This document shows positions 1 through 55,038 of a DNA stretch of 55,038 bases, one piece after another. Numbering within the stretch: position 1 is the first letter of the stretch; the number at the start of each line of letters is the position of its first letter. The position numbers were made by a program, and so were the translations under genes. Below the pieces are notes generated by a model that saw nothing but the letters and a program-made list of their open reading frames with translations, was not told the origin of the DNA and ran no database searches. Source of the DNA: Gaiellales bacterium (GTDB taxonomy: Bacteria; Actinomycetota; Thermoleophilia; Gaiellales; JAICJC01); assembly GCA_036273515.1 (NCBI GenBank), contig DASUHM010000001.1, positions 1 through 55,038 on the forward strand. The letters run 5' to 3'.

Positions 1-921
1 GATCCACGCCCCGTCGCGCACCGGGAGGTTGAACCGCTGGGCCAGCTGCGGGTACACGCGCGCCGTCGCGACGCCGAGGTAGGCGTAACGCGCCCGTCCC
101 TGCGTGCGCAGCTGGTCCAGCGACCGCTTGACCGTGTCGACGGGCACCGCGAAGCCGACCCCGGAGCCGTCCCCGGTCGTGGTCTGGATCTGGGAGTTGA
201 TCCCCAGCACGCGACCGCGGTTGTCCAGCAGCGGGCCGCCCGAGTTGCCGTGGTTGATGGCGGCGTCGGTCTGGATCGCGTTGTAGATCTTGTAGCCCGG
301 CTTCAGCGAGTTGATCTGCCGCGCCTTCGCCGAGACGATCCCCTCGGTGATGCTGCGGTACTCGCCGAGCGGGTTGCCGATCGCGACCACCGGGTCGCCC
401 ACCTGCACCGAGCGCACGCTCCCCAGCGGGAGCGGCTCGAGGGCCGAGCTCGGCGCCGTCGGCACGTCGAGGACGGCGACGTCGTCGATCAGGTCGATCC
501 CGACCACGTCGGCCTTGTAGGTGCCGCCCTTGCGGAAGCCGACGGTGACGGTGCGGGCGCCCGCCACGACGTGCGCGTTCGTGAGGATGTGGCCGCGGCG
601 GTCGATCACGAAGCCCGAGCCAAGGGCGCGGGTGCGCTCCTTCTGGCTGGGCGCGAACGGGTCGAGCGGGTCGGCGACCGACCGCACCACGGTCGCGTTC
701 ACGACGACGACGCCGGCGGCGTCCCGGCGATAGATCTGGGCGGCGTTCAGCCCGCTCGTGGTCGACGAGACGTTGATCGGCGCGTGGACGGCGGCCACGC
801 GGCGGACGGTGGTCGTCCTCGAGGTGCTGCCGACGCCGGCGCGTCCCAGCGCGACGGCGCTTGCGCCCCCCACCGCGGCGGCCGCGACCACGAGCACCCC
901 CTGTCGCACGTAGGCCGTCAT
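1..921 (-). CDS. HtrA/DegP-type trypsin-like serine protease (C-terminus cut by window edge)
   Basis: The reading frame runs from ATG 921 off the left edge, so about 307 residues are visible. A hydrophobic N-terminal segment (about residues 7-25) is a signal anchor, which places the protease outside the membrane. The S1C catalytic triad is complete: His in TNAHVV (about residue 116), Asp in DDVAVL (about 146) and Ser in GNSGGP (about 226). The frame continues into LGV at about 281, where the PDZ domain of this family normally begins; the PDZ domain itself lies outside the window. HtrA proteins degrade or refold damaged exported proteins. An in-frame GTG immediately precedes the ATG and could be the start. 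The next gene is on the same strand upstream with a short gap. Family assignment is firm; the substrate is unknown. Confidence 0.93.
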   Translation of the reverse strand, partial: MTAYVRQGVLVVAAAAVGGASAVALGRAGVGSTSRTTTVRRVAAVHAPINVSSTTSGLNAAQIYRRDAAGVVVVNATVVRSVADPLDPFAPSQKERTRALGSGFVIDRRGHILTNAHVVAGARTVTVGFRKGGTYKADVVGIDLIDDVAVLDVPTAPSSALEPLPLGSVRSVQVGDPVVAIGNPLGEYRSITEGIVSAKARQINSLKPGYKIYNAIQTDAAINHGNSGGPLLDNRGRVLGINSQIQTTTGDGSGVGFAVPVDTVKRSLDQLRTQGRARYAYLGVATARVYPQLAQRFNLPVRDGAWI

Positions 922-966
922 CACCCCCGAGTTGTATGTGGGGCGAATTGGCCGGGAATTTGCCAG

Positions 967-1383
967 CTAGTGGGGCACGACGGTGCGCCTGGACTGGGCC
1001 TCGAACCGGCCCGCGATCCAGGCGGCGAGCGCGACCAGGCCGAGCAGCGCGAGGTGCTCGAGCAGGATGCGCGGCGAGCGCACGGCGGCCGAGCCGGCGC
1101 TCCAGTCGTCGGCCAGGTGGGCGAGCACGGCGATGGTGCCGACGACGCCGATCACGCCCGGCCACAGCCGCGAGGACGCCCTCTCGAGGTACTGCGCCAC
1201 CCGGCCCGCGGCGAGCACCGCCGCCAGGATCACCGCGAGGCCGATGCCGTGCCCGAACGCCGACGTCTGGCGATCGGCGCTCGATGGATGCTGCTGCCAG
1301 ACGTACGCCAGGTGCGCCAGGACGACGATCATGGCCGGGACGGCCGCGGCGGCCGCACAGGTGCGCACGGTTGAGGCCCGCAT
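967..1383 (-). CDS. Small four-helix membrane protein, unknown function
   Basis: A 138-residue protein with about four hydrophobic segments (near residues 8-27, 45-62, 73-92 and 108-126), separated by short charged loops, so it is probably an integral membrane protein. I do not recognise the family. It is transcribed divergently from the lipid kinase gene at 1406, and the two share an almost palindromic -10 region (1391-1397). The start ATG at 1383 is supported by a TACGAT hexamer 8 bases upstream. It precedes the HtrA gene on the same strand with a gap of about 45 bases, so the two may be co-transcribed. Confidence 0.7.
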   Translation of the reverse strand: MRASTVRTCAAAAAVPAMIVVLAHLAYVWQQHPSSADRQTSAFGHGIGLAVILAAVLAAGRVAQYLERASSRLWPGVIGVVGTIAVLAHLADDWSAGSAAVRSPRILLEHLALLGLVALAAWIAGRFEAQSRRTVVPH

Positions 1384-1390
1384 CGCCGGT

Positions 1391-1396
1391 TATCGT
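1391..1396 (+). promoter_or_regulatory. -10-like hexamer TATCGT for the lipid kinase gene
   Basis: TATCGT lies 9 bases upstream of the ATG at 1406, the spacing expected for a leaderless or nearly leaderless transcript. It overlaps the opposite-strand hexamer of the divergent membrane protein gene. Confidence 0.45.
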
Positions 1397-1397
1397 A
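1392..1397 (-). promoter_or_regulatory. -10-like hexamer TACGAT for the 138-residue membrane protein gene
   Basis: On the minus strand TACGAT lies 8 bases upstream of ATG 1383. It shares five bases with the plus-strand hexamer at 1391-1396, so polymerase could not occupy both at once. Confidence 0.45.
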
Positions 1398-1405
1398 GCG
1401 GCGGG

Positions 1406-2323
1406 ATGCGCGTACGCCTGATCGTCAACGCGGCCGCGACGGGAGTACGCGGCCCGGTGCTGGACGCCGTCATCGCGGCCCTCCGTGACGCGGCGGAGCT
1501 CGAGGTCGTGACCACGGAGTACGCCGGCCATGCCACCGAGCTGGCCGCGGCGGCGACCGAGGACGCGGTGGTCGGCCTCGGCGGCGACGGCACCTACAAC
1601 GAGATCGCGAACGGCCTGCCTCAGGGGTCGCTCATGGGCGTGCTGCCGGCGGGCGCGTCCTCGGTGTTCGCCCGCCACCTCGGCTACGTGAACGACCCGG
1701 CCGCCGCCGCCCGCCAGCTGGCCGAGGCGCTCCGGGCCGGCTCGACCCGGTCGATCGGTCTCGGCGTCGCCGACGGGCGTGTCTTCACCTTCGCGGCCGG
1801 TCTGGGGCTCGACGCCGAGGCGACGGCGATCGTCGACCGGACCCGGCACGAGCGGCCCGGGAACGAGCGCCCCGGCGACCTGCAGGTGCTTGCGACGGCG
1901 CTGCGCGTGCTGCGCGCCGAGGGGTTCGCGCTCCACGAGCGCATGACCCTGACCGCGGCCGGCGGGATCTCGCACCGCTGCTCCTACCTGGCCGTCGCCA
2001 ACCAGCACCCGTACACGTTCCTCGGCCCGATTCCGGTGCGGGCCACGCCGAAGGCGGACTTCGAGCACGGCCTCGACGCCGTGTTCACCCGCGAGCTGCG
2101 CGGCCGCCAGCTGTGGCGCCTGCCGGTCTACGCGCTGATCTGGCCCCGCCACGCCCGTCACGGCAGCCGCCACGTCGGCTATCTGCACGACCTGCACGCG
2201 TTCACGGTCACGTGCGACGAGCCGACCGCGTTCCAGATCGACGGCGAGTACGTCGGCCACCGAGAGCGGGTCGAGTTCACGTACCGGCCGGATGCGATCC
2301 GGGTCGTGGTGCCGGCGCATTAG
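1406..2323 (+). CDS. Diacylglycerol/sphingosine kinase-family lipid kinase (DAGK catalytic domain)
   Basis: A 305-residue protein starting MRVRLIVNAAATG, the usual opening of the DAGK/YegS family. The nucleotide-binding signature GGDGTYNEI is at residues 59-67 and the glycine-rich turn LPAGASSVFARHL follows at about 85-97. The C-terminal half is the beta-rich domain of the family, ending with FQIDGEYVGHRERVEF, which carries the conserved DGE. Family members phosphorylate a lipid such as diacylglycerol at the cytoplasmic face of the membrane. The frame is open upstream, but ATG 1406 is preferred because the homologous sequence begins there and a TATCGT hexamer lies just upstream. The lipid substrate cannot be read from sequence. 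Confidence 0.88.
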   Translation: MRVRLIVNAAATGVRGPVLDAVIAALRDAAELEVVTTEYAGHATELAAAATEDAVVGLGGDGTYNEIANGLPQGSLMGVLPAGASSVFARHLGYVNDPAAAARQLAEALRAGSTRSIGLGVADGRVFTFAAGLGLDAEATAIVDRTRHERPGNERPGDLQVLATALRVLRAEGFALHERMTLTAAGGISHRCSYLAVANQHPYTFLGPIPVRATPKADFEHGLDAVFTRELRGRQLWRLPVYALIWPRHARHGSRHVGYLHDLHAFTVTCDEPTAFQIDGEYVGHRERVEFTYRPDAIRVVVPAH

Positions 2324-2341
2324 CCTCGTCCGTCACGCGAT

Positions 2342-2347
2342 TATCAT
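2342..2347 (+). promoter_or_regulatory. -10-like hexamer TATCAT upstream of the 2357 gene
   Basis: TATCAT is 9 bases upstream of ATG 2357, in the 33-base gap after the lipid kinase gene, which suggests a separate transcript for the 2357-4374 gene pair. Confidence 0.4.
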
Positions 2348-2356
2348 TCGCCGGCC

Positions 2357-2902
2357 ATGAACCATGTGATCGCCATCAGCCAGGGCCTCGGGCTGGCGGC
2401 AGCGGCGGGGCTGCTCTCCGCCGCGCCGCTCGCGCTTGCCGCCAGCGCCGCCACCCAGGGGTGGCTGGAATCGCCGATCGCCATCGCCGACGACGCGGTG
2501 ACGGTGGCCGTGTGCTGGGCGCTCGTCGCGATCGAGCTCGTCGCGGATGCCGTCTGGCCGGGCGCGCAGGCGGGGGCGAGGCTGGGGCGCCGGATCGTCG
2601 CCGGCGGGCTTGCGTTCGAGCTGGCGGCGGGCGGGGACATCCCCTACGTCGGGCTGGTGCTCGGCGCGCTCGTGGCCGGTGCGGTCGGGCTCGCGATGCG
2701 ACGCCTCCGCGCGGGCGCCGTCAAGGCCGGCGGCGACGTCCGCGGGACGGCGCTCGTCGAGGACGGCGCCGGCATCGGCGCGGCGCTCGTGGCGCTGATC
2801 CCGTTCGTGGGCTACCTGATGACCGCCGCCGCGGGCTGGCTCCTGCTGCGCCAGCGCCGCCGCGAGGATCAGAAGTTCCGCGGGCTGCGCGTGCTTCGAT
2901 GA
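2357..2902 (+). CDS. Polytopic membrane protein, possibly DUF4126-like
   Basis: A 181-residue protein with an N-terminal hydrophobic segment (residues 8-35), a helix near 45-63, a glycine/alanine-rich hairpin near 80-115 and a C-terminal helix near 140-166 before a basic tail. The pattern of a Gly/Ala-rich start, a central acidic helix ending in WPGA and a glycine-rich hairpin recalls DUF4126 membrane proteins, but this is a weak impression. Its stop overlaps the next start in an ATGA junction (2899-2902), so it is translationally coupled to the phosphodiesterase-like gene. No function is assigned. Confidence 0.65.
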   Translation: MNHVIAISQGLGLAAAAGLLSAAPLALAASAATQGWLESPIAIADDAVTVAVCWALVAIELVADAVWPGAQAGARLGRRIVAGGLAFELAAGGDIPYVGLVLGALVAGAVGLAMRRLRAGAVKAGGDVRGTALVEDGAGIGAALVALIPFVGYLMTAAAGWLLLRQRRREDQKFRGLRVLR

Positions 2903-4374
2903 CCGCCCCCGCAGGCTGCGCCGGCCGGAAGAAGCTGATCCTGGCGGTGGTCGATGGCCTCGGCCCGGAGCTGCTCGACCGGGCGATCGCCGCCGGCCGG
3001 GCGCCGACGATGGCCAGGCTGGCCGCCGCCGGCGAGCGCCGCGACGACTGCGTCTCCACGTTCCCGTCGCTCACGCCTGTCTGCCTGGCGGCGCTCCTCA
3101 CCGGCGAGCACCCGGCCGGGTCGCACATCCCCGGGATGACCTGGTACCACCGCGGCGAGCGGCGCCTGGTCGAGTACGGCTCGTCGTTCGCCGCCACCCT
3201 GGCCGAGGGCACGCGCCAGATGGTCGACGACATCCTCGTGAACATGAACCTCGTCCACCTGTCGCGGAACACCACCACGATCTTCGAGTTCCTCGAGGAC
3301 GCCGGATACGTGACGGCGGGCGTGAACACCTACGTGTGCCGGGGGCGCGTCCGCCACCCGATCACGTGGCCGGTCGCCCGCAGCCTGGCCCGCCGCATCG
3401 GCATCGTCGACGCCGTCTACGGCCCCCGCCGCTATTTCCTGGGCGATCTCTTCTTCACCGACCAGACCGGCGCCCCGCGCAACTTCGGCGGCGGGATCGA
3501 CCGCCACGGCGGCGCCGTCGGCCGCTGGCTGGTCACCCGTGACGGCTTCGACTTCCTGTTCTTCTATCTGTACGAGACCGACGCGGCCCAGCACCGCGGC
3601 GGCGACGTCATCGGGGCCGTCGAGGTCGCCGACGGCGGCCTGGGGCTGCTGGTGGAGGCGGCCGGTGGGCTCGACCGCTTCCTCGACCGCTACGCCGTGG
3701 TCGTGGTCGCGGACCACTCCCAGAGCCCCGTGCTCCACGCCGCCGACGCGGCCGGGCCGCTCGAGGGCATGGAGCTCTTCCGCTCCAGCCGTCGCTCCGA
3801 CCCCGACAGCTGCGAGCTGGCCGTCACGGCGTCGAACCGGGCGGCGATGGTCTACCGGCTTGGCCGCGCCCGCGAGCCGAACGGCCGCATCGCCGAGCGG
3901 ATGCTCGAGCAGCCGGCCGCCGAGCTCGCCATGTACGCGGACGAGGGCTGGATGCACGTGCGCGGCGGCAGCGGCGAGCTGCGATTCCGCCGCGGCCCCG
4001 GCGAGACGGACGCGCGCGGCAACACCTTCACCGTGGAGGGCGACGCCGACCTGCTGCATCCGCAGGTACACCCGAACGCGCTCGAGCGCATCGAGGGGGC
4101 GCTCCTCTGCCCGGCCGCGGGTGAGGTGATCGTCTCGGCGGCGCCCGGCTGGGAGTTCTCCGACTCGGGCGGCGCCCACCACGTCGGCGGAGGCAGCCAC
4201 GGCTCCCTGCGGGCCGAGGATTCGATCGTCCCGCTGATCACCGCCGGCTTCGACGGAGGCCCTCCGCTGGGCGGGATGCCGTCGATCACGGACATGGCGC
4301 CGCTGGCCGCCCGCCATTTCGGCGTCAACCGGCCTGTGCGCCAGGCGGCGTCCGCGCTCGCGGGCGTCCGATAG
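2899..4374 (+). CDS. Alkaline phosphatase superfamily protein (type I phosphodiesterase/nucleotide pyrophosphatase family)
   Basis: A 491-residue protein. The metal-binding and nucleophile motifs of the superfamily are visible: VVDGLGPE (Asp19), FPSLTPVC with the likely nucleophile Thr59, YETDAAQH near residues 225-232, VVADHSQSP near 272-280, and a C-terminal GGAHHVGGGSHG supplying further metal-ligand histidines. Members hydrolyse phosphodiester or phosphomonoester bonds using two metal ions. There is no clear signal peptide, so the protein may act in the cytoplasm. The start overlaps the previous gene by four bases, and gtrA follows after 10 bases. The neighbouring lipid kinase and GtrA suggest a lipid or glycolipid substrate, which is inference. 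Confidence 0.85.
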   Translation: MTAPAGCAGRKKLILAVVDGLGPELLDRAIAAGRAPTMARLAAAGERRDDCVSTFPSLTPVCLAALLTGEHPAGSHIPGMTWYHRGERRLVEYGSSFAATLAEGTRQMVDDILVNMNLVHLSRNTTTIFEFLEDAGYVTAGVNTYVCRGRVRHPITWPVARSLARRIGIVDAVYGPRRYFLGDLFFTDQTGAPRNFGGGIDRHGGAVGRWLVTRDGFDFLFFYLYETDAAQHRGGDVIGAVEVADGGLGLLVEAAGGLDRFLDRYAVVVVADHSQSPVLHAADAAGPLEGMELFRSSRRSDPDSCELAVTASNRAAMVYRLGRAREPNGRIAERMLEQPAAELAMYADEGWMHVRGGSGELRFRRGPGETDARGNTFTVEGDADLLHPQVHPNALERIEGALLCPAAGEVIVSAAPGWEFSDSGGAHHVGGGSHGSLRAEDSIVPLITAGFDGGPPLGGMPSITDMAPLAARHFGVNRPVRQAASALAGVR

Positions 4375-4377
4375 CAT
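4372..4377 (+). promoter_or_regulatory. -10-like hexamer TAGCAT upstream of gtrA, overlapping a stop codon
   Basis: TAGCAT begins with the TAG stop of the preceding gene and ends 7 bases before ATG 4385, the leaderless-promoter spacing seen repeatedly here. Confidence 0.4.
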
Positions 4378-4384
4378 CCGCCGG

Positions 4385-4831
4385 ATGGAGGAGGGAGTCG
4401 AGTCCGCCGCGGTTCGCGCCCGGGGACACGCGCGCCGGTTCAACCTCGCCGTCCGCCACCCGGACAACTGGATGCAGGTGCTGCGCTTCTGCATCGTCGG
4501 GGGGACGGGCTACGTGGTGAACCTGGTCGCGTTCCTGATCGCCGACCAGCGCATGCCGTACATGCTCGCGTTCGTGCTCGCGTTCATCCTGGCCGCGACC
4601 AGCAATTTCGTCTGGAACCGGCTGTGGACGTTCCGCGTCTCACACGGTGTGCCCCACCACCAGTACGTGCGCTTCCTGACCGTCAGCGCGATGGCGCTCT
4701 GCCTCGACCTGGGTGTCCTGCGCGCGCTCGTGGAGGCGGGCGGGATGGCGAAGGTGACCGCCGCCGCGATCGCCATCCTGGTTGCGACGCCGGTCAGCTT
4801 CCTTGGCAACAAGCTCTGGACGTTTCAGTAG
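4385..4831 (+). CDS. GtrA-family membrane protein
   Basis: A 148-residue protein with four predicted membrane helices (about residues 29-47, 53-72, 91-110 and 120-140). The family's repeated signature is present twice: RFCIVGGTGYVVN near the first helix, and the paired F-x-W-N-R-L-W-T-F (about 73-81) and LGNKLWTFQ at the C-terminus. GtrA proteins are thought to move undecaprenyl-phosphate-linked sugars across the membrane for cell-surface glycosylation. The 3' end overlaps the proposed start of the next gene, a large GT-C-like membrane protein, so a flippase/transferase partnership is plausible though inferred. Confidence 0.92.
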   Translation: MEEGVESAAVRARGHARRFNLAVRHPDNWMQVLRFCIVGGTGYVVNLVAFLIADQRMPYMLAFVLAFILAATSNFVWNRLWTFRVSHGVPHHQYVRFLTVSAMALCLDLGVLRALVEAGGMAKVTAAAIAILVATPVSFLGNKLWTFQ

Positions 4832-6719
4832 CGCCGCGGCCCTGGCTGCGGCGGTGCTGCTCCTGTCCGCCGCTCCCGCCCAGGCCGCCGCGCACCTGAC
4901 CCGCCACCAGGCGATCGTCGTCGCCCAGGCGGAGCCGCAGGCAGCCTCGCTCCTGGCGAAGAACCCGGGCGCCCACTGGGAGGCGACCTTCGACGCCCCC
5001 AACCATGACTGGGTCGTGCTGCTCGAGCCGCACGGCGCCCACAACGTGCTCGCGGCGTTCACGATCGACGACCGCACCGCCAGGGTGCGCCACGTCCGGG
5101 TCGTCTCGCGCGTCGGCGCGCCGCGGCTGAATTCGGTGCAGGCGGCGATCATCGCCTTTCGCCAGCCCCAGGTCCGGGTGTGGCTGTCCCACTACAAGGA
5201 CGTCAGCCACACCTCGGTGCTGGGCGACCACCGGGTCTGGACGGTCGACTACTACGCCGACGGCGGCCAGGTGGCCGAGGTGCACATCGAGGACTACACC
5301 GAGGATCCGTACGAGGTGTGGACGGGGCCGCAGGTGGAGTGGCAGCTGGCCCGCGGCCAGCCGTCGGCCTACGGGCGGAAGGCCAACGCCGCCTACGTGC
5401 TGTGGCCGCTGTGCGCCCTGTTCCTGGCCGGGCTGATCGACTGGCGCCGGCCGATCTCGATGCGGACCCTCGACCTGGCCGTCGTGCTCTCGTTCGTCGG
5501 GTCGCTGTGGGAGTTCAACAAGGGCGACGTCTTCGTGTCGACGCCGCTGATCTACCCGCCGATGATCTACCTCGTCGCCCGCATGGTGTGGATCGGCTGG
5601 CGGCGGGCGCCGCGCACGTTCGCGATCGGCGACCGCCACCTGCTGATCCTCGTCGGGCTGCTGTTCGCGCTGATGGGCTTCCGGCTCGGCCTGAACAACC
5701 AGGACTCGAACGTGATCGACGTGGGCTACGCGGGCGTGGCCGGCGCGTCGCGGCTCATGGACGGCGTCCTGCCCTACGGGCACATGCCGAACGGCGACGG
5801 CAAGGCGTGCGGCGGCCGCTACTTCAACGGCGATCCGATCGGCCACATCCAGACGAACGGCCGCTGCGAGTCGCCGATCGAGAGCGGCGACACCTACGGC
5901 CCGACCGTGTACATCGCCTACGTGCCCGCCGTCGCGGCGATGGGATGGAGCGGCAGGTGGGACCACCTGCCCGCGGCGCACGTGGCCGCGTCGGCGTTCG
6001 ACATCCTGGCCGTCGTCGGGCTCTTCGTCGCCGGCTGGCAGCTGGGATCGCGCCGGCTCGGTGTCGCGCTGGCCTTCGCCTGGGCGGCGAACCCGTTCAC
6101 GCTCTACTCGCTGAACATGAACTCGAACGACGCGCTGGTGGGGGCCCTGCTGGCCTGGACGTTCGCGCTGCTCGCGAGGCCCGCCGCCCGCGGGGCGGTG
6201 CTGGCCGCGGCCGCGCTGACCAAGTTCGCGCCGCTTGCAATCGTGCCGCTCTTCGCGTCGCTGCGGAACCGGAAGGCGACGTTCGTCGGGTTCGGCGTCT
6301 CGGCGCTCGTGCTCCTCTCGATGCTGGCGCTCGACTCGAACGGCATCTCGCTCTTCTGGCACCGCACGATCGACTACCAGCTCGGCCGCGAGACGCCCAT
6401 GGCGATCTGGACGCTCGGCCTCTACCACCCCGGCTGGTACGACCTGCGCCTGCCGCAGCACATCTTCCAGATCGCGGCCGGCATCGGCATCGTCGCCCTG
6501 GCGTTCTTCCCCCGCCGGCGGCGCAAGGATGCGGCGGCGGTGGCGGCGCTCTCCGGCGCCGTCATCCTGGTCGCGCAGATGGCGGCGAGCTACTGGTTCT
6601 ACCCGTACATCTGCTGGTGGCTGCCCGTGGTCATGATCGCTCTCCTCGTGCCGCGGGAGGCGCAGGAGCCGGAGCCGATCCCGGAGCCGTTCGCGGCCGA
6701 GCCGATCCCGGCCTCCTAG
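4782..6719 (+). CDS. Large membrane protein of the GT-C/DUF2029 (GT87-like) mannosyltransferase type with an exported N-terminal domain
   Basis: 645 residues if the TTG at 4782 is used; this overlaps gtrA by 50 bases. TTG 4803 and GTG 4854 are in-frame alternatives and the start is uncertain. Residues 1-36 look like a signal peptide ending AAPAQA. Residues about 37-190 are soluble, with two successive segments of PepSY-like appearance. From about 205 onward there are roughly ten membrane helices. An acidic first loop after the third helix (around DSNVIDVGYAG) and the later AAALTKFAPLAIVPLF segment are typical of polyprenyl-phosphate-sugar-dependent mannosyltransferases. Position next to GtrA supports glycosylation of lipids or wall polymers. 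The soluble N-terminal domain is unusual for this group. Confidence 0.72.
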   Translation: MRRRSASLATSSGRFSSAAALAAAVLLLSAAPAQAAAHLTRHQAIVVAQAEPQAASLLAKNPGAHWEATFDAPNHDWVVLLEPHGAHNVLAAFTIDDRTARVRHVRVVSRVGAPRLNSVQAAIIAFRQPQVRVWLSHYKDVSHTSVLGDHRVWTVDYYADGGQVAEVHIEDYTEDPYEVWTGPQVEWQLARGQPSAYGRKANAAYVLWPLCALFLAGLIDWRRPISMRTLDLAVVLSFVGSLWEFNKGDVFVSTPLIYPPMIYLVARMVWIGWRRAPRTFAIGDRHLLILVGLLFALMGFRLGLNNQDSNVIDVGYAGVAGASRLMDGVLPYGHMPNGDGKACGGRYFNGDPIGHIQTNGRCESPIESGDTYGPTVYIAYVPAVAAMGWSGRWDHLPAAHVAASAFDILAVVGLFVAGWQLGSRRLGVALAFAWAANPFTLYSLNMNSNDALVGALLAWTFALLARPAARGAVLAAAALTKFAPLAIVPLFASLRNRKATFVGFGVSALVLLSMLALDSNGISLFWHRTIDYQLGRETPMAIWTLGLYHPGWYDLRLPQHIFQIAAGIGIVALAFFPRRRRKDAAAVAALSGAVILVAQMAASYWFYPYICWWLPVVMIALLVPREAQEPEPIPEPFAAEPIPAS

Positions 6720-6723
6720 CCGG

Positions 6724-7500
6724 CTACTCGGCGATGCGGATGGCCTCGATGGACGAGGCCCGGCCACCGCCGTCGCACTCGATCACGACACCCTCCAGCC
6801 GCACGCCGCCGTCGGCGGGCTCGAAGCGCACCGGCATCTGCGTCGTGAAGCGGCGCAGGATGAGGTCGGTGCGCACGCCGATCACCGAATCGTGCGGGCC
6901 GGTCATCCCCGCGTCGGTGATGTAGGCCGTGCCGCCCGAGAGGACGTGGGCGTCGCTCGTCTGGACGTGCGTGTGGGTGCCGACCACGGCCGTGACCCGG
7001 CCGTCCAGGAACCGTCCCATCGCCACCTTCTCGCTGGTCGCCTCGGCGTGAAAGTCGACCAGCACGAGGTCGGCCTCCTGGCGGGCCTCGGCGACGATGT
7101 CCTCGGCCACCGCGAAGGGGCTCACCGCCGGGTCGAGGAAGAGCTTGCCGAGCAGGTTGATGACCGCCACGGGCGTCCCGTCGGCGGCCTTGGCGACGCA
7201 CCAGCCCTTGCCGGGTGCGGTGGTCGGGTAATTGGCCGGGCGCACGATGCGCGGGTCCAAGCCCAGGTGCGGGTAGACCTCGCGCTGGCGGAAGGCGTGG
7301 TTTCCGAGCGTGATCACGTCGACCCCGGCCGCGTGCACGCGGCGGGCCAGCCGGCTGGTGATGCCGGTGCCGTCGGCCAGGTTCTCGCCGTTCGCGACGA
7401 CGAAGCCGATGTCGCGCTCCGCCCGCAGCCGGGGCACGTGGTGCTCGATGACGCGACGCCCCGGAGTCGCGAAGGCATCGGCGATGAAGAGGATCCGCAC
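6724..7500 (-). CDS. ymdB: YmdB-family metallophosphoesterase (TIGR00282 type)
   Basis: A 258-residue protein matching the full length of the YmdB family. Metal-binding motifs are in order: FIADAF with Asp8, NGEN at 37-40, LGNHAF at 65-70, VDFHAEATSEK at about 149-159 and VVGTHTHVQT at about 172-181. These enzymes carry two metal ions and have 2',3'-cyclic-nucleotide phosphodiesterase activity; in Bacillus YmdB affects biofilm formation. The gene starts with GTG 7500 and lies 7 bases after the M23-like gene on the same strand, so it is probably the second gene of a two-gene transcript. Its stop faces the stop of the membrane protein gene across a TAGCCGGCTA palindrome. Confidence 0.92.
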   Translation of the reverse strand: MRILFIADAFATPGRRVIEHHVPRLRAERDIGFVVANGENLADGTGITSRLARRVHAAGVDVITLGNHAFRQREVYPHLGLDPRIVRPANYPTTAPGKGWCVAKAADGTPVAVINLLGKLFLDPAVSPFAVAEDIVAEARQEADLVLVDFHAEATSEKVAMGRFLDGRVTAVVGTHTHVQTSDAHVLSGGTAYITDAGMTGPHDSVIGVRTDLILRRFTTQMPVRFEPADGGVRLEGVVIECDGGGRASSIEAIRIAE

Positions 7501-7507
7501 GGGTGGG

Positions 7508-8296
7508 CTAAAGGAACACGCCGTTGGTGGCCGGCGCGGGCCCGACCTCGATGTGGACGTGGTTGCCCGCGTCCGAGGTGAACTTGGCCAGCTCCTGCGT
7601 CAGCACCTTGGAGAGGTCGACGACGCTGCCGAGCTTCGTCTTCGCCGCCGAGACGGTCGTCCCGACCACGATCCCCGGCGCGGGGGCGACGTTCGTCAGC
7701 GTGACGACGTCGGCCGGCGTCGAGGTCGGCTGGATCTCAATCACGCTGCCGTGGGCGCGGCCGTCGATCACGTAGGGCCGGATGCTGGCGATCTTGCCGT
7801 CGACCGGCGAGTACACGTCCGTGCCCGCCACCGCGCCGACGTCGACCGAGCCCGTGCTCGGCCCCTGGCCGGCGTCGTCCACGTAGTAGGACGGGCCGCC
7901 GCCGCCGTCGGGCGCGCCGGTGAGCATCTTCGCGATCGTGTTCAGGATCCCGGCGTTCTTCTGCGAGCCGAGCGGCACGAGCGGGACGACGTTCTGGGTG
8001 CCGACGCCGTGGTAGACGATCGCGGTGATCCGGCGGTGGTTGATCGGCACGTCGAGCACCAGGTTGCCCGGCGCGGTGGCCATGCCGAGCGGCGCCGGAG
8101 GCGCGTTCGGCGCCAGCTGCGACGACGGCACGACGCTCGCGATCGCGGCCGGCGAGTTCGTCGACGAGCCGGAGCGAAGCGCCGTCGCCACGATCGTGAC
8201 GACGACCAGCAGCACGACAGCGAGCGCAACCCTGCGGCGGGTGCGGCGGCGGTCGGCGCGACGACGCGGATACCGGCGGCGGTGCCTCGAGGTCAC
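7508..8296 (-). CDS. Exported M23/LytM-like domain protein, probably non-catalytic
   Basis: A 262-residue protein with a highly basic N-terminus followed by one membrane segment (about residues 22-40), then a linker and a C-terminal domain. The C-terminal part has the M23 pattern GTDVYSPVDGKIASI, GSVIEIQP, and the final HVHIEV (His246 and His248). The first zinc-ligand His, normally in H-x-G-x-D before the Asp, is absent: the sequence there is VDVGAVAGTD. Such degenerate LytM domains usually regulate amidases rather than cut peptidoglycan, which is inference here. A GTG at 8296 with TACCCT 7 bases upstream supports the start. It is followed by ymdB. Confidence 0.75.
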   Translation of the reverse strand: MTSRHRRRYPRRRADRRRTRRRVALAVVLLVVVTIVATALRSGSSTNSPAAIASVVPSSQLAPNAPPAPLGMATAPGNLVLDVPINHRRITAIVYHGVGTQNVVPLVPLGSQKNAGILNTIAKMLTGAPDGGGGPSYYVDDAGQGPSTGSVDVGAVAGTDVYSPVDGKIASIRPYVIDGRAHGSVIEIQPTSTPADVVTLTNVAPAPGIVVGTTVSAAKTKLGSVVDLSKVLTQELAKFTSDAGNHVHIEVGPAPATNGVFL

Positions 8297-8303
8297 GCAC
8301 GCC

Positions 8304-8309
8304 AGGGTA
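8304..8309 (-). promoter_or_regulatory. -10-like hexamer TACCCT for the M23-like/ymdB transcript
   Basis: The minus-strand hexamer ends 7 bases before GTG 8296. The roughly 110-base divergent gap to the AI-2E-family gene holds both promoters. Confidence 0.4.
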
Positions 8310-8392
8310 GCGGATCCGGCCCTCGTGGCGGGCGCTCAGCCGGAGCCGCGAGCCCGGCCGGGCGGCGAGGATTGCCCTGGATCCGCGGCTGT

Positions 8393-8398
8393 TACGAT
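8393..8398 (+). promoter_or_regulatory. -10-like hexamer TACGAT for the AI-2E-family permease gene
   Basis: TACGAT overlaps the first of two candidate ATGs (8397) and ends 7 bases before the second (8406). The spacing therefore favours 8406 as the true start of a leaderless mRNA. Confidence 0.45.
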
Positions 8399-8405
8399 GG
8401 CCGCA

Positions 8406-9611
8406 ATGGCTCCCAACGGCCCGGGGAACATCGTGATCCCGCGGTGGATCCAGCTCGTGGGCCTGCCGCTCGTCGTGGTGGGCACGTGGCTGTTCGTGTC
8501 GGCCGTCAACGGGGCGGTGTTCGTGTTCGTGGTCGCGGCCCTGATCGCGATCCTCCTGAACCCGATCGTGCGCGCCTTCTGCGCGGTGCGCATCCCGCGC
8601 GGCCTCTCCGTCCTCCTGGTCTACGTGTGCTTCGCCGTCGCGATCGGCGGCATCAGCGTGATCGCCGGGACAGTGATCGCGCGCGAGGTGCAGTCGGTCG
8701 CAAACCGGGTGAACGACCAGTTCCGCGAGGACTCCCGCGGCGTCACCCCGGCCGACCGCAAGCTGAAGGACCTCCAGCACTGGATCAACACCTCGAGCCC
8801 GGTGAAGGTGAACGTCGTGAAGCCCGGCGAGCGGCTGCTCCACCACGTCGACGTGTCCCACCTGCAGCGCTACTCCGGCCGGGCAGTGTCGGAGGTGCAG
8901 TCGCTTCTGATCACCGTCTTCGAGAGCCTCTTCAACCTGGTGCTCGTGATCGTGATCTCGGTCTACATGCTCCTGGACGCGCCGCGGTTATCGCGGTTCT
9001 TACGCCGGGTCTTCCCGGGGTCCGACCCCGACGACGACCTGGTCACGCGCGTCGAGCGTGCGCTGCTCGCCTACATCCGCGGCCAGACGATGGTGTCGCT
9101 CGCCGTCGGCATCTCGGTCTTCATCGGCCTCGAGATCCTCGGCCTGACGGGGATCTTCCCGGCGGGCTCGACCTACGCGCTCGCCTTCGCCGGCTGGGCG
9201 GCGGTCGTCGAGATCATCCCGTACCTCGGCCCGTGGCTGGGCGCGCTGGCGCCGGCCGCGGTCGCCGCGACCGAGTCGCTTGGGGCCGTGATCGGCGTCG
9301 CCGTCCTCTTCCTCATCATCCACCAGATCGAGGGCCACATCATCGTGCCGAAGCTGATGGGCGGCGCGGTCAAGGTGCACCCGCTGGTCGTGATCTTCGC
9401 CCTGCTCGCCGCCGGCGAGCTCTACGGCCTGGCGGGCGTGTTCCTGGCGATGCCGCTCGTCGCCATCGGCCGCGAGATCGCGGCGTTCCTGTTCGAGCGG
9501 ATCAGCCTCGAGCCGTGGCGGGGCGGCCCGATCCCGGTCGAGGTCGACATCGAGCCGGGCGGCGGCGAGGCCGAGCCGGAGCATCCGCCGCCCGTGAGCG
9601 CGCGGGACTAG
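8406..9611 (+). CDS. AI-2E family transporter (DUF20/TqsA-PerM family permease)
   Basis: A 401-residue protein (404 if ATG 8397 is used) with about eight membrane helices: a pair near residues 15-50, one near 60-85, a long soluble section around 90-170, and the rest between about 175 and 370. The family's conserved second-half motifs are present: GQTMVSLAVG near 218-228, VVEIIPYLGPWLGALAP near 260-277, and HQIEGHIIVPKLMGGAVKVHPLVVI near 300-325. Members include exporters of autoinducer-2 and sodium/proton antiporters, so the substrate cannot be predicted. The C-terminal tail is acidic and proline-rich. The gene ends tail-to-tail with the TPR gene, sharing a CTAG. Confidence 0.88.
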   Translation: MAPNGPGNIVIPRWIQLVGLPLVVVGTWLFVSAVNGAVFVFVVAALIAILLNPIVRAFCAVRIPRGLSVLLVYVCFAVAIGGISVIAGTVIAREVQSVANRVNDQFREDSRGVTPADRKLKDLQHWINTSSPVKVNVVKPGERLLHHVDVSHLQRYSGRAVSEVQSLLITVFESLFNLVLVIVISVYMLLDAPRLSRFLRRVFPGSDPDDDLVTRVERALLAYIRGQTMVSLAVGISVFIGLEILGLTGIFPAGSTYALAFAGWAAVVEIIPYLGPWLGALAPAAVAATESLGAVIGVAVLFLIIHQIEGHIIVPKLMGGAVKVHPLVVIFALLAAGELYGLAGVFLAMPLVAIGREIAAFLFERISLEPWRGGPIPVEVDIEPGGGEAEPEHPPPVSARD

Positions 9612-10732
9612 ACGGTGTCCGGGCGGTCGTGGTTGGAGGGGGCGAGGTCGGCGGCCTGCTCGAACGCCTCCATCGCCGCCTCGGTGCGCCCCGCCTTGCG
9701 CAGGAACTTGCCGTACCAGCGGTAGGCCCGGCCGAGCTCGCAGTGCCAGCCGTTCTGGCGCCTGAGCGCGTCGATGGCCGCGGCGTAGGCCTTCTCGGCC
9801 CGGTCGGCCCGCCCGGTCTCGTCGTAGCTCCGGGCCAGGACGAGGTAGCTCTCGCCGAGCTGGCCGGGGACGGACAGGTTGCCGAGCAGCTCGATCGCCT
9901 CCCGGGCGAGGTCGGCCGCGCCCTCGGGGTCGCCCTGCTGCAGCGCGCGCCGGGCCTCCTCGACCCGCACGAAGCCCTCGTCCATGCCGCTCATGCGATC
10001 GCCGTAGGCCCGCCGGGCGGCGACCAGCTCGCGGCCGGCCTCATCGGCCTGGCCGTCGTCGAGCAGGATGTGGGCGTAGAGGAGATGGGACATGCCCTGG
10101 TCCCACTCGTTGCCGGTCTCGTTGGCGACCACGACGGCGCGGCGGGCGTACTCGACGGCGAGCGGCGTCTGCCCGGTGGCGGCGTAGAGGCGGGCGAGCG
10201 CGCGGTAGGCGTTCGAGCGGGTGGCCTTGTCGATCTCCTCGGCGTCCTCGCGCAGCGCGCCCGTGAGGACGGCGGTGGCGTGGCCGTAGTCGCCCGTGTC
10301 CGCGTAGGCGTAGCTCAGAAAGACGGTGTAGCCGACCATCTTGGCGGCGTCCGTCTCCGGCCGGTCGCGCATGCGCGCCAGGCACTCCTCCAGGATCTCG
10401 ATCGAGCGGGGGAGATTCGTGCCCTCGCCGTGGAGCCGGGCCAGCTCGCGGAAGAGCTCGAAGCGCTCCTCGGGATCGGCTTCTCCGCCCGCCCGTTCGA
10501 GCGCCTCCTCCAGGAGCTCGATCGCGCGCTCGAAGCGGCCCCGGCGCGATGCGATCAGGCCCAGCCCCTCGAGGGCGCGCGAGCCGGAGTCGCGGTCGTC
10601 CAGGGCCTCGGCGGTGCGCAGCGTGCGCAGGAGCAGCTCCTCGGCCTCGTCGAGGCGGTCGAGCGCGACCAGCATCATCGCCTCGGACACCTGTTGGCGC
10701 GGAACTGCCGCGGGGTCTTCGATGTCCGTCAA
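9608..10732 (-). CDS. TPR-repeat protein, HTH-less paralog of the neighbouring XRE regulator
   Basis: 374 residues from TTG 10732; a GGAG lies 8 bases upstream of this TTG, and no ATG or GTG fits the homologous region better. The whole chain is tetratricopeptide repeats with Ala/Leu-rich helix pairs. The repeats align along their length with the upstream gene product; both end with YGKFL, then a short insert, then EAFE/EAFEL AADLAPSN. The difference is that the XRE DNA-binding domain is missing. The gene follows the XRE gene after 22 bases on the same strand, so both are probably made from one mRNA. It could be a peptide- or protein-binding partner of the regulator. Function is inferred only. 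Confidence 0.75.
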   Translation of the reverse strand: MTDIEDPAAVPRQQVSEAMMLVALDRLDEAEELLLRTLRTAEALDDRDSGSRALEGLGLIASRRGRFERAIELLEEALERAGGEADPEERFELFRELARLHGEGTNLPRSIEILEECLARMRDRPETDAAKMVGYTVFLSYAYADTGDYGHATAVLTGALREDAEEIDKATRSNAYRALARLYAATGQTPLAVEYARRAVVVANETGNEWDQGMSHLLYAHILLDDGQADEAGRELVAARRAYGDRMSGMDEGFVRVEEARRALQQGDPEGAADLAREAIELLGNLSVPGQLGESYLVLARSYDETGRADRAEKAYAAAIDALRRQNGWHCELGRAYRWYGKFLRKAGRTEAAMEAFEQAADLAPSNHDRPDTV

Positions 10733-10754
10733 GAGATCCGCTCCAGGGAGCGCC

Positions 10755-12170
10755 TCAGATGTCCGACGGCAACCTGATGTCCGCGGTCGGCAGCGGCGCC
10801 AGGGCGTCCTGGTTGGACGGCGCCAGGTCGGCCGCGAGCTCGAACGCCTCGAGGGCCGCCTCGGCCCGGCCGAGCCGCTTGAGGAACTTGCCGTAGTGGC
10901 GGTAGGCCCGCGCCAGCGCCGGGGCGCCGTCCGGCTGGCGCTGGAGGGAGGCGATCGCAGCCGCGTAGGCCGTGTCGGCCCGCTCCAGCTCGCCGAGCTC
11001 GTCCTGCACCCGGGCGAGCACGAGATGGGCCTCGCCGACGCGCCCGTCGGCCGCCGCCCCGTCGAGCACCGTGACCGCCTCGGTCGCGTAGCGGACGGCC
11101 TCCTCGCCGTTGCCGACCTGGAGGGCGTGGCGGGCCTCTTCGACGAGCAGGCGGCCCCGCTCGACGGGCTCGGCCGCCGGCCCGAACACCTCGCGGGCGG
11201 CGCGCAGGTGGTTGGCCGCCTCCTCGGTGTCGCCCTGGTCGAGCAGCCGCTGCGCGTAGGTGAGGTGGGCCTCGCCCAGCGCGCGGTTGTCGTCGGCCAG
11301 CTCGTAGAGCGCGAGGGCGCGGTCGGAGAAGCGGATCGCCTGGTCGAGCGCGCCGGCCGCGGCATGGCTGCGCGAGATCGCATACTGGCTGGCGGCGCGT
11401 GACGCCAGGTCGACGCCCTGGGCGCGGTCGGCCAGCGCCTCGGCGAGCGCGCTCGCGGACCGGGCGAAGGCCCCGGCCTCGGCGTAGGCCTCGCTCAGCC
11501 ACAGCGAGTAGCGCACAACCTTCGCCTCGTCCGCGGTGGCCTCGCGGCCAAGCCGGGCGATGCAGTCCTGGAGCAGCGCGAGCGCCCGGGCGACGTCGCC
11601 GGAGCGGCGGTAGATCTCCTGCAGGCGGCCGTAGAGCTGCACCCGCTGGGCCGGATCGGGCGGCGTGCCGACCTCGAGCGCCTGCTCGAGCAGCCGGCGG
11701 GCCTCGCGGTCGTCGCCGCGCTCCGCTGCCAGGACGCCCAGGCCCTCGCAGGCCTCGCTCATGCGCTCGCCGTCGCCGTTCACCTCGGCCTCGCGCAGGA
11801 CGCCGCGCAGAAGCTCCTCGGACTCCTCGAGCCGGCCCATGCGGCCGAGCACCATCGCGTCGAGCAGCTCGAGCGAGCGCGGCCGCTGCTGCGGCGCCGT
11901 CTCGCCGGTGAGCTCCTCCGTGCTGACGCCGAGCCGGCGGGCGATCTCCATCAGCACGCGCGGGCTGGGACGGCGGTCGCCGGCCTCGATCCTGGCCAGG
12001 TAGCTGTACGAGCAGCCCTCGAACGAGAGGTCGCGCTGGGTCATCCCGCGCTTGCGGCGCAGGTGGCGGACGCGGGCGCCGAGCTTGCGCAGCGCTTCGT
12101 TGGAGTACTCGCCCTCGTGGAGCTGCGAGACGTCCATGTCTTGACCTTCGCCAGACTCCAGCCAGTCCAT
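10755..12170 (-). CDS. XRE-family transcriptional regulator with C-terminal TPR repeats
   Basis: 471 residues from ATG 12170; ATG 12137 is an alternative, but TAGGAT ends 8 bases before 12170, matching the leaderless pattern of the window. An XRE helix-turn-helix occupies about residues 27-86, with RVRHLRRKRGMTQRDLS and YLARIEAGDRRPSPRVLMEIARRLGV. The rest, about 100-460, is a TPR superhelix of roughly eight to nine repeats. This architecture resembles peptide-sensing RRNPP regulators and many actinobacterial XRE-TPR proteins, which bind a ligand in the TPR groove. It is divergent from hemB, so it may control that operon, itself and the downstream TPR paralog. The ligand is unknown, and no adjacent propeptide gene is visible. 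Confidence 0.85.
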   Translation of the reverse strand: MDWLESGEGQDMDVSQLHEGEYSNEALRKLGARVRHLRRKRGMTQRDLSFEGCSYSYLARIEAGDRRPSPRVLMEIARRLGVSTEELTGETAPQQRPRSLELLDAMVLGRMGRLEESEELLRGVLREAEVNGDGERMSEACEGLGVLAAERGDDREARRLLEQALEVGTPPDPAQRVQLYGRLQEIYRRSGDVARALALLQDCIARLGREATADEAKVVRYSLWLSEAYAEAGAFARSASALAEALADRAQGVDLASRAASQYAISRSHAAAGALDQAIRFSDRALALYELADDNRALGEAHLTYAQRLLDQGDTEEAANHLRAAREVFGPAAEPVERGRLLVEEARHALQVGNGEEAVRYATEAVTVLDGAAADGRVGEAHLVLARVQDELGELERADTAYAAAIASLQRQPDGAPALARAYRHYGKFLKRLGRAEAALEAFELAADLAPSNQDALAPLPTADIRLPSDI

Positions 12171-12178
12171 TCTTGGCA

Positions 12179-12184
12179 ATCCTA
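12179..12184 (-). promoter_or_regulatory. -10-like hexamer TAGGAT for the XRE-TPR gene
   Basis: The minus-strand hexamer ends 8 bases before ATG 12170. It lies 42 bases from the hemB hexamer on the opposite strand, with a short GCACC/GGTGC inverted repeat between them that could be an operator. Confidence 0.4.
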
Positions 12185-12226
12185 CTGCACCCGCCCTGGT
12201 GCGGCAAGAACAACGCGAGCCAGGAC

Positions 12227-12232
12227 TACACT
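12227..12232 (+). promoter_or_regulatory. hemB: -10-like hexamer TACACT for hemB
   Basis: TACACT ends 6 bases before ATG 12239, so transcription should begin at or next to the start codon. No recognisable -35 or Shine-Dalgarno site is present. Confidence 0.5.
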
Positions 12233-12238
12233 CATCGC

Positions 12239-13210
12239 ATGCCGTTTCCCACCACGCGCCTGCGCCGTTTGAGGCGGACGTCAGGCATCCGGCAGATGGT
12301 GCGCGAGACGCGCCTGACCCCGTCAAATCTGATCCAACCGCTCTTCGTCCGCCACGGCGGCGGCGAGTCGACGCCGATCGACTCGATGCCCGGCCAGGGC
12401 CACCACGGCATCGACGGGCTGGTCGAGACGGCGGCCGAGGTGCACGCCGCGGGCATCCCGGCGGTGCTGATCTTCGGCCTCCCCGCTCGCAAGGACGAGG
12501 CCGGCAGCGAGGCCTACGATCCGGAGGGGATCGTCCAGCTCGGCGTCCGCGCCGTCAAGGCGGAGGTGCCCGAGCTCACTGTCATCACCGACGTGTGCCT
12601 GTGCCAGTACACCTCGCACGGCCACTGCGGCGTCCTGCGCGACGGGGTCGTCGAGAACGACATCAGCCTGGAGCTCCTGGCCGACACGGCCGTCTCCCAC
12701 GCCGCGGCGGGCGCCGACATGGTCGCGCCCTCCGACATGATGGACGGCCGCGTCGGCGCGATCCGCTCGTCGCTCGACAACGAGGGCCTGACCGACACCG
12801 CGATCATGGCCTACAGCGCCAAGTTTGCCTCGGCCTTCTACGGGCCGTTCCGCGACGCCGCCCACTCCACGCCTTCCGAGGGCGACCGCAAGGGCTACCA
12901 GATGGATCCGGGCAACGGCAACGAGGCCGTGCGCGAGGCGCTGCTCGACATCGAGGAGGGTGCCGACCTCGTCATGGTGAAGCCGGCGCTGCCCTACCTC
13001 GACGTCCTCCGCCGGCTGCGGTCGGAGACGCTCGTCCCCCTCGCGGCGTACCAGGTCAGCGGCGAGTACGCGATGCTCGAGGCGGCCGCCGCCCGCGGCG
13101 TCGTCGACCGCCGCGCCGCCGCGCTCGAGGCGCTCACCGGCATCCGCCGTGCCGGCGCCGACCTCGTGATCACGTACTACGCCGCCGAGGCGGCGAGGTG
13201 GCTGTCCTAG
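12239..13210 (+). CDS. hemB: Delta-aminolevulinic acid dehydratase (porphobilinogen synthase)
   Basis: A 323-residue protein of normal family length. It condenses two 5-aminolevulinate molecules to porphobilinogen in tetrapyrrole (heme) synthesis in the cytoplasm. Both Schiff-base lysines are seen: Lys195 in AYSAKFASAFYGPFRDA and Lys248 in MVKPALPYLD. The metal-binding loop DVCLCQYTSHGHCG carries Cys120, Cys122 and Cys130, so this is the zinc type rather than the Asp-rich magnesium type. The next gene, hemL, starts 13 bases inside the hemB 3' end. hemL makes the substrate of HemB, so the pair catalyses consecutive steps. Confidence 0.97.
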   Translation: MPFPTTRLRRLRRTSGIRQMVRETRLTPSNLIQPLFVRHGGGESTPIDSMPGQGHHGIDGLVETAAEVHAAGIPAVLIFGLPARKDEAGSEAYDPEGIVQLGVRAVKAEVPELTVITDVCLCQYTSHGHCGVLRDGVVENDISLELLADTAVSHAAAGADMVAPSDMMDGRVGAIRSSLDNEGLTDTAIMAYSAKFASAFYGPFRDAAHSTPSEGDRKGYQMDPGNGNEAVREALLDIEEGADLVMVKPALPYLDVLRRLRSETLVPLAAYQVSGEYAMLEAAAARGVVDRRAAALEALTGIRRAGADLVITYYAAEAARWLS

Positions 13211-14469
13211 CCGAGACGCAGTCGGCGCGGCTCTTCGAGGAGGCCCGCCGGCTCATGCCCGGCGGTGTCTCGAGCCCGGTGCGGGCGATGCGCTCGGTCG
13301 GCCGAGACCATCCCCTGTTCCTGGCCCGCGGGGCCGGCGGCGAGGTGTGGGACGCCGACGGCAACCGCTACGTCGACTGGGTGCAGTCGTGGGGGCCGCT
13401 GATCGCCGGCCACGCCCATCCCGACGTGGTCGCCGCCGTCACGGCGACCGCCGAGAAGGGCACGTCGTTCGGAGCGCCCACCGAGGTCGAGGTCGAGCTG
13501 GCCCGCGAGGTGTGTGCCGCGGTGGGGTCGCTCGAGCAGGTGCGGTTCGTCTCGTCGGGCACCGAGGCCGTCATGAGCGCGCTGCGGCTGGCGCGGGCGC
13601 ATACGGGCCGGACGAAGATCGTCAAGTTCGCGGGCGGCTATCACGGGCACGCCGACGCGCTGCTGGCCCAGGCCGGATCGGGCCTGGCGACGCTCGGCAT
13701 CCCCTCCAGCCCCGGCGTGCCGCCGGCCGTGGCCGCCGACACGCTCGTGTGCGAGTACAACGACCTCGACGGCGTGCGGGCGGCCGCCGAGCGCCACGGC
13801 GACGACCTGGCCGCGATCATCGTCGAGCCCGTCGCGGGCAACATGGGCGTCGTCCCGCCGCGGCCGGGCTTCCTCGAGGGCCTGCGCACGGTGTGCAACG
13901 GCACGGGGGCGCTGCTCGTGATGGACGAGGTCATCACCGGCTTCCGGGTCGGCTACGGCGGCGGCCAGGAGCGGCTCGCCGTCCGCGCCGACCTGACCTG
14001 CCTCGGCAAGATCGTCGGCGGCGGGCTGCCGGCGGCGGCGTTCGGCGGCAGCTCGGCGATCATGGGCCGGCTGGCGCCGGAGGGCGACGTCTACCAGGCG
14101 GGCACCCTGTCCGGGAACCCGCTGGCGATGGCCGCCGGCCTGGCGACGCTCGCGCTGCTGCGCGAGCCGGGCGCCTACGACCGGCTCGAGGAGACCTCCG
14201 CGGCGCTCGCGGCCGGCCTGGAGGCGCCCGGGGTGACCGTGAACCGGGTCGGCGCGATGCTGACCGCCTTCTTCCATCCCGGCCCCGTGAGCTCGTTCGC
14301 CGATGCGGCTGCGAGCGACACCGAGCGCTTCGCCCGCTTCCACGCCCACATGCTCGCGCACGGCATCTACATCGCCCCGTCGCAGTTCGAGGCGCTCATG
14401 CCCTCGCTCGCCCACACGCCGGAGCAGGTCGAGCGGACCGCGGCGGCCGCGGCGGAGTTCGCGGGGTGA
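13198..14469 (+). CDS. hemL: Glutamate-1-semialdehyde 2,1-aminomutase
   Basis: A 423-residue class-III PLP aminotransferase-fold protein. It converts glutamate-1-semialdehyde to 5-aminolevulinate, the C5 route to heme. GSA-aminomutase hallmarks: RRLMPGGVSSPVRA near the N-terminus, the phosphate-binding SSGTEAVMSALRLAR at 119-133, DEVITGFR with Asp243, and the PLP lysine Lys271 in CLGKIVGGGLP. GTG 13198 is chosen because it gives the expected N-terminus and GAGG lies 6 bases upstream inside hemB. The gene is translationally coupled to the following small gene, which starts at GTG 14466 over its stop codon. Confidence 0.96.
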   Translation: MAVLAETQSARLFEEARRLMPGGVSSPVRAMRSVGRDHPLFLARGAGGEVWDADGNRYVDWVQSWGPLIAGHAHPDVVAAVTATAEKGTSFGAPTEVEVELAREVCAAVGSLEQVRFVSSGTEAVMSALRLARAHTGRTKIVKFAGGYHGHADALLAQAGSGLATLGIPSSPGVPPAVAADTLVCEYNDLDGVRAAAERHGDDLAAIIVEPVAGNMGVVPPRPGFLEGLRTVCNGTGALLVMDEVITGFRVGYGGGQERLAVRADLTCLGKIVGGGLPAAAFGGSSAIMGRLAPEGDVYQAGTLSGNPLAMAAGLATLALLREPGAYDRLEETSAALAAGLEAPGVTVNRVGAMLTAFFHPGPVSSFADAAASDTERFARFHAHMLAHGIYIAPSQFEALMPSLAHTPEQVERTAAAAAEFAG

Positions 14470-14852
14470 GCGTGCTGCGGGAGGTGGCCGACCGGGCCGC
14501 CGCCGAGAGCCCCCTCTGGGCCGGCGCGCTGCTCCCGCCGGCGAAGGCCGGTGAGCCGCGCTTCGCGGGCCGCTGCCCCGAGCACCACCTGCTCGGCGTC
14601 GAGATGATCTACGAGGGCTACCTGCTCCACTACGGCCGGTCGCGGCTCTTCTCCCAGACCGATGCCGACCTCGCACTGCTCACCGGCGACTACCTGTATG
14701 CGGCCGGTCTGCGCGAGATCTGCGCCACGGGCGACCTGGGGGCCGTCGGGGCGCTGGCCGGGCTGATCTCGCGCTGCGCCCGAAATCAGGGCGACGGCAA
14801 GGGCGCCGACGACGCGGCGCTCTGGGACGAGACGGTCGCAGCGCTCAGGTAG
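14466..14852 (+). CDS. Short protein resembling part of a trans-polyprenyl diphosphate synthase, without the catalytic Asp motif
   Basis: A 128-residue protein overlapping the hemL stop by four bases (GTGA). Residues 45-55 (VEMIYEGYLLH) and 73-94 (TGDYLYA, ICATGDLGAV) match, in order, segments of the polyprenyl synthase encoded at 24822-25796 (VELVHMATLVH and TGDYLFA, LCATGDMGAV). Where the synthase has HDDQLD, this protein has HYGRSR, and about 10 residues of the following loop are missing. The second Asp-rich motif region is absent altogether. It is therefore probably not an active prenyl transferase; it may be a decayed copy, or a small regulatory or accessory subunit. Coupling to hemL argues that it is expressed. 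Homology is my inference from visual alignment. Confidence 0.65.
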   Translation: MSVLREVADRAAAESPLWAGALLPPAKAGEPRFAGRCPEHHLLGVEMIYEGYLLHYGRSRLFSQTDADLALLTGDYLYAAGLREICATGDLGAVGALAGLISRCARNQGDGKGADDAALWDETVAALR

Positions 14853-14853
14853 C

Positions 14854-14916
14854 GGGGTCAGACCCCGAACAAAAGCGTCACGGAACTGTCACAGCCGGCG
14901 TTCGGGGTCAGACCCC
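14854..14916. repeat. Two copies of the palindrome GGGGTCAGACCCC between convergent genes
   Basis: The 13-base palindrome occurs at 14854-14866 and 14904-14916, 50 bases apart, filling the gap between the convergent stops at 14852 and 14919. Each copy lies 1-2 bases from a stop codon. The copies could act as a bidirectional terminator or be a REP-like dispersed repeat. Confidence 0.6.
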
Positions 14917-14918
14917 GG

Positions 14919-15581
14919 TTACGGCGTCCAGCGGTCGCCGATCGGCGTGACGACCAGCTCGTGCGTCCAGGCGCTTCGGCCCTGCTCGTGCAGGTACTGG
15001 ATCGCCTTGGCCAGGTCGACCGGGTCGATGCGCTCGCCGCCGGCGTCGTCGCCGGGCGTCCCGAACGAGCCGTCGCAGACGAGCAGCACGGCGTGCACGC
15101 CCTTCGGCTTCAGCTCGTTCGCGGCCGCCTGGCTGAGCGCGCGGGTCGCGGCGGCTCCGGCCGCCCACGGCGCCCGGCCGGGCAGGGCGCGCCGGGCCGA
15201 TCCGCCGGTCACCTGCACGAGCGTGCCGCCGCCGTTCTCGACGAGGGCGGCGCCGCACAGCCGGTAGAAGGCGAAGACCTCTGGCAGGAGCTGCTCCAGG
15301 TACGGCGCCATCGCGTCGTCGTCGGTCGTCGTCAGGTCGCCGCCGCCGAAACGGCCCTTGGGCGACATGGCGTTCACCGCCAGGTCGAACGGCGCGGCGT
15401 TCGCGACCACCTCGCGCATGCGGTCGGCGTCCGTGAGATCCGCGACGGCGCCGGTGCCGGGGAAGGCGTCGGCGGTCTCCTGCGAGCGGGCGACGCCGAC
15501 GGCGTCCCAGCCCTGCGGGATCAGGTGCTCGGCGATGGCGCGGCCGAGGCCGCGGGCGCCGAAGACGAGCAGCTTGGGCAT
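14919..15581 (-). CDS. SDR-fold (NAD(P)-binding Rossmann) protein lacking the usual catalytic Tyr-Lys pair
   Basis: A 220-residue protein with the nucleotide-binding turn VFGARGLGRAIAEHL at residues 6-20, then DLTD (about 48-51) and a beta-strand ending NAMSPKG, as in short-chain dehydrogenases. At the active-site position the serine strand VQVTGGS is present, but the sequence after it (APWAAGAAATRALSQAAANEL) has no YxxxK. It may bind a dinucleotide without classical SDR catalysis. TAGACT lies 6 bases before ATG 15581, so the start is well placed. The gene is not obviously in an operon with its neighbours. Substrate unknown. Confidence 0.7.
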   Translation of the reverse strand: MPKLLVFGARGLGRAIAEHLIPQGWDAVGVARSQETADAFPGTGAVADLTDADRMREVVANAAPFDLAVNAMSPKGRFGGGDLTTTDDDAMAPYLEQLLPEVFAFYRLCGAALVENGGGTLVQVTGGSARRALPGRAPWAAGAAATRALSQAAANELKPKGVHAVLLVCDGSFGTPGDDAGGERIDPVDLAKAIQYLHEQGRSAWTHELVVTPIGDRWTP

Positions 15582-15587
15582 GGCGCG

Positions 15588-15593
15588 AGTCTA
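15588..15593 (-). promoter_or_regulatory. -10-like hexamer TAGACT for the SDR-like gene
   Basis: Minus-strand TAGACT ends 6 bases upstream of ATG 15581; it lies in the 17-base gap to the preceding gene's stop. Confidence 0.45.
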
Positions 15594-15598
15594 TCGGG

Positions 15599-16177
15599 TC
15601 AAGGGTTACGGGCGAGGCGCGTGACGAGCACCATCGCCGCCGCCGCGGCGGCGAGGCCGGCCGCGGTCAGGAAGATGCCGCCGGCGGCCGCATGCGAGAC
15701 GAGCAGGAGCGCCGATCCGGCGGCGGCACCGGCGGCGGCGAGCAGGACGATCGAGGCCGCCCGGCGCGGCACGATGCCGCGGTCGACCGCCGCCGGCCGA
15801 GCCAGCTCGACCGCCCACTGGCCCACCTCGGCGGCGATCACGAGCCCGGCCGCGACGAGCGGAGCGGCCTGGTCGGTGGGGCCGCCGGCGAGCGCGAGGG
15901 CGGCGGCATAGGCCGCCGCGGCGAGCGCGACCGACCACACCACGCCGGCCTCCCACCGGGCCAGCACGACGCCGGCGAGCGCGACGCTGGCGAAGGCGGC
16001 AGCGGCGATCGCCCCCGTCGCCCCCTTCCCGGAGGCGGCGGTTGCGGTGTGCGCGGCGACCGCCGCCGAGGCCAGCCAGGCGACGCTGAGCGCGGTTAGG
16101 TGCGCACGGTTCGGGCGTATCGCCGCACCTCCCTGATCTGGGCCAGCACCTCGTCGACGCTGCGGTCGCCGCCCCAC
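15599..16177 (-). CDS. Ala-rich polytopic membrane protein at the end of the MoxR/DUF58 operon
   Basis: The frame ends at 15599. Sequence that looks like real protein begins around IRPNRAHLTALSVAWLAS, right after the DUF58 stop codon, but there is no ATG or GTG there. GTG 16177 is the nearest standard start and would overlap the DUF58 gene by 82 bases (192 residues); a CTG near 16075 is another possibility. About five hydrophobic segments fill the chain, with long Ala/Gly/Val runs. I do not recognise the family. Being last in a DUF4129-MoxR-DUF58 gene run, it may be a membrane partner of that system. Start uncertain. Confidence 0.55.
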   Translation of the reverse strand: MGRRPQRRRGAGPDQGGAAIRPNRAHLTALSVAWLASAAVAAHTATAASGKGATGAIAAAAFASVALAGVVLARWEAGVVWSVALAAAAYAAALALAGGPTDQAAPLVAAGLVIAAEVGQWAVELARPAAVDRGIVPRRAASIVLLAAAGAAAGSALLLVSHAAAGGIFLTAAGLAAAAAAMVLVTRLARNP

Positions 16178-17364
16178 TCCACCACCGGCACCCCCATCGC
16201 CCGGTACTGCGACCCGAGCTGCTCGCGCTGGAGCCGCCACACCCGCCAGGCCAGGTCGCCCAGCCCGCCGCGCGGCGGGCTCACGAAGGGCAGCGGCGAG
16301 ACGTCGATGACCGCCAGGTCGACGCCGCGGGCGCGCAGGTCGACGAGCGCCGTTCGCATGCGCGCGTCGCTGAGCGGCGAGAGCGCCAGCACGAGCGCGT
16401 TCGGCGGCAGCGTCCGCCCGGGGATCACGGCCACGTCGCGCCAGGCGTAGCTCGCGACCACCTGGGTGTCGATCAGCGAGTCGAGAATTCGGTAGGTCTG
16501 GGTCGTGCCCGTCGAGGGCAGCACCCAGCGCAGGACGCCGCCGAAGCCGACGATCCCGACCCGGTCGCGCGTCCGCAGGTAGGCGCGGGCCAGCGCCGCC
16601 GCGGCCCGCACGGTCAGGTCGATCGTGCCGCCCGTGCCGTCGCCGGTGTCGGTGAACGAGTCGAGGAAGAGCACCACGTCGGCGTTTCGCTCCGGGTGGT
16701 ACTCGTTCACGTGGAGCCGGTTGCGGCGCGCGCTCACCCGCCAGTTGACCTGGCGCAGGCGGTCGCCGGGCACGTGCGGGCGCAGGTCGGCGAACTCGAG
16801 CCCCTCGCCGCGGATGCGGGTGACGTAGTTGCCGGCGCCGACATGCGTCGCCGCGGGCCGCGGCAGGGCCCGCACCTCCTCCGGCCGCGGGTAGACGCGC
16901 ACGCGCACATCCGCGGGGACGACCTGCTCGTAGGCGATCAGCCCGAGCGGCCCGGGCGCGCGCAGCACGAGGCCGCCGGCCAGGTACCCGCCCCAGCGGC
17001 CGCACTCGACGTCGAACGTCACCTCGGCCGGCTCCCCGGCCTCGAGCCGCAGCACCCGCGCCGGTATGGGCACGCGCAGGCCCGGCGGCGCGTGCGTCTC
17101 GACCGTCACCCGGCCGAGCGGCCCCGCCGACGTGAGCGTCGCCGGAAGCGCGATCTCGTCGCCCTCGATCGCGCGCACCTCGTCGACGCCGGGCTCGATC
17201 GCGACCGAGGGTGGAACGGTCGCTGCGAGGCCAACCGTGAGCAGCAGCCCGAACGGCGCCGCCAGCGCCACCAGCTCGGGCCGGTGAAGCGCGATCGCGC
17301 CCCACACGAGCGCTGCCAGGAGCAGCGCGTAGCCGCGCAGCTTCGCGGCCGGGATCGCGATCAC
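16096..17364 (-). CDS. DUF58-domain protein
   Basis: A 422-residue protein with two N-terminal membrane segments (about residues 9-25 and 30-50), a beta-rich middle, and a C-terminal von Willebrand-A-like DUF58 region. The family signature G-x-E-F-x-x-L-R-x-Y-x-x-G-D is seen as GLEFADLRPHVPGDRLRQVNWRVSARR near 206-232, followed by LFLDSF as the MIDAS-like strand. DUF58 proteins are partners of MoxR AAA ATPases. GTG 17364 overlaps the moxR stop in a GTGA junction, so translation is coupled. The role, often membrane- or envelope-linked chaperoning, is inferred from family context. Confidence 0.9.
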   Translation of the reverse strand: MIAIPAAKLRGYALLLAALVWGAIALHRPELVALAAPFGLLLTVGLAATVPPSVAIEPGVDEVRAIEGDEIALPATLTSAGPLGRVTVETHAPPGLRVPIPARVLRLEAGEPAEVTFDVECGRWGGYLAGGLVLRAPGPLGLIAYEQVVPADVRVRVYPRPEEVRALPRPAATHVGAGNYVTRIRGEGLEFADLRPHVPGDRLRQVNWRVSARRNRLHVNEYHPERNADVVLFLDSFTDTGDGTGGTIDLTVRAAAALARAYLRTRDRVGIVGFGGVLRWVLPSTGTTQTYRILDSLIDTQVVASYAWRDVAVIPGRTLPPNALVLALSPLSDARMRTALVDLRARGVDLAVIDVSPLPFVSPPRGGLGDLAWRVWRLQREQLGSQYRAMGVPVVEWGGDRSVDEVLAQIREVRRYARTVRT

Positions 17365-18344
17365 GGCGCCGGGGTCGAGGCCGGCTTGGCGGCCGGCGTC
17401 GGCACCGCCTCGAGTACCTCGCGGACGATGTCGTCGCCCGAGATCCTCCGCACCCACAGCTCCGGCCGCAGCGTCAGGCGGTGGCCGAGCGCGGGAACGG
17501 CGATCGCCTTCACGTCGTCCGGGGAGACGAAGTCGCGCCCGTCGAGCACCGCCCGGCAGCGGGCCAGCTTGAGCAGGGCGAGCGTGCCCCGCGGGCTGGC
17601 GCCGACCTGCACCTGTCCGTGGCTGCGGGTGGCCGTGACCAGGTCGACCATGTAGAGGCCGACGCTGCGGTCGACGTGCACGGTCTCGACCGTCCGCTGC
17701 ATCCCGATCAGCTGCGCGCGGGTGCAGACGGGCTCGAGGGTGATCTCGTCGGCGCCCCGCTGCATGCGCCGGTCGAGCACCTCCCACTCGTCCTCGCGGC
17801 CCGGGTAGCCGATCGCGATCCGCATCAGGAAGCGGTCGAGCTGGGCCTCGGGGAGCGGGTAGGTGCCCTCGTACTCGATCGGGTTCTGGGTGGCGACGAC
17901 GAGGAACGGCGACTCCAGCGGCCGCGTCTCGCCCTCGATCGTCACCTGCCGCTCGGCCATCGCCTCGAGCAGCGCCGACTGCGTCTTCGGTGGGGCGCGG
18001 TTGATCTCGTCGGCCAGGAGCAGGTTCGTGAACACCGGCCCCGGCCGGAACTCGAACGTCGCGTCGGACTGGCGGTAGATCGACGAGCCGGTGACGTCGG
18101 ACGGCATCAGGTCGGGCGTGAACTGGACGCGCGCGAAGCCGATGTCGAGCACCTGCGCGAACGACCGCGCGACGAGCGTCTTCGCGAGACCCGGGAAGTC
18201 CTCGAGCAGCACGTGGCCGTCCGCCAGGATCCCCATGAGCACCATCTCGAGCGGCTCGCGCTTGCCGATCACGGCCCGCTCCATCTGGGTCAGGATGGCC
18301 TGGCAACGGGCGGCGGTGTCTTCGATGCCCGGCGGCGTGCTCAT
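17361..18344 (-). CDS. MoxR-family AAA+ ATPase
   Basis: A 327-residue AAA+ ATPase. It has the MoxR-type Walker A variant EDFPGLAKTL (about 48-57), the MoxR loop FTPDLMPSDVTGSSIY (75-90), Walker B LLLADEINRAPPKTQSALLEAM (108-129) and the sensor-1 ATQNPIEYEGTYPLPEAQLDRF segment (about 155-176). MoxR ATPases act as chaperones assembling or activating metal-containing or VWA-domain partners. It sits between a small membrane protein and the DUF58 gene with four-base overlaps on both sides, the standard MoxR/DUF58/DUF4129 arrangement. Confidence 0.95.
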   Translation of the reverse strand: MSTPPGIEDTAARCQAILTQMERAVIGKREPLEMVLMGILADGHVLLEDFPGLAKTLVARSFAQVLDIGFARVQFTPDLMPSDVTGSSIYRQSDATFEFRPGPVFTNLLLADEINRAPPKTQSALLEAMAERQVTIEGETRPLESPFLVVATQNPIEYEGTYPLPEAQLDRFLMRIAIGYPGREDEWEVLDRRMQRGADEITLEPVCTRAQLIGMQRTVETVHVDRSVGLYMVDLVTATRSHGQVQVGASPRGTLALLKLARCRAVLDGRDFVSPDDVKAIAVPALGHRLTLRPELWVRRISGDDIVREVLEAVPTPAAKPASTPAP

Positions 18345-18790
18345 TCCGGCGCTCCGATCCGCTCGAGCGACTCGACCACACGTCGCAGCTGCGCGGGCGC
18401 GATGCCGCGCCCGCGGCGGTCGGCCGGCCGCGGCCGGTCGGGGCGCACGAGCTCCCACACGTCGGGGCCGACGGCGGCCGCCGCGACGTCCGGGTCGCCG
18501 TCGAGGCGCACCCCGGTGTGGTCGGCGAGGCGCTGGCCGGCGAGGCCGGCGACCAGCGGCCGCAGGCGCACGTGCTCGTCCTCCGCGCTCGAGACCGACA
18601 GGTTGAGGAGGCGATCGACCGCCGCCAGGTCGGGCGCCGAGCTGGAGACGCGCCTGCCGCGGCGCCACAGCGGCCCGCGCGGCGGGCGGGCGCGGCGGCG
18701 CGGCTTCGTGCGCTGGCCCGATGGGCGTGGCACCAGGACGAGCAGCGCGATCGCGCCCACCGCCAAGAGGACGCCCTGTGCCAGCGTCAC
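18341..18790 (-). CDS. Small membrane-anchored basic protein of the MoxR operon
   Basis: A 149-residue protein with a single N-terminal hydrophobic helix (residues 4-20) followed by a strongly basic, proline-rich stretch and a soluble region of about 100 residues. I recognise no domain. Both ends overlap neighbours by four bases (GTG over the DUF4129 stop, TGA over the moxR ATG), so it is a true operon member and probably a cytoplasm-facing membrane component of the same system. Confidence 0.65.
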   Translation of the reverse strand: MTLAQGVLLAVGAIALLVLVPRPSGQRTKPRRRARPPRGPLWRRGRRVSSSAPDLAAVDRLLNLSVSSAEDEHVRLRPLVAGLAGQRLADHTGVRLDGDPDVAAAAVGPDVWELVRPDRPRPADRRGRGIAPAQLRRVVESLERIGAPE

Positions 18791-19677
18791 TCGCCGGCTC
18801 CCGGATCGCCCTCGAGCTCCTCGACGGCGTCGATCGCGCGCCGGCGCATGTCCTCGTCGACCGGGCGGTCGCTGAAGCGGCCGCGCTGGAAGAGCGCCGT
18901 CAGCCGGTGCACCGCGGCCACGCGGCGATGCCCGTGGAGCGTCACGCGGCCGAGGTACTCCATCGGTGCCTCGTGGGCGTCGCGGGCGACCCCGTCGCGG
19001 GCCATCAGCCGCTCCATTGCGGCGTAGGCCGCGATCACCGCCCGGCGCGGGTCCAGCTCGCGCCGCAGGCGGGCGACCTCGGTCTCGCCCGGCTCCTCGG
19101 CGAAGCCCGGGATCGGCGCCAGCTCAGCCGACCCGCGCGACGCGCGGTGGCGCAGGTACAGAAACACCGCCGCGGCAGCCAGCACGACCCAGATCACGAT
19201 GACCGCCGTCCAATCGGTGCCGGTCACCGCCGGGTGGGCCGACCCCGGCCGGTCGAGCGTGCCCGACCCGCCGTTGCCCGGCGAGCTGCTGCCGAAGAGG
19301 GTCGGGAGGTGGCGGCCGGAGCGCATCCACAGTGCGATCCCGGCCACGATGAGCAGGAACGCAACCGCCGCCTTGGCCTGGCGCTGCTTGATCCTCTTGA
19401 GCGCATCGGCGTCGCGCTCGCGCAGCCGGTGCACCTGGGCATAGATGAACAGGCCCCCGCCCAGCACGGCCAGGATCGGGGCCAGCACGACGATCGCGAC
19501 CACCAGCACGTGGTGGCCGGCGCTCGAGGCGGCGCCGCTGCCCGGAGGCGAGAGCGAGCCGTGGCCGTCGCCGTTCGATCCCAGCGCGGCGACCGCCAGG
19601 AGCACGGCCATGGCCGCCGCTGCAGCCGCGGCCCGCACCTGCACGCGCGGAGCGCCGGATTCCCGTGGAGGGCGCAT
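18787..19677 (-). CDS. DUF4129-domain membrane protein
   Basis: A 296-residue protein. Three hydrophobic segments are visible (about residues 16-33, 58-78 and 100-115), then one more near 152-172, followed by a C-terminal soluble domain with the DUF4129 pattern: RRAVIAAYAAMERLMARDGVARDAHEAPMEYLGRV, then AVHRLTALFQRGRFSDRPVDEDMRRRAIDAVEELE. DUF4129 modules usually accompany transglutaminase-like or MoxR/DUF58 proteins. ATG 19677 is the first gene of the five-gene operon running to 15599. The divergent UbiD-family gene starts 51 bases away. Confidence 0.85.
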   Translation of the reverse strand: MRPPRESGAPRVQVRAAAAAAAMAVLLAVAALGSNGDGHGSLSPPGSGAASSAGHHVLVVAIVVLAPILAVLGGGLFIYAQVHRLRERDADALKRIKQRQAKAAVAFLLIVAGIALWMRSGRHLPTLFGSSSPGNGGSGTLDRPGSAHPAVTGTDWTAVIVIWVVLAAAAVFLYLRHRASRGSAELAPIPGFAEEPGETEVARLRRELDPRRAVIAAYAAMERLMARDGVARDAHEAPMEYLGRVTLHGHRRVAAVHRLTALFQRGRFSDRPVDEDMRRRAIDAVEELEGDPGAGE

Positions 19678-19713
19678 CGTTGAACGTTGGGACGCTACCA
19701 GCCGCCGTGCGGT

Positions 19714-19719
19714 TAGACT
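19714..19719 (+). promoter_or_regulatory. -10-like hexamer TAGACT for the UbiD-family gene
   Basis: TAGACT ends 9 bases before ATG 19729 and would drive the quinone/b6c gene run. Confidence 0.45.
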
Positions 19720-19728
19720 CGCGCGGCC

Positions 19729-21240
19729 ATGGCCTTCGACGACCTGCGCGACTGGATCGACCATCTGCGCCGGGAGGGCGAGCTGGTCGAGGTCACCGCC
19801 GAGGTCGATCCGCACCTCGAGATCGCCGAGATCACCGACCGGGTGACGAAGGCCGGCGGGCCGGCCCTGCTCTTCACGAACGTGCGCGGCTCGCGCATGC
19901 CGCTCCTGATCAACCAGTTCGGGACGGAGCGGCGGATGTGCATGGCGTTCGGCGTCGAGCGCCTGGACGAGCTGGGCCGGCGGGTGACCGACGTGCTCGA
20001 GATGCAGCCGCCGGAGGGCCTCGTCGACAAGGTGCGGGCGCTGCAGAGGCTGAAGTCGCTGGCCGACTCCCGGCCCAAGTCGGTGTCGCGGGGGCCGTGC
20101 CAGGAGGTCGTCCTCGACCCGCCCAGCCTGGAGTCGCTGCCGGTGATGACCTGCTGGCCCGGCGACGGCGGCCCCTTCATCACGCTGCCGGCCGTGATCA
20201 CCAAGGATCCGCGCTCCGGCACGCGCAACGTCGGCATGTACCGGGTGCAGGTGTTCGACCCGACGACGACGGCGATGCACTGGCAGATCCACAAGGACGC
20301 GGCCGCCGACTGGCGCGGCATGGGCGAGCGCATGGACGTCGCCATCGTCCTCGGCGTCGATCCGATCACCGCGTACACGGCCTCGGCGCCGCTGCCCAAG
20401 CACATCGACGAGCTGATGCTCGCCGGGTTCCTGCGCGGGGCGCCGGTCGAGCTCGTGCGCTGCAAGACGGTCGACCTCGAGGTGCCCGCCCGGGCCGAGA
20501 TCGTGATCGAGGGCTACATCGCCAAGGGCGAGCTCCGCGATGAAGGCCCCTTCGGCGATCACACCGGCTACTACACGCCGCGCGAGCCGTTCCCGGTCGT
20601 GCACGTGACCGCGGTCACCACCCGCCGCGACCCGATCTATCCGTCGATCATCGTCGGCGTCCCGCCCCAGGAGGACGCGTGGCTCGGCAAGGTCACCGAG
20701 CGGCTCTTCCTTCCGGCGGTGCGGATGACGATGCCGGAGGTGGTCGACTACGACCTGCCGATCGAGGGCGCCTTTCACAACCTCTGCATCGTCGCCATCC
20801 GCAAGGCCTATCCCGGGCACGCCCGCAAGGTGATGCACGCGATCTGGGGCACCGGCCTCCTGTCCCTGACCAAGGGCATCGTGGTGGTCGACGCCGACGT
20901 CGACGTGCACGACTACGGGCAGGTGATGTGGCAGGTGGGCGCGAACGTCGACCCGGCCCGCGACGTCGTGCTCTCCGACGGCCCGCTCGACCACCTCGAC
21001 CATGCACCCAACATGCAGTTCCACGGCGGCAAGCTCGGCATCGACGCGACGGCGAAGGGCCCGGCGGAGGGCTACGAGCGCGGCTGGCCGGAGCCGATCC
21101 GCATGAGCGACGAGGTGCGCGAGCGTGTCACAAGCCGGTGGGACGAGCTCGGGATCGCGCTGCCCGGCGGGCCGGCCGGCGATCGCCCGCAGACAGGGAA
21201 AATGCGCCGTTTCGCACGTTCTGGCCGTGGTGGCGGATGA
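19729..21240 (+). CDS. UbiD-family prenylated-FMN-dependent decarboxylase, probably of menaquinone synthesis
   Basis: A 503-residue protein with the full UbiD architecture. Recognisable are DDLRDWIDHLRREGELVEV at the N-terminus, the central N-V-G-M-Y-R (about 164-169) and M-H-W-Q-I-H-K strand, and the active-site motif DEGPFGDHTGYYTP near 271-284. UbiD enzymes use prenylated FMN made by UbiX, which is encoded four genes downstream. With MqnA, MqnE and MqnC nearby and no ubiquinone genes, the likely reaction is decarboxylation of a prenylated naphthoate in the futalosine menaquinone pathway, as proposed for MqnL of Streptomyces. That specific role is inference; the family is firm. Confidence 0.92.
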   Translation: MAFDDLRDWIDHLRREGELVEVTAEVDPHLEIAEITDRVTKAGGPALLFTNVRGSRMPLLINQFGTERRMCMAFGVERLDELGRRVTDVLEMQPPEGLVDKVRALQRLKSLADSRPKSVSRGPCQEVVLDPPSLESLPVMTCWPGDGGPFITLPAVITKDPRSGTRNVGMYRVQVFDPTTTAMHWQIHKDAAADWRGMGERMDVAIVLGVDPITAYTASAPLPKHIDELMLAGFLRGAPVELVRCKTVDLEVPARAEIVIEGYIAKGELRDEGPFGDHTGYYTPREPFPVVHVTAVTTRRDPIYPSIIVGVPPQEDAWLGKVTERLFLPAVRMTMPEVVDYDLPIEGAFHNLCIVAIRKAYPGHARKVMHAIWGTGLLSLTKGIVVVDADVDVHDYGQVMWQVGANVDPARDVVLSDGPLDHLDHAPNMQFHGGKLGIDATAKGPAEGYERGWPEPIRMSDEVRERVTSRWDELGIALPGGPAGDRPQTGKMRRFARSGRGGG

Positions 21241-21266
21241 CCGATACACTCCGCCGGGTGCGCGGA

Positions 21267-21272
21267 TACAAT
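21267..21272 (+). promoter_or_regulatory. -10-like hexamer TACAAT upstream of the Rieske gene
   Basis: TACAAT ends 33 bases before GTG 21306, leaving room for a short leader that contains a strong AGGAGG. This is one of the few clearly leadered promoters in the window. Confidence 0.45.
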
Positions 21273-21292
21273 CGCCGCCCGGACGACCTATG

Positions 21293-21298
21293 AGGAGG
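21293..21298 (+). promoter_or_regulatory. Consensus ribosome-binding site AGGAGG for the Rieske gene
   Basis: AGGAGG is 7 bases upstream of GTG 21306 and fixes that start rather than the in-frame sequences after it. Such strong Shine-Dalgarno sites are rare in this window. Confidence 0.7.
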
Positions 21299-21305
21299 AC
21301 GCGAG

Positions 21306-21959
21306 GTGGCTGATGCGACGCGGGGCGAGTTCCTCTCGCTGACGACGGTCGGGCTCGGCGCCATGATCGGCGGCGTCATCGGCGTCCCCGCGACGGCCTA
21401 CCTGCTGGCCCCGGTGACGAAGGAGGCCACCTTCGAGCCGGTGTTCCTCGGCAAGCTCGACGCGTTCACGGGCGAGAGTGGGTTCAAGCCGACGGCCGCG
21501 ACGTTCATCGAGGATCCCAAGAGCGCGCCGACCAGCGCCGCCCTTGCGTTCGTCCACTACACCGGAAAGAAGAACGCCGACTGGCACGCCGACGACGCGA
21601 TGTTCGTGGTGTTCTCGAACCGGTGCATGCACCTCGGCTGCCCGATCGCCGCCACCAGCCTCGGCTTCGCCTGCCCGTGCCACGGCGGCCAGTACGACAC
21701 CAACGGCGCCCGCACGGCCGGCCCGCCGATCCGCTCGCTCGATCGCTTCCAGTGGGAGATCCGCAACAACTCCGAGCTCTGGATCACCCAGCGCTGGAGC
21801 ACGGACATCTACGGCGGCGAGGTGCACTACTACCCGGTGAAGATGCCGGGCCAGCCCACGCACACGCCGGGGCCGAGCTGGATCGCGAACGTCCTCTACC
21901 CGCACGTCACCTACACCCACGGGCCGGTCCCGGGGCCGGTGCCGCTCCCGAAGGCCTAG
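21306..21959 (+). CDS. qcrA: Rieske iron-sulfur subunit of the menaquinol:cytochrome c oxidoreductase
   Basis: A 217-residue protein with an N-terminal membrane anchor (about residues 12-36) and a Rieske fold. The [2Fe-2S] ligand boxes are CMHLGC (Cys107, His109, Cys112) and CPCHGG (Cys123, Cys125, His126). The cluster accepts an electron from menaquinol at the outer face of the membrane and passes it to cytochrome c. It is followed after 3 bases by the cytochrome b6 gene and then by the subunit IV/cytochrome c fusion, the qcrABC order known from Bacillus. The symbol is given by that analogy. Confidence 0.93.
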   Translation: MADATRGEFLSLTTVGLGAMIGGVIGVPATAYLLAPVTKEATFEPVFLGKLDAFTGESGFKPTAATFIEDPKSAPTSAALAFVHYTGKKNADWHADDAMFVVFSNRCMHLGCPIAATSLGFACPCHGGQYDTNGARTAGPPIRSLDRFQWEIRNNSELWITQRWSTDIYGGEVHYYPVKMPGQPTHTPGPSWIANVLYPHVTYTHGPVPGPVPLPKA

Positions 21960-21962
21960 CCG

Positions 21963-22721
21963 ATGCCGATTCCCGCACCCGATCCCAAGCAGGTGGCCCT
22001 CCAGACGGAGGACTGGATCGAGTACCGCAGCGGCTTTCCGACGCTGATCCGCAAGTTCCTGTTCCGCAAGGTGCCGCCGACCGGCTGGATGCATACCCTG
22101 GGGAGCTCGCTGCTCACGGTCTTCATCCTGCAGGCGACGACCGGCATGCTGCTCGCGATGACGTACGACCCGTCGCCGAACGGGGCGTACCAGTCGATCC
22201 GCTACATCACCGACCAGCAGACGCTCGGCTGGCTGCTGCGCGGGATGCACAAGTGGGGCGCCTCGATGATGGTGATCCTGCTCTTCCTGCACATGGGCCG
22301 GGTCTTCTTCTACGGCGCCTACAAGTACCCGCGCGAGCTGACCTGGCTGACCGGGTCGCTGATCTTCATCCTGACGATGATGATGGGCCTCACGGGCTAC
22401 CTGCTCGTGTGGGACCAGCGCGCCTACTGGGCCTCGGTCGTGGCCGTGAACATCAACGGCACGGCGCCGGTGTTAGGCCCGTTCATCTCGAAGTTCCTGT
22501 TAGCCGGGCCGGTATTCGGCGCCCAGACCATCTCCAGGTTCTATGCGCTGCACATGCTGATGATCCCCGGCGCCATAGGTGCGCTCATCTTCGTGCACCT
22601 CTGGCTGGTCGTGAAACTCGGCGTCACGCCGTGGCCGAGCCGGCCGCTGCCTGAGCCGGAGCCGCACGTGGCCCCGGCCGCGCACGCGCCGCGGATGCCC
22701 GAGACGGTGGCCGGCGAGTGA
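21963..22721 (+). CDS. qcrB: Cytochrome b6-type subunit (N-terminal half of cytochrome b)
   Basis: A 252-residue protein with four membrane helices. Heme b ligands are His96 and His110 (13 residues between) in the second helix and His197 and His212 (14 residues between) in the fourth. The 14-residue spacing is the b6-type signature as opposed to bc1. The chain has no cysteine at all, so the covalent heme ci of chloroplast b6 and of Bacillus QcrB, which needs a Cys before the first helix, cannot form. The proline-rich C-terminus overlaps the next start by four bases. It forms the quinone-binding core together with the next gene product. Confidence 0.93.
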   Translation: MPIPAPDPKQVALQTEDWIEYRSGFPTLIRKFLFRKVPPTGWMHTLGSSLLTVFILQATTGMLLAMTYDPSPNGAYQSIRYITDQQTLGWLLRGMHKWGASMMVILLFLHMGRVFFYGAYKYPRELTWLTGSLIFILTMMMGLTGYLLVWDQRAYWASVVAVNINGTAPVLGPFISKFLLAGPVFGAQTISRFYALHMLMIPGAIGALIFVHLWLVVKLGVTPWPSRPLPEPEPHVAPAAHAPRMPETVAGE

Positions 22722-23539
22722 GCGCGCGCAAGGTCATCAACCGCCGCGTCCGGTACGAGACCGAGTACGCGGCGTCCAAGGCCGAGGGCCATCCGTTCTT
22801 CCCGTACGCGATGTTCCACGACACGGTGATCAACCTGATCATCGTGCTCATGATCGTCGGGATGGCGGTGCTCTGGCACGCCACCGCCGGACCGATCAAC
22901 GCGGCCCACCCGACCGGCCAGAACGGCTGGCTGGGCGCGCTCTACGAGCAGAAGGCGAACCCGGCCGTGCAGTCCACGGAGCCGCGCCCGGAGTGGTACT
23001 TCCTCTTCCTGTTCGAGCTCCTGCGCATCTTCAAGACGCCGGCCGAGCTGATCCTGGCGACGATCATCATCCCGACGATCTGGATGGTGCTCCTGATCAT
23101 CTGGCCGTTCGTCGACCGGGGCCGCGACCGGCGCCTGTCGCGGCGGCCGTGGGGCGTCGCGGTCGGGCTCTCGGTGCCGGCCGTCCTGATCGCGCTCACG
23201 ATCGCCGGCGGCATCGCCCCGGGCGTCGCCAGCGGGTCGAACGTCACCGCCGTCCCGGCGATCAACGCGCTCCCCGGCGCCGCGGACATCTCCGCCGCCG
23301 GCTGTACGAGCTGCCACAACTTCGGCGCGGGCGGCGGCAGCGTCGGCAGCGACTTGACGCATGGGTCGGTCATGTTCGGCACCGACCAGGCCGGGCTGCA
23401 GGCGTGGCTCGCCGGCGGCGCGAACAAGAAGACCGGGATCATGCCGGACTACACGAGCCTCGGGAAGACGCAGATCGCCCAGATCGCGCAGGTCGTCGCC
23501 TCGCTCAAGTCCGGGTCGGTCGAGCCGCTCCAGCAGTAG
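22718..23539 (+). CDS. qcrC: Subunit IV-cytochrome c fusion of the b6c complex
   Basis: A 273-residue protein. Residues about 30-135 are the C-terminal half of cytochrome b (subunit IV), with the Qo-site motif PEWYF at 91-95. A further membrane helix at about 147-167 leads to a C-terminal c-type cytochrome domain with CTSCH (196-200) and a likely axial Met242 in GIMPDY. This split-b plus fused cytochrome c design is the Bacillus QcrC type; most Actinobacteria instead use an undivided cytochrome b and a separate diheme QcrC. GTG 22718 overlaps the cytochrome b6 stop (GTGA). Confidence 0.93.
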   Translation: MSARKVINRRVRYETEYAASKAEGHPFFPYAMFHDTVINLIIVLMIVGMAVLWHATAGPINAAHPTGQNGWLGALYEQKANPAVQSTEPRPEWYFLFLFELLRIFKTPAELILATIIIPTIWMVLLIIWPFVDRGRDRRLSRRPWGVAVGLSVPAVLIALTIAGGIAPGVASGSNVTAVPAINALPGAADISAAGCTSCHNFGAGGGSVGSDLTHGSVMFGTDQAGLQAWLAGGANKKTGIMPDYTSLGKTQIAQIAQVVASLKSGSVEPLQQ

Positions 23540-23542
23540 TCT
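23537..23542 (+). promoter_or_regulatory. -10-like hexamer TAGTCT upstream of ubiX, overlapping a stop codon
   Basis: TAGTCT begins with the qcrC stop codon and ends 6 bases before GTG 23549. This suggests an internal leaderless promoter for ubiX and the genes after it. Confidence 0.4.
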
Positions 23543-23548
23543 GCCGCT

Positions 23549-24142
23549 GTGCAGGTGATGCTCGGACTGACCGGCGCATCCGGCGCGCCCTACGCCGCCC
23601 GCGTCCTGCGCGCGCTGGGCGAGGCAGGGGCCGCGATCGGCGTCGTCGCCTCCCAGGCCGGGCGCCAGGTGATCGCGCTCGAGTGCTACGGCGACCGCGA
23701 GATGGATCCCGACGGCGCGCTCGAGCGGTTCGTGGCGGAGCACGGCGGCCCGGATGTGCGCGTCTTCGCCGAGTCGGACTACTCGGCGCCGTACGCCTCG
23801 GGAAGCGCGCACACCGACGCGGTGATCGTGTGTCCCTGCTCGATGGCGAGCATCGGCAGCATCGCCGCCGGCGTCGAGTCCAACCTGATCCACCGGGCCG
23901 CGGCCGTGCAGCTGAAGGAGGGCCGCCGGCTCGTCGTCGTCCCCCGCGAGACGCCGCTCTCCGAGATCCACCTGGAGAACCTGCTGCGGCTGAAGCGGGC
24001 GGGGGCGGCGGTCGTCCCGGCGATGCCCGGCTTCTACCACCTGCCCGAGTCGATCTCCGACATGGTCGACTTCGTCGCCGGCCGCATCCTCGCCGCCGCC
24101 GGCGTCGACCTCGCGCTGATCCCGTCCTGGGGCTCGCGATGA
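23549..24142 (+). CDS. ubiX: UbiX-family flavin prenyltransferase
   Basis: A 197-residue flavoprotein of the UbiX/Pad1 family. Visible motifs: the N-terminal GLTGASGAPYAARVL, CPCSMASIGSIAAGVESNLIHRAA (about 92-115, the FMN and phosphate region) and VVVPRETPLSEIHLENLLRL near 129-148. The enzyme joins dimethylallyl phosphate to FMN to make the prenylated FMN cofactor needed by UbiD, encoded upstream at 19729. Its stop overlaps the next start (ATGA). In menaquinone-only organisms this gene is sometimes called mqnM. Confidence 0.95.
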   Translation: MQVMLGLTGASGAPYAARVLRALGEAGAAIGVVASQAGRQVIALECYGDREMDPDGALERFVAEHGGPDVRVFAESDYSAPYASGSAHTDAVIVCPCSMASIGSIAAGVESNLIHRAAAVQLKEGRRLVVVPRETPLSEIHLENLLRLKRAGAAVVPAMPGFYHLPESISDMVDFVAGRILAAAGVDLALIPSWGSR

Positions 24143-24825
24143 CGCTCCCGCCCGACCAGGTGCGGGCGATGTTCGACCGCATCACGCCGGCGTACGACCG
24201 CATGAACCGGCTGATGAGCCTCGGCATGGACGGGAGCTGGCGCTCGCTCGCGGTGCGCGCGAGCGGGGTGGCGCCGGGCGACGCCGCCCTCGACGTCTGC
24301 TGCGGCACCGGCGATCTCGCGATCGAGCTGCTCGACGCCGTCTCGACCCGCGGCCGCGTCGTCGGCCTCGACTTCTCCCCGGCGATGCTCGCGGCCGCCC
24401 GGCGCAAGAGCTCGCAGGTGGAGTGGGTACAGGGCGACGCGCTGGCGCTGCCCTTCGCAGACGGCGAGTTCGCCGCGGCGACGATCGGCTTTGGCATGCG
24501 CAACCTGTCCGACCCGCTGCGCGGGTTCGCCGAGCTCGGCCGCGTCGTCCGCCCCGGCGGCCGGGTGGTGTGCCTCGAGCTGACCCCTCCGCCGGCCTGG
24601 GCGGCGCCGTTCGCGCGCCTCTGGACCGATCGGGCCGTGCCGCTGCTCGGGCGGCTGATCGCCCGCGAGACCGATGCGTACCGCTACCTGCCGGCGTCGG
24701 TGCACCGCTTCCCGCCCGCCGAGGAGCTGGCGGCCGTCATGGGCCGGGCCGGGCTGCGCCGCGTGCGCTTTCGTAGGCTGTCGGGCGGCGCGGTGGCGGT
24801 GCATGTTGGTACGGTCCCCGCATGA
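24139..24825 (+). CDS. Demethylmenaquinone methyltransferase (UbiE/MenG family)
   Basis: A 228-residue class-I SAM methyltransferase. The UbiE/MenG family signature D-x-M-N-x-x-M-S-L-G appears as YDRMNRLMSLGM near 19-30. The SAM-binding motif is LDVCCGTGDLA at 51-61, followed by VVGLDFSPAMLAAAR near 76-90 and the RVVRPGGRVVCLELTPP segment. In a menaquinone maker it adds the final C-2 methyl group to demethylmenaquinone. It is translationally coupled to ubiX and overlaps the polyprenyl synthase start by four bases. Confidence 0.93.
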   Translation: MTLPPDQVRAMFDRITPAYDRMNRLMSLGMDGSWRSLAVRASGVAPGDAALDVCCGTGDLAIELLDAVSTRGRVVGLDFSPAMLAAARRKSSQVEWVQGDALALPFADGEFAAATIGFGMRNLSDPLRGFAELGRVVRPGGRVVCLELTPPPAWAAPFARLWTDRAVPLLGRLIARETDAYRYLPASVHRFPPAEELAAVMGRAGLRRVRFRRLSGGAVAVHVGTVPA

Positions 24826-25796
24826 CAGCGGGCGCCGTCGCCGAGGTGCTGCACGTTCCGGGCCTCTCGGCCTACGTCGACGCGGTCGAGTCGACGCTCG
24901 AGGAGTCCGTCGGCCGGGCCGGTGAGTCGGCCGTGGCCGGAGCCGGTTCCGAGACGCTGCGCTCCGGGGGGAAGCGGCTGCGGCCGATGCTCGTCTACCT
25001 GTCGGCGCCGGTCGGCGGGCGCGGGGGCGACGGCCTCGTCGCCGCCGGGTGTGCGGTCGAGCTCGTGCACATGGCGACGCTGGTGCACGACGACCAGCTC
25101 GACGCGGCGCCGCTGCGGCGCGGCCGCCCCACGGTCTGGGCCGCCCACGGCGCCGCGACCGCCCGGGCCACGGGCGATTACCTGTTCGCGCGCGCCTTCG
25201 CCGACCTCTGCGCGACGGGCGACATGGGGGCCGTGGCGATGCTCTCCGAGGCCTGCCTCGCGCTCGCCCGGGGCGAGATCCTCCAGCGCGCGCAGGCCGG
25301 CGACCCGGCCACGACGCCGGAGCAGTACCTCGAGCGCTGCCGCCTGAAGACCGGCCACCTGTTCGCCGCGGCCGCGATGCTCGGCGGCCGCTTCGGCGGG
25401 CTGCCCGATGCTGACATCTGCCGCCTGGGAGCCTTCGCGACGGCGCTCGGTCTGGCGTTCCAGATCGCCGACGACATCCTCGACTGCGACGGCCGTCCCG
25501 ACACGACCGGCAAGCCGCTCGGCACCGACCTGCTCGACGGCACGGTCACCCTGCCGCTCATCCTGGGCGCCCGCCGCGATCCGGCGGTCGCGGGCGTGAT
25601 CTTCCGCGGCGCGGCCCGCGAGGATGTCCTGCCGACGCTCGCCCGCGTCGCCCGCTCGGGCGCCGTGCGCGACGCCCGCGCCGAGGCCGAGCGCCACGCC
25701 GACGAGGCGCTGGCCCACCTGGCCGCGCTCGACGGCGGGCTCGACTCCGCCGCGCTGGCCGCGGTCGTGCGCGGGGCCGTCGACCGCAACGCCTGA
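24822..25796 (+). CDS. Trans-polyprenyl diphosphate synthase
   Basis: A 324-residue isoprenoid synthase. The first Asp-rich motif DDQLD is at 90-94, and the second DDILD at 217-221. GGKRLRP at 49-55 is the conserved allylic substrate site. It elongates an allylic diphosphate with isopentenyl diphosphate units. Its position after UbiX and MenG suggests that it makes the menaquinone side chain. Product length cannot be read confidently: the residues before the first motif are small (MATLVH), which favours long-chain products. Its stop lies in a GCCTGA-A-TCAGGC palindrome shared with the convergent gene. Confidence 0.94.
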   Translation: MTAGAVAEVLHVPGLSAYVDAVESTLEESVGRAGESAVAGAGSETLRSGGKRLRPMLVYLSAPVGGRGGDGLVAAGCAVELVHMATLVHDDQLDAAPLRRGRPTVWAAHGAATARATGDYLFARAFADLCATGDMGAVAMLSEACLALARGEILQRAQAGDPATTPEQYLERCRLKTGHLFAAAAMLGGRFGGLPDADICRLGAFATALGLAFQIADDILDCDGRPDTTGKPLGTDLLDGTVTLPLILGARRDPAVAGVIFRGAAREDVLPTLARVARSGAVRDARAEAERHADEALAHLAALDGGLDSAALAAVVRGAVDRNA

Positions 25797-25797
25797 A

Positions 25798-26271
25798 TCA
25801 GGCTCGCCGGTACCGGCCGGTCGGGCGCAGCCGCCCGTCGCGGCCCTCGGCGTAGACGCGCCCCGAGGGGCGGAACGTCATCGTCCTGCGGGCGTTGATG
25901 CCCGGGCGGCTGTAGACGCCCGTCCGTACGTCGACCTCCGAGAAGCTCAGGAGCGCCGGGCGCCCGCGATATCCATGAGGAAACCAGAAGTACACCGCGC
26001 ACTGCGCCGGGTGAGTGCCGGGCGGGCCGCCGATGGCCACGACGAGCCCGATGAACGCTTCGAAGCGGCCCTGCGGCCGGATGGGCCTGTGCGCGAACCA
26101 CGGGTACGGGCCACGCGGCGGCGTCGCGGCCGCGCGCACGGCCGCGTTCGCGGGACCGTTCCACGCCGCCACGCACCGCCCCGGGGGCGCCGGGGAGCCC
26201 GGGGCCGCGCTTCCGCCCATGCACCCTCCCAGCACGGGCACGAGCAGGATCGCGAGCGGCCACCGCTTCAT
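25798..26271 (-). CDS. Putative lipoprotein, unknown function
   Basis: A 157-residue protein with an N-terminal lipoprotein signal (MKRW, hydrophobic LAILLVPVL, lipobox LGGC with Cys at about 17). The mature part is small and rich in Gly, Pro and Arg with several aromatic residues. I recognise no domain. The start overlaps the stop of the kinase-like gene upstream (ATGA), so the two are co-translated. Its stop faces that of the polyprenyl synthase gene. Confidence 0.65.
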   Translation of the reverse strand: MKRWPLAILLVPVLGGCMGGSAAPGSPAPPGRCVAAWNGPANAAVRAAATPPRGPYPWFAHRPIRPQGRFEAFIGLVVAIGGPPGTHPAQCAVYFWFPHGYRGRPALLSFSEVDVRTGVYSRPGINARRTMTFRPSGRVYAEGRDGRLRPTGRYRRA

Positions 26272-26822
26272 CGCAAGTTGGACGCCCTGCCCTCCGCCAC
26301 GGTTCCCAGCCATGCCTCGACGGCCGCCGGAGCTCGCAGGCGCACCAGCTCGACGTGGGCGAGCTCGGGCCGGGCCAGCAGCTCGGGGAGCTCGCGACGC
26401 TGGGCGACGTGCTTGCGGAGCGCATACACGAACAGCGACTCCCAGCCGACGAACGCCGCCCGCCACGACTCGGTGTTCCCGTTCCAGAGCTCCTCCTTGG
26501 TGCGGATGCGAGGCACCGTCCGCCGCCACAGCCGCCGCAGGCAGGTGCGCAGCGGCAGGTCGAGCCAGACGACGGTGTCCGCGTGCTCCATGACGTAGGT
26601 GCCGATCTTGCGGCGGTAGTCGGAGTCGAGCACCCAGCCGTCGCGCTCGACGGTCGGGCGCAGCAGCTCGCGCAGCTCGGCGTCGCCGGTCTCGCTCCAG
26701 CCGGGGCCGTGCACCAGGGCGTCCGTCTCCACGAAGGGCACCTCCAGCGCCGCCGCGACCCGGCGCGCGAGCGTCGTCTTGCCCGAGCCGCTGATCCCCT
26801 GGAAGACGATCCGCCGGCCCAC
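26268..26822 (-). CDS. P-loop kinase-like protein (adenylate kinase/shikimate kinase fold)
   Basis: A 184-residue protein starting with GTG 26822. Walker A is GISGSGKTT (about residues 9-17). ETDALVHGP near 32-40 and VLDSDYRRKIG near 64-74 occupy the substrate-site positions of topology-modulation (FlaR-like) and adenylate-kinase-like proteins. VWLDLPLRTCLRRLWRRT near 85-102 fits the family's C-terminal region. The phosphoacceptor is unknown. TACGAT lies 8 bases upstream of the start. The next gene is the coupled lipoprotein. Confidence 0.8.
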   Translation of the reverse strand: MGRRIVFQGISGSGKTTLARRVAAALEVPFVETDALVHGPGWSETGDAELRELLRPTVERDGWVLDSDYRRKIGTYVMEHADTVVWLDLPLRTCLRRLWRRTVPRIRTKEELWNGNTESWRAAFVGWESLFVYALRKHVAQRRELPELLARPELAHVELVRLRAPAAVEAWLGTVAEGRASNLR

Positions 26823-26830
26823 GGCCGCGC

Positions 26831-26836
26831 ATCGTA
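26831..26836 (-). promoter_or_regulatory. -10-like hexamer TACGAT for the P-loop kinase gene
   Basis: The minus-strand hexamer ends 8 bases before GTG 26822, in the 71-base divergent gap before the polysaccharide deacetylase gene. Confidence 0.4.
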
Positions 26837-26881
26837 TCCGCGCGGGCGCAACGTCGTTACCCGTTCGTGACCTGGATGCCG

Positions 26882-26887
26882 TAGCCT
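26882..26887 (+). promoter_or_regulatory. -10-like hexamer TAGCCT for the polysaccharide deacetylase gene
   Basis: TAGCCT ends 6 bases before GTG 26894. Confidence 0.4.
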
Positions 26888-26893
26888 GGGCTC

Positions 26894-28132
26894 GTGGGCC
26901 CTCGCGTCGTTTCCCGTGCCGTGGCCGCCGCCGCTGCGGCGGCGCTTGCCGCCGTCGCCGCCACCGCCGGGCCGGTCTCCACGATCGCGGCGGCCACGCC
27001 GGCGGCTGCGACCGTCGCCGCGCCGACGCTACGTCTCGTGGACGCCGCGGACACGCCCGGCAAGCTCGACCTGCGCTCCGTCCGGCTGACGCAGTCGGGC
27101 GGCTCGCTCGCACTCACGTTCCGGGTGAACGAGCCGTTCGCGGTCTCGGAGCTCTCCGGCACTGCCGACCGGATCGTGTGCGTCGACATCGTCCCCCGCG
27201 GCCACCCGGCCAGGGGCGAGCGGATCTGCCTGATCGGCGGCAGCGGCCGGCACGCGCTCTACCGCCTCCCGTTCGCAAGCGGCGGGCCGAAGCCGAAGTT
27301 CGTCGCGGCGCACGTCCAGCACATCCGGCGCGGCGCGAAGGTGACGTTCGGCTACGCGAAGGTCGGGCTTCGGGCCGAGCGGCTCGACTGGTCGGCCACG
27401 AGCACCTGGAAGGGCCGGGCGGCCTGCCGCAACCTGTGCCACGACAGCGTGCCGAACCGCGGCCGGGCGGCGTGGGCGATCGACTCGTTCACCCTCGACG
27501 GCTGTACGGCCGCGGGGCCGTCGCAGCGCTTCGGCGGGCCGGCCGCAGGGAAGATGGTTGCCCTTACATTCGACGATGGCCCCTCCGTCTACACGCCGCA
27601 GGTGCTCTCGATCCTGAACCGCTACGGCGCCCATGCGACGTTCTTCGAGATCGGCCGCCAGGTGGGGCCGCTGGCCGCGACCTCGCGCGCCGTGATCCAC
27701 GACGGCGACGTCATCGGCGACCACACCTGGTCGCACCCCGACCTGACCGTCCAGAACACCGCCGCCCAGGTGCGGCCGACCCAGGCGGCCATCTACCACG
27801 CCACCGGCTTCCGCCCGTGCCTGCTCCGCCCTCCGTATGGCATCGCGCCCGCCGGCGTCGTCGGCGTCGTTCGCTCGCTGGGCCTGCTGACGATCCAGTG
27901 GGACGTCGACCCGGCCGACTGGTCGCGCCCCGGAGCGGCGGTGATCGCGCAGCGGGTGCTCCAGGCAGTGCGCCCCGGCTCGATCGTGATCATGCACGAC
28001 GGCGGCGGCGATCGCAGCGAGACGGTGCAGGCACTCGGGACGATCGTGCCGACCCTGCTCGGCCGCGGCTACCACCTGGTGACCGTGTCGCAGCTGCTCG
28101 GGTTGCGCCCGGCGTACGCCTACCGGCGGTAG
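26894..28132 (+). CDS. Secreted polysaccharide deacetylase (NodB homology domain, CE4)
   Basis: A 412-residue protein beginning with a signal peptide (residues 1-35). An N-terminal domain of about 165 residues with paired cysteines (for example CVDIV...ICLIG and CRNLCHD) precedes the catalytic domain. The NodB motifs are complete: TFDDGPS (225-231), HTWSHPDL (277-284), RPPYG (about 314-318) and VIMHDGGGDR near the C-terminus. CE4 enzymes remove N- or O-acetyl groups from peptidoglycan or other polysaccharides using a metal ion bound by the Asp and two His. The N-terminal domain is not recognised. Confidence 0.9.
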   Translation: MGPRVVSRAVAAAAAAALAAVAATAGPVSTIAAATPAAATVAAPTLRLVDAADTPGKLDLRSVRLTQSGGSLALTFRVNEPFAVSELSGTADRIVCVDIVPRGHPARGERICLIGGSGRHALYRLPFASGGPKPKFVAAHVQHIRRGAKVTFGYAKVGLRAERLDWSATSTWKGRAACRNLCHDSVPNRGRAAWAIDSFTLDGCTAAGPSQRFGGPAAGKMVALTFDDGPSVYTPQVLSILNRYGAHATFFEIGRQVGPLAATSRAVIHDGDVIGDHTWSHPDLTVQNTAAQVRPTQAAIYHATGFRPCLLRPPYGIAPAGVVGVVRSLGLLTIQWDVDPADWSRPGAAVIAQRVLQAVRPGSIVIMHDGGGDRSETVQALGTIVPTLLGRGYHLVTVSQLLGLRPAYAYRR

Positions 28133-28135
28133 ACT
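28130..28135 (+). promoter_or_regulatory. -10-like hexamer TAGACT upstream of mqnE, overlapping a stop codon
   Basis: TAGACT starts with the stop codon of the deacetylase gene and ends 10 bases before ATG 28146. Confidence 0.4.
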
Positions 28136-28145
28136 CCGCTCGCCG

Positions 28146-29252
28146 ATGGCCCTCGCCGCCAATCTCGACACGCTCGCGCCGGTGCGCGAGAAGGTTCTCG
28201 CCGGCGAGCGGCTCGACTTCGACGACGGAGTCACGCTGCTCGAGTCGGAAGACCTGCTCGCGCTGGGCGAGCTCGCCGACACCGCCCGCCGCCTGCGCGG
28301 CGGCAGCGACGAGGTCTACTTCATCAACAACCTCTACCTGAACCACACGAACGTGTGCCGGGTGAAGTGCAAGTTCTGCGCGTTCGCGCGCACGGGCCGC
28401 CAGGAAGGCGCCTACACGTGGGACATTGGCGAGCTCGTCGCCCACGCCGTCGAGGTGCACGGCCGCGAGTCCTACGACGAGATCCACATGGTCGGCGGCG
28501 AGCACCCCCACATCGGGTACGACTACTACCCGGCGGTCACCCGGGCGCTCAAAGAGGCGCTGCCGGACGTCCACATGAAGCTCTTCACGGCGTCCGAGAT
28601 CCACCACATGACGAAGCTCTCGGGGATGACCCACGCCGAGGTGCTGGCCGACCTCAAGGCCAACGGGCTGGGATCGCTGCCCGGCGGCGGCGCCGAGGTG
28701 TTCGCCGAGCGCGTCCGCCGTCTGGTCGCGCCGGGCAAGGAGCACCCCGACAACTGGCTCGCGACGCATCGCGCCGCGCACAAGATGGGGATCCCCACCC
28801 ACTGCACCATGCTCTACGGCCACGTGGAGACCTACGAGGAGCGCGTCGAGCACTGGCTGAAGCTGCGCGATCTCCAGGACGAGACCGGCGGCTTCCTGGC
28901 CTTCATCCCGCTGCCGTTCCACCCCGAGAACACCGTCTTCCAGCGTCGCGGCTGGCGCTTCTCGACCGGCAACGACGACCTCAAGATGATCGCCGCCTCG
29001 CGGCTGATGCTCGACAACATCCCGAACATCAAGGCCTACTGGATCATGATCTCGACGCCGCTCGCGCAGATCGCCCTGCACTTCGGCGCGAACGACATCC
29101 AGGGCACCGTGATGGAGGAGCAGATCGCCCACGCCGCCGGCGCGGTGACGCCGCAGGAGGAGCGCATCGCCGACCTGGTGGCGCTGATCCGGGAGGCCGG
29201 CCGCCTGCCCGTGCAGCGCGACACGCTCTACAACGCGGTGAGGACGTTCTGA
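28146..29252 (+). CDS. mqnE: Aminofutalosine synthase (radical SAM)
   Basis: A 368-residue radical-SAM enzyme with the CxxxCxxC cluster motif at Cys71, Cys75 and Cys78 (CRVKCKFC). MqnE-type features include HMVGGEHPHIGYDYY, LFTASEIHHMTKLSGM and PLPFHPENT. MqnE joins 3-[(1-carboxyvinyl)oxy]benzoate with S-adenosylmethionine to form aminofutalosine, the second step of the futalosine menaquinone pathway. mqnA, whose product makes the MqnE substrate, begins over its stop codon. The C-terminus LPVQRDTLYNAVRTF parallels that of MqnC encoded at 35997. Confidence 0.95.
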   Translation: MALAANLDTLAPVREKVLAGERLDFDDGVTLLESEDLLALGELADTARRLRGGSDEVYFINNLYLNHTNVCRVKCKFCAFARTGRQEGAYTWDIGELVAHAVEVHGRESYDEIHMVGGEHPHIGYDYYPAVTRALKEALPDVHMKLFTASEIHHMTKLSGMTHAEVLADLKANGLGSLPGGGAEVFAERVRRLVAPGKEHPDNWLATHRAAHKMGIPTHCTMLYGHVETYEERVEHWLKLRDLQDETGGFLAFIPLPFHPENTVFQRRGWRFSTGNDDLKMIAASRLMLDNIPNIKAYWIMISTPLAQIALHFGANDIQGTVMEEQIAHAAGAVTPQEERIADLVALIREAGRLPVQRDTLYNAVRTF

Positions 29253-30016
29253 TCCGGCTCGGGCGGATCGCGTACGCCAACATGGCGCCCGCGTTCTACG
29301 ACCTCGGCGGCATCGAGGTCGAGCAGGTCACCGGCGTCCCCACCCAGCTCAACCGGATGCTGATCGACGGGGAGATCGACGTCGCCCCGATCTCGTCCAT
29401 CGAGTACGCCCGGAACCCCGCCAGGCTGACGCTCCTGCCGCGGCTGTGCGTCTCCTCGGAGGGCGCCGTCGACTCGATCCAGCTGATCACGCGAAAGCCG
29501 CTCGAGCACGTCCGCAGCGTCGCCGTCACGCCGGAGAGCGCGACGTCGGTGGTGCTCACGAAGGTGCTGCTCGGTGACGTCGAGCTCGTGCCGCTCGACC
29601 AGCCGGCCGACGCCCGCATGCTGATCGGCGACGCGGCCCTGCGAAGCGCCTTCGAGGATCCGACGCCGCACCACGACCTGGGCCGGCTGTGGCAGGAGCG
29701 CACCGGCCTGCCGATGGTGTTCGCGGTCTGGGCCTGCCGTGAGGGGGTCGGCGAGGGCCTGGCCGAGCTCGAGCGCGCCCATCTGCGGTCGCTCGCGCTG
29801 GCCCGCTCCGAGCCGGAGCACCTGGCCCGCCGCGCCGCCGAGCAGTACGGCTGGCCGGCCGGGTTCCTGGCCCGCTACTTCGAGAAGCTGCGCTACCACT
29901 TCGGCCCCCGCGAGCAGCAGGGCATGATGCGCTTCTTCGAGCTCGCCCACCTCGCCGGCGAGCTGCCCGCGGTGCCCGAGCTGCGCTTCGCCGACACGCA
30001 GACCGTCGGCGTGTAG
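29249..30016 (+). CDS. mqnA: Chorismate dehydratase of the futalosine pathway, apparently with a CTG start
   Basis: A 255-residue periplasmic-binding-protein-fold enzyme. It removes water from chorismate to give 3-[(1-carboxyvinyl)oxy]benzoate. Family features: the N-terminal RLGRIAYANMAPAFYDL, GVPTQLNRMLIDGEIDVAPISSIEYARN near 25-52 and the LIGDAAL segment. No ATG, GTG or TTG precedes the conserved N-terminus in frame. The CTG at 29249 overlaps the mqnE stop as CTGA, exactly where ATGA or GTGA junctions occur elsewhere in the window, so CTG is the probable start. The first ATG (29282) would cut off the conserved opening strand. Confidence 0.92.
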   Translation: MIRLGRIAYANMAPAFYDLGGIEVEQVTGVPTQLNRMLIDGEIDVAPISSIEYARNPARLTLLPRLCVSSEGAVDSIQLITRKPLEHVRSVAVTPESATSVVLTKVLLGDVELVPLDQPADARMLIGDAALRSAFEDPTPHHDLGRLWQERTGLPMVFAVWACREGVGEGLAELERAHLRSLALARSEPEHLARRAAEQYGWPAGFLARYFEKLRYHFGPREQQGMMRFFELAHLAGELPAVPELRFADTQTVGV

Positions 30017-30021
30017 CCGAT

Positions 30022-31863
30022 CTACCCGGAGGGACCGCCGTGGGCGGACACGATGTCCCACGTGATGTCGTCCCAGCGGCAGCGGCCGAGCAGCTCGCCC
30101 CGCCGCGGGACGTCCCGGCGCCGCTTCAGCACGAGCACGTCGGCGTCGGGTGGCGCCGGCCCGCCGTTCAGCGCCTGCAGCACCCACTCGTGCCGCGTTG
30201 CCTGGCTCGGCGACGTCTCGGCCAGCCATGAGCGGAAGCGGATCCGCAGGCGTGGCGTGCCGACGTACGAGAACGTCGCCCCGGTGCGGGCGAAGATCGC
30301 GCTCGCCAGCGGGCCTGCCAGCGCCTGGCGGGCGATCACCGCGACGCGCGTGTTCGCGTCGATCGGCAGACGGGTGCAGTCGAACGTCGTCTTGTAGGGC
30401 GCGCGCCACAGCGAGGCCGCGGCGAGCGGCGTCGACCCGCCGATCACGAGCGCCAGCAGGGCCACGCCCGCGAGGGCGGCGACGCGGCTGCGGCGGCCGA
30501 GGGCGGACACGGCGGCGTCGGCCGCCACGCCGGCCGGGACGCTGAGCCCAAGGACGACGAACGGCAGGTAGCGCAGCCAGCGCACGAGCGGCGTGGGGCC
30601 GCCGTGCTGGATGAAGGCATCCCACTGCCCGAGCGTCGCGCCGAACACGAGCGCGATCAACGGGACGGCGACCAGCACCGCGACGTCCGCGGCCGCCGGC
30701 GCGCGCCGGTGCCGGAGGATCAGGATGCCGGCGATCCCGAGCGGCACGCAGATCCCGAGAGCGACGAGCGCCTGGCCGACGCTCGGCTCCACCTGGCGGA
30801 TCGCCGTCAGCGGCACGAACCCGTGGTACCGCCGGTATGCGAGGCCCAGCGGGACGAGCCAGACCGACGCCGTGAGGGCGCTCGCCAGGACCGCGCGCCA
30901 CGCCCCCCACGCCCGGTGCGTCGCCGCGATCCCCGCGGTCCAGACCGCGCAGAAGACGCCGGCGGGCGGCGCGATCAGGAAGATCATGCCGCCCAGGAAC
31001 CCGACTCCCCACCAGGCCCGGCCGCGCTCCGCCCGCGCCGCCGTCACCGCCGCCCACAGCAGGACGGGCGAGAGCGCCAAGCCCAGATCGCGCGGCACCA
31101 TGGGCGCGAGCAGCGCCATGGCGGGCGTCATGGCCGGCACCGGGTCGCCGTGGAACGGCCCCAGCTCGAGCGCCGGCATCTGGAAGGCGAAGTCGGCCCG
31201 CAGGTCGGGCAGCCAGCCGAACGCGCCGGCCGTGAGGAACACGCCCACGGCCCACGTGGAGGCGGAGCGCTGGGCTCCGGTCGCGCGGGCGAGCAGCCAG
31301 ACCCCCACGCCGGCCGTCGCGATGCCGAGCACCTGCATCACCTCGATGCTGTCCGTCACCGTGCCCGGCAGCGCGGCGGCGATCCAGGCGACGATCGCGT
31401 GATACAGCCAGGGGTAGCCGTTGGGCTCGCCGGCGTAGAGGCCTCCGGGCGCCGCCGCCCCCGCGCGCAGCTGGTCGGTCCAGCCCAGGTGCCAGATCAT
31501 GTCGCCGTGCGACGCGCGGATCTCGAGCGGCGAGAGGTGGAACGCCGGGGCCGTGAGGAGGATCGCCGCGCCGATCGCGACGACGACGGGGGCGACGACG
31601 GGCCTGCCGAAGCGGAGCGTCGGCCGCGCCCGCACGACCGCGGCGACGGCGACAAGGAGGCCGATGCCGGCCGTGATCGCGGTGCTGCCGAGGAGGCCGA
31701 CGCCCACGGCACCGATCGCCATCGCGAACCAGCCGAGCGCGCAGGCTGCGATCACGCCTGCGGCGATCCGTTCGGCGCCCGACCAGCCGGGCGCGAGCGC
31801 GCCGCCGACCACCCAGATCCATGCGGCGAGGATCAGCCCGGCGAGGACGGCGTCCGCGCTCAC
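30022..31863 (-). CDS. Large polytopic membrane protein, GT-C glycosyltransferase-like
   Basis: A 613-residue protein with about 12 hydrophobic helices over residues 1-470 and a soluble C-terminal part of about 140 residues. The first large loop contains ASHGDMIWHLGWTDQLRAG and EPNGYPWLYHAIVAW, an acidic loop followed by a Tyr/Pro/His motif as in GT-C mannosyl- or arabinosyltransferase-like proteins. I do not recognise a specific family. GTG 31863 is close behind the phosphatase gene stop (31867), so this is probably the third gene of a three-gene run from 35903. Confidence 0.65.
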   Translation of the reverse strand: MSADAVLAGLILAAWIWVVGGALAPGWSGAERIAAGVIAACALGWFAMAIGAVGVGLLGSTAITAGIGLLVAVAAVVRARPTLRFGRPVVAPVVVAIGAAILLTAPAFHLSPLEIRASHGDMIWHLGWTDQLRAGAAAPGGLYAGEPNGYPWLYHAIVAWIAAALPGTVTDSIEVMQVLGIATAGVGVWLLARATGAQRSASTWAVGVFLTAGAFGWLPDLRADFAFQMPALELGPFHGDPVPAMTPAMALLAPMVPRDLGLALSPVLLWAAVTAARAERGRAWWGVGFLGGMIFLIAPPAGVFCAVWTAGIAATHRAWGAWRAVLASALTASVWLVPLGLAYRRYHGFVPLTAIRQVEPSVGQALVALGICVPLGIAGILILRHRRAPAAADVAVLVAVPLIALVFGATLGQWDAFIQHGGPTPLVRWLRYLPFVVLGLSVPAGVAADAAVSALGRRSRVAALAGVALLALVIGGSTPLAAASLWRAPYKTTFDCTRLPIDANTRVAVIARQALAGPLASAIFARTGATFSYVGTPRLRIRFRSWLAETSPSQATRHEWVLQALNGGPAPPDADVLVLKRRRDVPRRGELLGRCRWDDITWDIVSAHGGPSG

Positions 31864-31866
31864 CGG

Positions 31867-33909
31867 TCAGATGCCCGCCGCGCGGCGGTCGTCCGCGGGC
31901 GCGAAGTCGAGCTGCAGGGGCGGGAACGCGTCGACGGCTTCAGCCTCGTCCACCTGGATCGCCCGCATGGTCAGCGACCGGCCGGCCGTGCCCGGGGGGT
32001 CGATCACGAGCATCCCGCCGCCGGGCCGGCCGAGCACGTGGCGGCGGGGGTCGAGCGTCGGGTCGGCGGGGTTGGATGCGGTCCAGAGGCCCGGCCGCAG
32101 CCCGGAGCAGATGAACTCGACGATCGAGAGCGACGCGGCCTGCCGCCGCCCGCGCGGGTCGGGGTGGTAGTGCATGCGAAGCCCGTGGGCGTCGCCGCTC
32201 ATGAGGACGACGCGGCGGCCGCCGAGCTGCACGTCCATGAAGCTGGTCATGGCCCGGCGGTACTCCTCCGGCCAGCCGGTGACGAAGCAGTCGTTGCTCG
32301 GCTTGTGGTCGCGTGGGTTCCAGCGGGTGGCGAAGATGTCCGCCGAGAAGACGACGAACATCGCCGCGTCGCTCGTCTCGAGGATTCCCTGCATCCACGC
32401 CAGCTGGTCGCGCCCGAGCTTGGTCTTGCCCGGCCGGTTCGGCGTCGTCACGGGATCCGCGTAGCGGCGGCCGTCGAGCGTCAGGCAGTGGACGTCGCCC
32501 ATGCGGAAGTCGAAGTAGCCGAGCGGCGCCGGATCGGCGTGGATCCGATTCCAGAGCTGCCACGTCCAGGGCTGGACGGTGGTGCGGTCGGCGTTGTTCT
32601 GGGGGCCGTAGTCGTGGTCGTCCATCGTGAACCCGACCGGGACGGCGGCCCGCAGACGGGCCCAGCGGGGATCGGCGAGCAGCCGGCCGAAGCGGTCGGC
32701 GAAGTAGTCGGGCGCCGCCGCGTAGCAGGCCTCGGCGGTGTTGTTCGGGTAGCCGATGTCGCCCTGGTAGACGAGCGCGGCCGGCTGGGCGGGGGCCGCC
32801 TCAAGCAGGCGCGCGTAGCCCGCGTTCGGCGGCGGCCCGGTCAGCTGCGCGCAGCTGACCGCCAGCAGCACGAGCGGGTCGGCGCCGGCGTACGGCCGGA
32901 CATGCTGCACGGCGGTGCGGACGGTCGCATCGCTCGTGGCTGACCGCAGCGTCGCCCGCCAGTACCGCTCGCCGGCGCCGGCGACGGGGATCCGGGCGGC
33001 GTGGGTGTACGGCGGCGGCCCGAGCCTCGCAGCCGGCACCGCCGTCGGGCCGGCGAGGGCCGGGTCGTCGCTCCATTCGATCGTGGCCGTTGCCGGGAAC
33101 GCGCTCCACACGCGCACGAGCGCGTGGCCGTCGCCGCTCGCGTCGACCTGGGGGATGCCGGTCAGGGCCATGATCGGGTGCGGCGGCGTCGGCGTGACCG
33201 GGCCGTCCGCCCCGAGCGCGTAGCGGCGCAGCTCGAGGCGGCATGCGTGCAGGTCGGGCGGATGGACGAGGAGGACGCCGCAGCCGCCCCGACCGGCCGC
33301 GAGGGCGGTGTCGAGCTGCGGCGACGGCTCGGCGTCGCCGTCGTGCCAGAGCGCCGCCTGCAGGCGGCCGCCCCGGGCGCGAACGCGCAGGTGGACGGTC
33401 ACGCCGGCCGGGATCGCGACCGCGGGCCGAGTCATCACCACCTGTCGCTGCTCCCGGCCGTAGTCGGCGACCACGAGCCGGCCCTCCTCGGCGGTGACGC
33501 CGACGAACTCGTACGGCCCGGCGCTTCGCAGCAGGAGGCCCGGTCGCAGGGCGGCGTGGGTGATCGAGAAGGTCGCGAGCTGCTCGCAGTCGCCGCAGTC
33601 GTGGTCGAGCAGGTGCACCGGCATGGGCTGGGCGGCGGCCGTGCCCACGAGCCCGCGCGGGACGGCGAAGACGGCCGTGCCGCCGGCGACGGACACCCGC
33701 CGATCGTGCAACGCGGCCCACTCGGCGCCCCATCCGCGTCCCGGCGCGGCGGCGGCGAAGTCGCGCGTGTAGCGATGGGCGGCGCGGCCCAGGACGGGCT
33801 CGGGAGCGCCGCCCCGGGTGAGCCGGCGCGCGGCCACGGCCGCCCCCGCAACGACCACGGCGCCGCCGGTCAGCGCCTGGGCCCGGGTCAGCCGGCGCGT
33901 CCCGCTCAC
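31867..33909 (-). CDS. PhoD-like metallophosphatase (alkaline phosphatase D family)
   Basis: A 680-residue protein. The N-terminus TRRLTRAQALTGGAVVVAGAAVAA looks like a Tat-type export signal. Residues about 40-270 are an unrecognised beta-rich region. A fibronectin-like segment follows (DGHALVRVWSAFPATATIEWSDDP), as usual before PhoD domains. The catalytic domain has LVYQGDIGYPNN, the characteristic FTMDDHDYGPQNNADRTT, FVVFSADIF and LMSGDAHGLRMHY. PhoD enzymes hydrolyse phosphodiesters or wall teichoic acid with a Ca/Fe centre outside the cell. GTG 33909 overlaps the upstream stop (GTGA). The long N-terminal addition is notable. Confidence 0.85.
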   Translation of the reverse strand: MSGTRRLTRAQALTGGAVVVAGAAVAARRLTRGGAPEPVLGRAAHRYTRDFAAAAPGRGWGAEWAALHDRRVSVAGGTAVFAVPRGLVGTAAAQPMPVHLLDHDCGDCEQLATFSITHAALRPGLLLRSAGPYEFVGVTAEEGRLVVADYGREQRQVVMTRPAVAIPAGVTVHLRVRARGGRLQAALWHDGDAEPSPQLDTALAAGRGGCGVLLVHPPDLHACRLELRRYALGADGPVTPTPPHPIMALTGIPQVDASGDGHALVRVWSAFPATATIEWSDDPALAGPTAVPAARLGPPPYTHAARIPVAGAGERYWRATLRSATSDATVRTAVQHVRPYAGADPLVLLAVSCAQLTGPPPNAGYARLLEAAPAQPAALVYQGDIGYPNNTAEACYAAAPDYFADRFGRLLADPRWARLRAAVPVGFTMDDHDYGPQNNADRTTVQPWTWQLWNRIHADPAPLGYFDFRMGDVHCLTLDGRRYADPVTTPNRPGKTKLGRDQLAWMQGILETSDAAMFVVFSADIFATRWNPRDHKPSNDCFVTGWPEEYRRAMTSFMDVQLGGRRVVLMSGDAHGLRMHYHPDPRGRRQAASLSIVEFICSGLRPGLWTASNPADPTLDPRRHVLGRPGGGMLVIDPPGTAGRSLTMRAIQVDEAEAVDAFPPLQLDFAPADDRRAAGI

Positions 33910-35903
33910 GGGAACGGCGTCCGTCGGCAGGTGTACCCGGGAGCGCCGTCCGGGCGGACCCCGCCGCGCCCCGCTCCCTGCCCCACGTGGCGATAGACCC
34001 GAACGGCGCCCACCTGGCGCACGAACGCCAGCCCGGGCGCGTGGGCGAAGGCAGCCCAGCCGGCCGCCTTGCCGCGGCCGACGAGCAGGTAGTCGACGTG
34101 CTCCGCGTCCAGGAACCCGGGGTGGGCGGCCGGGTGGGCCAGATACTGGCGGGCAAGGTGGGTCAGCCGCACCGTGCTGCGCAGGATTGCCGGGCGCAGG
34201 AACGGCGCCATCCCCTCGAGGATGTCCGCCCGGCCCGTCAGCGCCTGGAACGCCCCCTTGCTCGTGACCGTGGGCAGGATGCGGGCGTTGCACGGGGTTG
34301 CGATCCGCGCTGCGGCGATGTAGTCGGCCGTTCCGGCGCCGGTGGCGACGTCGCCGCGCACCTGGCCCGGGCCCGCCGCCAGCAGCACGAGCACGGCCAG
34401 GACGGCGGCGACGACCGCCGACGCCCGGGTGCCTGCGCCTCCCAGCCGGGCGAGGCCGGTATCGAGCACCGCCAGGGCCACCAGCATCACGGGGATCGAC
34501 GCGTACTCGAAAAGTCTGCGTTCGCCGAACGTGGCGGGAACGTACAACGACTGCCGGTACGAAAACGCCAGTGCGACGGCGAGCAGGACGGCCTCGAGCG
34601 CGACGGCCGCAAGGACGGCCAGGCGCAGCCCCGGGGCCCCCCACACGAGCACGACGGCCACGGCGACGGCCGTCGCGACGAGCGCCGCGAGCAGCCCCGC
34701 GCCCTGGGTCGTCCACCCGGTCGCAGCGTCCACCAGCTCGCTGATCGTGGTCGTCGGCGGCTCGTACCAGCGCGCGTGGCTCTTCGGCTTCGGCAGCAGG
34801 AAGCGGTTGTCCGCGTACGCGGTGGGGTCGTAGCGGCCCAGGAAGAGGACGTACCCACCGCCGGATGCGCCCTGGAGGCCGATCTCGCCGTGCGACGGCC
34901 CCAGCAGCACGATCGCGGTGACCCCTGCGGTCGCCAGGATGACGCCCATCGCCGCCAGCGCCGGCCGGCGGGTCTCGCGCCGCCCGAGCTCGAGGAACGC
35001 GTAGGCGAGCAGGAACGCGACGGCGACGCCCGCCGGGATCGCGTGCGTGAGCCCGGCGGCCGCGAGCACGAGCCCCGTCGCCACCCGGGCCGCCCGGCCG
35101 GCCTCGCCCCGCAGGCACGGAAGTGCCATCGCGGCCCCGATCACGGCGACCGCCCGGCCCATGTCCTCGTCCTGGAAGAAGGTCAGCTTGGCGATGCCGT
35201 CGGCGTTCAGGGAGATCCCGAGCGGCAGGTGCGCGCCGGCGATCCCGAGCAGCGGCAACAGGGGCGCGGTCTTCCGCAGGCCGAGCTCCCACCCGAGCGC
35301 GAAGAGGCCGACGGCGTATCCGCTGACGGCCAGCCAGAGCGCCGTCGCCATCCCCGCCAGCGGGTGGGCGGCGAAGACGAACGAGAGCTCGCCGGTGAAG
35401 GCGTTTCCGACGATCTTGGTGACCGCGGGCGGGTGCAGGACGCCCCATTGCAGCGAGGCGGCCGGGACGTGGCCGACGGCCGCCAGCTCGAGGCCGTCCG
35501 CCCAGTAGCGCCACGCCCCGTGCACCGGCGCGACCGGAACCATCAGGCGCGCGGCGGCGATCGCCACGATCACGGCGGCGCCGACGATGAGCGGGCCCGG
35601 CGCGGCCCGCACCTGCGCGCGGGCGTCGTCGGCGAGCGCCCGCAGCGGCCGGCAGCGGCGGCCCGCGGCGACCGCCAGCGCGGCAGTGACGATGAGCAGT
35701 GCCGCTGCAGTCACGACGGGGTCGAAGACATGCCCGACCACCAGCAGCGTCGGCGTGAGCGCGGCGACCGCATAGCCGAGGCCGAACACCGACGCGACCC
35801 GCGTCGGCAGGGTGACCGCGCCCGGGGGATAGACGGCCGCCGAGGCCGGCGCGCCGGCCGCGAGCACGAGGGTCGCGACCAGCACCGCGGCGACGATGCT
35901 CAC
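33906..35903 (-). CDS. Large polytopic membrane protein, GT-C-like
   Basis: A 665-residue protein starting at GTG 35903, with a signal-like first helix and about 12 further membrane helices up to residue 520, then a C-terminal soluble part of about 140 residues. The loop AWRYWADGLELAAVGHVP ... GVLHPPAVTKIVGNAF resembles the acidic first loop of GT-C proteins. Overall plan and size match the protein at 30022-31863, although I do not see close sequence similarity. It is the first gene of a run with the PhoD-like phosphatase and that second membrane protein. No precise function is claimed. Confidence 0.65.
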   Translation of the reverse strand: MSIVAAVLVATLVLAAGAPASAAVYPPGAVTLPTRVASVFGLGYAVAALTPTLLVVGHVFDPVVTAAALLIVTAALAVAAGRRCRPLRALADDARAQVRAAPGPLIVGAAVIVAIAAARLMVPVAPVHGAWRYWADGLELAAVGHVPAASLQWGVLHPPAVTKIVGNAFTGELSFVFAAHPLAGMATALWLAVSGYAVGLFALGWELGLRKTAPLLPLLGIAGAHLPLGISLNADGIAKLTFFQDEDMGRAVAVIGAAMALPCLRGEAGRAARVATGLVLAAAGLTHAIPAGVAVAFLLAYAFLELGRRETRRPALAAMGVILATAGVTAIVLLGPSHGEIGLQGASGGGYVLFLGRYDPTAYADNRFLLPKPKSHARWYEPPTTTISELVDAATGWTTQGAGLLAALVATAVAVAVVLVWGAPGLRLAVLAAVALEAVLLAVALAFSYRQSLYVPATFGERRLFEYASIPVMLVALAVLDTGLARLGGAGTRASAVVAAVLAVLVLLAAGPGQVRGDVATGAGTADYIAAARIATPCNARILPTVTSKGAFQALTGRADILEGMAPFLRPAILRSTVRLTHLARQYLAHPAAHPGFLDAEHVDYLLVGRGKAAGWAAFAHAPGLAFVRQVGAVRVYRHVGQGAGRGGVRPDGAPGYTCRRTPFP

Positions 35904-35984
35904 GGCACCCGCCGCGGGACGCAGGTCGGGATCGGCACCGCATGAGCCTACCGCCGGGCCGCGACCGGCGGGCCGCCCGTCGGG

Positions 35985-35990
35985 TACGCT
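35985..35990 (+). promoter_or_regulatory. mqnC: -10-like hexamer TACGCT for mqnC
   Basis: TACGCT ends 6 bases before GTG 35997, in the 93-base divergent gap; this fits a leaderless mqnC mRNA. Confidence 0.5.
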
Positions 35991-35996
35991 TGGACC

Positions 35997-37100
35997 GTGA
36001 GCGCGACCGCCGACGCACCCACGGTCTCCGAGGCGCTCGACCGGGCCCTCTCCGGCGAGCGGATCACCGACGAGGACGCCTGCGCGCTCCTGCGCTCCCG
36101 CGACCTGGTCGCCGTCGGCCGGGCCGCCAACGAGCTCCGCAACCGGGCCGTCGAGCCGGGCGTGGTCACGTTCATCGTCGACCGCAACCTGAACTACTCG
36201 AACATCTGCTACACCGACTGCGAGTTCTGCGCCTTCTACCGTCGGCCCGGCGACACCCGCGAGGGCTACGTCCTGCCGCGGGCGGTGATCTTCAAGAAGA
36301 TCGAGGAGACGCTCGCGCTGGGCGGGACGGCGCTCCTGATGCAGGGCGGCCACAATCCCGATCTGGGCATCGACTGGTACGAGGACCTCTTCAAGGCGAT
36401 CAAGGCCCGCTACCCGATCCACCTGCACGCGCTCTCGCCGAGCGAGATCCAGCACATCGCCCGCAAGGCCCGGCTGACCCCGTCCGAGACGCTGGGGCGG
36501 CTGCGCGACGCCGGCCTCGACTCGGTCCCGGGCGGCGGCGCCGAGATCCTGGTCGACCGCGTCCGCACGATCATCTCGCCGAAGAAGACGACCTCGGACG
36601 AGTGGCTGCAGATCATGCGCGCCGCCCACCGCCTGGGGATGAGCACCACCGCCACGATGATGTGGGGCCACGTCGAGACGCTCGAGGAGCGGGTGGAGCA
36701 CATGCGCCGCATCCGGGAGCTGCAGGACGAGATGCACGGGTTCCGGGCGTTCATCTCGTGGACGTACCAGCCCGACCACACCGCGCTCGCGCCCCAGGTG
36801 ACCTGGACGCCGACGAGCTTCGACTACCTGCTCATGCAGGCGGTCAGCCGGATCTACCTTTCAAACGTCGAGCACATCCAGTCGTCGTGGGTGACGCAGG
36901 GGATGAAGATCGGCCAGGTCGCGCTCGCGTTCGGGGCCGACGACATGGGGTCGATCATGATCGAGGAGAACGTCGTCTCGGCGGCCGGCACCACCCACCG
37001 GGCCTCCACCGAGGACTTCGTCCACACGATCCGAAACGCGGGCTACCGGGCCCGCCAGCGGGACACGCTCTACCGGCCCGTCCGCGACCACGCCGCCTGA
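35997..37100 (+). CDS. mqnC: Cyclic dehypoxanthine futalosine synthase (radical SAM)
   Basis: A 367-residue radical-SAM enzyme with CxxxCxxC at Cys71, Cys75 and Cys78 (CYTDCEFC), the same positions as in MqnE. MqnC traits are NLNYSNICYTDCEFCAFYR, MQGGHNPDLGIDWYEDLF, SPKKTTSDEWL and FISWTYQPDHT. It cyclises dehypoxanthine futalosine, the fourth step of the pathway; the MqnB and MqnD steps are not encoded here. The gene lies about 6 kb from mqnE-mqnA. A small SRPBCC gene follows after 7 bases and may be co-transcribed. Confidence 0.95.
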   Translation: MSATADAPTVSEALDRALSGERITDEDACALLRSRDLVAVGRAANELRNRAVEPGVVTFIVDRNLNYSNICYTDCEFCAFYRRPGDTREGYVLPRAVIFKKIEETLALGGTALLMQGGHNPDLGIDWYEDLFKAIKARYPIHLHALSPSEIQHIARKARLTPSETLGRLRDAGLDSVPGGGAEILVDRVRTIISPKKTTSDEWLQIMRAAHRLGMSTTATMMWGHVETLEERVEHMRRIRELQDEMHGFRAFISWTYQPDHTALAPQVTWTPTSFDYLLMQAVSRIYLSNVEHIQSSWVTQGMKIGQVALAFGADDMGSIMIEENVVSAAGTTHRASTEDFVHTIRNAGYRARQRDTLYRPVRDHAA

Positions 37101-37107
37101 GCGGGCC

Positions 37108-37521
37108 ATGCGGGTAACCGTCACCGGCACCTGCCCGGCGCCGCCCGAGGTCGTGTGGGAGTGGATCGCCGACCCGCACAAGCACCTGCGCATGCTGCCC
37201 GACGAGGTGCGGAACGGGCGCGTGCTCGAGAACGGCGACATCGCCTGCGAGCTGAACGCGATGGGGCGGTGCGAGCAGATGGTCGTCCGCGTGGTCGACA
37301 CCGACCCGCCGAACCGGCTGGTCGAGCGGAGGGTCGACGGCAACCGCGAGGGCTCGTCCGTGTTCGAGCTCGAGCCTGAGGGCGACCACGCGACCAAAGT
37401 CACCCTCACCTCCGAGGTGGACGTCCCCCGACTGCTCGCGGCCGTGGCGAGCGGGCCCGTGCGAAGCGCCCTCCAGACCCAGCTCCGCAACCTCGCGGTG
37501 CTGGTCGCCGCGGGCGAGTAG
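37108..37521 (+). CDS. SRPBCC (START/Bet v1-like) family protein
   Basis: A 137-residue protein with the helix-grip pattern: VTGTCPAPPEVVWEWIADPHKHLRMLPDEV at the N-terminus, six central strands (including ERRVDGNREGSSVFELEPEGDHATKVTLTSEV) and a long C-terminal helix. Such proteins bind a hydrophobic ligand in a cavity and include polyketide or quinone-handling proteins. Placement right after mqnC raises the possibility of binding a quinone-pathway intermediate, which is conjecture. The MFS gene follows after 15 bases. Confidence 0.75.
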   Translation: MRVTVTGTCPAPPEVVWEWIADPHKHLRMLPDEVRNGRVLENGDIACELNAMGRCEQMVVRVVDTDPPNRLVERRVDGNREGSSVFELEPEGDHATKVTLTSEVDVPRLLAAVASGPVRSALQTQLRNLAVLVAAGE

Positions 37522-37536
37522 CTCCGCCGGCCCGGG

Positions 37537-38748
37537 GTGCGACGCCTGCTGCGGCACCGCGACGCCCGCCTCCTGGTGGTGGGGCAGACGCTCTCCGTGT
37601 TCGGCGACCGGGCCATGTTCCTCGCCCTGGGCGTGTGGGTGAAGGAGCTCACCGGCTCGAGCGCCGCCGCCGGCCTCGTCTTCTTCGCCTACGCCGCTCC
37701 CGGGCTCGTCTCGCCGCTCTTCGGCGCGGTCGTCGACCGGGTGCGGGGACGCCCGCTGATGATCGGCCTGAACCTGGCCGGCGCGATCGTCCTGGCGCCC
37801 CTGGTGGGCGTTCACGGCCGCGGCCAGCTGTGGCTGATCTACATGGTGACGCTCGTCTACGGCGCGATCGCGTGGATGTTCTACTCGGCCCAGTCGGCCT
37901 ACCTGACGCGCCTGCTGCCGCCCGAGCTGCTCGGCGACGCCAACGCGACCCTCCAGGTGACGGGCGAGGGCATGCGCCTGTTCGCGCCCCTCGTCGGCGC
38001 AGGGCTCTTCGCCGCCTTCGGCGGGCCGACCGTGGCGGCGCTCGACGCGGCCACGTTCCTCCTTGCCGCCCTGTCGCTGGTCGCCATCCACCACCGCGAG
38101 CAGCGGCCGGTGCCCTCCGAGCACCACCTGCGCGCCCAGATGGCCGCCGGGGCCCGGCACATCGCCGCCTCGCCGGGGCTGCTTCGGATCGTGACGGCCA
38201 CGGCGGTCGTGATGCTGGTCGTCGGGTTCACGGAGACGCTCGTCTTCTCGGTGATCCAGCATGGCCTGCACCGCTCGCCCGCGTTCTTCGGCGTGCTCAG
38301 CTCGGCCCAGGGCGTCGGGGCGGTCGGCGGTGGAATCGTCGCCGGGGTCATGCTGCGCCGCCACGGCGACGGCCGCGTGATGGGCCTCGGGATGCTGCTC
38401 TTCGCGGTCGGGGCGGCGTCGATGCTCGTCCCCCGGGTCGGCGTCGTCCTGGTCGGGTTCGCCATCGCCGGGTGCGGCATCTCGTGGGCGGTCGTCGGCT
38501 ACGTGACCGCCGTCCAGCTGCGCACGCCGGCGCCGCTGCAGGGCCGGGTGAGCTCCGCCGCGGACGTGCTCATCGGCGTCCCCCAGACCGTCTCGATCGC
38601 GCTCGGCGCGGGCCTCGTCGGCATCGTCGACTACCGGGCGCTGGTCGCGCTCATGGCGGCGGTGACGGTCGCCTGCGGCGCCTACCTCGCCACCGTACAT
38701 TTGCCGCCTCCAAGCGACGGGCTCGTGCGCGCGGGGGACGCTGGCTAA
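37537..38748 (+). CDS. Major facilitator superfamily transporter (MFS_3/enterobactin-exporter-like)
   Basis: A 403-residue protein with about 12 membrane helices and a central cytoplasmic loop near residues 185-210 (HHREQRPVPSEHHLRAQMAAGARHIAASPGLLR). The helix 2-3 loop GAVVDRVRGRPLMIGLNL is the MFS signature, and the sequence VVGQTLSVFGDRAMFLALGVW at the start is typical of the MFS_3 group. The substrate is unknown. It starts at GTG 37537 close behind the SRPBCC gene. Its TAA stop is part of the -10-like hexamer of the following DedA gene. Confidence 0.87.
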   Translation: MRRLLRHRDARLLVVGQTLSVFGDRAMFLALGVWVKELTGSSAAAGLVFFAYAAPGLVSPLFGAVVDRVRGRPLMIGLNLAGAIVLAPLVGVHGRGQLWLIYMVTLVYGAIAWMFYSAQSAYLTRLLPPELLGDANATLQVTGEGMRLFAPLVGAGLFAAFGGPTVAALDAATFLLAALSLVAIHHREQRPVPSEHHLRAQMAAGARHIAASPGLLRIVTATAVVMLVVGFTETLVFSVIQHGLHRSPAFFGVLSSAQGVGAVGGGIVAGVMLRRHGDGRVMGLGMLLFAVGAASMLVPRVGVVLVGFAIAGCGISWAVVGYVTAVQLRTPAPLQGRVSSAADVLIGVPQTVSIALGAGLVGIVDYRALVALMAAVTVACGAYLATVHLPPPSDGLVRAGDAG

Positions 38749-38751
38749 CCT
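38746..38751 (+). promoter_or_regulatory. -10-like hexamer TAACCT for the DedA gene, overlapping a stop codon
   Basis: TAACCT begins with the MFS stop TAA and ends 7 bases before ATG 38759. Confidence 0.4.
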
Positions 38752-38758
38752 CTCGCGG

Positions 38759-39349
38759 ATGGAATCGCTCACCCACCAGCTGCAGACGTTCATCGCCGAC
38801 CACGGTCTCGAGGCAGTGTTCATCCTGATGGTGCTCGAGAGCGCCTGCATCCCGGTGCCGAGCGAGGTGACGATGATCTACGCCGGCTACCTGGTCTCGC
38901 AGGGAAGCATGAGCTTCGCCGCCGCCGTGATCGTGGGCACCGTCGCGAACCTGATCGGCTCGCTCATCGCGTGGGCGGCGGGCGCCTACGGCGTCGACGC
39001 CTGGCTCATGCGCACCGAGCACAACCGCCACCGGGTCGCGCGCGCACACGACTGGTTCGAGCGCTACGGCACGCCGACGGTGTTCTTCGCGCGCCTGCTG
39101 CCCGTGGTGCGCACGTTCATCTCGCTGCCCGCGGGCGTCGCCCGGATGCCGCTCGGGCGCTTTTCCGTCCTGACCGTGCTCGGCACGCTGCCCTGGTGCA
39201 TCATGCTGGTCGCGATCGGCAACGTGGCGGGCACGCACTGGGACGAGTGGCACCGCCGATTCGGCTACCTCGACTACGTCGTCGTGGCCGCCGCGATCGC
39301 CGTCGCGGCCTGGCTGGTACTGCGTCAGCGGCGCGAGGCCCGCCAGTAG
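38759..39349 (+). CDS. DedA-family (SNARE-associated/VTT domain) membrane protein
   Basis: A 196-residue protein with four to five hydrophobic segments, including re-entrant loops. DedA hallmarks are LESACIPVPSEVTMIYAGYL near 23-42, and the F-x-R-x-x-P-x-x-R-x-x-x-x-x-x-A-G motif as FFARLLPVVRTFISLPAGVARMP near 107-129. These proteins are implicated in flipping undecaprenyl phosphate or phospholipids and support envelope integrity. It neighbours sugar-nucleotide and DUF354 genes. The DegT gene's promoter hexamer starts at its stop. Confidence 0.9.
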   Translation: MESLTHQLQTFIADHGLEAVFILMVLESACIPVPSEVTMIYAGYLVSQGSMSFAAAVIVGTVANLIGSLIAWAAGAYGVDAWLMRTEHNRHRVARAHDWFERYGTPTVFFARLLPVVRTFISLPAGVARMPLGRFSVLTVLGTLPWCIMLVAIGNVAGTHWDEWHRRFGYLDYVVVAAAIAVAAWLVLRQRREARQ

Positions 39350-39352
39350 AGT
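39347..39352 (+). promoter_or_regulatory. -10-like hexamer TAGAGT for the DegT-family gene, overlapping a stop codon
   Basis: TAGAGT begins with the DedA stop TAG and ends 7 bases before ATG 39360. This favours ATG 39360 over the in-frame GTG at 39351, which would lie inside the hexamer. Confidence 0.45.
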
Positions 39353-39359
39353 GGCCGAC

Positions 39360-40469
39360 ATGCCGGTGCCTCTCATGGACATCCGCGGGCAGTACGAACA
39401 CCTCCTCGACGACGTCAAGCGCAGCGTCTGCGAGGTGATCGACTCGGGCCGCTTCATCCTCGGCCCGAACATGCGGGCGCTCGAGGACGAGGTCGCCTCG
39501 GCGACCGGCGCCTGCCATGCCGTCGCGGTCGCGAACGGCACCGACGCGCTGGTGCTGAGCCTCGAGGCGCTCGGCATCGGCCCCGGCGACGAGGTCATCA
39601 CGACCGCCTACACGTTCTATGCGACCGCCGAGGCCATCGCCCGGGTGGGCGGGACGCCGGTGTTCGCCGACATCGACCGGGCCACCTTCAACCTCGACCC
39701 GGGGGCCGTCGAGGCCGCGGTCACCGACCGCACCCGCGCCATCGTCGCGGTGCACGTCTTCGGCGGGCCGGCTGACATGCCCGGCCTGCGCGAGGTGGCC
39801 GGCCGCCACGGCCTGGCCGTGATCGAGGACGCCGCCCAGGCCTTCGGCGCAACGCTCGGCGGCCGCGGGGCGGGCAGCTTCGGCGACCTGGCCACGTTCT
39901 CGTTCTTCCCCACCAAGAACTTCCCCGCCTTCGGCGACGCCGGCATGGTCGTCTCCGGCAGCGCCGACCTGGCCGAGCGCGTCCGGCTCCTGCGCTTCCA
40001 CGGCTCGCGCGAGAAGCGCCGCTTCGAGCTCGTCGGCACGAACTCGCGCATGGACGAGATGCAGGCCGCCGTGCTGCGCCGGTTCCTGCCCGAGGTGGCG
40101 GGCTGGAACGCCGCCCGCCGGGCCGCCGCCGAGCGCTACCGCGCCCTCGGGCTCGGCGACCTGGTCGAGCTCCCGGTCACGGCCCCCGGCGCCGAGCACA
40201 TCTACCACCTCTACGTCGTGCGCGCCCACGCCCGCGACGAGCTCGCCCGCGCCCTCACCGAGGCCGGGATCGGCTGCCGGGCCTACTACGACGTCCCGCT
40301 CCACCTCCAGCCGGTGTTCGCCCATCTCGGCTATTCGTCCGGCGACCTGCCCGAGACCGAGCGGGCCGCCGACGAGGGCCTGGCGCTGCCCATGTTCCCG
40401 ACGCTCGACGAGGCGGCCCAGACCGAGGTCGTCGCGGCGGTGCGGGCGGCCGCGCTGGCCACGGCGTAG
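39360..40469 (+). CDS. DegT/DnrJ/EryC1/StrS-family PLP aminotransferase
   Basis: A 369-residue PLP enzyme of the sugar-aminotransferase family. Motifs: NGTDALVLSLEALGIGPGDEVITTAYTFYAT (59-89), IEDAAQAFGA with Asp157, and the PLP lysine Lys186 in FSFFPTKNFPAFGDAGMVV. The C-terminal YHLYVVRA and YYDVPLHLQPVF are also typical. It probably aminates a keto-sugar nucleotide for surface polysaccharide or glycolipid synthesis; the exact sugar is unknown. The DUF354 gene follows after 13 bases. Confidence 0.92.
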   Translation: MPVPLMDIRGQYEHLLDDVKRSVCEVIDSGRFILGPNMRALEDEVASATGACHAVAVANGTDALVLSLEALGIGPGDEVITTAYTFYATAEAIARVGGTPVFADIDRATFNLDPGAVEAAVTDRTRAIVAVHVFGGPADMPGLREVAGRHGLAVIEDAAQAFGATLGGRGAGSFGDLATFSFFPTKNFPAFGDAGMVVSGSADLAERVRLLRFHGSREKRRFELVGTNSRMDEMQAAVLRRFLPEVAGWNAARRAAAERYRALGLGDLVELPVTAPGAEHIYHLYVVRAHARDELARALTEAGIGCRAYYDVPLHLQPVFAHLGYSSGDLPETERAADEGLALPMFPTLDEAAQTEVVAAVRAAALATA

Positions 40470-40472
40470 CCT
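40467..40472 (+). promoter_or_regulatory. -10-like hexamer TAGCCT for the DUF354 gene, overlapping a stop codon
   Basis: TAGCCT begins with the DegT-family gene's stop and ends 10 bases before GTG 40483. Confidence 0.35.
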
Positions 40473-40482
40473 CCCGGCGGCC

Positions 40483-41499
40483 GTGCGCGTCTGGGTCGAC
40501 CTCACCAACTCCCCCCACGCGGTCATCTTCGCCCCGCTCGTGCGGCGGCTGCAGGCCCGGGGCGACGACGTGGCGGTGACGGCGCGCGCCTTCGCCCAGA
40601 CGCTCGAGCTGCTCGAGCTGCACGGGATCGAGCACACCGTCATCGGCCACCACGGCGGGGGCTCGCGGGCGGGCAAGGCCCGGGCGGCGGGCGACCGGGT
40701 GCGGGCGATGGTCGCGTTCGGCCGGAAGGGCCGGTTCGACGTCGCCATCGCCCACGGCTCGACCGACCTGCCGATGGCCTGCCGGCTCCTGGGCATCCCG
40801 AACACGACGATGTTCGACTACGAGTACGCGACCCTGCAGCACTCGCTCAACTGCCGCCTGGCGAACCGGGTGCTCGTGCCCGACGCGATCCCGCCCGAGC
40901 GGCTGCGCCGCTTCGGCGCCCGCCCGCCGCGGCTCGTGCGCTATCCGGGCCTGAAGGAGGAGTACTACCTGGCCGGGTTCGAGCCCGACCCGGCGGTGCC
41001 GCGGGCGCTGGGCATGGACGGGAGCCGGATCGGCGTGGTGCTGCGGCCGCCCGCCGACGTCGCCCTCTATCACCGGTTCTCCAACCCGCTCTTCGACGCG
41101 GTGCTCGAGCGGCTGGGCCGCCGCGAGGACGTCGTCTCGGTCGTCCTCCCGCGCACGCCCGAGCAGGGGACGCGCATCCGCGCCCTCGACCTGCCGTCGA
41201 TCGTCGTCCCCGAGCACGCCGTCGACGGCGGCAGCCTGGTCACCGGGGCTGACCTCGTCGTCAGCGCGGGCGGCACGATGAACCGCGAGGCAGTCGTTCT
41301 GGGGACGCCCGTCTACACGACCTTTGCCGGCCGCCTGGGCGGCGTGGACGAGCGGCTCCTCGGCGAGGGCCGCCTGCGGCCGCTCGAGTCGGCCGACGAC
41401 CTCGTCCTCGAGCGCAAGCCGGCCGCCCTGGCCGAGCGCCGCCGCCGCGACCCCGACCACCTGCTGGCGCTTGCGCTGACGGGCCTGGCGAAGCCGTAG
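40483..41499 (+). CDS. DUF354-domain protein (GT-B glycosyltransferase-like)
   Basis: A 338-residue protein. The DUF354 opening RVWVDLTNSPHAVIFAPLVRRL is followed by a Rossmann-like half with DVAIAHGSTDLPMACRLLGIPNTTMFDYEYA. The C-terminal half has VVSAGGTMNREAVVLGTPVYTTFAGRLGGVDERLL near 262-297, which resembles the donor-binding site of UDP-GlcNAc epimerase/MurG-type GT-B enzymes. Function is not established for the family; many members sit in polysaccharide loci, as here beside a sugar aminotransferase. Confidence 0.85.
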   Translation: MRVWVDLTNSPHAVIFAPLVRRLQARGDDVAVTARAFAQTLELLELHGIEHTVIGHHGGGSRAGKARAAGDRVRAMVAFGRKGRFDVAIAHGSTDLPMACRLLGIPNTTMFDYEYATLQHSLNCRLANRVLVPDAIPPERLRRFGARPPRLVRYPGLKEEYYLAGFEPDPAVPRALGMDGSRIGVVLRPPADVALYHRFSNPLFDAVLERLGRREDVVSVVLPRTPEQGTRIRALDLPSIVVPEHAVDGGSLVTGADLVVSAGGTMNREAVVLGTPVYTTFAGRLGGVDERLLGEGRLRPLESADDLVLERKPAALAERRRRDPDHLLALALTGLAKP

Positions 41500-41507
41500 G
41501 GCACGGT

Positions 41508-41536
41508 GGGGACAGTCGCGGATGGGGAATGTCCCC
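41508..41536. repeat. Imperfect palindrome GGGGACAGTC...GAATGTCCCC after the DUF354 gene
   Basis: The arms pair with mismatches around an 9-base loop. The element begins 8 bases after the DUF354 stop (41499) and ends 11 bases before the LysR -10 hexamer. It is a diverged relative of the perfect palindrome at 51685-51716. Confidence 0.5.
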
Positions 41537-41547
41537 TATTCTGCCGA

Positions 41548-41553
41548 TAAGAT
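41548..41553 (+). promoter_or_regulatory. -10-like hexamer TAAGAT for the LysR gene
   Basis: TAAGAT ends 6 bases before ATG 41560, predicting a leaderless mRNA. Confidence 0.5.
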
Positions 41554-41559
41554 GTCCTT

Positions 41560-42474
41560 ATGGATCTGCGGCAGCTGCAGACCTTCGTCGAGGTGGTCGA
41601 GCGCGGCTCGTTCTCGGCCGCGGCCGACGCGCTCGGCGTGACCCAGCCCGCGGTGAGCCAGCAGATCCAGACGCTCGAGCGCATGCTGGGCGAGCCGCTG
41701 ATCGACCGCTCCGGCCGCCGCGCGGCCCCGACCGACCGCGGCGAGGTGCTGCACCGCTACGCGCTTCGCATGCTCGCCCTGCGCGACGAGCTTGCCCGCG
41801 ACCTGGCCCAGGACTCCGACCAGCCCACCGGCCACCTGATCGTCGGCGCATCCACCGGGCCTGGGGAGCACGTGCTGCCGCAGCTCCTGGGCGGCTTCCG
41901 GGCGGCGCACCCGCGGGTCGAGGTGACGCTCCGGGTCGATGCCACCGGCTCGGTGATCGACCGCGTGCTCGACCGCGACCTGGAGCTCGGCGTCGTCGGC
42001 GCCCGCCGCAGCCATCGCGCCCTCGAGTTCGAGCCCTTCCTGCGTGACCGGGTCGTGCTGGCGGTCCCCGCCGGCCACCGCTTCGCCGGCCGGGCCGTGA
42101 GCCTGGAGGAGCTCGTGGCCGAGCCCCAGGTCGTCATGCAGCCCGGCGCCGGCATCCGCCAAGTGATCGAGGACGAGCTGCGCGAGGCCGGCGTGCGCGT
42201 GCGCGACCTGAACGTCGCGATGGAGGCCGGCCTCCAGGAGTCGGCCAAGTCCGCGGTCGAGGCCGGCTACGGCGTCTGCTTCTTCTCCTCGCTGGCGGTG
42301 CAGAAGGAGCTGCGGCTGGGGACGCTCGCGACCGCCGAGGTGACGGGGCTCGACCCCGTCCGCGACTTCTACTCGGTGCGCCTGGCGACGCGAAGCCGGC
42401 GGCGGCTCACGGACGCCTTCCTTGCGTGGTGCCGTGAGCGGCTCGCCGCCGACTTCGCGCCGGTTCTCCGCTAG
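41560..42474 (+). CDS. LysR-family transcriptional regulator
   Basis: A 304-residue protein. The N-terminal winged helix-turn-helix is MDLRQLQTFVEVVERGSFSAAADALGVTQPAVSQQIQTLERMLGEPLIDRSGRR. The C-terminal substrate-binding domain begins around HLIVGASTGPGEHVLPQLL (about 90-108) and contains RVDATGSVIDRVLDRDLELGVVGAR, as in CysB/CbbR-like effector domains. The effector and targets are unknown; the downstream gene is convergent, so the usual divergent target is absent. The stop shares a CTAG with the convergent gene at 42471. Confidence 0.93.
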   Translation: MDLRQLQTFVEVVERGSFSAAADALGVTQPAVSQQIQTLERMLGEPLIDRSGRRAAPTDRGEVLHRYALRMLALRDELARDLAQDSDQPTGHLIVGASTGPGEHVLPQLLGGFRAAHPRVEVTLRVDATGSVIDRVLDRDLELGVVGARRSHRALEFEPFLRDRVVLAVPAGHRFAGRAVSLEELVAEPQVVMQPGAGIRQVIEDELREAGVRVRDLNVAMEAGLQESAKSAVEAGYGVCFFSSLAVQKELRLGTLATAEVTGLDPVRDFYSVRLATRSRRRLTDAFLAWCRERLAADFAPVLR

Positions 42475-43163
42475 CGCACCGGCGGGATGTGCAGGTCGCC
42501 CCGGTTGGCGCGGCAGCTCTGGGCCACGCCGCTCGGGTCGCCGGCCGCCGCCAGAGCGTAGTTGTGCTTGACGTACCGGATGCCGCCGTCGGAGGCGTAG
42601 ATCGCGAACGGGGGCTTCGTGCCGGCCGGCGGCGCCACGTTCTCGGGCGAGCCGGGAGGAGCGACGACGATGTGGTGCCGGACGAGATCGCTCAGCGCGG
42701 CGCGGGCGCTGCCGGCCGCTGGAGCGTCGTGCGCCCGGATGGCCTCGGCCCAGTAGCACTCCCAGGCGGTCTGGGCGATGCCGACGGCCATGCCGCCCGG
42801 CTCGCTGCGGTTCGTGATCGTGTGCGGGGCAAGCGTGCGGTAGGGCCAGGCCATGCCGGGCGGCAGGCGCAGCTCGTGCGTGGCGTCGCGGTACAGCTTC
42901 CGCCACACCTGCGGGTCCTTGATGAACGTGTTGTCGGTGTGCCAGCCGAACAGGTTCGTGCTGACGGCGACCGCCGTGCCCGCGGTGAGCGTCACCGCGA
43001 GGCCGGCGGCGGCGGCGAGGACGAGCTTGCGGCGGCGGCGGGCCGGGCGAGCGCCGGCGCCGCTCGGCGGCGTGGCGACGATGCGGTCGAAGAGGGTCTC
43101 GCGATCTGCCTCGATCGGCACCGAGGCGGGCCGGGAGGCGCGGAGGCGATCCATGGCGTTCAT
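42471..43163 (-). CDS. Membrane-anchored partner protein of an ECF sigma factor
   Basis: A 230-residue protein with a cytoplasmic N-terminus of about 45 residues, a basic patch RPARRRRK, one membrane helix (about 48-68) and an extracytoplasmic domain with four cysteines or so. It is translated with the sigma factor gene upstream through an ATGA overlap, the arrangement of anti-sigma or sigma-response proteins. No ZAS zinc motif is visible in the N-terminus, so if it is an anti-sigma factor it is of another class. ATG 43154 is an alternative start. Confidence 0.6.
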   Translation of the reverse strand: MNAMDRLRASRPASVPIEADRETLFDRIVATPPSGAGARPARRRRKLVLAAAAGLAVTLTAGTAVAVSTNLFGWHTDNTFIKDPQVWRKLYRDATHELRLPPGMAWPYRTLAPHTITNRSEPGGMAVGIAQTAWECYWAEAIRAHDAPAAGSARAALSDLVRHHIVVAPPGSPENVAPPAGTKPPFAIYASDGGIRYVKHNYALAAAGDPSGVAQSCRANRGDLHIPPVR

Positions 43164-43690
43164 GTGGACTTCACCTCGAGGACGTCGGGGGTGTTCGGGA
43201 GTCCGTCCGCGGCGAGCGACCGGGCGAAGCGGCGCCGGGCGCGCAGCAGGCGGACGCGGAACGCGACCGGCGCGATGCCGAGCGCCTCCGCGGCCTGGGC
43301 GGGGGTCAGGTCCTCCCAGGCGACGAGCAGGAGCGCCTCGCGGTCGCGCTCGGGGAGCGCCCGCAGGGCGCGGGTGACGGCCGGGTCGGCGCTCTCCACG
43401 GCCGGTGCGGCCTCCGGCCGGGCCAGCACCCGGTCGGCCTGCGAGCGACGCGAGCTCCGCCGCCGCTCGGCCATGAGCAGGTTTCGGGCCGTGACGAAGA
43501 GCCACGGCCGCGGGTCGTCCACGGGGACGCGGTCGAGCCGGCGCCATGCGATCGCCATCGTCTCGGCGGCGATCGCCTCCGGGTCGGAGCTGCCGCGGCG
43601 GGCCGCGTAGTCGGCGACCGGCTGGAGGTGCGCGAAGACGCGCCGGAAGCGCGCCTCCGGCCCTTCTGGGGGGTGTTGGTCTGGGTTCAC
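43160..43690 (-). CDS. ECF-type RNA polymerase sigma factor
   Basis: A 176-residue sigma-70-family protein. Region 2 runs from about FRRVFAHLQPVADYAARR to DDPRPWLFVTARNLLMAERRRSSRR, with the IAAETMAIAWRRLDRVP segment of region 2.4. Region 4 is DPAVTRALRALPERDREALLLVAWEDLTPAQAAEALGIAPVAFRVRLLRARRRFA, a clear sigma-70 region-4 helix-turn-helix. It starts with GTG 43690 and is coupled to the membrane protein gene. Its promoters and stimulus are unknown. Confidence 0.9.
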   Translation of the reverse strand: MNPDQHPPEGPEARFRRVFAHLQPVADYAARRGSSDPEAIAAETMAIAWRRLDRVPVDDPRPWLFVTARNLLMAERRRSSRRSQADRVLARPEAAPAVESADPAVTRALRALPERDREALLLVAWEDLTPAQAAEALGIAPVAFRVRLLRARRRFARSLAADGLPNTPDVLEVKST

Positions 43691-43727
43691 ACCCCTACCT
43701 GTCGCGAAGGCGTCCGGGCGTTACAGG

Positions 43728-43991
43728 TCAGCGGGCGCTGCCGCGCCAGTCGTCGAGGTCGGTCCAGAAGCTCGACCGCAGGGCGTCGGCGAGCCGCTCG
43801 TCGGTGTGGGCGGCGTTGAAGACGTTGTACGTCGTGTCGGCGCAGACCTCGATCTCGCTCAGCCGCACCGCACCGAGCGCGAGCACGATGTCGTGCGGCA
43901 GCTGCAGCTCGTCGGCCGTGTAGTGCTTGAAGTGCAGATCCGGCGCGCGGTCCATCAGCTCCGGCCAGTCAGGGCAGGTGCGCGTCGCCAT
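43728..43991 (-). CDS. Conserved-looking small protein, unknown function
   Basis: An 87-residue acidic protein with no membrane segment, opening MATRTCPDWPELMDRAPDLHFKHYTADELQLP and ending WTDLDDWRGSAR. I recognise no domain. TAGACT 6 bases upstream of ATG 43991 supports it as a real, separately transcribed gene between the polysaccharide and sigma-factor genes. Confidence 0.65.
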   Translation of the reverse strand: MATRTCPDWPELMDRAPDLHFKHYTADELQLPHDIVLALGAVRLSEIEVCADTTYNVFNAAHTDERLADALRSSFWTDLDDWRGSAR

Positions 43992-43997
43992 CCGGGA

Positions 43998-44003
43998 AGT
44001 CTA
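43998..44003 (-). promoter_or_regulatory. -10-like hexamer TAGACT for the 87-residue protein gene, overlapping a stop codon
   Basis: On the minus strand the hexamer begins with the TAG stop of the Wzz-like gene (44003-44001) and ends 6 bases before ATG 43991. Confidence 0.45.
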
Positions 44004-44915
44004 TGCCTGGGCGTGCCGGGGGCGCGAGCTCAGCGCCTCCCAGGCCAGGGCCAGGCCGATGCCCACGATCAGCCCCACCATGGCGGCGATGATGAGCGAG
44101 CTGCGCCGGGTCGCCGCGCTCACCTGGTGGGCGGCGGCCTGCGAGATGAACTGCGACGACTCGATGTCCTTCGCGGCTACGAGGGCGACCTGGTCGTTCG
44201 TCAGGTTGAGCGTGAGGGTGCCGATCTGATCGGCGGCGGCGGAGAGGTTGCTGACGAACGGCGACGAGGCCGCCACCTTGTCGAGCGGCGCCGCGTTCGA
44301 CGCGTCGATCGCCGCCAGGTTTGCGTGCGCCCGCCTCTGCACCTCCTGCAGCACCTTCAGCTCGGCCTTCTCGGTCGCGACCCGACCGGAGATCAGGTCC
44401 GTTTTCATCGTCGTGTAGCGGTTCGCGTAGTCGATCAGGGAGTGCGCCAGCGAGTTGGTCGCGGCCTGCACCTTCGCCCGCGTCCACGGACCCTCGACGT
44501 TGATCGAGATCGTCGGCGGCCCGCCCCCTGTCGACGCCTTGCCGGCGGCGCCCGAGCCGGCCGGCGACGACGAGAGCACGCTCACGTGCTTGCGCAGGCT
44601 GCGGTTGTCGATCCCGGCGGCGGCCGCGGCCTTGGCGATCTGCTGCGGCGCGGTGACGTACTGGATCGAGATCTGGGGGTTCGAGAGCGGCGTCGAGGTC
44701 AGCACCGACGCGCCGCCTGGAGTGAACGGCTGTCCCAGGTAGACCGAGGCCGTCGCCGCGGACTGCTTCGTCGCCCCGCTCACGCCGTGCAGGAACACCA
44801 GCGCGACCGCTGCCACGACGGAGAGGACGATCACATACCACCGCCTCATGGCACGCCGGAAGTACTCGGTCACCCGCACCTCGCCGGCGGGCTGCGGGGG
44901 CGGGGATGTGGACAC
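44001..44915 (-). CDS. Wzz/chain-length-determinant-like polysaccharide protein
   Basis: A 304-residue protein with the Wzz-type plan: a short cytoplasmic N-terminus with VTEYFRRAMRRWYVIVLSVVAAVALVFL (helix about 26-43), a long extracytoplasmic region with helical segments, and a second helix near 272-291 (IIAAMVGLIVGIGLALAWEAL). No Walker kinase motif follows, so it is not a fused BY-kinase. Such proteins regulate polymer length or export of surface polysaccharide. It is divergent from a glycosyltransferase gene across a 24-base gap that holds both -10 hexamers. Confidence 0.82.
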   Translation of the reverse strand: MSTSPPPQPAGEVRVTEYFRRAMRRWYVIVLSVVAAVALVFLHGVSGATKQSAATASVYLGQPFTPGGASVLTSTPLSNPQISIQYVTAPQQIAKAAAAAGIDNRSLRKHVSVLSSSPAGSGAAGKASTGGGPPTISINVEGPWTRAKVQAATNSLAHSLIDYANRYTTMKTDLISGRVATEKAELKVLQEVQRRAHANLAAIDASNAAPLDKVAASSPFVSNLSAAADQIGTLTLNLTNDQVALVAAKDIESSQFISQAAAHQVSAATRRSSLIIAAMVGLIVGIGLALAWEALSSRPRHAQA

Positions 44916-44922
44916 GGAGGGG

Positions 44923-44928
44923 TAGTCT
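44923..44928 (+). promoter_or_regulatory. -10-like hexamer TAGTCT for the GT4 gene
   Basis: TAGTCT ends 11 bases before TTG 44940. Together with the opposite-strand hexamer it forms the palindromic heptamer TAGTCTA. Confidence 0.35.
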
Positions 44929-44929
44929 A
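44924..44929 (-). promoter_or_regulatory. -10-like hexamer TAGACT for the Wzz-like gene
   Basis: The minus-strand hexamer ends 8 bases before GTG 44915 and shares five bases with the plus-strand hexamer at 44923-44928. Confidence 0.45.
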
Positions 44930-44939
44930 GTCAGCCCCA

Positions 44940-46085
44940 TTGGAGCAAGCTTTGGTCACCCGTCCCCTCCGCGTGGCGCTTGTCGACCCGTCCGGCTACT
45001 CGCGGCCGTACGATCATGAGCTCGCCCGCGCCCTTGCCCGGCGCGGCCACGAGGTCACGCTGTGGACGTCCGCATTCGTCCACGGCGATGCTCCCCAGCC
45101 GGCCGGATACGCCGTACGCGAGCACTTCTACCGGCGCAGCAACGCGATGCGGGTCGGCGCTCGCCTGCGCCCGGCCGCGAAGGCGGCAGAGCACGTCGCC
45201 GACCTGCGTCGGCTGCGCGGAGCGCTGCGCCGCGAGCGCCCCGACGTCGTCCACGTGCAGTGGGCCGTCCTGCGGCCGGTCGAGCGGACGTTCTACCGCC
45301 GCCTGCATGCGTCCGGGATTCCGGTGGTCTTCACCGCGCACGACCCGGTGCCGAACGTCGGCGGCGCCGCCCGCAGGCGATCGGTCGCCGCCACGGCGCG
45401 GTCGTTCGCGCGGGTGATCTGCCACAGCGACTGGGGCCGCCGCGCGCTCGTCGAGCAGTGCGGCGTCGAGCCCGGGCGGGTGCGGGTCGTCCCCCACGGC
45501 GTGTTCGGCTACCTGGCCGAGCTCGCGCCGGTCGCGCCGCCCGCCGACCCGAACGGCCCGCTGGCGGTCGCGCCGGGGCTGATCAGGCCGTACAAGGGCA
45601 CCGACGTCCTGCTCGAGGCCTGGCCGCAGGTGCGCCGCCACGTCCCCGATGCGACGCTGCTCGTGGCCGGGCGGCCGATGATGGACACGTCCGCCCTTCC
45701 GACCGGCCAGCCGGGGGTGGTGTACCTGCCCCGTTACCTCTCCGACGCCGAGCTGGCCGCCGCCCTGCGCCGGGCGGACGCCGTCGTCATGCCCTACCGC
45801 CGCATCGACAACTCGGGCGTGCTCGCGGCGGCGCTCGCGTTCGCGGCGCCGCTCGTCCTGAGCGACGTGGGCGGGTTCGGGGAGCTCCACCGCCGTGACG
45901 GCGTCGGCGAGCTGGTGCAGGCCGGCGACGCCGCCGGCCTGGCCGCGGCGCTCACCCGCGTGCTCGGCGACGACGACCTGCGCGCCGCCCTGCGCGAGCG
46001 CAGCGCCGCGGCGGCCGCCGGCCCGCTCAGCTGGGCAGCCGTCGCCGAGCGCACCGAGGACGTGTACAGGGAGCTCGCTAGGTGA
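44940..46085 (+). CDS. GT4-family glycosyltransferase
   Basis: 381 residues from TTG 44940; TTG 44952 and GTG 44970 are alternatives. It has the GT-B fold with an N-terminal acceptor half (LVDPSGYSRPYDHELARALARRGHEVTLWT) and the GT4 donor-site region VAPGLIRPYKGTDVLLEAWPQV (about 209-230), then ADAVVMPYRRIDNSGVLAAALAFAAPLVLSDVGGFGEL (about 278-315). GT4 enzymes transfer sugars from nucleotide sugars with retention of configuration. It is convergent with the GT2 gene (8-base overlap of the 3' ends) within the polysaccharide locus. Confidence 0.9.
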   Translation: MEQALVTRPLRVALVDPSGYSRPYDHELARALARRGHEVTLWTSAFVHGDAPQPAGYAVREHFYRRSNAMRVGARLRPAAKAAEHVADLRRLRGALRRERPDVVHVQWAVLRPVERTFYRRLHASGIPVVFTAHDPVPNVGGAARRRSVAATARSFARVICHSDWGRRALVEQCGVEPGRVRVVPHGVFGYLAELAPVAPPADPNGPLAVAPGLIRPYKGTDVLLEAWPQVRRHVPDATLLVAGRPMMDTSALPTGQPGVVYLPRYLSDAELAAALRRADAVVMPYRRIDNSGVLAAALAFAAPLVLSDVGGFGELHRRDGVGELVQAGDAAGLAAALTRVLGDDDLRAALRERSAAAAAGPLSWAAVAERTEDVYRELAR

Positions 46086-47223
46086 GCCGCGAGCCGGCGG
46101 CCTTGTCCCACGTCGCCGGGACGCCGCGGCGCAGGTAGCCGACGAGCGCGATCACGGTCGCGAGCGTCACGAGCAGGTAGTAGTGCAGGATCCGCAGCAC
46201 GCGGACGCGTCCGCGCAGCAGCATCGAGAGCCCGACGAGCGCCAGGCCCGCCAGCTGGGCTGCCAGGGCGACCGCGTAGACGGTGGCGTGGGGCGCCAGG
46301 GCGGCGCTCGTGACCAGCAGCAGGAGGTGCAGCGGCCCGCTCCAGTAGCGCAGCAGGCGGTGGGAGACGATCTCGACCCAGTACACCGGCCCCAGCCGGC
46401 GCAGGCCGAACATGCGGCCGCGGAACAGGATCAGCCAGCAGTGCTCGAACATGCGCACCTTGCGCCGGAACTCGTCCTCGATGTCGGTCGTCATCGGCTC
46501 CGTGGCCCGCGCCGAGGGCTCGTACACGGCCCGGTAGCCGTTCTGCACCATCAGGTAGGGGAAGCTGAGGTCGTGGCCGAAGCGGGGATCGACGTCGCGG
46601 TAGGCCTCGCGGCGGACGGCGTAGATGGCGCCGTTCGACCCGGTCATCGAGTGCGCCTGCGACTCGCGCGTGCGCAGCCACATCTCGTAGCGCCAGTAGA
46701 GGCCCTCCTGGTTCGTGCCGCCGCCGGGGTTGACGAGGCGGACGTTGCCGCAGGCCATGCCCACCGCCGGGTCCGCGAAGGGGCGCACCAGCCGCCGCAG
46801 CGCATCCGGCTCCCACAGCACGTTGGCGTCGCCGAACGCGACGATCTCGCCCGTTGTCTCCGCCACCGCCCGGTCCTGCGCCGCCACCTTGCCACCGCGC
46901 GGGCAGTGGATCAGGCGCACGCCGCGATCGGCGAACCCGGCCACGAGCTCGTGGGTGGCGTCGGTCGAGTCGTCCGAGGTGACGACGATGTCGAGCCGGT
47001 CGGCCGGGTAGTCGAGGGCGAGCGCGTTCTCGAGCTTCGCGACGATCACGTCCTCCTCGTCGTACGCCGGGATGATCAGGCTGACGTGTGGGAGGATGTC
47101 CGCCGCCGCGACCGGCCACGGCCGCACCCGCGCCCAGCCGGCGATCGCGAGCGGATAGAGCAGGTGCGTCCAGACGAGCGCCGCCAGGCTGACCCAGAAG
47201 ACGATCTCGAGAACGAGGGTCAT
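46078..47223 (-). CDS. Membrane-bound GT2-family glycosyltransferase
   Basis: A 381-residue processive-type GT2 protein with an N-terminal helix (about 4-24), a catalytic domain and about three C-terminal helices from residue 290. The catalytic motifs are SLIIPAYDEEDVIVAKLENAL (about 48-68), VTSDDSTDAT with the DxD-like acidic pair, FGDANVLWEPDALRRLV, and the late acceptor-site region GHDLSFPYLMVQNGY with a downstream FRRKVRM segment in place of Q-x-x-R-W. It probably extends or initiates a lipid-linked polysaccharide. Both ends overlap neighbours; the start overlaps the ligase-like gene stop (ATGA). Confidence 0.88.
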   Translation of the reverse strand: MTLVLEIVFWVSLAALVWTHLLYPLAIAGWARVRPWPVAAADILPHVSLIIPAYDEEDVIVAKLENALALDYPADRLDIVVTSDDSTDATHELVAGFADRGVRLIHCPRGGKVAAQDRAVAETTGEIVAFGDANVLWEPDALRRLVRPFADPAVGMACGNVRLVNPGGGTNQEGLYWRYEMWLRTRESQAHSMTGSNGAIYAVRREAYRDVDPRFGHDLSFPYLMVQNGYRAVYEPSARATEPMTTDIEDEFRRKVRMFEHCWLILFRGRMFGLRRLGPVYWVEIVSHRLLRYWSGPLHLLLLVTSAALAPHATVYAVALAAQLAGLALVGLSMLLRGRVRVLRILHYYLLVTLATVIALVGYLRRGVPATWDKAAGSRLT

Positions 47224-48560
47224 CGCGCCTTCCCCGGTGCCACCGCGGGCGTTGGCGCGCGTGCGGGCACGCGCACCGGGCCGAACATCGCCGCGCCGGC
47301 GACGGCGAGCAGGGCGAGCGCGAAGAAGTAGTCGAACGTCATCGTCAGGTAGAAGAGGTTCGCGGCCGCGGTGGCGACGAGTGCCGCCAGCAGGCCGTGC
47401 CCCAGCCGGGAGATGTCGGGGTCCTTGGCATGGCGGATGGCGGCGGCGCTGGCGAGCAGGTAGCCGAAGTAGGCGAGGTAGACGGCCATGCCGACGAGTC
47501 CCGTCTCGACCAGGATCGCGATCCAGGCGCTGTGCGGGCCGAAGTCCGTCCGGCCCGTGACGAACTGGTAGAAGACGGCGAAGGTGTTGAAGCCCATCCC
47601 GAACAGCGGATGCGGGTCGAGCGCCGGGGGCACGAGCTGGTAGAACTGGAGGTGGGTCTGGGTGCTGCCGCCGTGCAGCTGGGTGCGGGCGGCGACGACC
47701 GCCCGGATGAAGTGCGACGACGCGTAGAGGATCGCAAGCCCGGCCAGGACCGAGCCCAGCCCGATGCCGATCGTCCGCGCGCTCGGCAGATAACGGCGCA
47801 GCACCGGCAGGAGGACGATCAGGCCGGCGATGTCGCCGAGCGCCGCCGAGCGCGACAGGGTCAGGATCTGCACGATGAACATGAAGAGCAGCAGCAGGCC
47901 GAGCCGGCGGCGGCCCTTGCGGTCGCCGAGGTAGTACGGCAGGAGCAGCATCAGCGGGACGCACAGCATCACGCCGAGATGGTTGGGATCGCCGGTGAGC
48001 GCGTTGATCCGGTACACGTTCTGCGAGCCGGAGACCGTGCCGAACACGTTGATGCCGCCGACGCCGCCCTGGCCGGCGGTGAGCGGCCCGACGACCAGCC
48101 GGTCGAGGTTGATCCCGGCCGAGACGGCCAGCCCCAGCTGGATGATCCCGTAGATGCTGTTCACGACCAGCCCGGCCGTGAACGCGACGACGGCGCGCAC
48201 GAACAGCGGCCGGCCGCGCCGCACGACGTGGGCGACTCCGAGGATCAGGTAGAGGAAGTGGATTCCCCACGACCCGAGCCCCTTCAGCCAGTAGGCGAGC
48301 GCCGCCTTGTCCTGGAGGTCGAAGTAGCCCGCCAGGTAGACGGCGAGGAACGCGAGCATGAACCCGGCGAGCGTGATCGCCGCCGGGTGCAGCAACAGGT
48401 CACGGCGGCGGATGCGGTCGACGATGAACACCACGACGAACGTGGTGGCGAGCAGGTTCGTCCAGGTCAGCGTCAGGTCCGACGTCTCCCACCGGATCTT
48501 CTCGAACGTCAGCACCGAGAGGGTCAGGAGCAGCAGCCAGTCGAGCTTCGTGAGCTTCAT
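47220..48560 (-). CDS. O-antigen ligase/polymerase-like membrane protein (Wzy/WaaL type)
   Basis: A 446-residue protein with about 12 membrane helices. A large periplasmic loop near residues 300-345 holds the family region HLQFYQLVPPALDPHPLFGMGFNTFAVFYQFVTGRTDFGPHSAWIAILVETGLVG; the GxGxxxF and PHSAW(L/I) pattern is typical of the Wzy_C domain. Such proteins polymerise or ligate lipid-linked oligosaccharides at the outer face of the membrane. It lies between two glycosyltransferase genes and overlaps both by four bases, so the three are co-translated. Confidence 0.88.
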   Translation of the reverse strand: MKLTKLDWLLLLTLSVLTFEKIRWETSDLTLTWTNLLATTFVVVFIVDRIRRRDLLLHPAAITLAGFMLAFLAVYLAGYFDLQDKAALAYWLKGLGSWGIHFLYLILGVAHVVRRGRPLFVRAVVAFTAGLVVNSIYGIIQLGLAVSAGINLDRLVVGPLTAGQGGVGGINVFGTVSGSQNVYRINALTGDPNHLGVMLCVPLMLLLPYYLGDRKGRRRLGLLLLFMFIVQILTLSRSAALGDIAGLIVLLPVLRRYLPSARTIGIGLGSVLAGLAILYASSHFIRAVVAARTQLHGGSTQTHLQFYQLVPPALDPHPLFGMGFNTFAVFYQFVTGRTDFGPHSAWIAILVETGLVGMAVYLAYFGYLLASAAAIRHAKDPDISRLGHGLLAALVATAAANLFYLTMTFDYFFALALLAVAGAAMFGPVRVPARAPTPAVAPGKAR

Positions 48561-49840
48561 CCGGCCACCCCGTGCAGGACGTCTGCGAGCTCGCGGGCCC
48601 GCTCCCGCCGCGACATCGACTCCGCCAGCCCGGCGTCCAGGTCGACGTCGGGCAGGCCGCCGTTGCGGCGCCGGTCGACCAGCGCCTCGAGCGCCCGCGA
48701 CTGGGCGGCCGCATCGTCCGGGTCGGCCACCTCGCCGGCGCCCGCGGACGTGACGAGCGCGGCGGCGACGCCGTTGGGCGGTACGGCGGCCAGGATCGGG
48801 CGGCGGGCGGCCAGGTACTCGTAGACCTTGCCGGAGATGACGGTGTCGCCGCGGCCGCCGGCGTGCGGGATCAGCAGCAGCAGCGCGTCGGCATCGCGCT
48901 GGGCGGCGATCGCATCTCGGTAGGGGAGGAAGCCCGTCTCCTCCCAGGCGCCGTCGATGCCGAGATCGCGCGCCCAGGCCCGGTCGGACTCGCGCATGTC
49001 GCCGACGAAGCGGACGAGCACCTGCCCGCGCAGGTCGGGGCGGCGGTCGAGCAGGTCGCGCACGGCGGTCAGGAACGGCCGCGGCGTGCGCCGGCCGAAG
49101 AACGCGCCGGTGTGGACGATGGTGAACCGGTCGGGCGGGGCGTGGTCGAGGCCGGCGAAGTCGGACAGGTCGACGCCGTGGCCGATCACGTGCGTCTTCG
49201 CGGCGGCGCTCGGGTCGAGGCCGGCCAGCTCGGCGGCGATGGCGTCGGTGACGGCCACGAGCGCGGTCGCCCGGTGCGCCACCGTCCGTGCCATCCGCCG
49301 CTCGACGGCCCGCTTGGCGCGCACGCCGCGGCGCTCGTACTCGCGGTGCGGGTGGGCGAGCCAGGAGTCGCGCAGGTCGGCCACCCACGGTTTCGACGTG
49401 GCGGTGGCGACGGCCGCGCCGACCAGATGCACCGAGGTCGGCGGCGAGGTCGTCATGATCGCGTCGATCCGGCGCTTGCGCACGATCCGCACCGCGGCGG
49501 GGACGGCCGTGGCTCCCCACGGCACGGCCTTGTCGGGGACGAGCGCGCGCTCGTAGGCGTAGCGGGCGTGCACCCCCGCCCGCCGCAGCCCGCGGGCGCC
49601 GCGCAGGGCCTCGCCCCGGAACGACGAGCGTGGGCCGAGGAAGCGCACCCGGTGCACCGTCGTCCGCGCAGGGATCGCCTCGAGCAGCGGCTCGTCGAGC
49701 GCGAACCACTTCGGGTCGCTGGGCGCGAGCACGTCGACGTCGACGCCGAGATCGGGCAGGTCGCGGCAGAACTTGAGGGTTCGCTGGACGCCGCCACCGC
49801 CCGCCGGGGGGAAGTAGAACGCGATCAGGAGGAGGCGCAC
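48557..49840 (-). CDS. GT4-like glycosyltransferase
   Basis: A 427-residue GT-B glycosyltransferase starting at GTG 49840. The N-terminus LLIAFYFPPAGGGGVQRTLKFCRDL is the Glyco_transf_4-type acceptor region. Later ATALVAVTDAIAAELAGL, the donor-site FTIVHTGAFFGRRTPRPFLTAVRDLL, and LLLLIPHAGGRGDTVISGKVYEYLAARRPILAAVP follow in the usual order. The chain is likely to act early in surface polysaccharide assembly. It is first in the run GT4-like, ligase-like, GT2. TACACT is 9 bases upstream of the start. Confidence 0.88.
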   Translation of the reverse strand: MRLLLIAFYFPPAGGGGVQRTLKFCRDLPDLGVDVDVLAPSDPKWFALDEPLLEAIPARTTVHRVRFLGPRSSFRGEALRGARGLRRAGVHARYAYERALVPDKAVPWGATAVPAAVRIVRKRRIDAIMTTSPPTSVHLVGAAVATATSKPWVADLRDSWLAHPHREYERRGVRAKRAVERRMARTVAHRATALVAVTDAIAAELAGLDPSAAAKTHVIGHGVDLSDFAGLDHAPPDRFTIVHTGAFFGRRTPRPFLTAVRDLLDRRPDLRGQVLVRFVGDMRESDRAWARDLGIDGAWEETGFLPYRDAIAAQRDADALLLLIPHAGGRGDTVISGKVYEYLAARRPILAAVPPNGVAAALVTSAGAGEVADPDDAAAQSRALEALVDRRRNGGLPDVDLDAGLAESMSRRERARELADVLHGVAG

Positions 49841-49849
49841 GGAACCGCC

Positions 49850-49855
49850 AGTGTA
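49850..49855 (-). promoter_or_regulatory. -10-like hexamer TACACT for the GT4-like/ligase/GT2 run
   Basis: The minus-strand hexamer ends 9 bases before GTG 49840, in the 66-base divergent gap. Confidence 0.45.
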
Positions 49856-49893
49856 GTGAGCGCCTGCTCCGGCCCGGCGCGGAACGGCCCGGA

Positions 49894-49899
49894 TACCAT
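49894..49899 (+). promoter_or_regulatory. -10-like hexamer TACCAT for the alkyltransferase-like gene
   Basis: TACCAT ends 7 bases before ATG 49907. Confidence 0.45.
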
Positions 49900-49906
49900 C
49901 GCCTGG

Positions 49907-50269
49907 ATGAGCGGCGGATTGGACGGCGAGGGGCTCCCGGTCGGCTTCCGGATCGTCGGGGCGGTGACGCCCTTCGAGCGCCGGGTCGAGCGGATGGTGC
50001 GGCGGATCCCGGCCGGGACGGTGGCCAGCTACGGCCGCGTTGCCGAGTGGGTCGGCAAGCCCGAGGCGCCGCGGGCGGTGGGGCGGGTGATGGCCAACTG
50101 CGACGGCGCCCTGCCCTGGCACCGGGTGGTCAACTCGGCCGGCCGGCTCGTCCCCGGCCACGAGACCGAGCACGCCGAGCGGCTGCGCTCGGAGGGCGTC
50201 CGTGTTGTTGACGGTCGCGTTGCCTCACCCGTTCCGTGGTGGGCCGGGCCGGGTCGGCGTCGCGCCTAG
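49907..50269 (+). CDS. Alkyltransferase-like protein (ATL), O6-alkylguanine recognition without methyl transfer
   Basis: A 120-residue protein with the DNA-binding domain of O6-methylguanine-DNA methyltransferase: FERRVERMVRRIPAGTVASYGRVAEWVG and RAVGRVMANCDG. At the active site, the PCHRV of true methyltransferases is replaced by PWHRVV (residues 70-75), so the acceptor Cys is Trp. This is the defining ATL change, as in E. coli YbaZ and yeast Atl1. ATLs bind O6-alkylguanine, flip it out and hand the lesion to nucleotide excision repair. Length is close to other ATLs. It faces the PIG-L gene across a strong hairpin. Confidence 0.92.
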   Translation: MSGGLDGEGLPVGFRIVGAVTPFERRVERMVRRIPAGTVASYGRVAEWVGKPEAPRAVGRVMANCDGALPWHRVVNSAGRLVPGHETEHAERLRSEGVRVVDGRVASPVPWWAGPGRRRA

Positions 50270-50283
50270 AAGGGGGGAAGTCT

Positions 50284-50305
50284 GAAGGGGGGCCTGCCCC
50301 CCTTC
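50284..50305. terminator. Hairpin between convergent genes
   Basis: GAAGGGGGG and CCCCCCTTC form a 9-base-pair stem with the 4-base loop CCTG, in the 39-base gap between the stops at 50269 and 50309. There is no T-run, but the position and strength suggest a bidirectional transcription end. Confidence 0.6.
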
Positions 50306-50308
50306 ATG

Positions 50309-50962
50309 TCAGATGAACCACCTGTAGACCTCGAAGACCTCGGCGAGCTCGCGGCCGCCCTCGATCCCGCGCGTGCGGGCGACGTTGCGCACGTATTCCT
50401 CGTTCGCGTAGTTGCGGTGGGCCTGGCTGCGGTAGCACATGAGCGCCGCCACCTTGCGGTCGACGTGGGCCGGCTCGAGCTCGACGTAGGCCTGCTGGTG
50501 GAAGTTGAAGCAGTTCCAGGGGATCTCGTAGCCGAGCAGCGTCGTGCGCTTGAACGCGCGCATGCTCTCCCGCGCGATGGTCTCGTGGTCCTGGTGGATG
50601 TCGCCCAGCGACGGCGTCAGAACCAGGTCGGGGCGCAGGTCTGCGTTCAGCGCCACCAGGATCTCGAGGATGTCCTGGCGCACGCTCGGGAACGTCCGCA
50701 CCTCGAAGTCGTGCACGGTCAGGTGCGACTCGGGGATGCCGAGCGTCGAGGTGGCGGCCCGCACCTCGTGGACGAGCGTGTCGGCCGGGAACCCCGCCGG
50801 CAGCGACCGCGAGGCGGTCGAGAACGCCACGTAACGCACCTCGGCGCCCGCGTCGACGAGGCGGGCGATCGTGCCGCCGGCGCCGAACTCGCCGTCGTCG
50901 GTGTGCGGCGCGAGCACGAGCACGTTTCGTCCGGCGGCGATCATGGCCGCGGATTGTGTCAT
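50309..50962 (-). CDS. PIG-L family N-acetylglucosaminyl deacetylase-like protein
   Basis: A 217-residue protein with the PIG-L/LmbE zinc motif APHTDDGEFGAGGTIARL (His20, Asp22, Asp23) and the later GDIHQDHETIARESMRAF with the third zinc-ligand His. The family removes N-acetyl groups from GlcNAc conjugates, for example in mycothiol synthesis (MshB) or glycolipids. The substrate here is not evident. ATG 50962 overlaps the stop of the upstream exported-protein gene (ATGA), so the two are translated together; ATG 50944 is a possible alternative start. Confidence 0.88.
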   Translation of the reverse strand: MTQSAAMIAAGRNVLVLAPHTDDGEFGAGGTIARLVDAGAEVRYVAFSTASRSLPAGFPADTLVHEVRAATSTLGIPESHLTVHDFEVRTFPSVRQDILEILVALNADLRPDLVLTPSLGDIHQDHETIARESMRAFKRTTLLGYEIPWNCFNFHQQAYVELEPAHVDRKVAALMCYRSQAHRNYANEEYVRNVARTRGIEGGRELAEVFEVYRWFI

Positions 50963-51657
50963 GCCGGCAGGCGGAAGCTCCCCGCCGAGACCGGCGCCGA
51001 GCGGTTGCCCGCCCGGTCGACCGCCACCAGCGTGACCGTCACGTCGGCGCCCGCGAGCCTGGTGCGGCGGAAGCGGACGCGGCCGTCGTGCCCGCGGAAG
51101 AGCGCCGAGTGGCCCGCGTTCGGCCCCGTGCCCGTGGCGCGCACGAGCAGGATGGCGGGCTCGCTCGTCGAGTAGCGGACGACGTGCGACCCGGGCGCGC
51201 TCTCGAGCGTCACCGTCGGCGGCGTCAGGTCGAGCTGGGTCGAATCGGGGATCGTGATCGTCCGCCCCAGCGAGATCAGGTGCACGCGCAGGTGATAGCT
51301 GCCCTCCGGCGCCTGCGCGGCCGAGTCGGTGCGCCCGTTCCAGCGCACCGTGACGCGGCCTCTGGGCATCCGCCGGCCCGCCGCCGGCGTCAGCTGACGG
51401 ACCGGCGCCCCGGACGAGTTCACGATCGCGAGCGCGACCCGGCCGGCCTTGCGCAGGCGGAAGGTCATGAGCGCCGAGTGCGACGCGCAGCGCGTGTGCG
51501 GGTGGAGCGGCTGGCAGGTCGTCGAGAAGAACTTCTTGACCTGCGTGCCACCGATCGGAGAGCGCTCGAGCTTCAGCTGCTCGGCGCGCAGGAACGCCAG
51601 GCCGGAGGCGGCGAGCATGACGGCGATGACGACGATGCCGGTGCGGCGGCTGGGCAC
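50959..51657 (-). CDS. Exported or membrane-anchored protein with Ig-like/FlgD-like segments
   Basis: A 232-residue protein with one N-terminal membrane segment (about residues 7-23) and an extracytoplasmic part. Residues about 60-125 resemble a FlgD Ig-like strand set (FRLRKAGRVALAIVNSSGAPVRQL ... VRWNGRTDSAAQAPEGSYHLRVHL). A second beta-rich segment with APGSHVVRYSTSEPAILLVR follows. Two cysteines lie near residues 48 and 58. Function unknown; coupled translation with the PIG-L deacetylase suggests an envelope role. TACAAT lies 8 bases upstream of GTG 51657. Confidence 0.7.
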   Translation of the reverse strand: MPSRRTGIVVIAVMLAASGLAFLRAEQLKLERSPIGGTQVKKFFSTTCQPLHPHTRCASHSALMTFRLRKAGRVALAIVNSSGAPVRQLTPAAGRRMPRGRVTVRWNGRTDSAAQAPEGSYHLRVHLISLGRTITIPDSTQLDLTPPTVTLESAPGSHVVRYSTSEPAILLVRATGTGPNAGHSALFRGHDGRVRFRRTRLAGADVTVTLVAVDRAGNRSAPVSAGSFRLPA

Positions 51658-51665
51658 GACGGCGG

Positions 51666-51671
51666 ATTGTA
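51666..51671 (-). promoter_or_regulatory. -10-like hexamer TACAAT for the exported-protein/PIG-L pair
   Basis: The minus-strand hexamer ends 8 bases before GTG 51657. Confidence 0.45.
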
Positions 51672-51684
51672 CGGCGGGGTCATT

Positions 51685-51716
51685 GGGGACAGTCCCCGCT
51701 CGCGGGGACTGTCCCC
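51685..51716. repeat. Perfect palindrome with 15-base arms (GGGGACAGTCCCCGC) after a TauE/SafE gene
   Basis: The arms 51685-51699 and 51702-51716 are exact reverse complements separated by TC. Each arm is itself built around the short palindrome GGGGACAGTCCCC with one mismatch-free half. It lies 7 bases beyond the stop at 51724 and 14 bases before the next promoter hexamer. It could be a terminator or a REP-like element. Confidence 0.7.
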
Positions 51717-51723
51717 TCCTACG

Positions 51724-52506
51724 CTAGAACGCGCCCAGCAGCTTCAGGCCGGAGAGCGCGAGAACGCTCGCGATGCTGCCGCGCAGCGCCTTCTCGGGCA
51801 GCTTCGCCGTGAAGTGGGAGCCGATCAGGATGCCCGGGATCGAGCCGATCAGGATGTTGCCGACGTTGCCGTAGTCCGGCGTGCCCCAGATGATCGTGCC
51901 GGCGGCGGCGGCGATCGTGACCATCATGGCGTGCAGCAGGTCGGTGCCCACGACCTTGCGCGCCGTCAGCGGGAACAGCGTCACGAGCGCCATGCCGAAG
52001 AACACGCCCGAGCCGACCGACGTCAGGCCGAGGATGAAGCCGAAGACGGCACCGATCGTGACGGCCAGGATCTTGTGGTTGCGGGTCAGCTCGCCGTCCT
52101 GCGGCAGCTTCGAGGTGTCCCACAGCCCGCGGATCGTCACGAACGTGCGGATGGCGACGGCGATGCCGACGAGCACCAGCGTGTAGCCGATGGCGTCAGG
52201 CAGCCAGACGTCGATGTTCGCATCGAAGAGGTTGTACAGCGAGTAGGTGCCCAGGAACGCGGCCGGGACGCTGCCGGTCGCCATCCACAGCGCCAGCTCG
52301 CGGTTCACGTTCTTGAGCTGGTGGTGGCGGGCCGCGCCGAACGTCTTCGTGACGGCCGCATACACCAGGTCGGTGCCGACTGCGGTGCCCGCCGGGATCC
52401 CGAAAAACGTGATCAGGATCGGCGTCATGAGGGAGCCGGCGCCCATACCGGTCAACCCCACCAGGAGGCCCACCGCGAGCCCCGCCAAAACAAGTCCTGG
52501 ATTCAT
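51724..52506 (-). CDS. TauE/SafE (TSUP) family permease, copy 1
   Basis: A 260-residue membrane protein with about eight helices and the TSUP family's internal repeat: GLTGMGAGSLMTPILITFFGIPAGTAVGTDLVYAAVTK (about 18-55) and GLTSVGSGVFFGMALVTLFPLTARKVVGTDLLHAMMVT (about 160-197). TSUP proteins carry sulfite, sulfate, sulfoacetate or other anions. It is closely related to the tandem copy at 52612-53409; both end SVLALS-LK-LGAF. The ATP sulfurylase and APS kinase genes upstream on the same strand suggest a sulfur-anion role, which is inference. ATG 52506 has a GAGAGGGGAAGTGGGG region upstream. Confidence 0.9.
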   Translation of the reverse strand: MNPGLVLAGLAVGLLVGLTGMGAGSLMTPILITFFGIPAGTAVGTDLVYAAVTKTFGAARHHQLKNVNRELALWMATGSVPAAFLGTYSLYNLFDANIDVWLPDAIGYTLVLVGIAVAIRTFVTIRGLWDTSKLPQDGELTRNHKILAVTIGAVFGFILGLTSVGSGVFFGMALVTLFPLTARKVVGTDLLHAMMVTIAAAAGTIIWGTPDYGNVGNILIGSIPGILIGSHFTAKLPEKALRGSIASVLALSGLKLLGAF

Positions 52507-52548
52507 CCTGCCCCACTTCCCCTCTCGGTCATTACCACAATCCCGACC

Positions 52549-52554
52549 AATATA
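52549..52554 (-). promoter_or_regulatory. Promoter of TauE/SafE copy 1: TATATT with upstream motif
   Basis: Minus-strand TATATT at 52549-52554 is preceded after 6 bases by CATTCTCCACTAG (52561-52573) and followed by GGTCGGG. The same arrangement and spacing occurs in front of copy 2. A leader of about 40 bases with GAGAGGGGAAG follows, so this transcript is leadered. Confidence 0.5.
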
Positions 52555-52611
52555 ACTGAACTAGTGGAGAATGCAAGCAAGAACGGCGCAGATCCCCCGA
52601 ACGGGTGGGGT

Positions 52612-53409
52612 CTAGAACGCGCCGAGCATCTTCAGGCTCGAGAGCGCGAGCACGCTCGCGAGCGAGCCGCGCAGCGCCTTCTCGGGCAGCGCGACCGTGA
52701 TCTGGGAGCCGATCAGGATGCCCGGGATCGACCCGATCATCAGGAAGGCGATGCTCGAGAAGCGCATCGACGGCAGCAGGAAGTACGAGGCCACCGCCGC
52801 GGCGGCGGTGACGAGCGCGCCGTGGAAGAGGTCGGTGCCGACCACGCGCCGGGCCGAGAGCGGGAACATCGTCACGAGCGCCATGCCGAAGAACGCGCCG
52901 GCGCCGACTGACGTCAGCCCGAAGACGAACCCGAACACGATCCCGATCGCGAGCGCCAGGTAGCGGTGCATGTGGGCGATGTCGCTGTCGGTCTGCGGGA
53001 CCGACGCGTCCCACATGCCGCGGATCGTCACGAACGTCCGCACGGCCACCGTGACGGCGACGAGCATGAGCGCGATGCCGATCACGTCCTTCATGTCGCT
53101 CTGGATGGCCGCGCCCTCCTTTGCGGCCAGCCGGTTCAGCGTGAACACGCCGAGCACCGCCGCGGGCACGCTGCCCGCCGCCATCCACAGCGCGATCTCG
53201 ACGTTCACCGTGCGCAGCGTCCAGTGCCGCGCGCCGCCGACCAGCTTGGTGCCGGCGGAGTAGAGCAGGTCGGTCCCAACCGCTGCCACGGCGGAGACGC
53301 TGAACATGCTGATGAGCACAGGTGCCATCAGCGAGCCGGCGCCCATGCCGGTTGCGCCCACGAGCACACCGACGAGAAGCCCGGCCAGGATCAGCTCAAG
53401 CCCGGTCAC
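52612..53409 (-). CDS. TauE/SafE (TSUP) family permease, copy 2
   Basis: A 265-residue TSUP protein, tandem paralog of the preceding copy. It has the same two repeats: GATGMGAGSLMAPVLISMFSVSAVAAVGTDLLYSAGTK and GLTSVGAGAFFGMALVTMFPLSARRVVGTDLFHGALVT. About eight hydrophobic helices. It starts at GTG 53409, with GAGAGGGGA upstream as a ribosome-binding site. It lies downstream of the sat terminator and has its own promoter (53442-53447). A duplicated permease next to sulfate activation genes suggests two related sulfur anions or different regulation. Confidence 0.9.
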   Translation of the reverse strand: MTGLELILAGLLVGVLVGATGMGAGSLMAPVLISMFSVSAVAAVGTDLLYSAGTKLVGGARHWTLRTVNVEIALWMAAGSVPAAVLGVFTLNRLAAKEGAAIQSDMKDVIGIALMLVAVTVAVRTFVTIRGMWDASVPQTDSDIAHMHRYLALAIGIVFGFVFGLTSVGAGAFFGMALVTMFPLSARRVVGTDLFHGALVTAAAAVASYFLLPSMRFSSIAFLMIGSIPGILIGSQITVALPEKALRGSLASVLALSSLKMLGAF

Positions 53410-53441
53410 AATCCCCTCTCAGATTCAGCAGCTACCCGACA

Positions 53442-53447
53442 AGTCTA
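53442..53447 (-). promoter_or_regulatory. Promoter of TauE/SafE copy 2: TAGACT with upstream motif
   Basis: Minus-strand TAGACT is preceded after 6 bases by CATTCCCCACAAG (53454-53466) and followed by TGTCGGG, matching copy 1. The upstream motif overlaps the -35 region and could be an operator. It begins right beside the sat terminator. Confidence 0.5.
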
Positions 53448-53465
53448 AGAGACCTTGTGGGGAAT

Positions 53466-53510
53466 GAAAAGCCCTGCGCGAACGGGACCCAAACACCGTT
53501 CGCGCAGGGC
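53466..53510 (-). terminator. Rho-independent terminator after sat
   Basis: Arms 53471-53485 and 53496-53510 are perfect 15-base reverse complements (GCCCTGCGCGAACGG on the plus strand) around a 10-base loop. Read on the minus strand the stem is followed by TTTTC. It starts 7 bases after the sat stop codon at 53518. Confidence 0.85.
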
Positions 53511-53517
53511 CGATGGT

Positions 53518-54690
53518 TCAGGCGGAGCGGTACGCCTCGATCAGCACGCGCGCCACCTCGGGCCGGCTGAACTCGGACGGCGGCTCGATACCCTGCCCGA
53601 GCATCTCGCGGACCTTCGTGCCCGACAGGTGGACGTGATCCTCGGAGGGGTGCGGGCACGTCTTGGCCGAGCCCATGTTCCCGCACGTCTTGCAGAAGAA
53701 CGTGTGGTCGAAGAACATCGGCTGGATCCCGAGCTCGTCCCGCTCGAAGCTGTCGAAGATCAGATGCGCGTCGTACGTGCCGTAGTAGCTGCCCACGCCG
53801 GCGTGGTCGCGGCCGACGATGAAGTGCGAGCAGCCGTAGTTCTTGCGGCAGATCGCGTGCCAGACGGCCTCACGGGGCCCCGCGTAGCGCATGGCCGCCG
53901 GGAAGGCGGACAGGAGCGTGCGGTCGGCCGGGTAGTACTTCTCGAGCAGCACCCGGTAGCAGCGCACCCGCACCTCCGCGGGGACGTCGTCGCCCTTGGT
54001 CTTGCCGACCAGCGGGTGCAGGAGCAGCCCGTCGACGGTCTCGAGGGCGCACTTCTGGATGTACTCGTGCGCCCGGTGCACCGGGTTGCGGGTCTGGAAG
54101 CCGACGACGCGGCTCCAGCCCCGCTCCGCGAACGCCGCCCGGGTCTGGGCGGGATCGACGTGCAGGTCGGGGAAGTCCGGCTGGGGGCGGTCGAACACCG
54201 TCACCTGCCCGCCGACGAGGATGCTGCCCTCGGCGTACACCTGGGCCACGCCCGGGTGGGCGTCCTCGGTGGTGCGGAAGACCTTGGCGGCCTCCTCGCT
54301 GCGGTCGGCCTCGAACACGTCGGCGACGTCGATGACGGCCAGGAGCTCGCCGCCGTGGCCCTCGAGCGCGAGCCGGTCGGCCGTCGGCTTCTCGGGCACG
54401 GACAGCGTGACCGGAAGCGCCCACGGCAGGCCGTTCTCGAGGTGCATGTCGGAGACGACGCGGTCGTAGTCCGCCTGCACCATGAAGCCGGTCAGCGGCG
54501 AGAGCGCCCCCGACGCGATCATGTCGAGGTCGGCGGTCTGCTTCTCGCTCATGTGGACGCGGGGCAGGCCCTGGGCCTCCTCGCGCAGCGCCGCCGCCTC
54601 GTCGCCCGCCACCGTGCGGTTGATGAGCTCGCCGCCGTGCGGGGCGATCAGCCCGGCGCCGCTCGTCCGTGCGGTCTGCTGCGACGACAT
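53518..54690 (-). CDS. sat: Sulfate adenylyltransferase (ATP sulfurylase)
   Basis: A 390-residue homo-oligomeric-type ATP sulfurylase. It makes adenosine 5'-phosphosulfate (APS) from ATP and sulfate. The active-site motifs are FQTRNPVHRAHEY (about 208-220, with the QxRN and HxxH elements) and IVGRDHAGVGSYYG (about 302-315). The Cys/His cluster FFCKTCGNMGSAKTCPHPSEDH near 345-366 is the zinc site seen in some bacterial Sat proteins. ATG 54690 overlaps the APS kinase stop by one base (TGATG). A strong terminator follows. With CysC it gives PAPS for sulfate assimilation or sulfation; no reductase genes are in the window. Confidence 0.95.
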   Translation of the reverse strand: MSSQQTARTSGAGLIAPHGGELINRTVAGDEAAALREEAQGLPRVHMSEKQTADLDMIASGALSPLTGFMVQADYDRVVSDMHLENGLPWALPVTLSVPEKPTADRLALEGHGGELLAVIDVADVFEADRSEEAAKVFRTTEDAHPGVAQVYAEGSILVGGQVTVFDRPQPDFPDLHVDPAQTRAAFAERGWSRVVGFQTRNPVHRAHEYIQKCALETVDGLLLHPLVGKTKGDDVPAEVRVRCYRVLLEKYYPADRTLLSAFPAAMRYAGPREAVWHAICRKNYGCSHFIVGRDHAGVGSYYGTYDAHLIFDSFERDELGIQPMFFDHTFFCKTCGNMGSAKTCPHPSEDHVHLSGTKVREMLGQGIEPPSEFSRPEVARVLIEAYRSA

Positions 54691-55038
54691 CAGGCGACCG
54701 CCTCCTCGAGCACGGGGGGGATGATGTTCAGCCGCTCCAGCTCGGAGATGAGGAACGCCGCGGACTCCTCGGGCGTGCGGCCCTCGGTCTCGACGACGAC
54801 CTCGGCGTGGTCGGGTGCCTCGTACGGGTCGCTGACGCCCGTGAACTCCTTGATCTCGCCGGCGAACGCCTTGGCGTAGAGGCCCTTGACGTCGCGGCGC
54901 GCGCACTCCTCGAGCGAGGTCGCCACGTACACCTCGACGAAGTTGCCGACGCTGCCGATCATGTCGCGGACCATGCCGCGGGTCTCGGCGTACGGGGAGA
55001 TGGCGGCGACGATGACGCCGGCGCCGTGGCGGGTCAGG
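54690..55038 (-). CDS. cysC: Adenylylsulfate (APS) kinase, C-terminal part only
   Basis: The frame is open to the right edge, so only about the last 115 residues are visible. They match the CysC C-terminal half: VIVAAISPYAETRGMVRDMIG, FVEVYVATSLEECARRDVKGLYAKAFAGEIKEFTGVSDPYEAP, and a final two-helix tail. The P-loop is outside the window, as is the start codon; it could also be the C-terminal domain of a larger fused protein. APS kinase phosphorylates APS at the 3' position to give PAPS. It is directly upstream of and coupled to sat. Confidence 0.9.
   Translation of the reverse strand, partial: LTRHGAGVIVAAISPYAETRGMVRDMIGSVGNFVEVYVATSLEECARRDVKGLYAKAFAGEIKEFTGVSDPYEAPDHAEVVVETEGRTPEESAAFLISELERLNIIPPVLEEAVA

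Follow-up and report, generated by a model that had tools for sequence, protein, structure and literature searches.

A hemB-linked XRE-TPR regulator and its HTH-less paralog share a family-specific groove in Gaiellales

What is the role of a protein that reproduces the TPR half of a DNA-binding regulator, without its HTH, and is encoded directly behind it? This question is raised by two adjacent genes in a 55,038-nt stretch of Gaiellales DNA (contig DASUHM010000001.1 of assembly GCA_036273515.1; hereafter the window), which had been described from sequence as a tandem pair divergent from hemB. We confirmed this arrangement, and its outer coordinates, 9608 and 12170, are correct. The upstream gene (10755..12170, minus strand) encodes a regulator of 471 aa with a disordered N-terminus, a Cro/C1 HTH and nine TPRs; in the numbering of an alternative 460-aa form, the HTH_3 match spans residues 24-76 (E 4e-13), with TPRs downstream (TPR_12, E 4.9e-18). 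The downstream gene (9608..10732, minus strand) encodes a paralog of 374 aa with nine TPRs, and a domain search of the product of 10732..9608 found TPRs (TPR_12, E 5.7e-22) and no HTH. The two proteins are 42% identical over 370 aligned aa (E 9e-80), with the N-terminus of the paralog aligning to residue 76 of the regulator (460-aa numbering), directly past the HTH. As had been predicted, the paralog begins beyond the DNA-binding domain at a TTG with a Shine-Dalgarno sequence, GGAG, 8 nt upstream. The genes are 22 bp apart, and there is therefore no room for a concealed HTH ahead of the paralog. A frameshift artefact is ruled out by the complete HTH gene upstream, by this short gap and by four intact orthologs, counting that of the window. 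The paralog stop overlaps the stop of a convergent AI-2E gene (end 9611) by 4 bp. That the pair forms one transcript, as originally proposed, agrees with the 22-bp spacing, but a consensus scan of 9500-12400 listed neither a promoter nor a terminator. Three more clear XRE-TPR copies occur in the same genome.

Loss or frameshifting of the paralog in close relatives had been named as an outcome that would speak against a functional pair. The window's family is sampled by five genomes, four of which, including the window's, are informative, and the paralog is intact in all four, with no internal stop; each of the eight genes for regulators and paralogs has an open frame. The fifth genome (G002) was set aside as a counter-example, as it is 82% complete and is missing hemB, a close hemL, a close AI-2E gene and the whole block. 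The layout in the second informative genome of the window's genus (G001) is identical, hemL-hemB-regulator-paralog-AI-2E, with 38 bp between regulator and paralog, whose products are 66% and 59% identical to those of the window. Both genomes of a sister genus (G003 and G004) also carry hemB beside a regulator, 60% identical to the window's, and in G003 the AI-2E gene comes directly after it. The paralog of this genus is unlinked to the regulator and resides behind ygfZ, 33-34 bp past the ygfZ stop, where it is probably driven from its own promoter; its product is 46-47% (G003) and 42-43% (G004) identical to the window paralog. For the window's genus (G000, G001 and G002), no TPR/XRE match lies closer than about 1.5 kb to ygfZ. 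Two of these genomes, G001 and G004, are Thermoleophilia MAGs. A class-wide search of 399 genomes at E 1e-50, scored on five candidates per genome and with matches outside the family inspected one by one only in part, yielded matches in 19 genomes; all eight family proteins, from four genomes, scored at least 313 bits, and the next best scored 205. A GTDB scan returned four loci, the fourth of which (L057) has a regulator without an adjoining paralog, in a region with masked stretches.

In a tree of 35 rows computed from TPR columns only, a clade of the four hemB-linked regulators received support of 100/99, and a larger clade that adds the four paralogs received 100/100. Because the hemB-linked regulators form one clade, the duplication is older than the split of the two genera. 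A constraint uniting the four g1 proteins, corresponding to duplication within g1, was disfavoured (p-AU 0.024). Paralog monophyly, which bears on whether the HTH was lost once or twice, appeared in 20% of bootstrap trees and gave a p-AU of 0.4. Among 28 outgroup proteins, the HTH was identified by motif in 26 and on inspection in L018, and L032 is truncated at a contig end. The age of the duplication and the intact paralogs support the original view that the gene was duplicated and the copy then cleanly lost its HTH. Estimates of dN/dS by NG86, which are rough since codon bias (GC3 0.87-0.96) makes dS unreliable, were 0.53 (window-G001) and 0.38 (G003-G004) for the paralog, 0.54 and 0.19 for the regulator, and 0.25 and 0.12 for hemB. 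In both genera hemB diverges more slowly than the paralog, which in the sister genus is also clearly faster than the regulator (62% versus 85% identity between G003 and G004).

The predicted structures comprise nine TPRs for the paralog (pLDDT 89.7, pTM 0.84), with TPR1 starting at residue 9, and an HTH plus nine TPRs for the regulator (pLDDT 84.8, pTM 0.67). The concave face of each TPR is formed by positions 2, 5, 6, 9, 12 and 13 in canonical numbering, and we used positions 8 and 20 of every repeat to fix the register, which we then compared with the predicted helices. In TPR6-9, which in the paralog corresponds to residues 209-362 (codons 9647..10108, minus strand, as derived from residue numbers), identity between paralog and regulator is 0.67 at concave positions versus 0.39 at other exposed positions (permutation p 0.0007), in a comparison of eight sequences of one family whose groove positions are non-independent and whose categories were set before the first comparison, after the alignment had been seen. 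The difference is 0.82 versus 0.36 for TPR7-8 alone, whereas in TPR1-5 the concave value is 0.26 and the other exposed value 0.34. Among the paralogs themselves, identity is 0.72 in the groove versus 0.40 elsewhere, and four alternative concave sets reproduce the groove pattern. The conserved groove residues of the paralog are D225, E258, R261, L297, R301, D304, R338 and K342, of which R301, D304, K342 and L297 are invariant in all eight family proteins and are found in 3, 0, 2 and 1 of 26 outgroup proteins, respectively.

The 26 other XRE-TPR proteins display a different distribution, with concave versus other exposed identities of 0.47 versus 0.29 in TPR1-5 and 0.27 versus 0.29 in TPR6-9. 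When the comparison is confined to pairs with 35-60% identity among the other XRE-TPR proteins of the order (115 of 325 pairs), the corresponding values are 0.58 versus 0.36 and 0.35 versus 0.36. Ordinary XRE-TPR relatives thus conserve the groove of TPR1-5 rather than that of TPR6-9. The regulator and its paralog share a groove peculiar to the window's family, and we infer from its pattern of conservation that it serves in recognition. A groove held in common favours binding by the paralog of the regulator's own ligand or partner, which lends support to the part of the original prediction in which the two proteins have a common ligand or partner for which they could compete.

On which DNA might the regulator act? 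The region between regulator and hemB (12171..12238) measures 68 bp in the window and 59-60 bp in three relatives. By eye, a regulator -10 element, TAGGAT (12179..12184, minus strand), lies 8 bp ahead of the ATG and is separated by a 17-bp spacer from a -35 element, TTGCCG (12202-12207, minus strand); with 8 of 12 consensus matches, this promoter scores too low for the consensus scan to list it. The corresponding pairs in the four genomes, also assigned by eye, are TTGCCG/TAGGAT, TTGTCC/TAGTCT, TTTACA/TAGGCT and TTTACA/TAGGAT, each with a 17-bp spacer and 8 bp to the start. Since the upstream ATG or GTG, the -10 element and the spacer are retained in all four gene-bearing family genomes, the ATG at 12170 is favoured over an internal ATG at 12137, which would give the 460-aa form, and the regulator mRNA is probably leaderless. 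On the opposite side, hemB (12239..13210, plus strand; porphobilinogen synthase, NF006762, E 1.2e-146), which is followed by hemL (about 13207-14469), has a -10 element, TACACT (12227..12232, plus strand), 6 bp before its ATG; this element reads TACACT or TACAAT in all four genomes, no -35 is recognisable by eye, and the hemB mRNA is likewise probably leaderless. The two promoters overlap back to back within 59-68 bp, so that a repressor occupying this stretch might act on both.

The GCACC/GGTGC inverted repeat (12188..12203, 6-nt loop), which had been put forward as a hint of control, lies within the spacer of the probable regulator promoter. We rejected it as an operator: an inverted repeat with 5-bp arms and a loop of 3-10 bp arises in 29% of shuffled versions of the region, and the GCACC/GGTGC repeat is missing from the other three intergenic regions of the family, each of which has another repeat of like size, with none common to all four. 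When the conserved promoter box, TAGNNTTGCCAMGARTG, was used to look for a regulon, its own site was the only match with zero mismatches, and three matches had two mismatches; these 4 matches compare with 13 for a backward control and indicate no regulon. Linkage of the regulator to hemB is a trait of the window's family. Of 61 genomes of the order, 51 yielded hemB, and among 30 loci tested over about 1.5 kb around each, some cut by contig ends, a regulator relative adjoins hemB at 4/4 family loci and at 0/26 outside the family. The proposed control of hemB is at most compatible with this layout of overlapping promoters in a shared region, and general block synteny accounts for the linkage equally well.

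The best reading of these observations, which we hold tentatively as falling a little short of probable, is that of a regulator accompanied by an HTH-less antagonist or sink with the same ligand groove. The regulator would be a cytoplasmic one-component protein in which the superhelix of nine TPRs recognises a polar ligand or a partner protein through the concave groove of TPR6-9. Its HTH would probably act on the regulator's own leaderless promoter, and possibly on that of hemB, within the 68 bp between the two genes. The paralog, an old duplicate in which the groove was retained after loss of the HTH, would most likely set the threshold of the regulator, either by competing for its ligand or by pairing with it to yield dimers unable to bind DNA. 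Counting against antagonism are the unlinked position of the sister-genus paralog, its own probable promoter and its faster divergence. In addition, by analogy with Rap, whose subfamily arose through HTH loss according to one report (PMC12700828), such loss may found proteins with quite different targets. The next-ranking explanation, possible but rather less likely, follows this precedent: the HTH-less paralog may have moved to another protein target, with only the ligand common to both proteins, so that one signal has two outputs. The same unlinked locus and faster divergence would suit such a shift, as would the dissimilar concave TPR1-5 surfaces of paralog and regulator and the resemblance of the paralog fold to Rap with CSF (4gyo; Z 24.5, rmsd 5.6, 349 aligned). 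NprR is a further structural match (Z 22.9, rmsd 4.0, 311 aligned). However, the Rap and NprR matches (Z 22.5-24.5) lie below those to eukaryotic TTC7B (Z 26.7) and LGN (25.6), which are among the highest, further eukaryotic TPR proteins score equally high, and a RapF sequence match (E 1.8e-6) is one among many to TPR proteins. The modelled paralog resembles a long TPR superhelix, and the matches carry no family assignment. Moreover, its model opens with TPR1 and is devoid of the N-terminal three-helix bundle of Rap, and in the window's genus the paralog remains in the regulator's operon.

Adjacency of the genes, with spacings of 22 bp in the window and 38 bp in G001 that make co-transcription likely, is also what would be expected if the paralog were a subunit of a mixed dimer or tetramer, required for DNA binding as a co-regulator rather than opposing it. 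We consider this unlikely, as the exposed helix-B faces of the paralogs are poorly conserved (0.38), and the unlinked location and faster divergence of the paralog relative to the regulator do not sit well with an obligate 1:1 subunit. The original suggestion of a dedicated partner, if taken to mean one that is obligate and always co-transcribed, is accordingly unsupported, because the sister-genus paralog occupies another locus and probably has a promoter of its own. The location beside hemB invites a more specific proposal, in which both proteins bind a small acidic tetrapyrrole metabolite, such as the HemB substrate 5-aminolevulinate, by means of a novel TPR6-9 groove, and buffering of this signal by the duplicate would fix the threshold at which hemB and the regulator switch; we regard this as very doubtful. 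Cys-Pro is the heme regulatory motif, and it is absent from all eight family proteins. Least likely, and already disfavoured, is a functionless, drifting remnant: the paralog does diverge more than hemB in both genera, but it has no internal stop in any of the four genomes, its dN is below dS, and its groove is conserved above the remainder of the protein.

An antagonist of this kind would have precedents. Known examples are TrlR of Agrobacterium, which blocks TraR through inactive dimers (PMC3907764), and CerN of Cereibacter, an HTH-less protein that with AHL binds CerM and weakens its DNA binding (PMC11655674). Each resembles the window paralog in being a regulator homolog without an HTH but with the sensing domain retained. 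These pairs are, however, of the LuxR type, with a C-terminal HTH and an AHL ligand, whereas the window pair combines an N-terminal Cro/C1 HTH with TPRs. A further comparison is offered by Rco-pLS20, a repressor of the Xre type. It is bound and inactivated by Rap-pLS20, an HTH-less TPR protein, in an account whose available part does not describe the two as paralogs of each other (PMC7430634); the window proteins are paralogs. The RRNPPA family (Rap, NprR, PlcR, Rgg, PrgX, AimR) is defined by an HTH with five or nine TPRs (PMC12700828, PMC9765709). The regulator and the HTH-less paralog fit this architecture, in which all but Rap have the N-terminal HTH, and they share with the family the TPR superhelix, with nine TPRs also in NprR and Rap. 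They differ in the missing three-helix bundle, in identities of 9-14% and in the absence of an adjoining peptide gene: the 22 bp between the genes, the 68 bp to hemB and the 4-bp AI-2E overlap leave no room for an exported peptide gene beside the pair, although such a gene may lie farther away. Matches of both proteins to the NsdA family (NF053720) are weak (E 2.7e-10 and 1.5e-18), with scores of 40.3 and 67.6 bits under the curated cut-off of 75 bits.

Literature searches, in which sources were accessible in part, returned no description of an XRE-TPR regulator paired with an HTH-less paralog. Antagonists without an HTH (TrlR, CerN) and TPR proteins without one (Rap) are already known, and what appears new within these searches is the actinobacterial XRE-TPR family, its change of groove and its layout on the chromosome by hemB. 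Taken together, the arrangement is genuine and old, and the HTH-less twin may serve as a built-in antagonist or may soak up the signal. These actinobacteria encode many XRE-TPR proteins; a natural pair that carries one groove with and without an HTH separates sensing from DNA binding. Such a pair would show that an actinobacterial family of TPR regulators reached the decoy logic of TrlR and CerN, or followed the path of Rap on its own.

Both hemB and the divergent regulator gene look leaderless in all four genomes of the family, each start codon lying about 6-8 bp downstream of a -10 element (within 12227-12238 for hemB and 12171-12184 for the regulator). The unlinked HTH-less paralogs of the sister genus, G003:C34 (7037-8095 of L038) and G004:C147 (6533-7600 of L040), are probably likewise leaderless and transcribed on their own, since each begins with a GTG preceded 8-9 bp upstream by a -10-like hexamer; in the G004:C147 copy the layout is TTGAAG-17-TACTCT.

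A family regulator is also encoded on contig VBJV01000320.1 (L057, positions 1-3433), followed by an AI-2E-like gene and the window's subsequent genes in the same order. The record is titled 'Chloroflexi bacterium'; the contig looks like a misnamed Thermoleophilia relative.

Among the XRE-TPR proteins of the order outside the family (L003-L005 and L010-L034), one match (L034, G012:C33:77650-78672) contains a single in-frame TAG, and this gene is possibly a pseudogene. The conserved groove of these proteins is the concave face of TPR1-5, and a residue equivalent to R181 is present in 25 of 26. Concave TPR1-5 may be the seat of a ligand common to this widespread XRE-TPR family.
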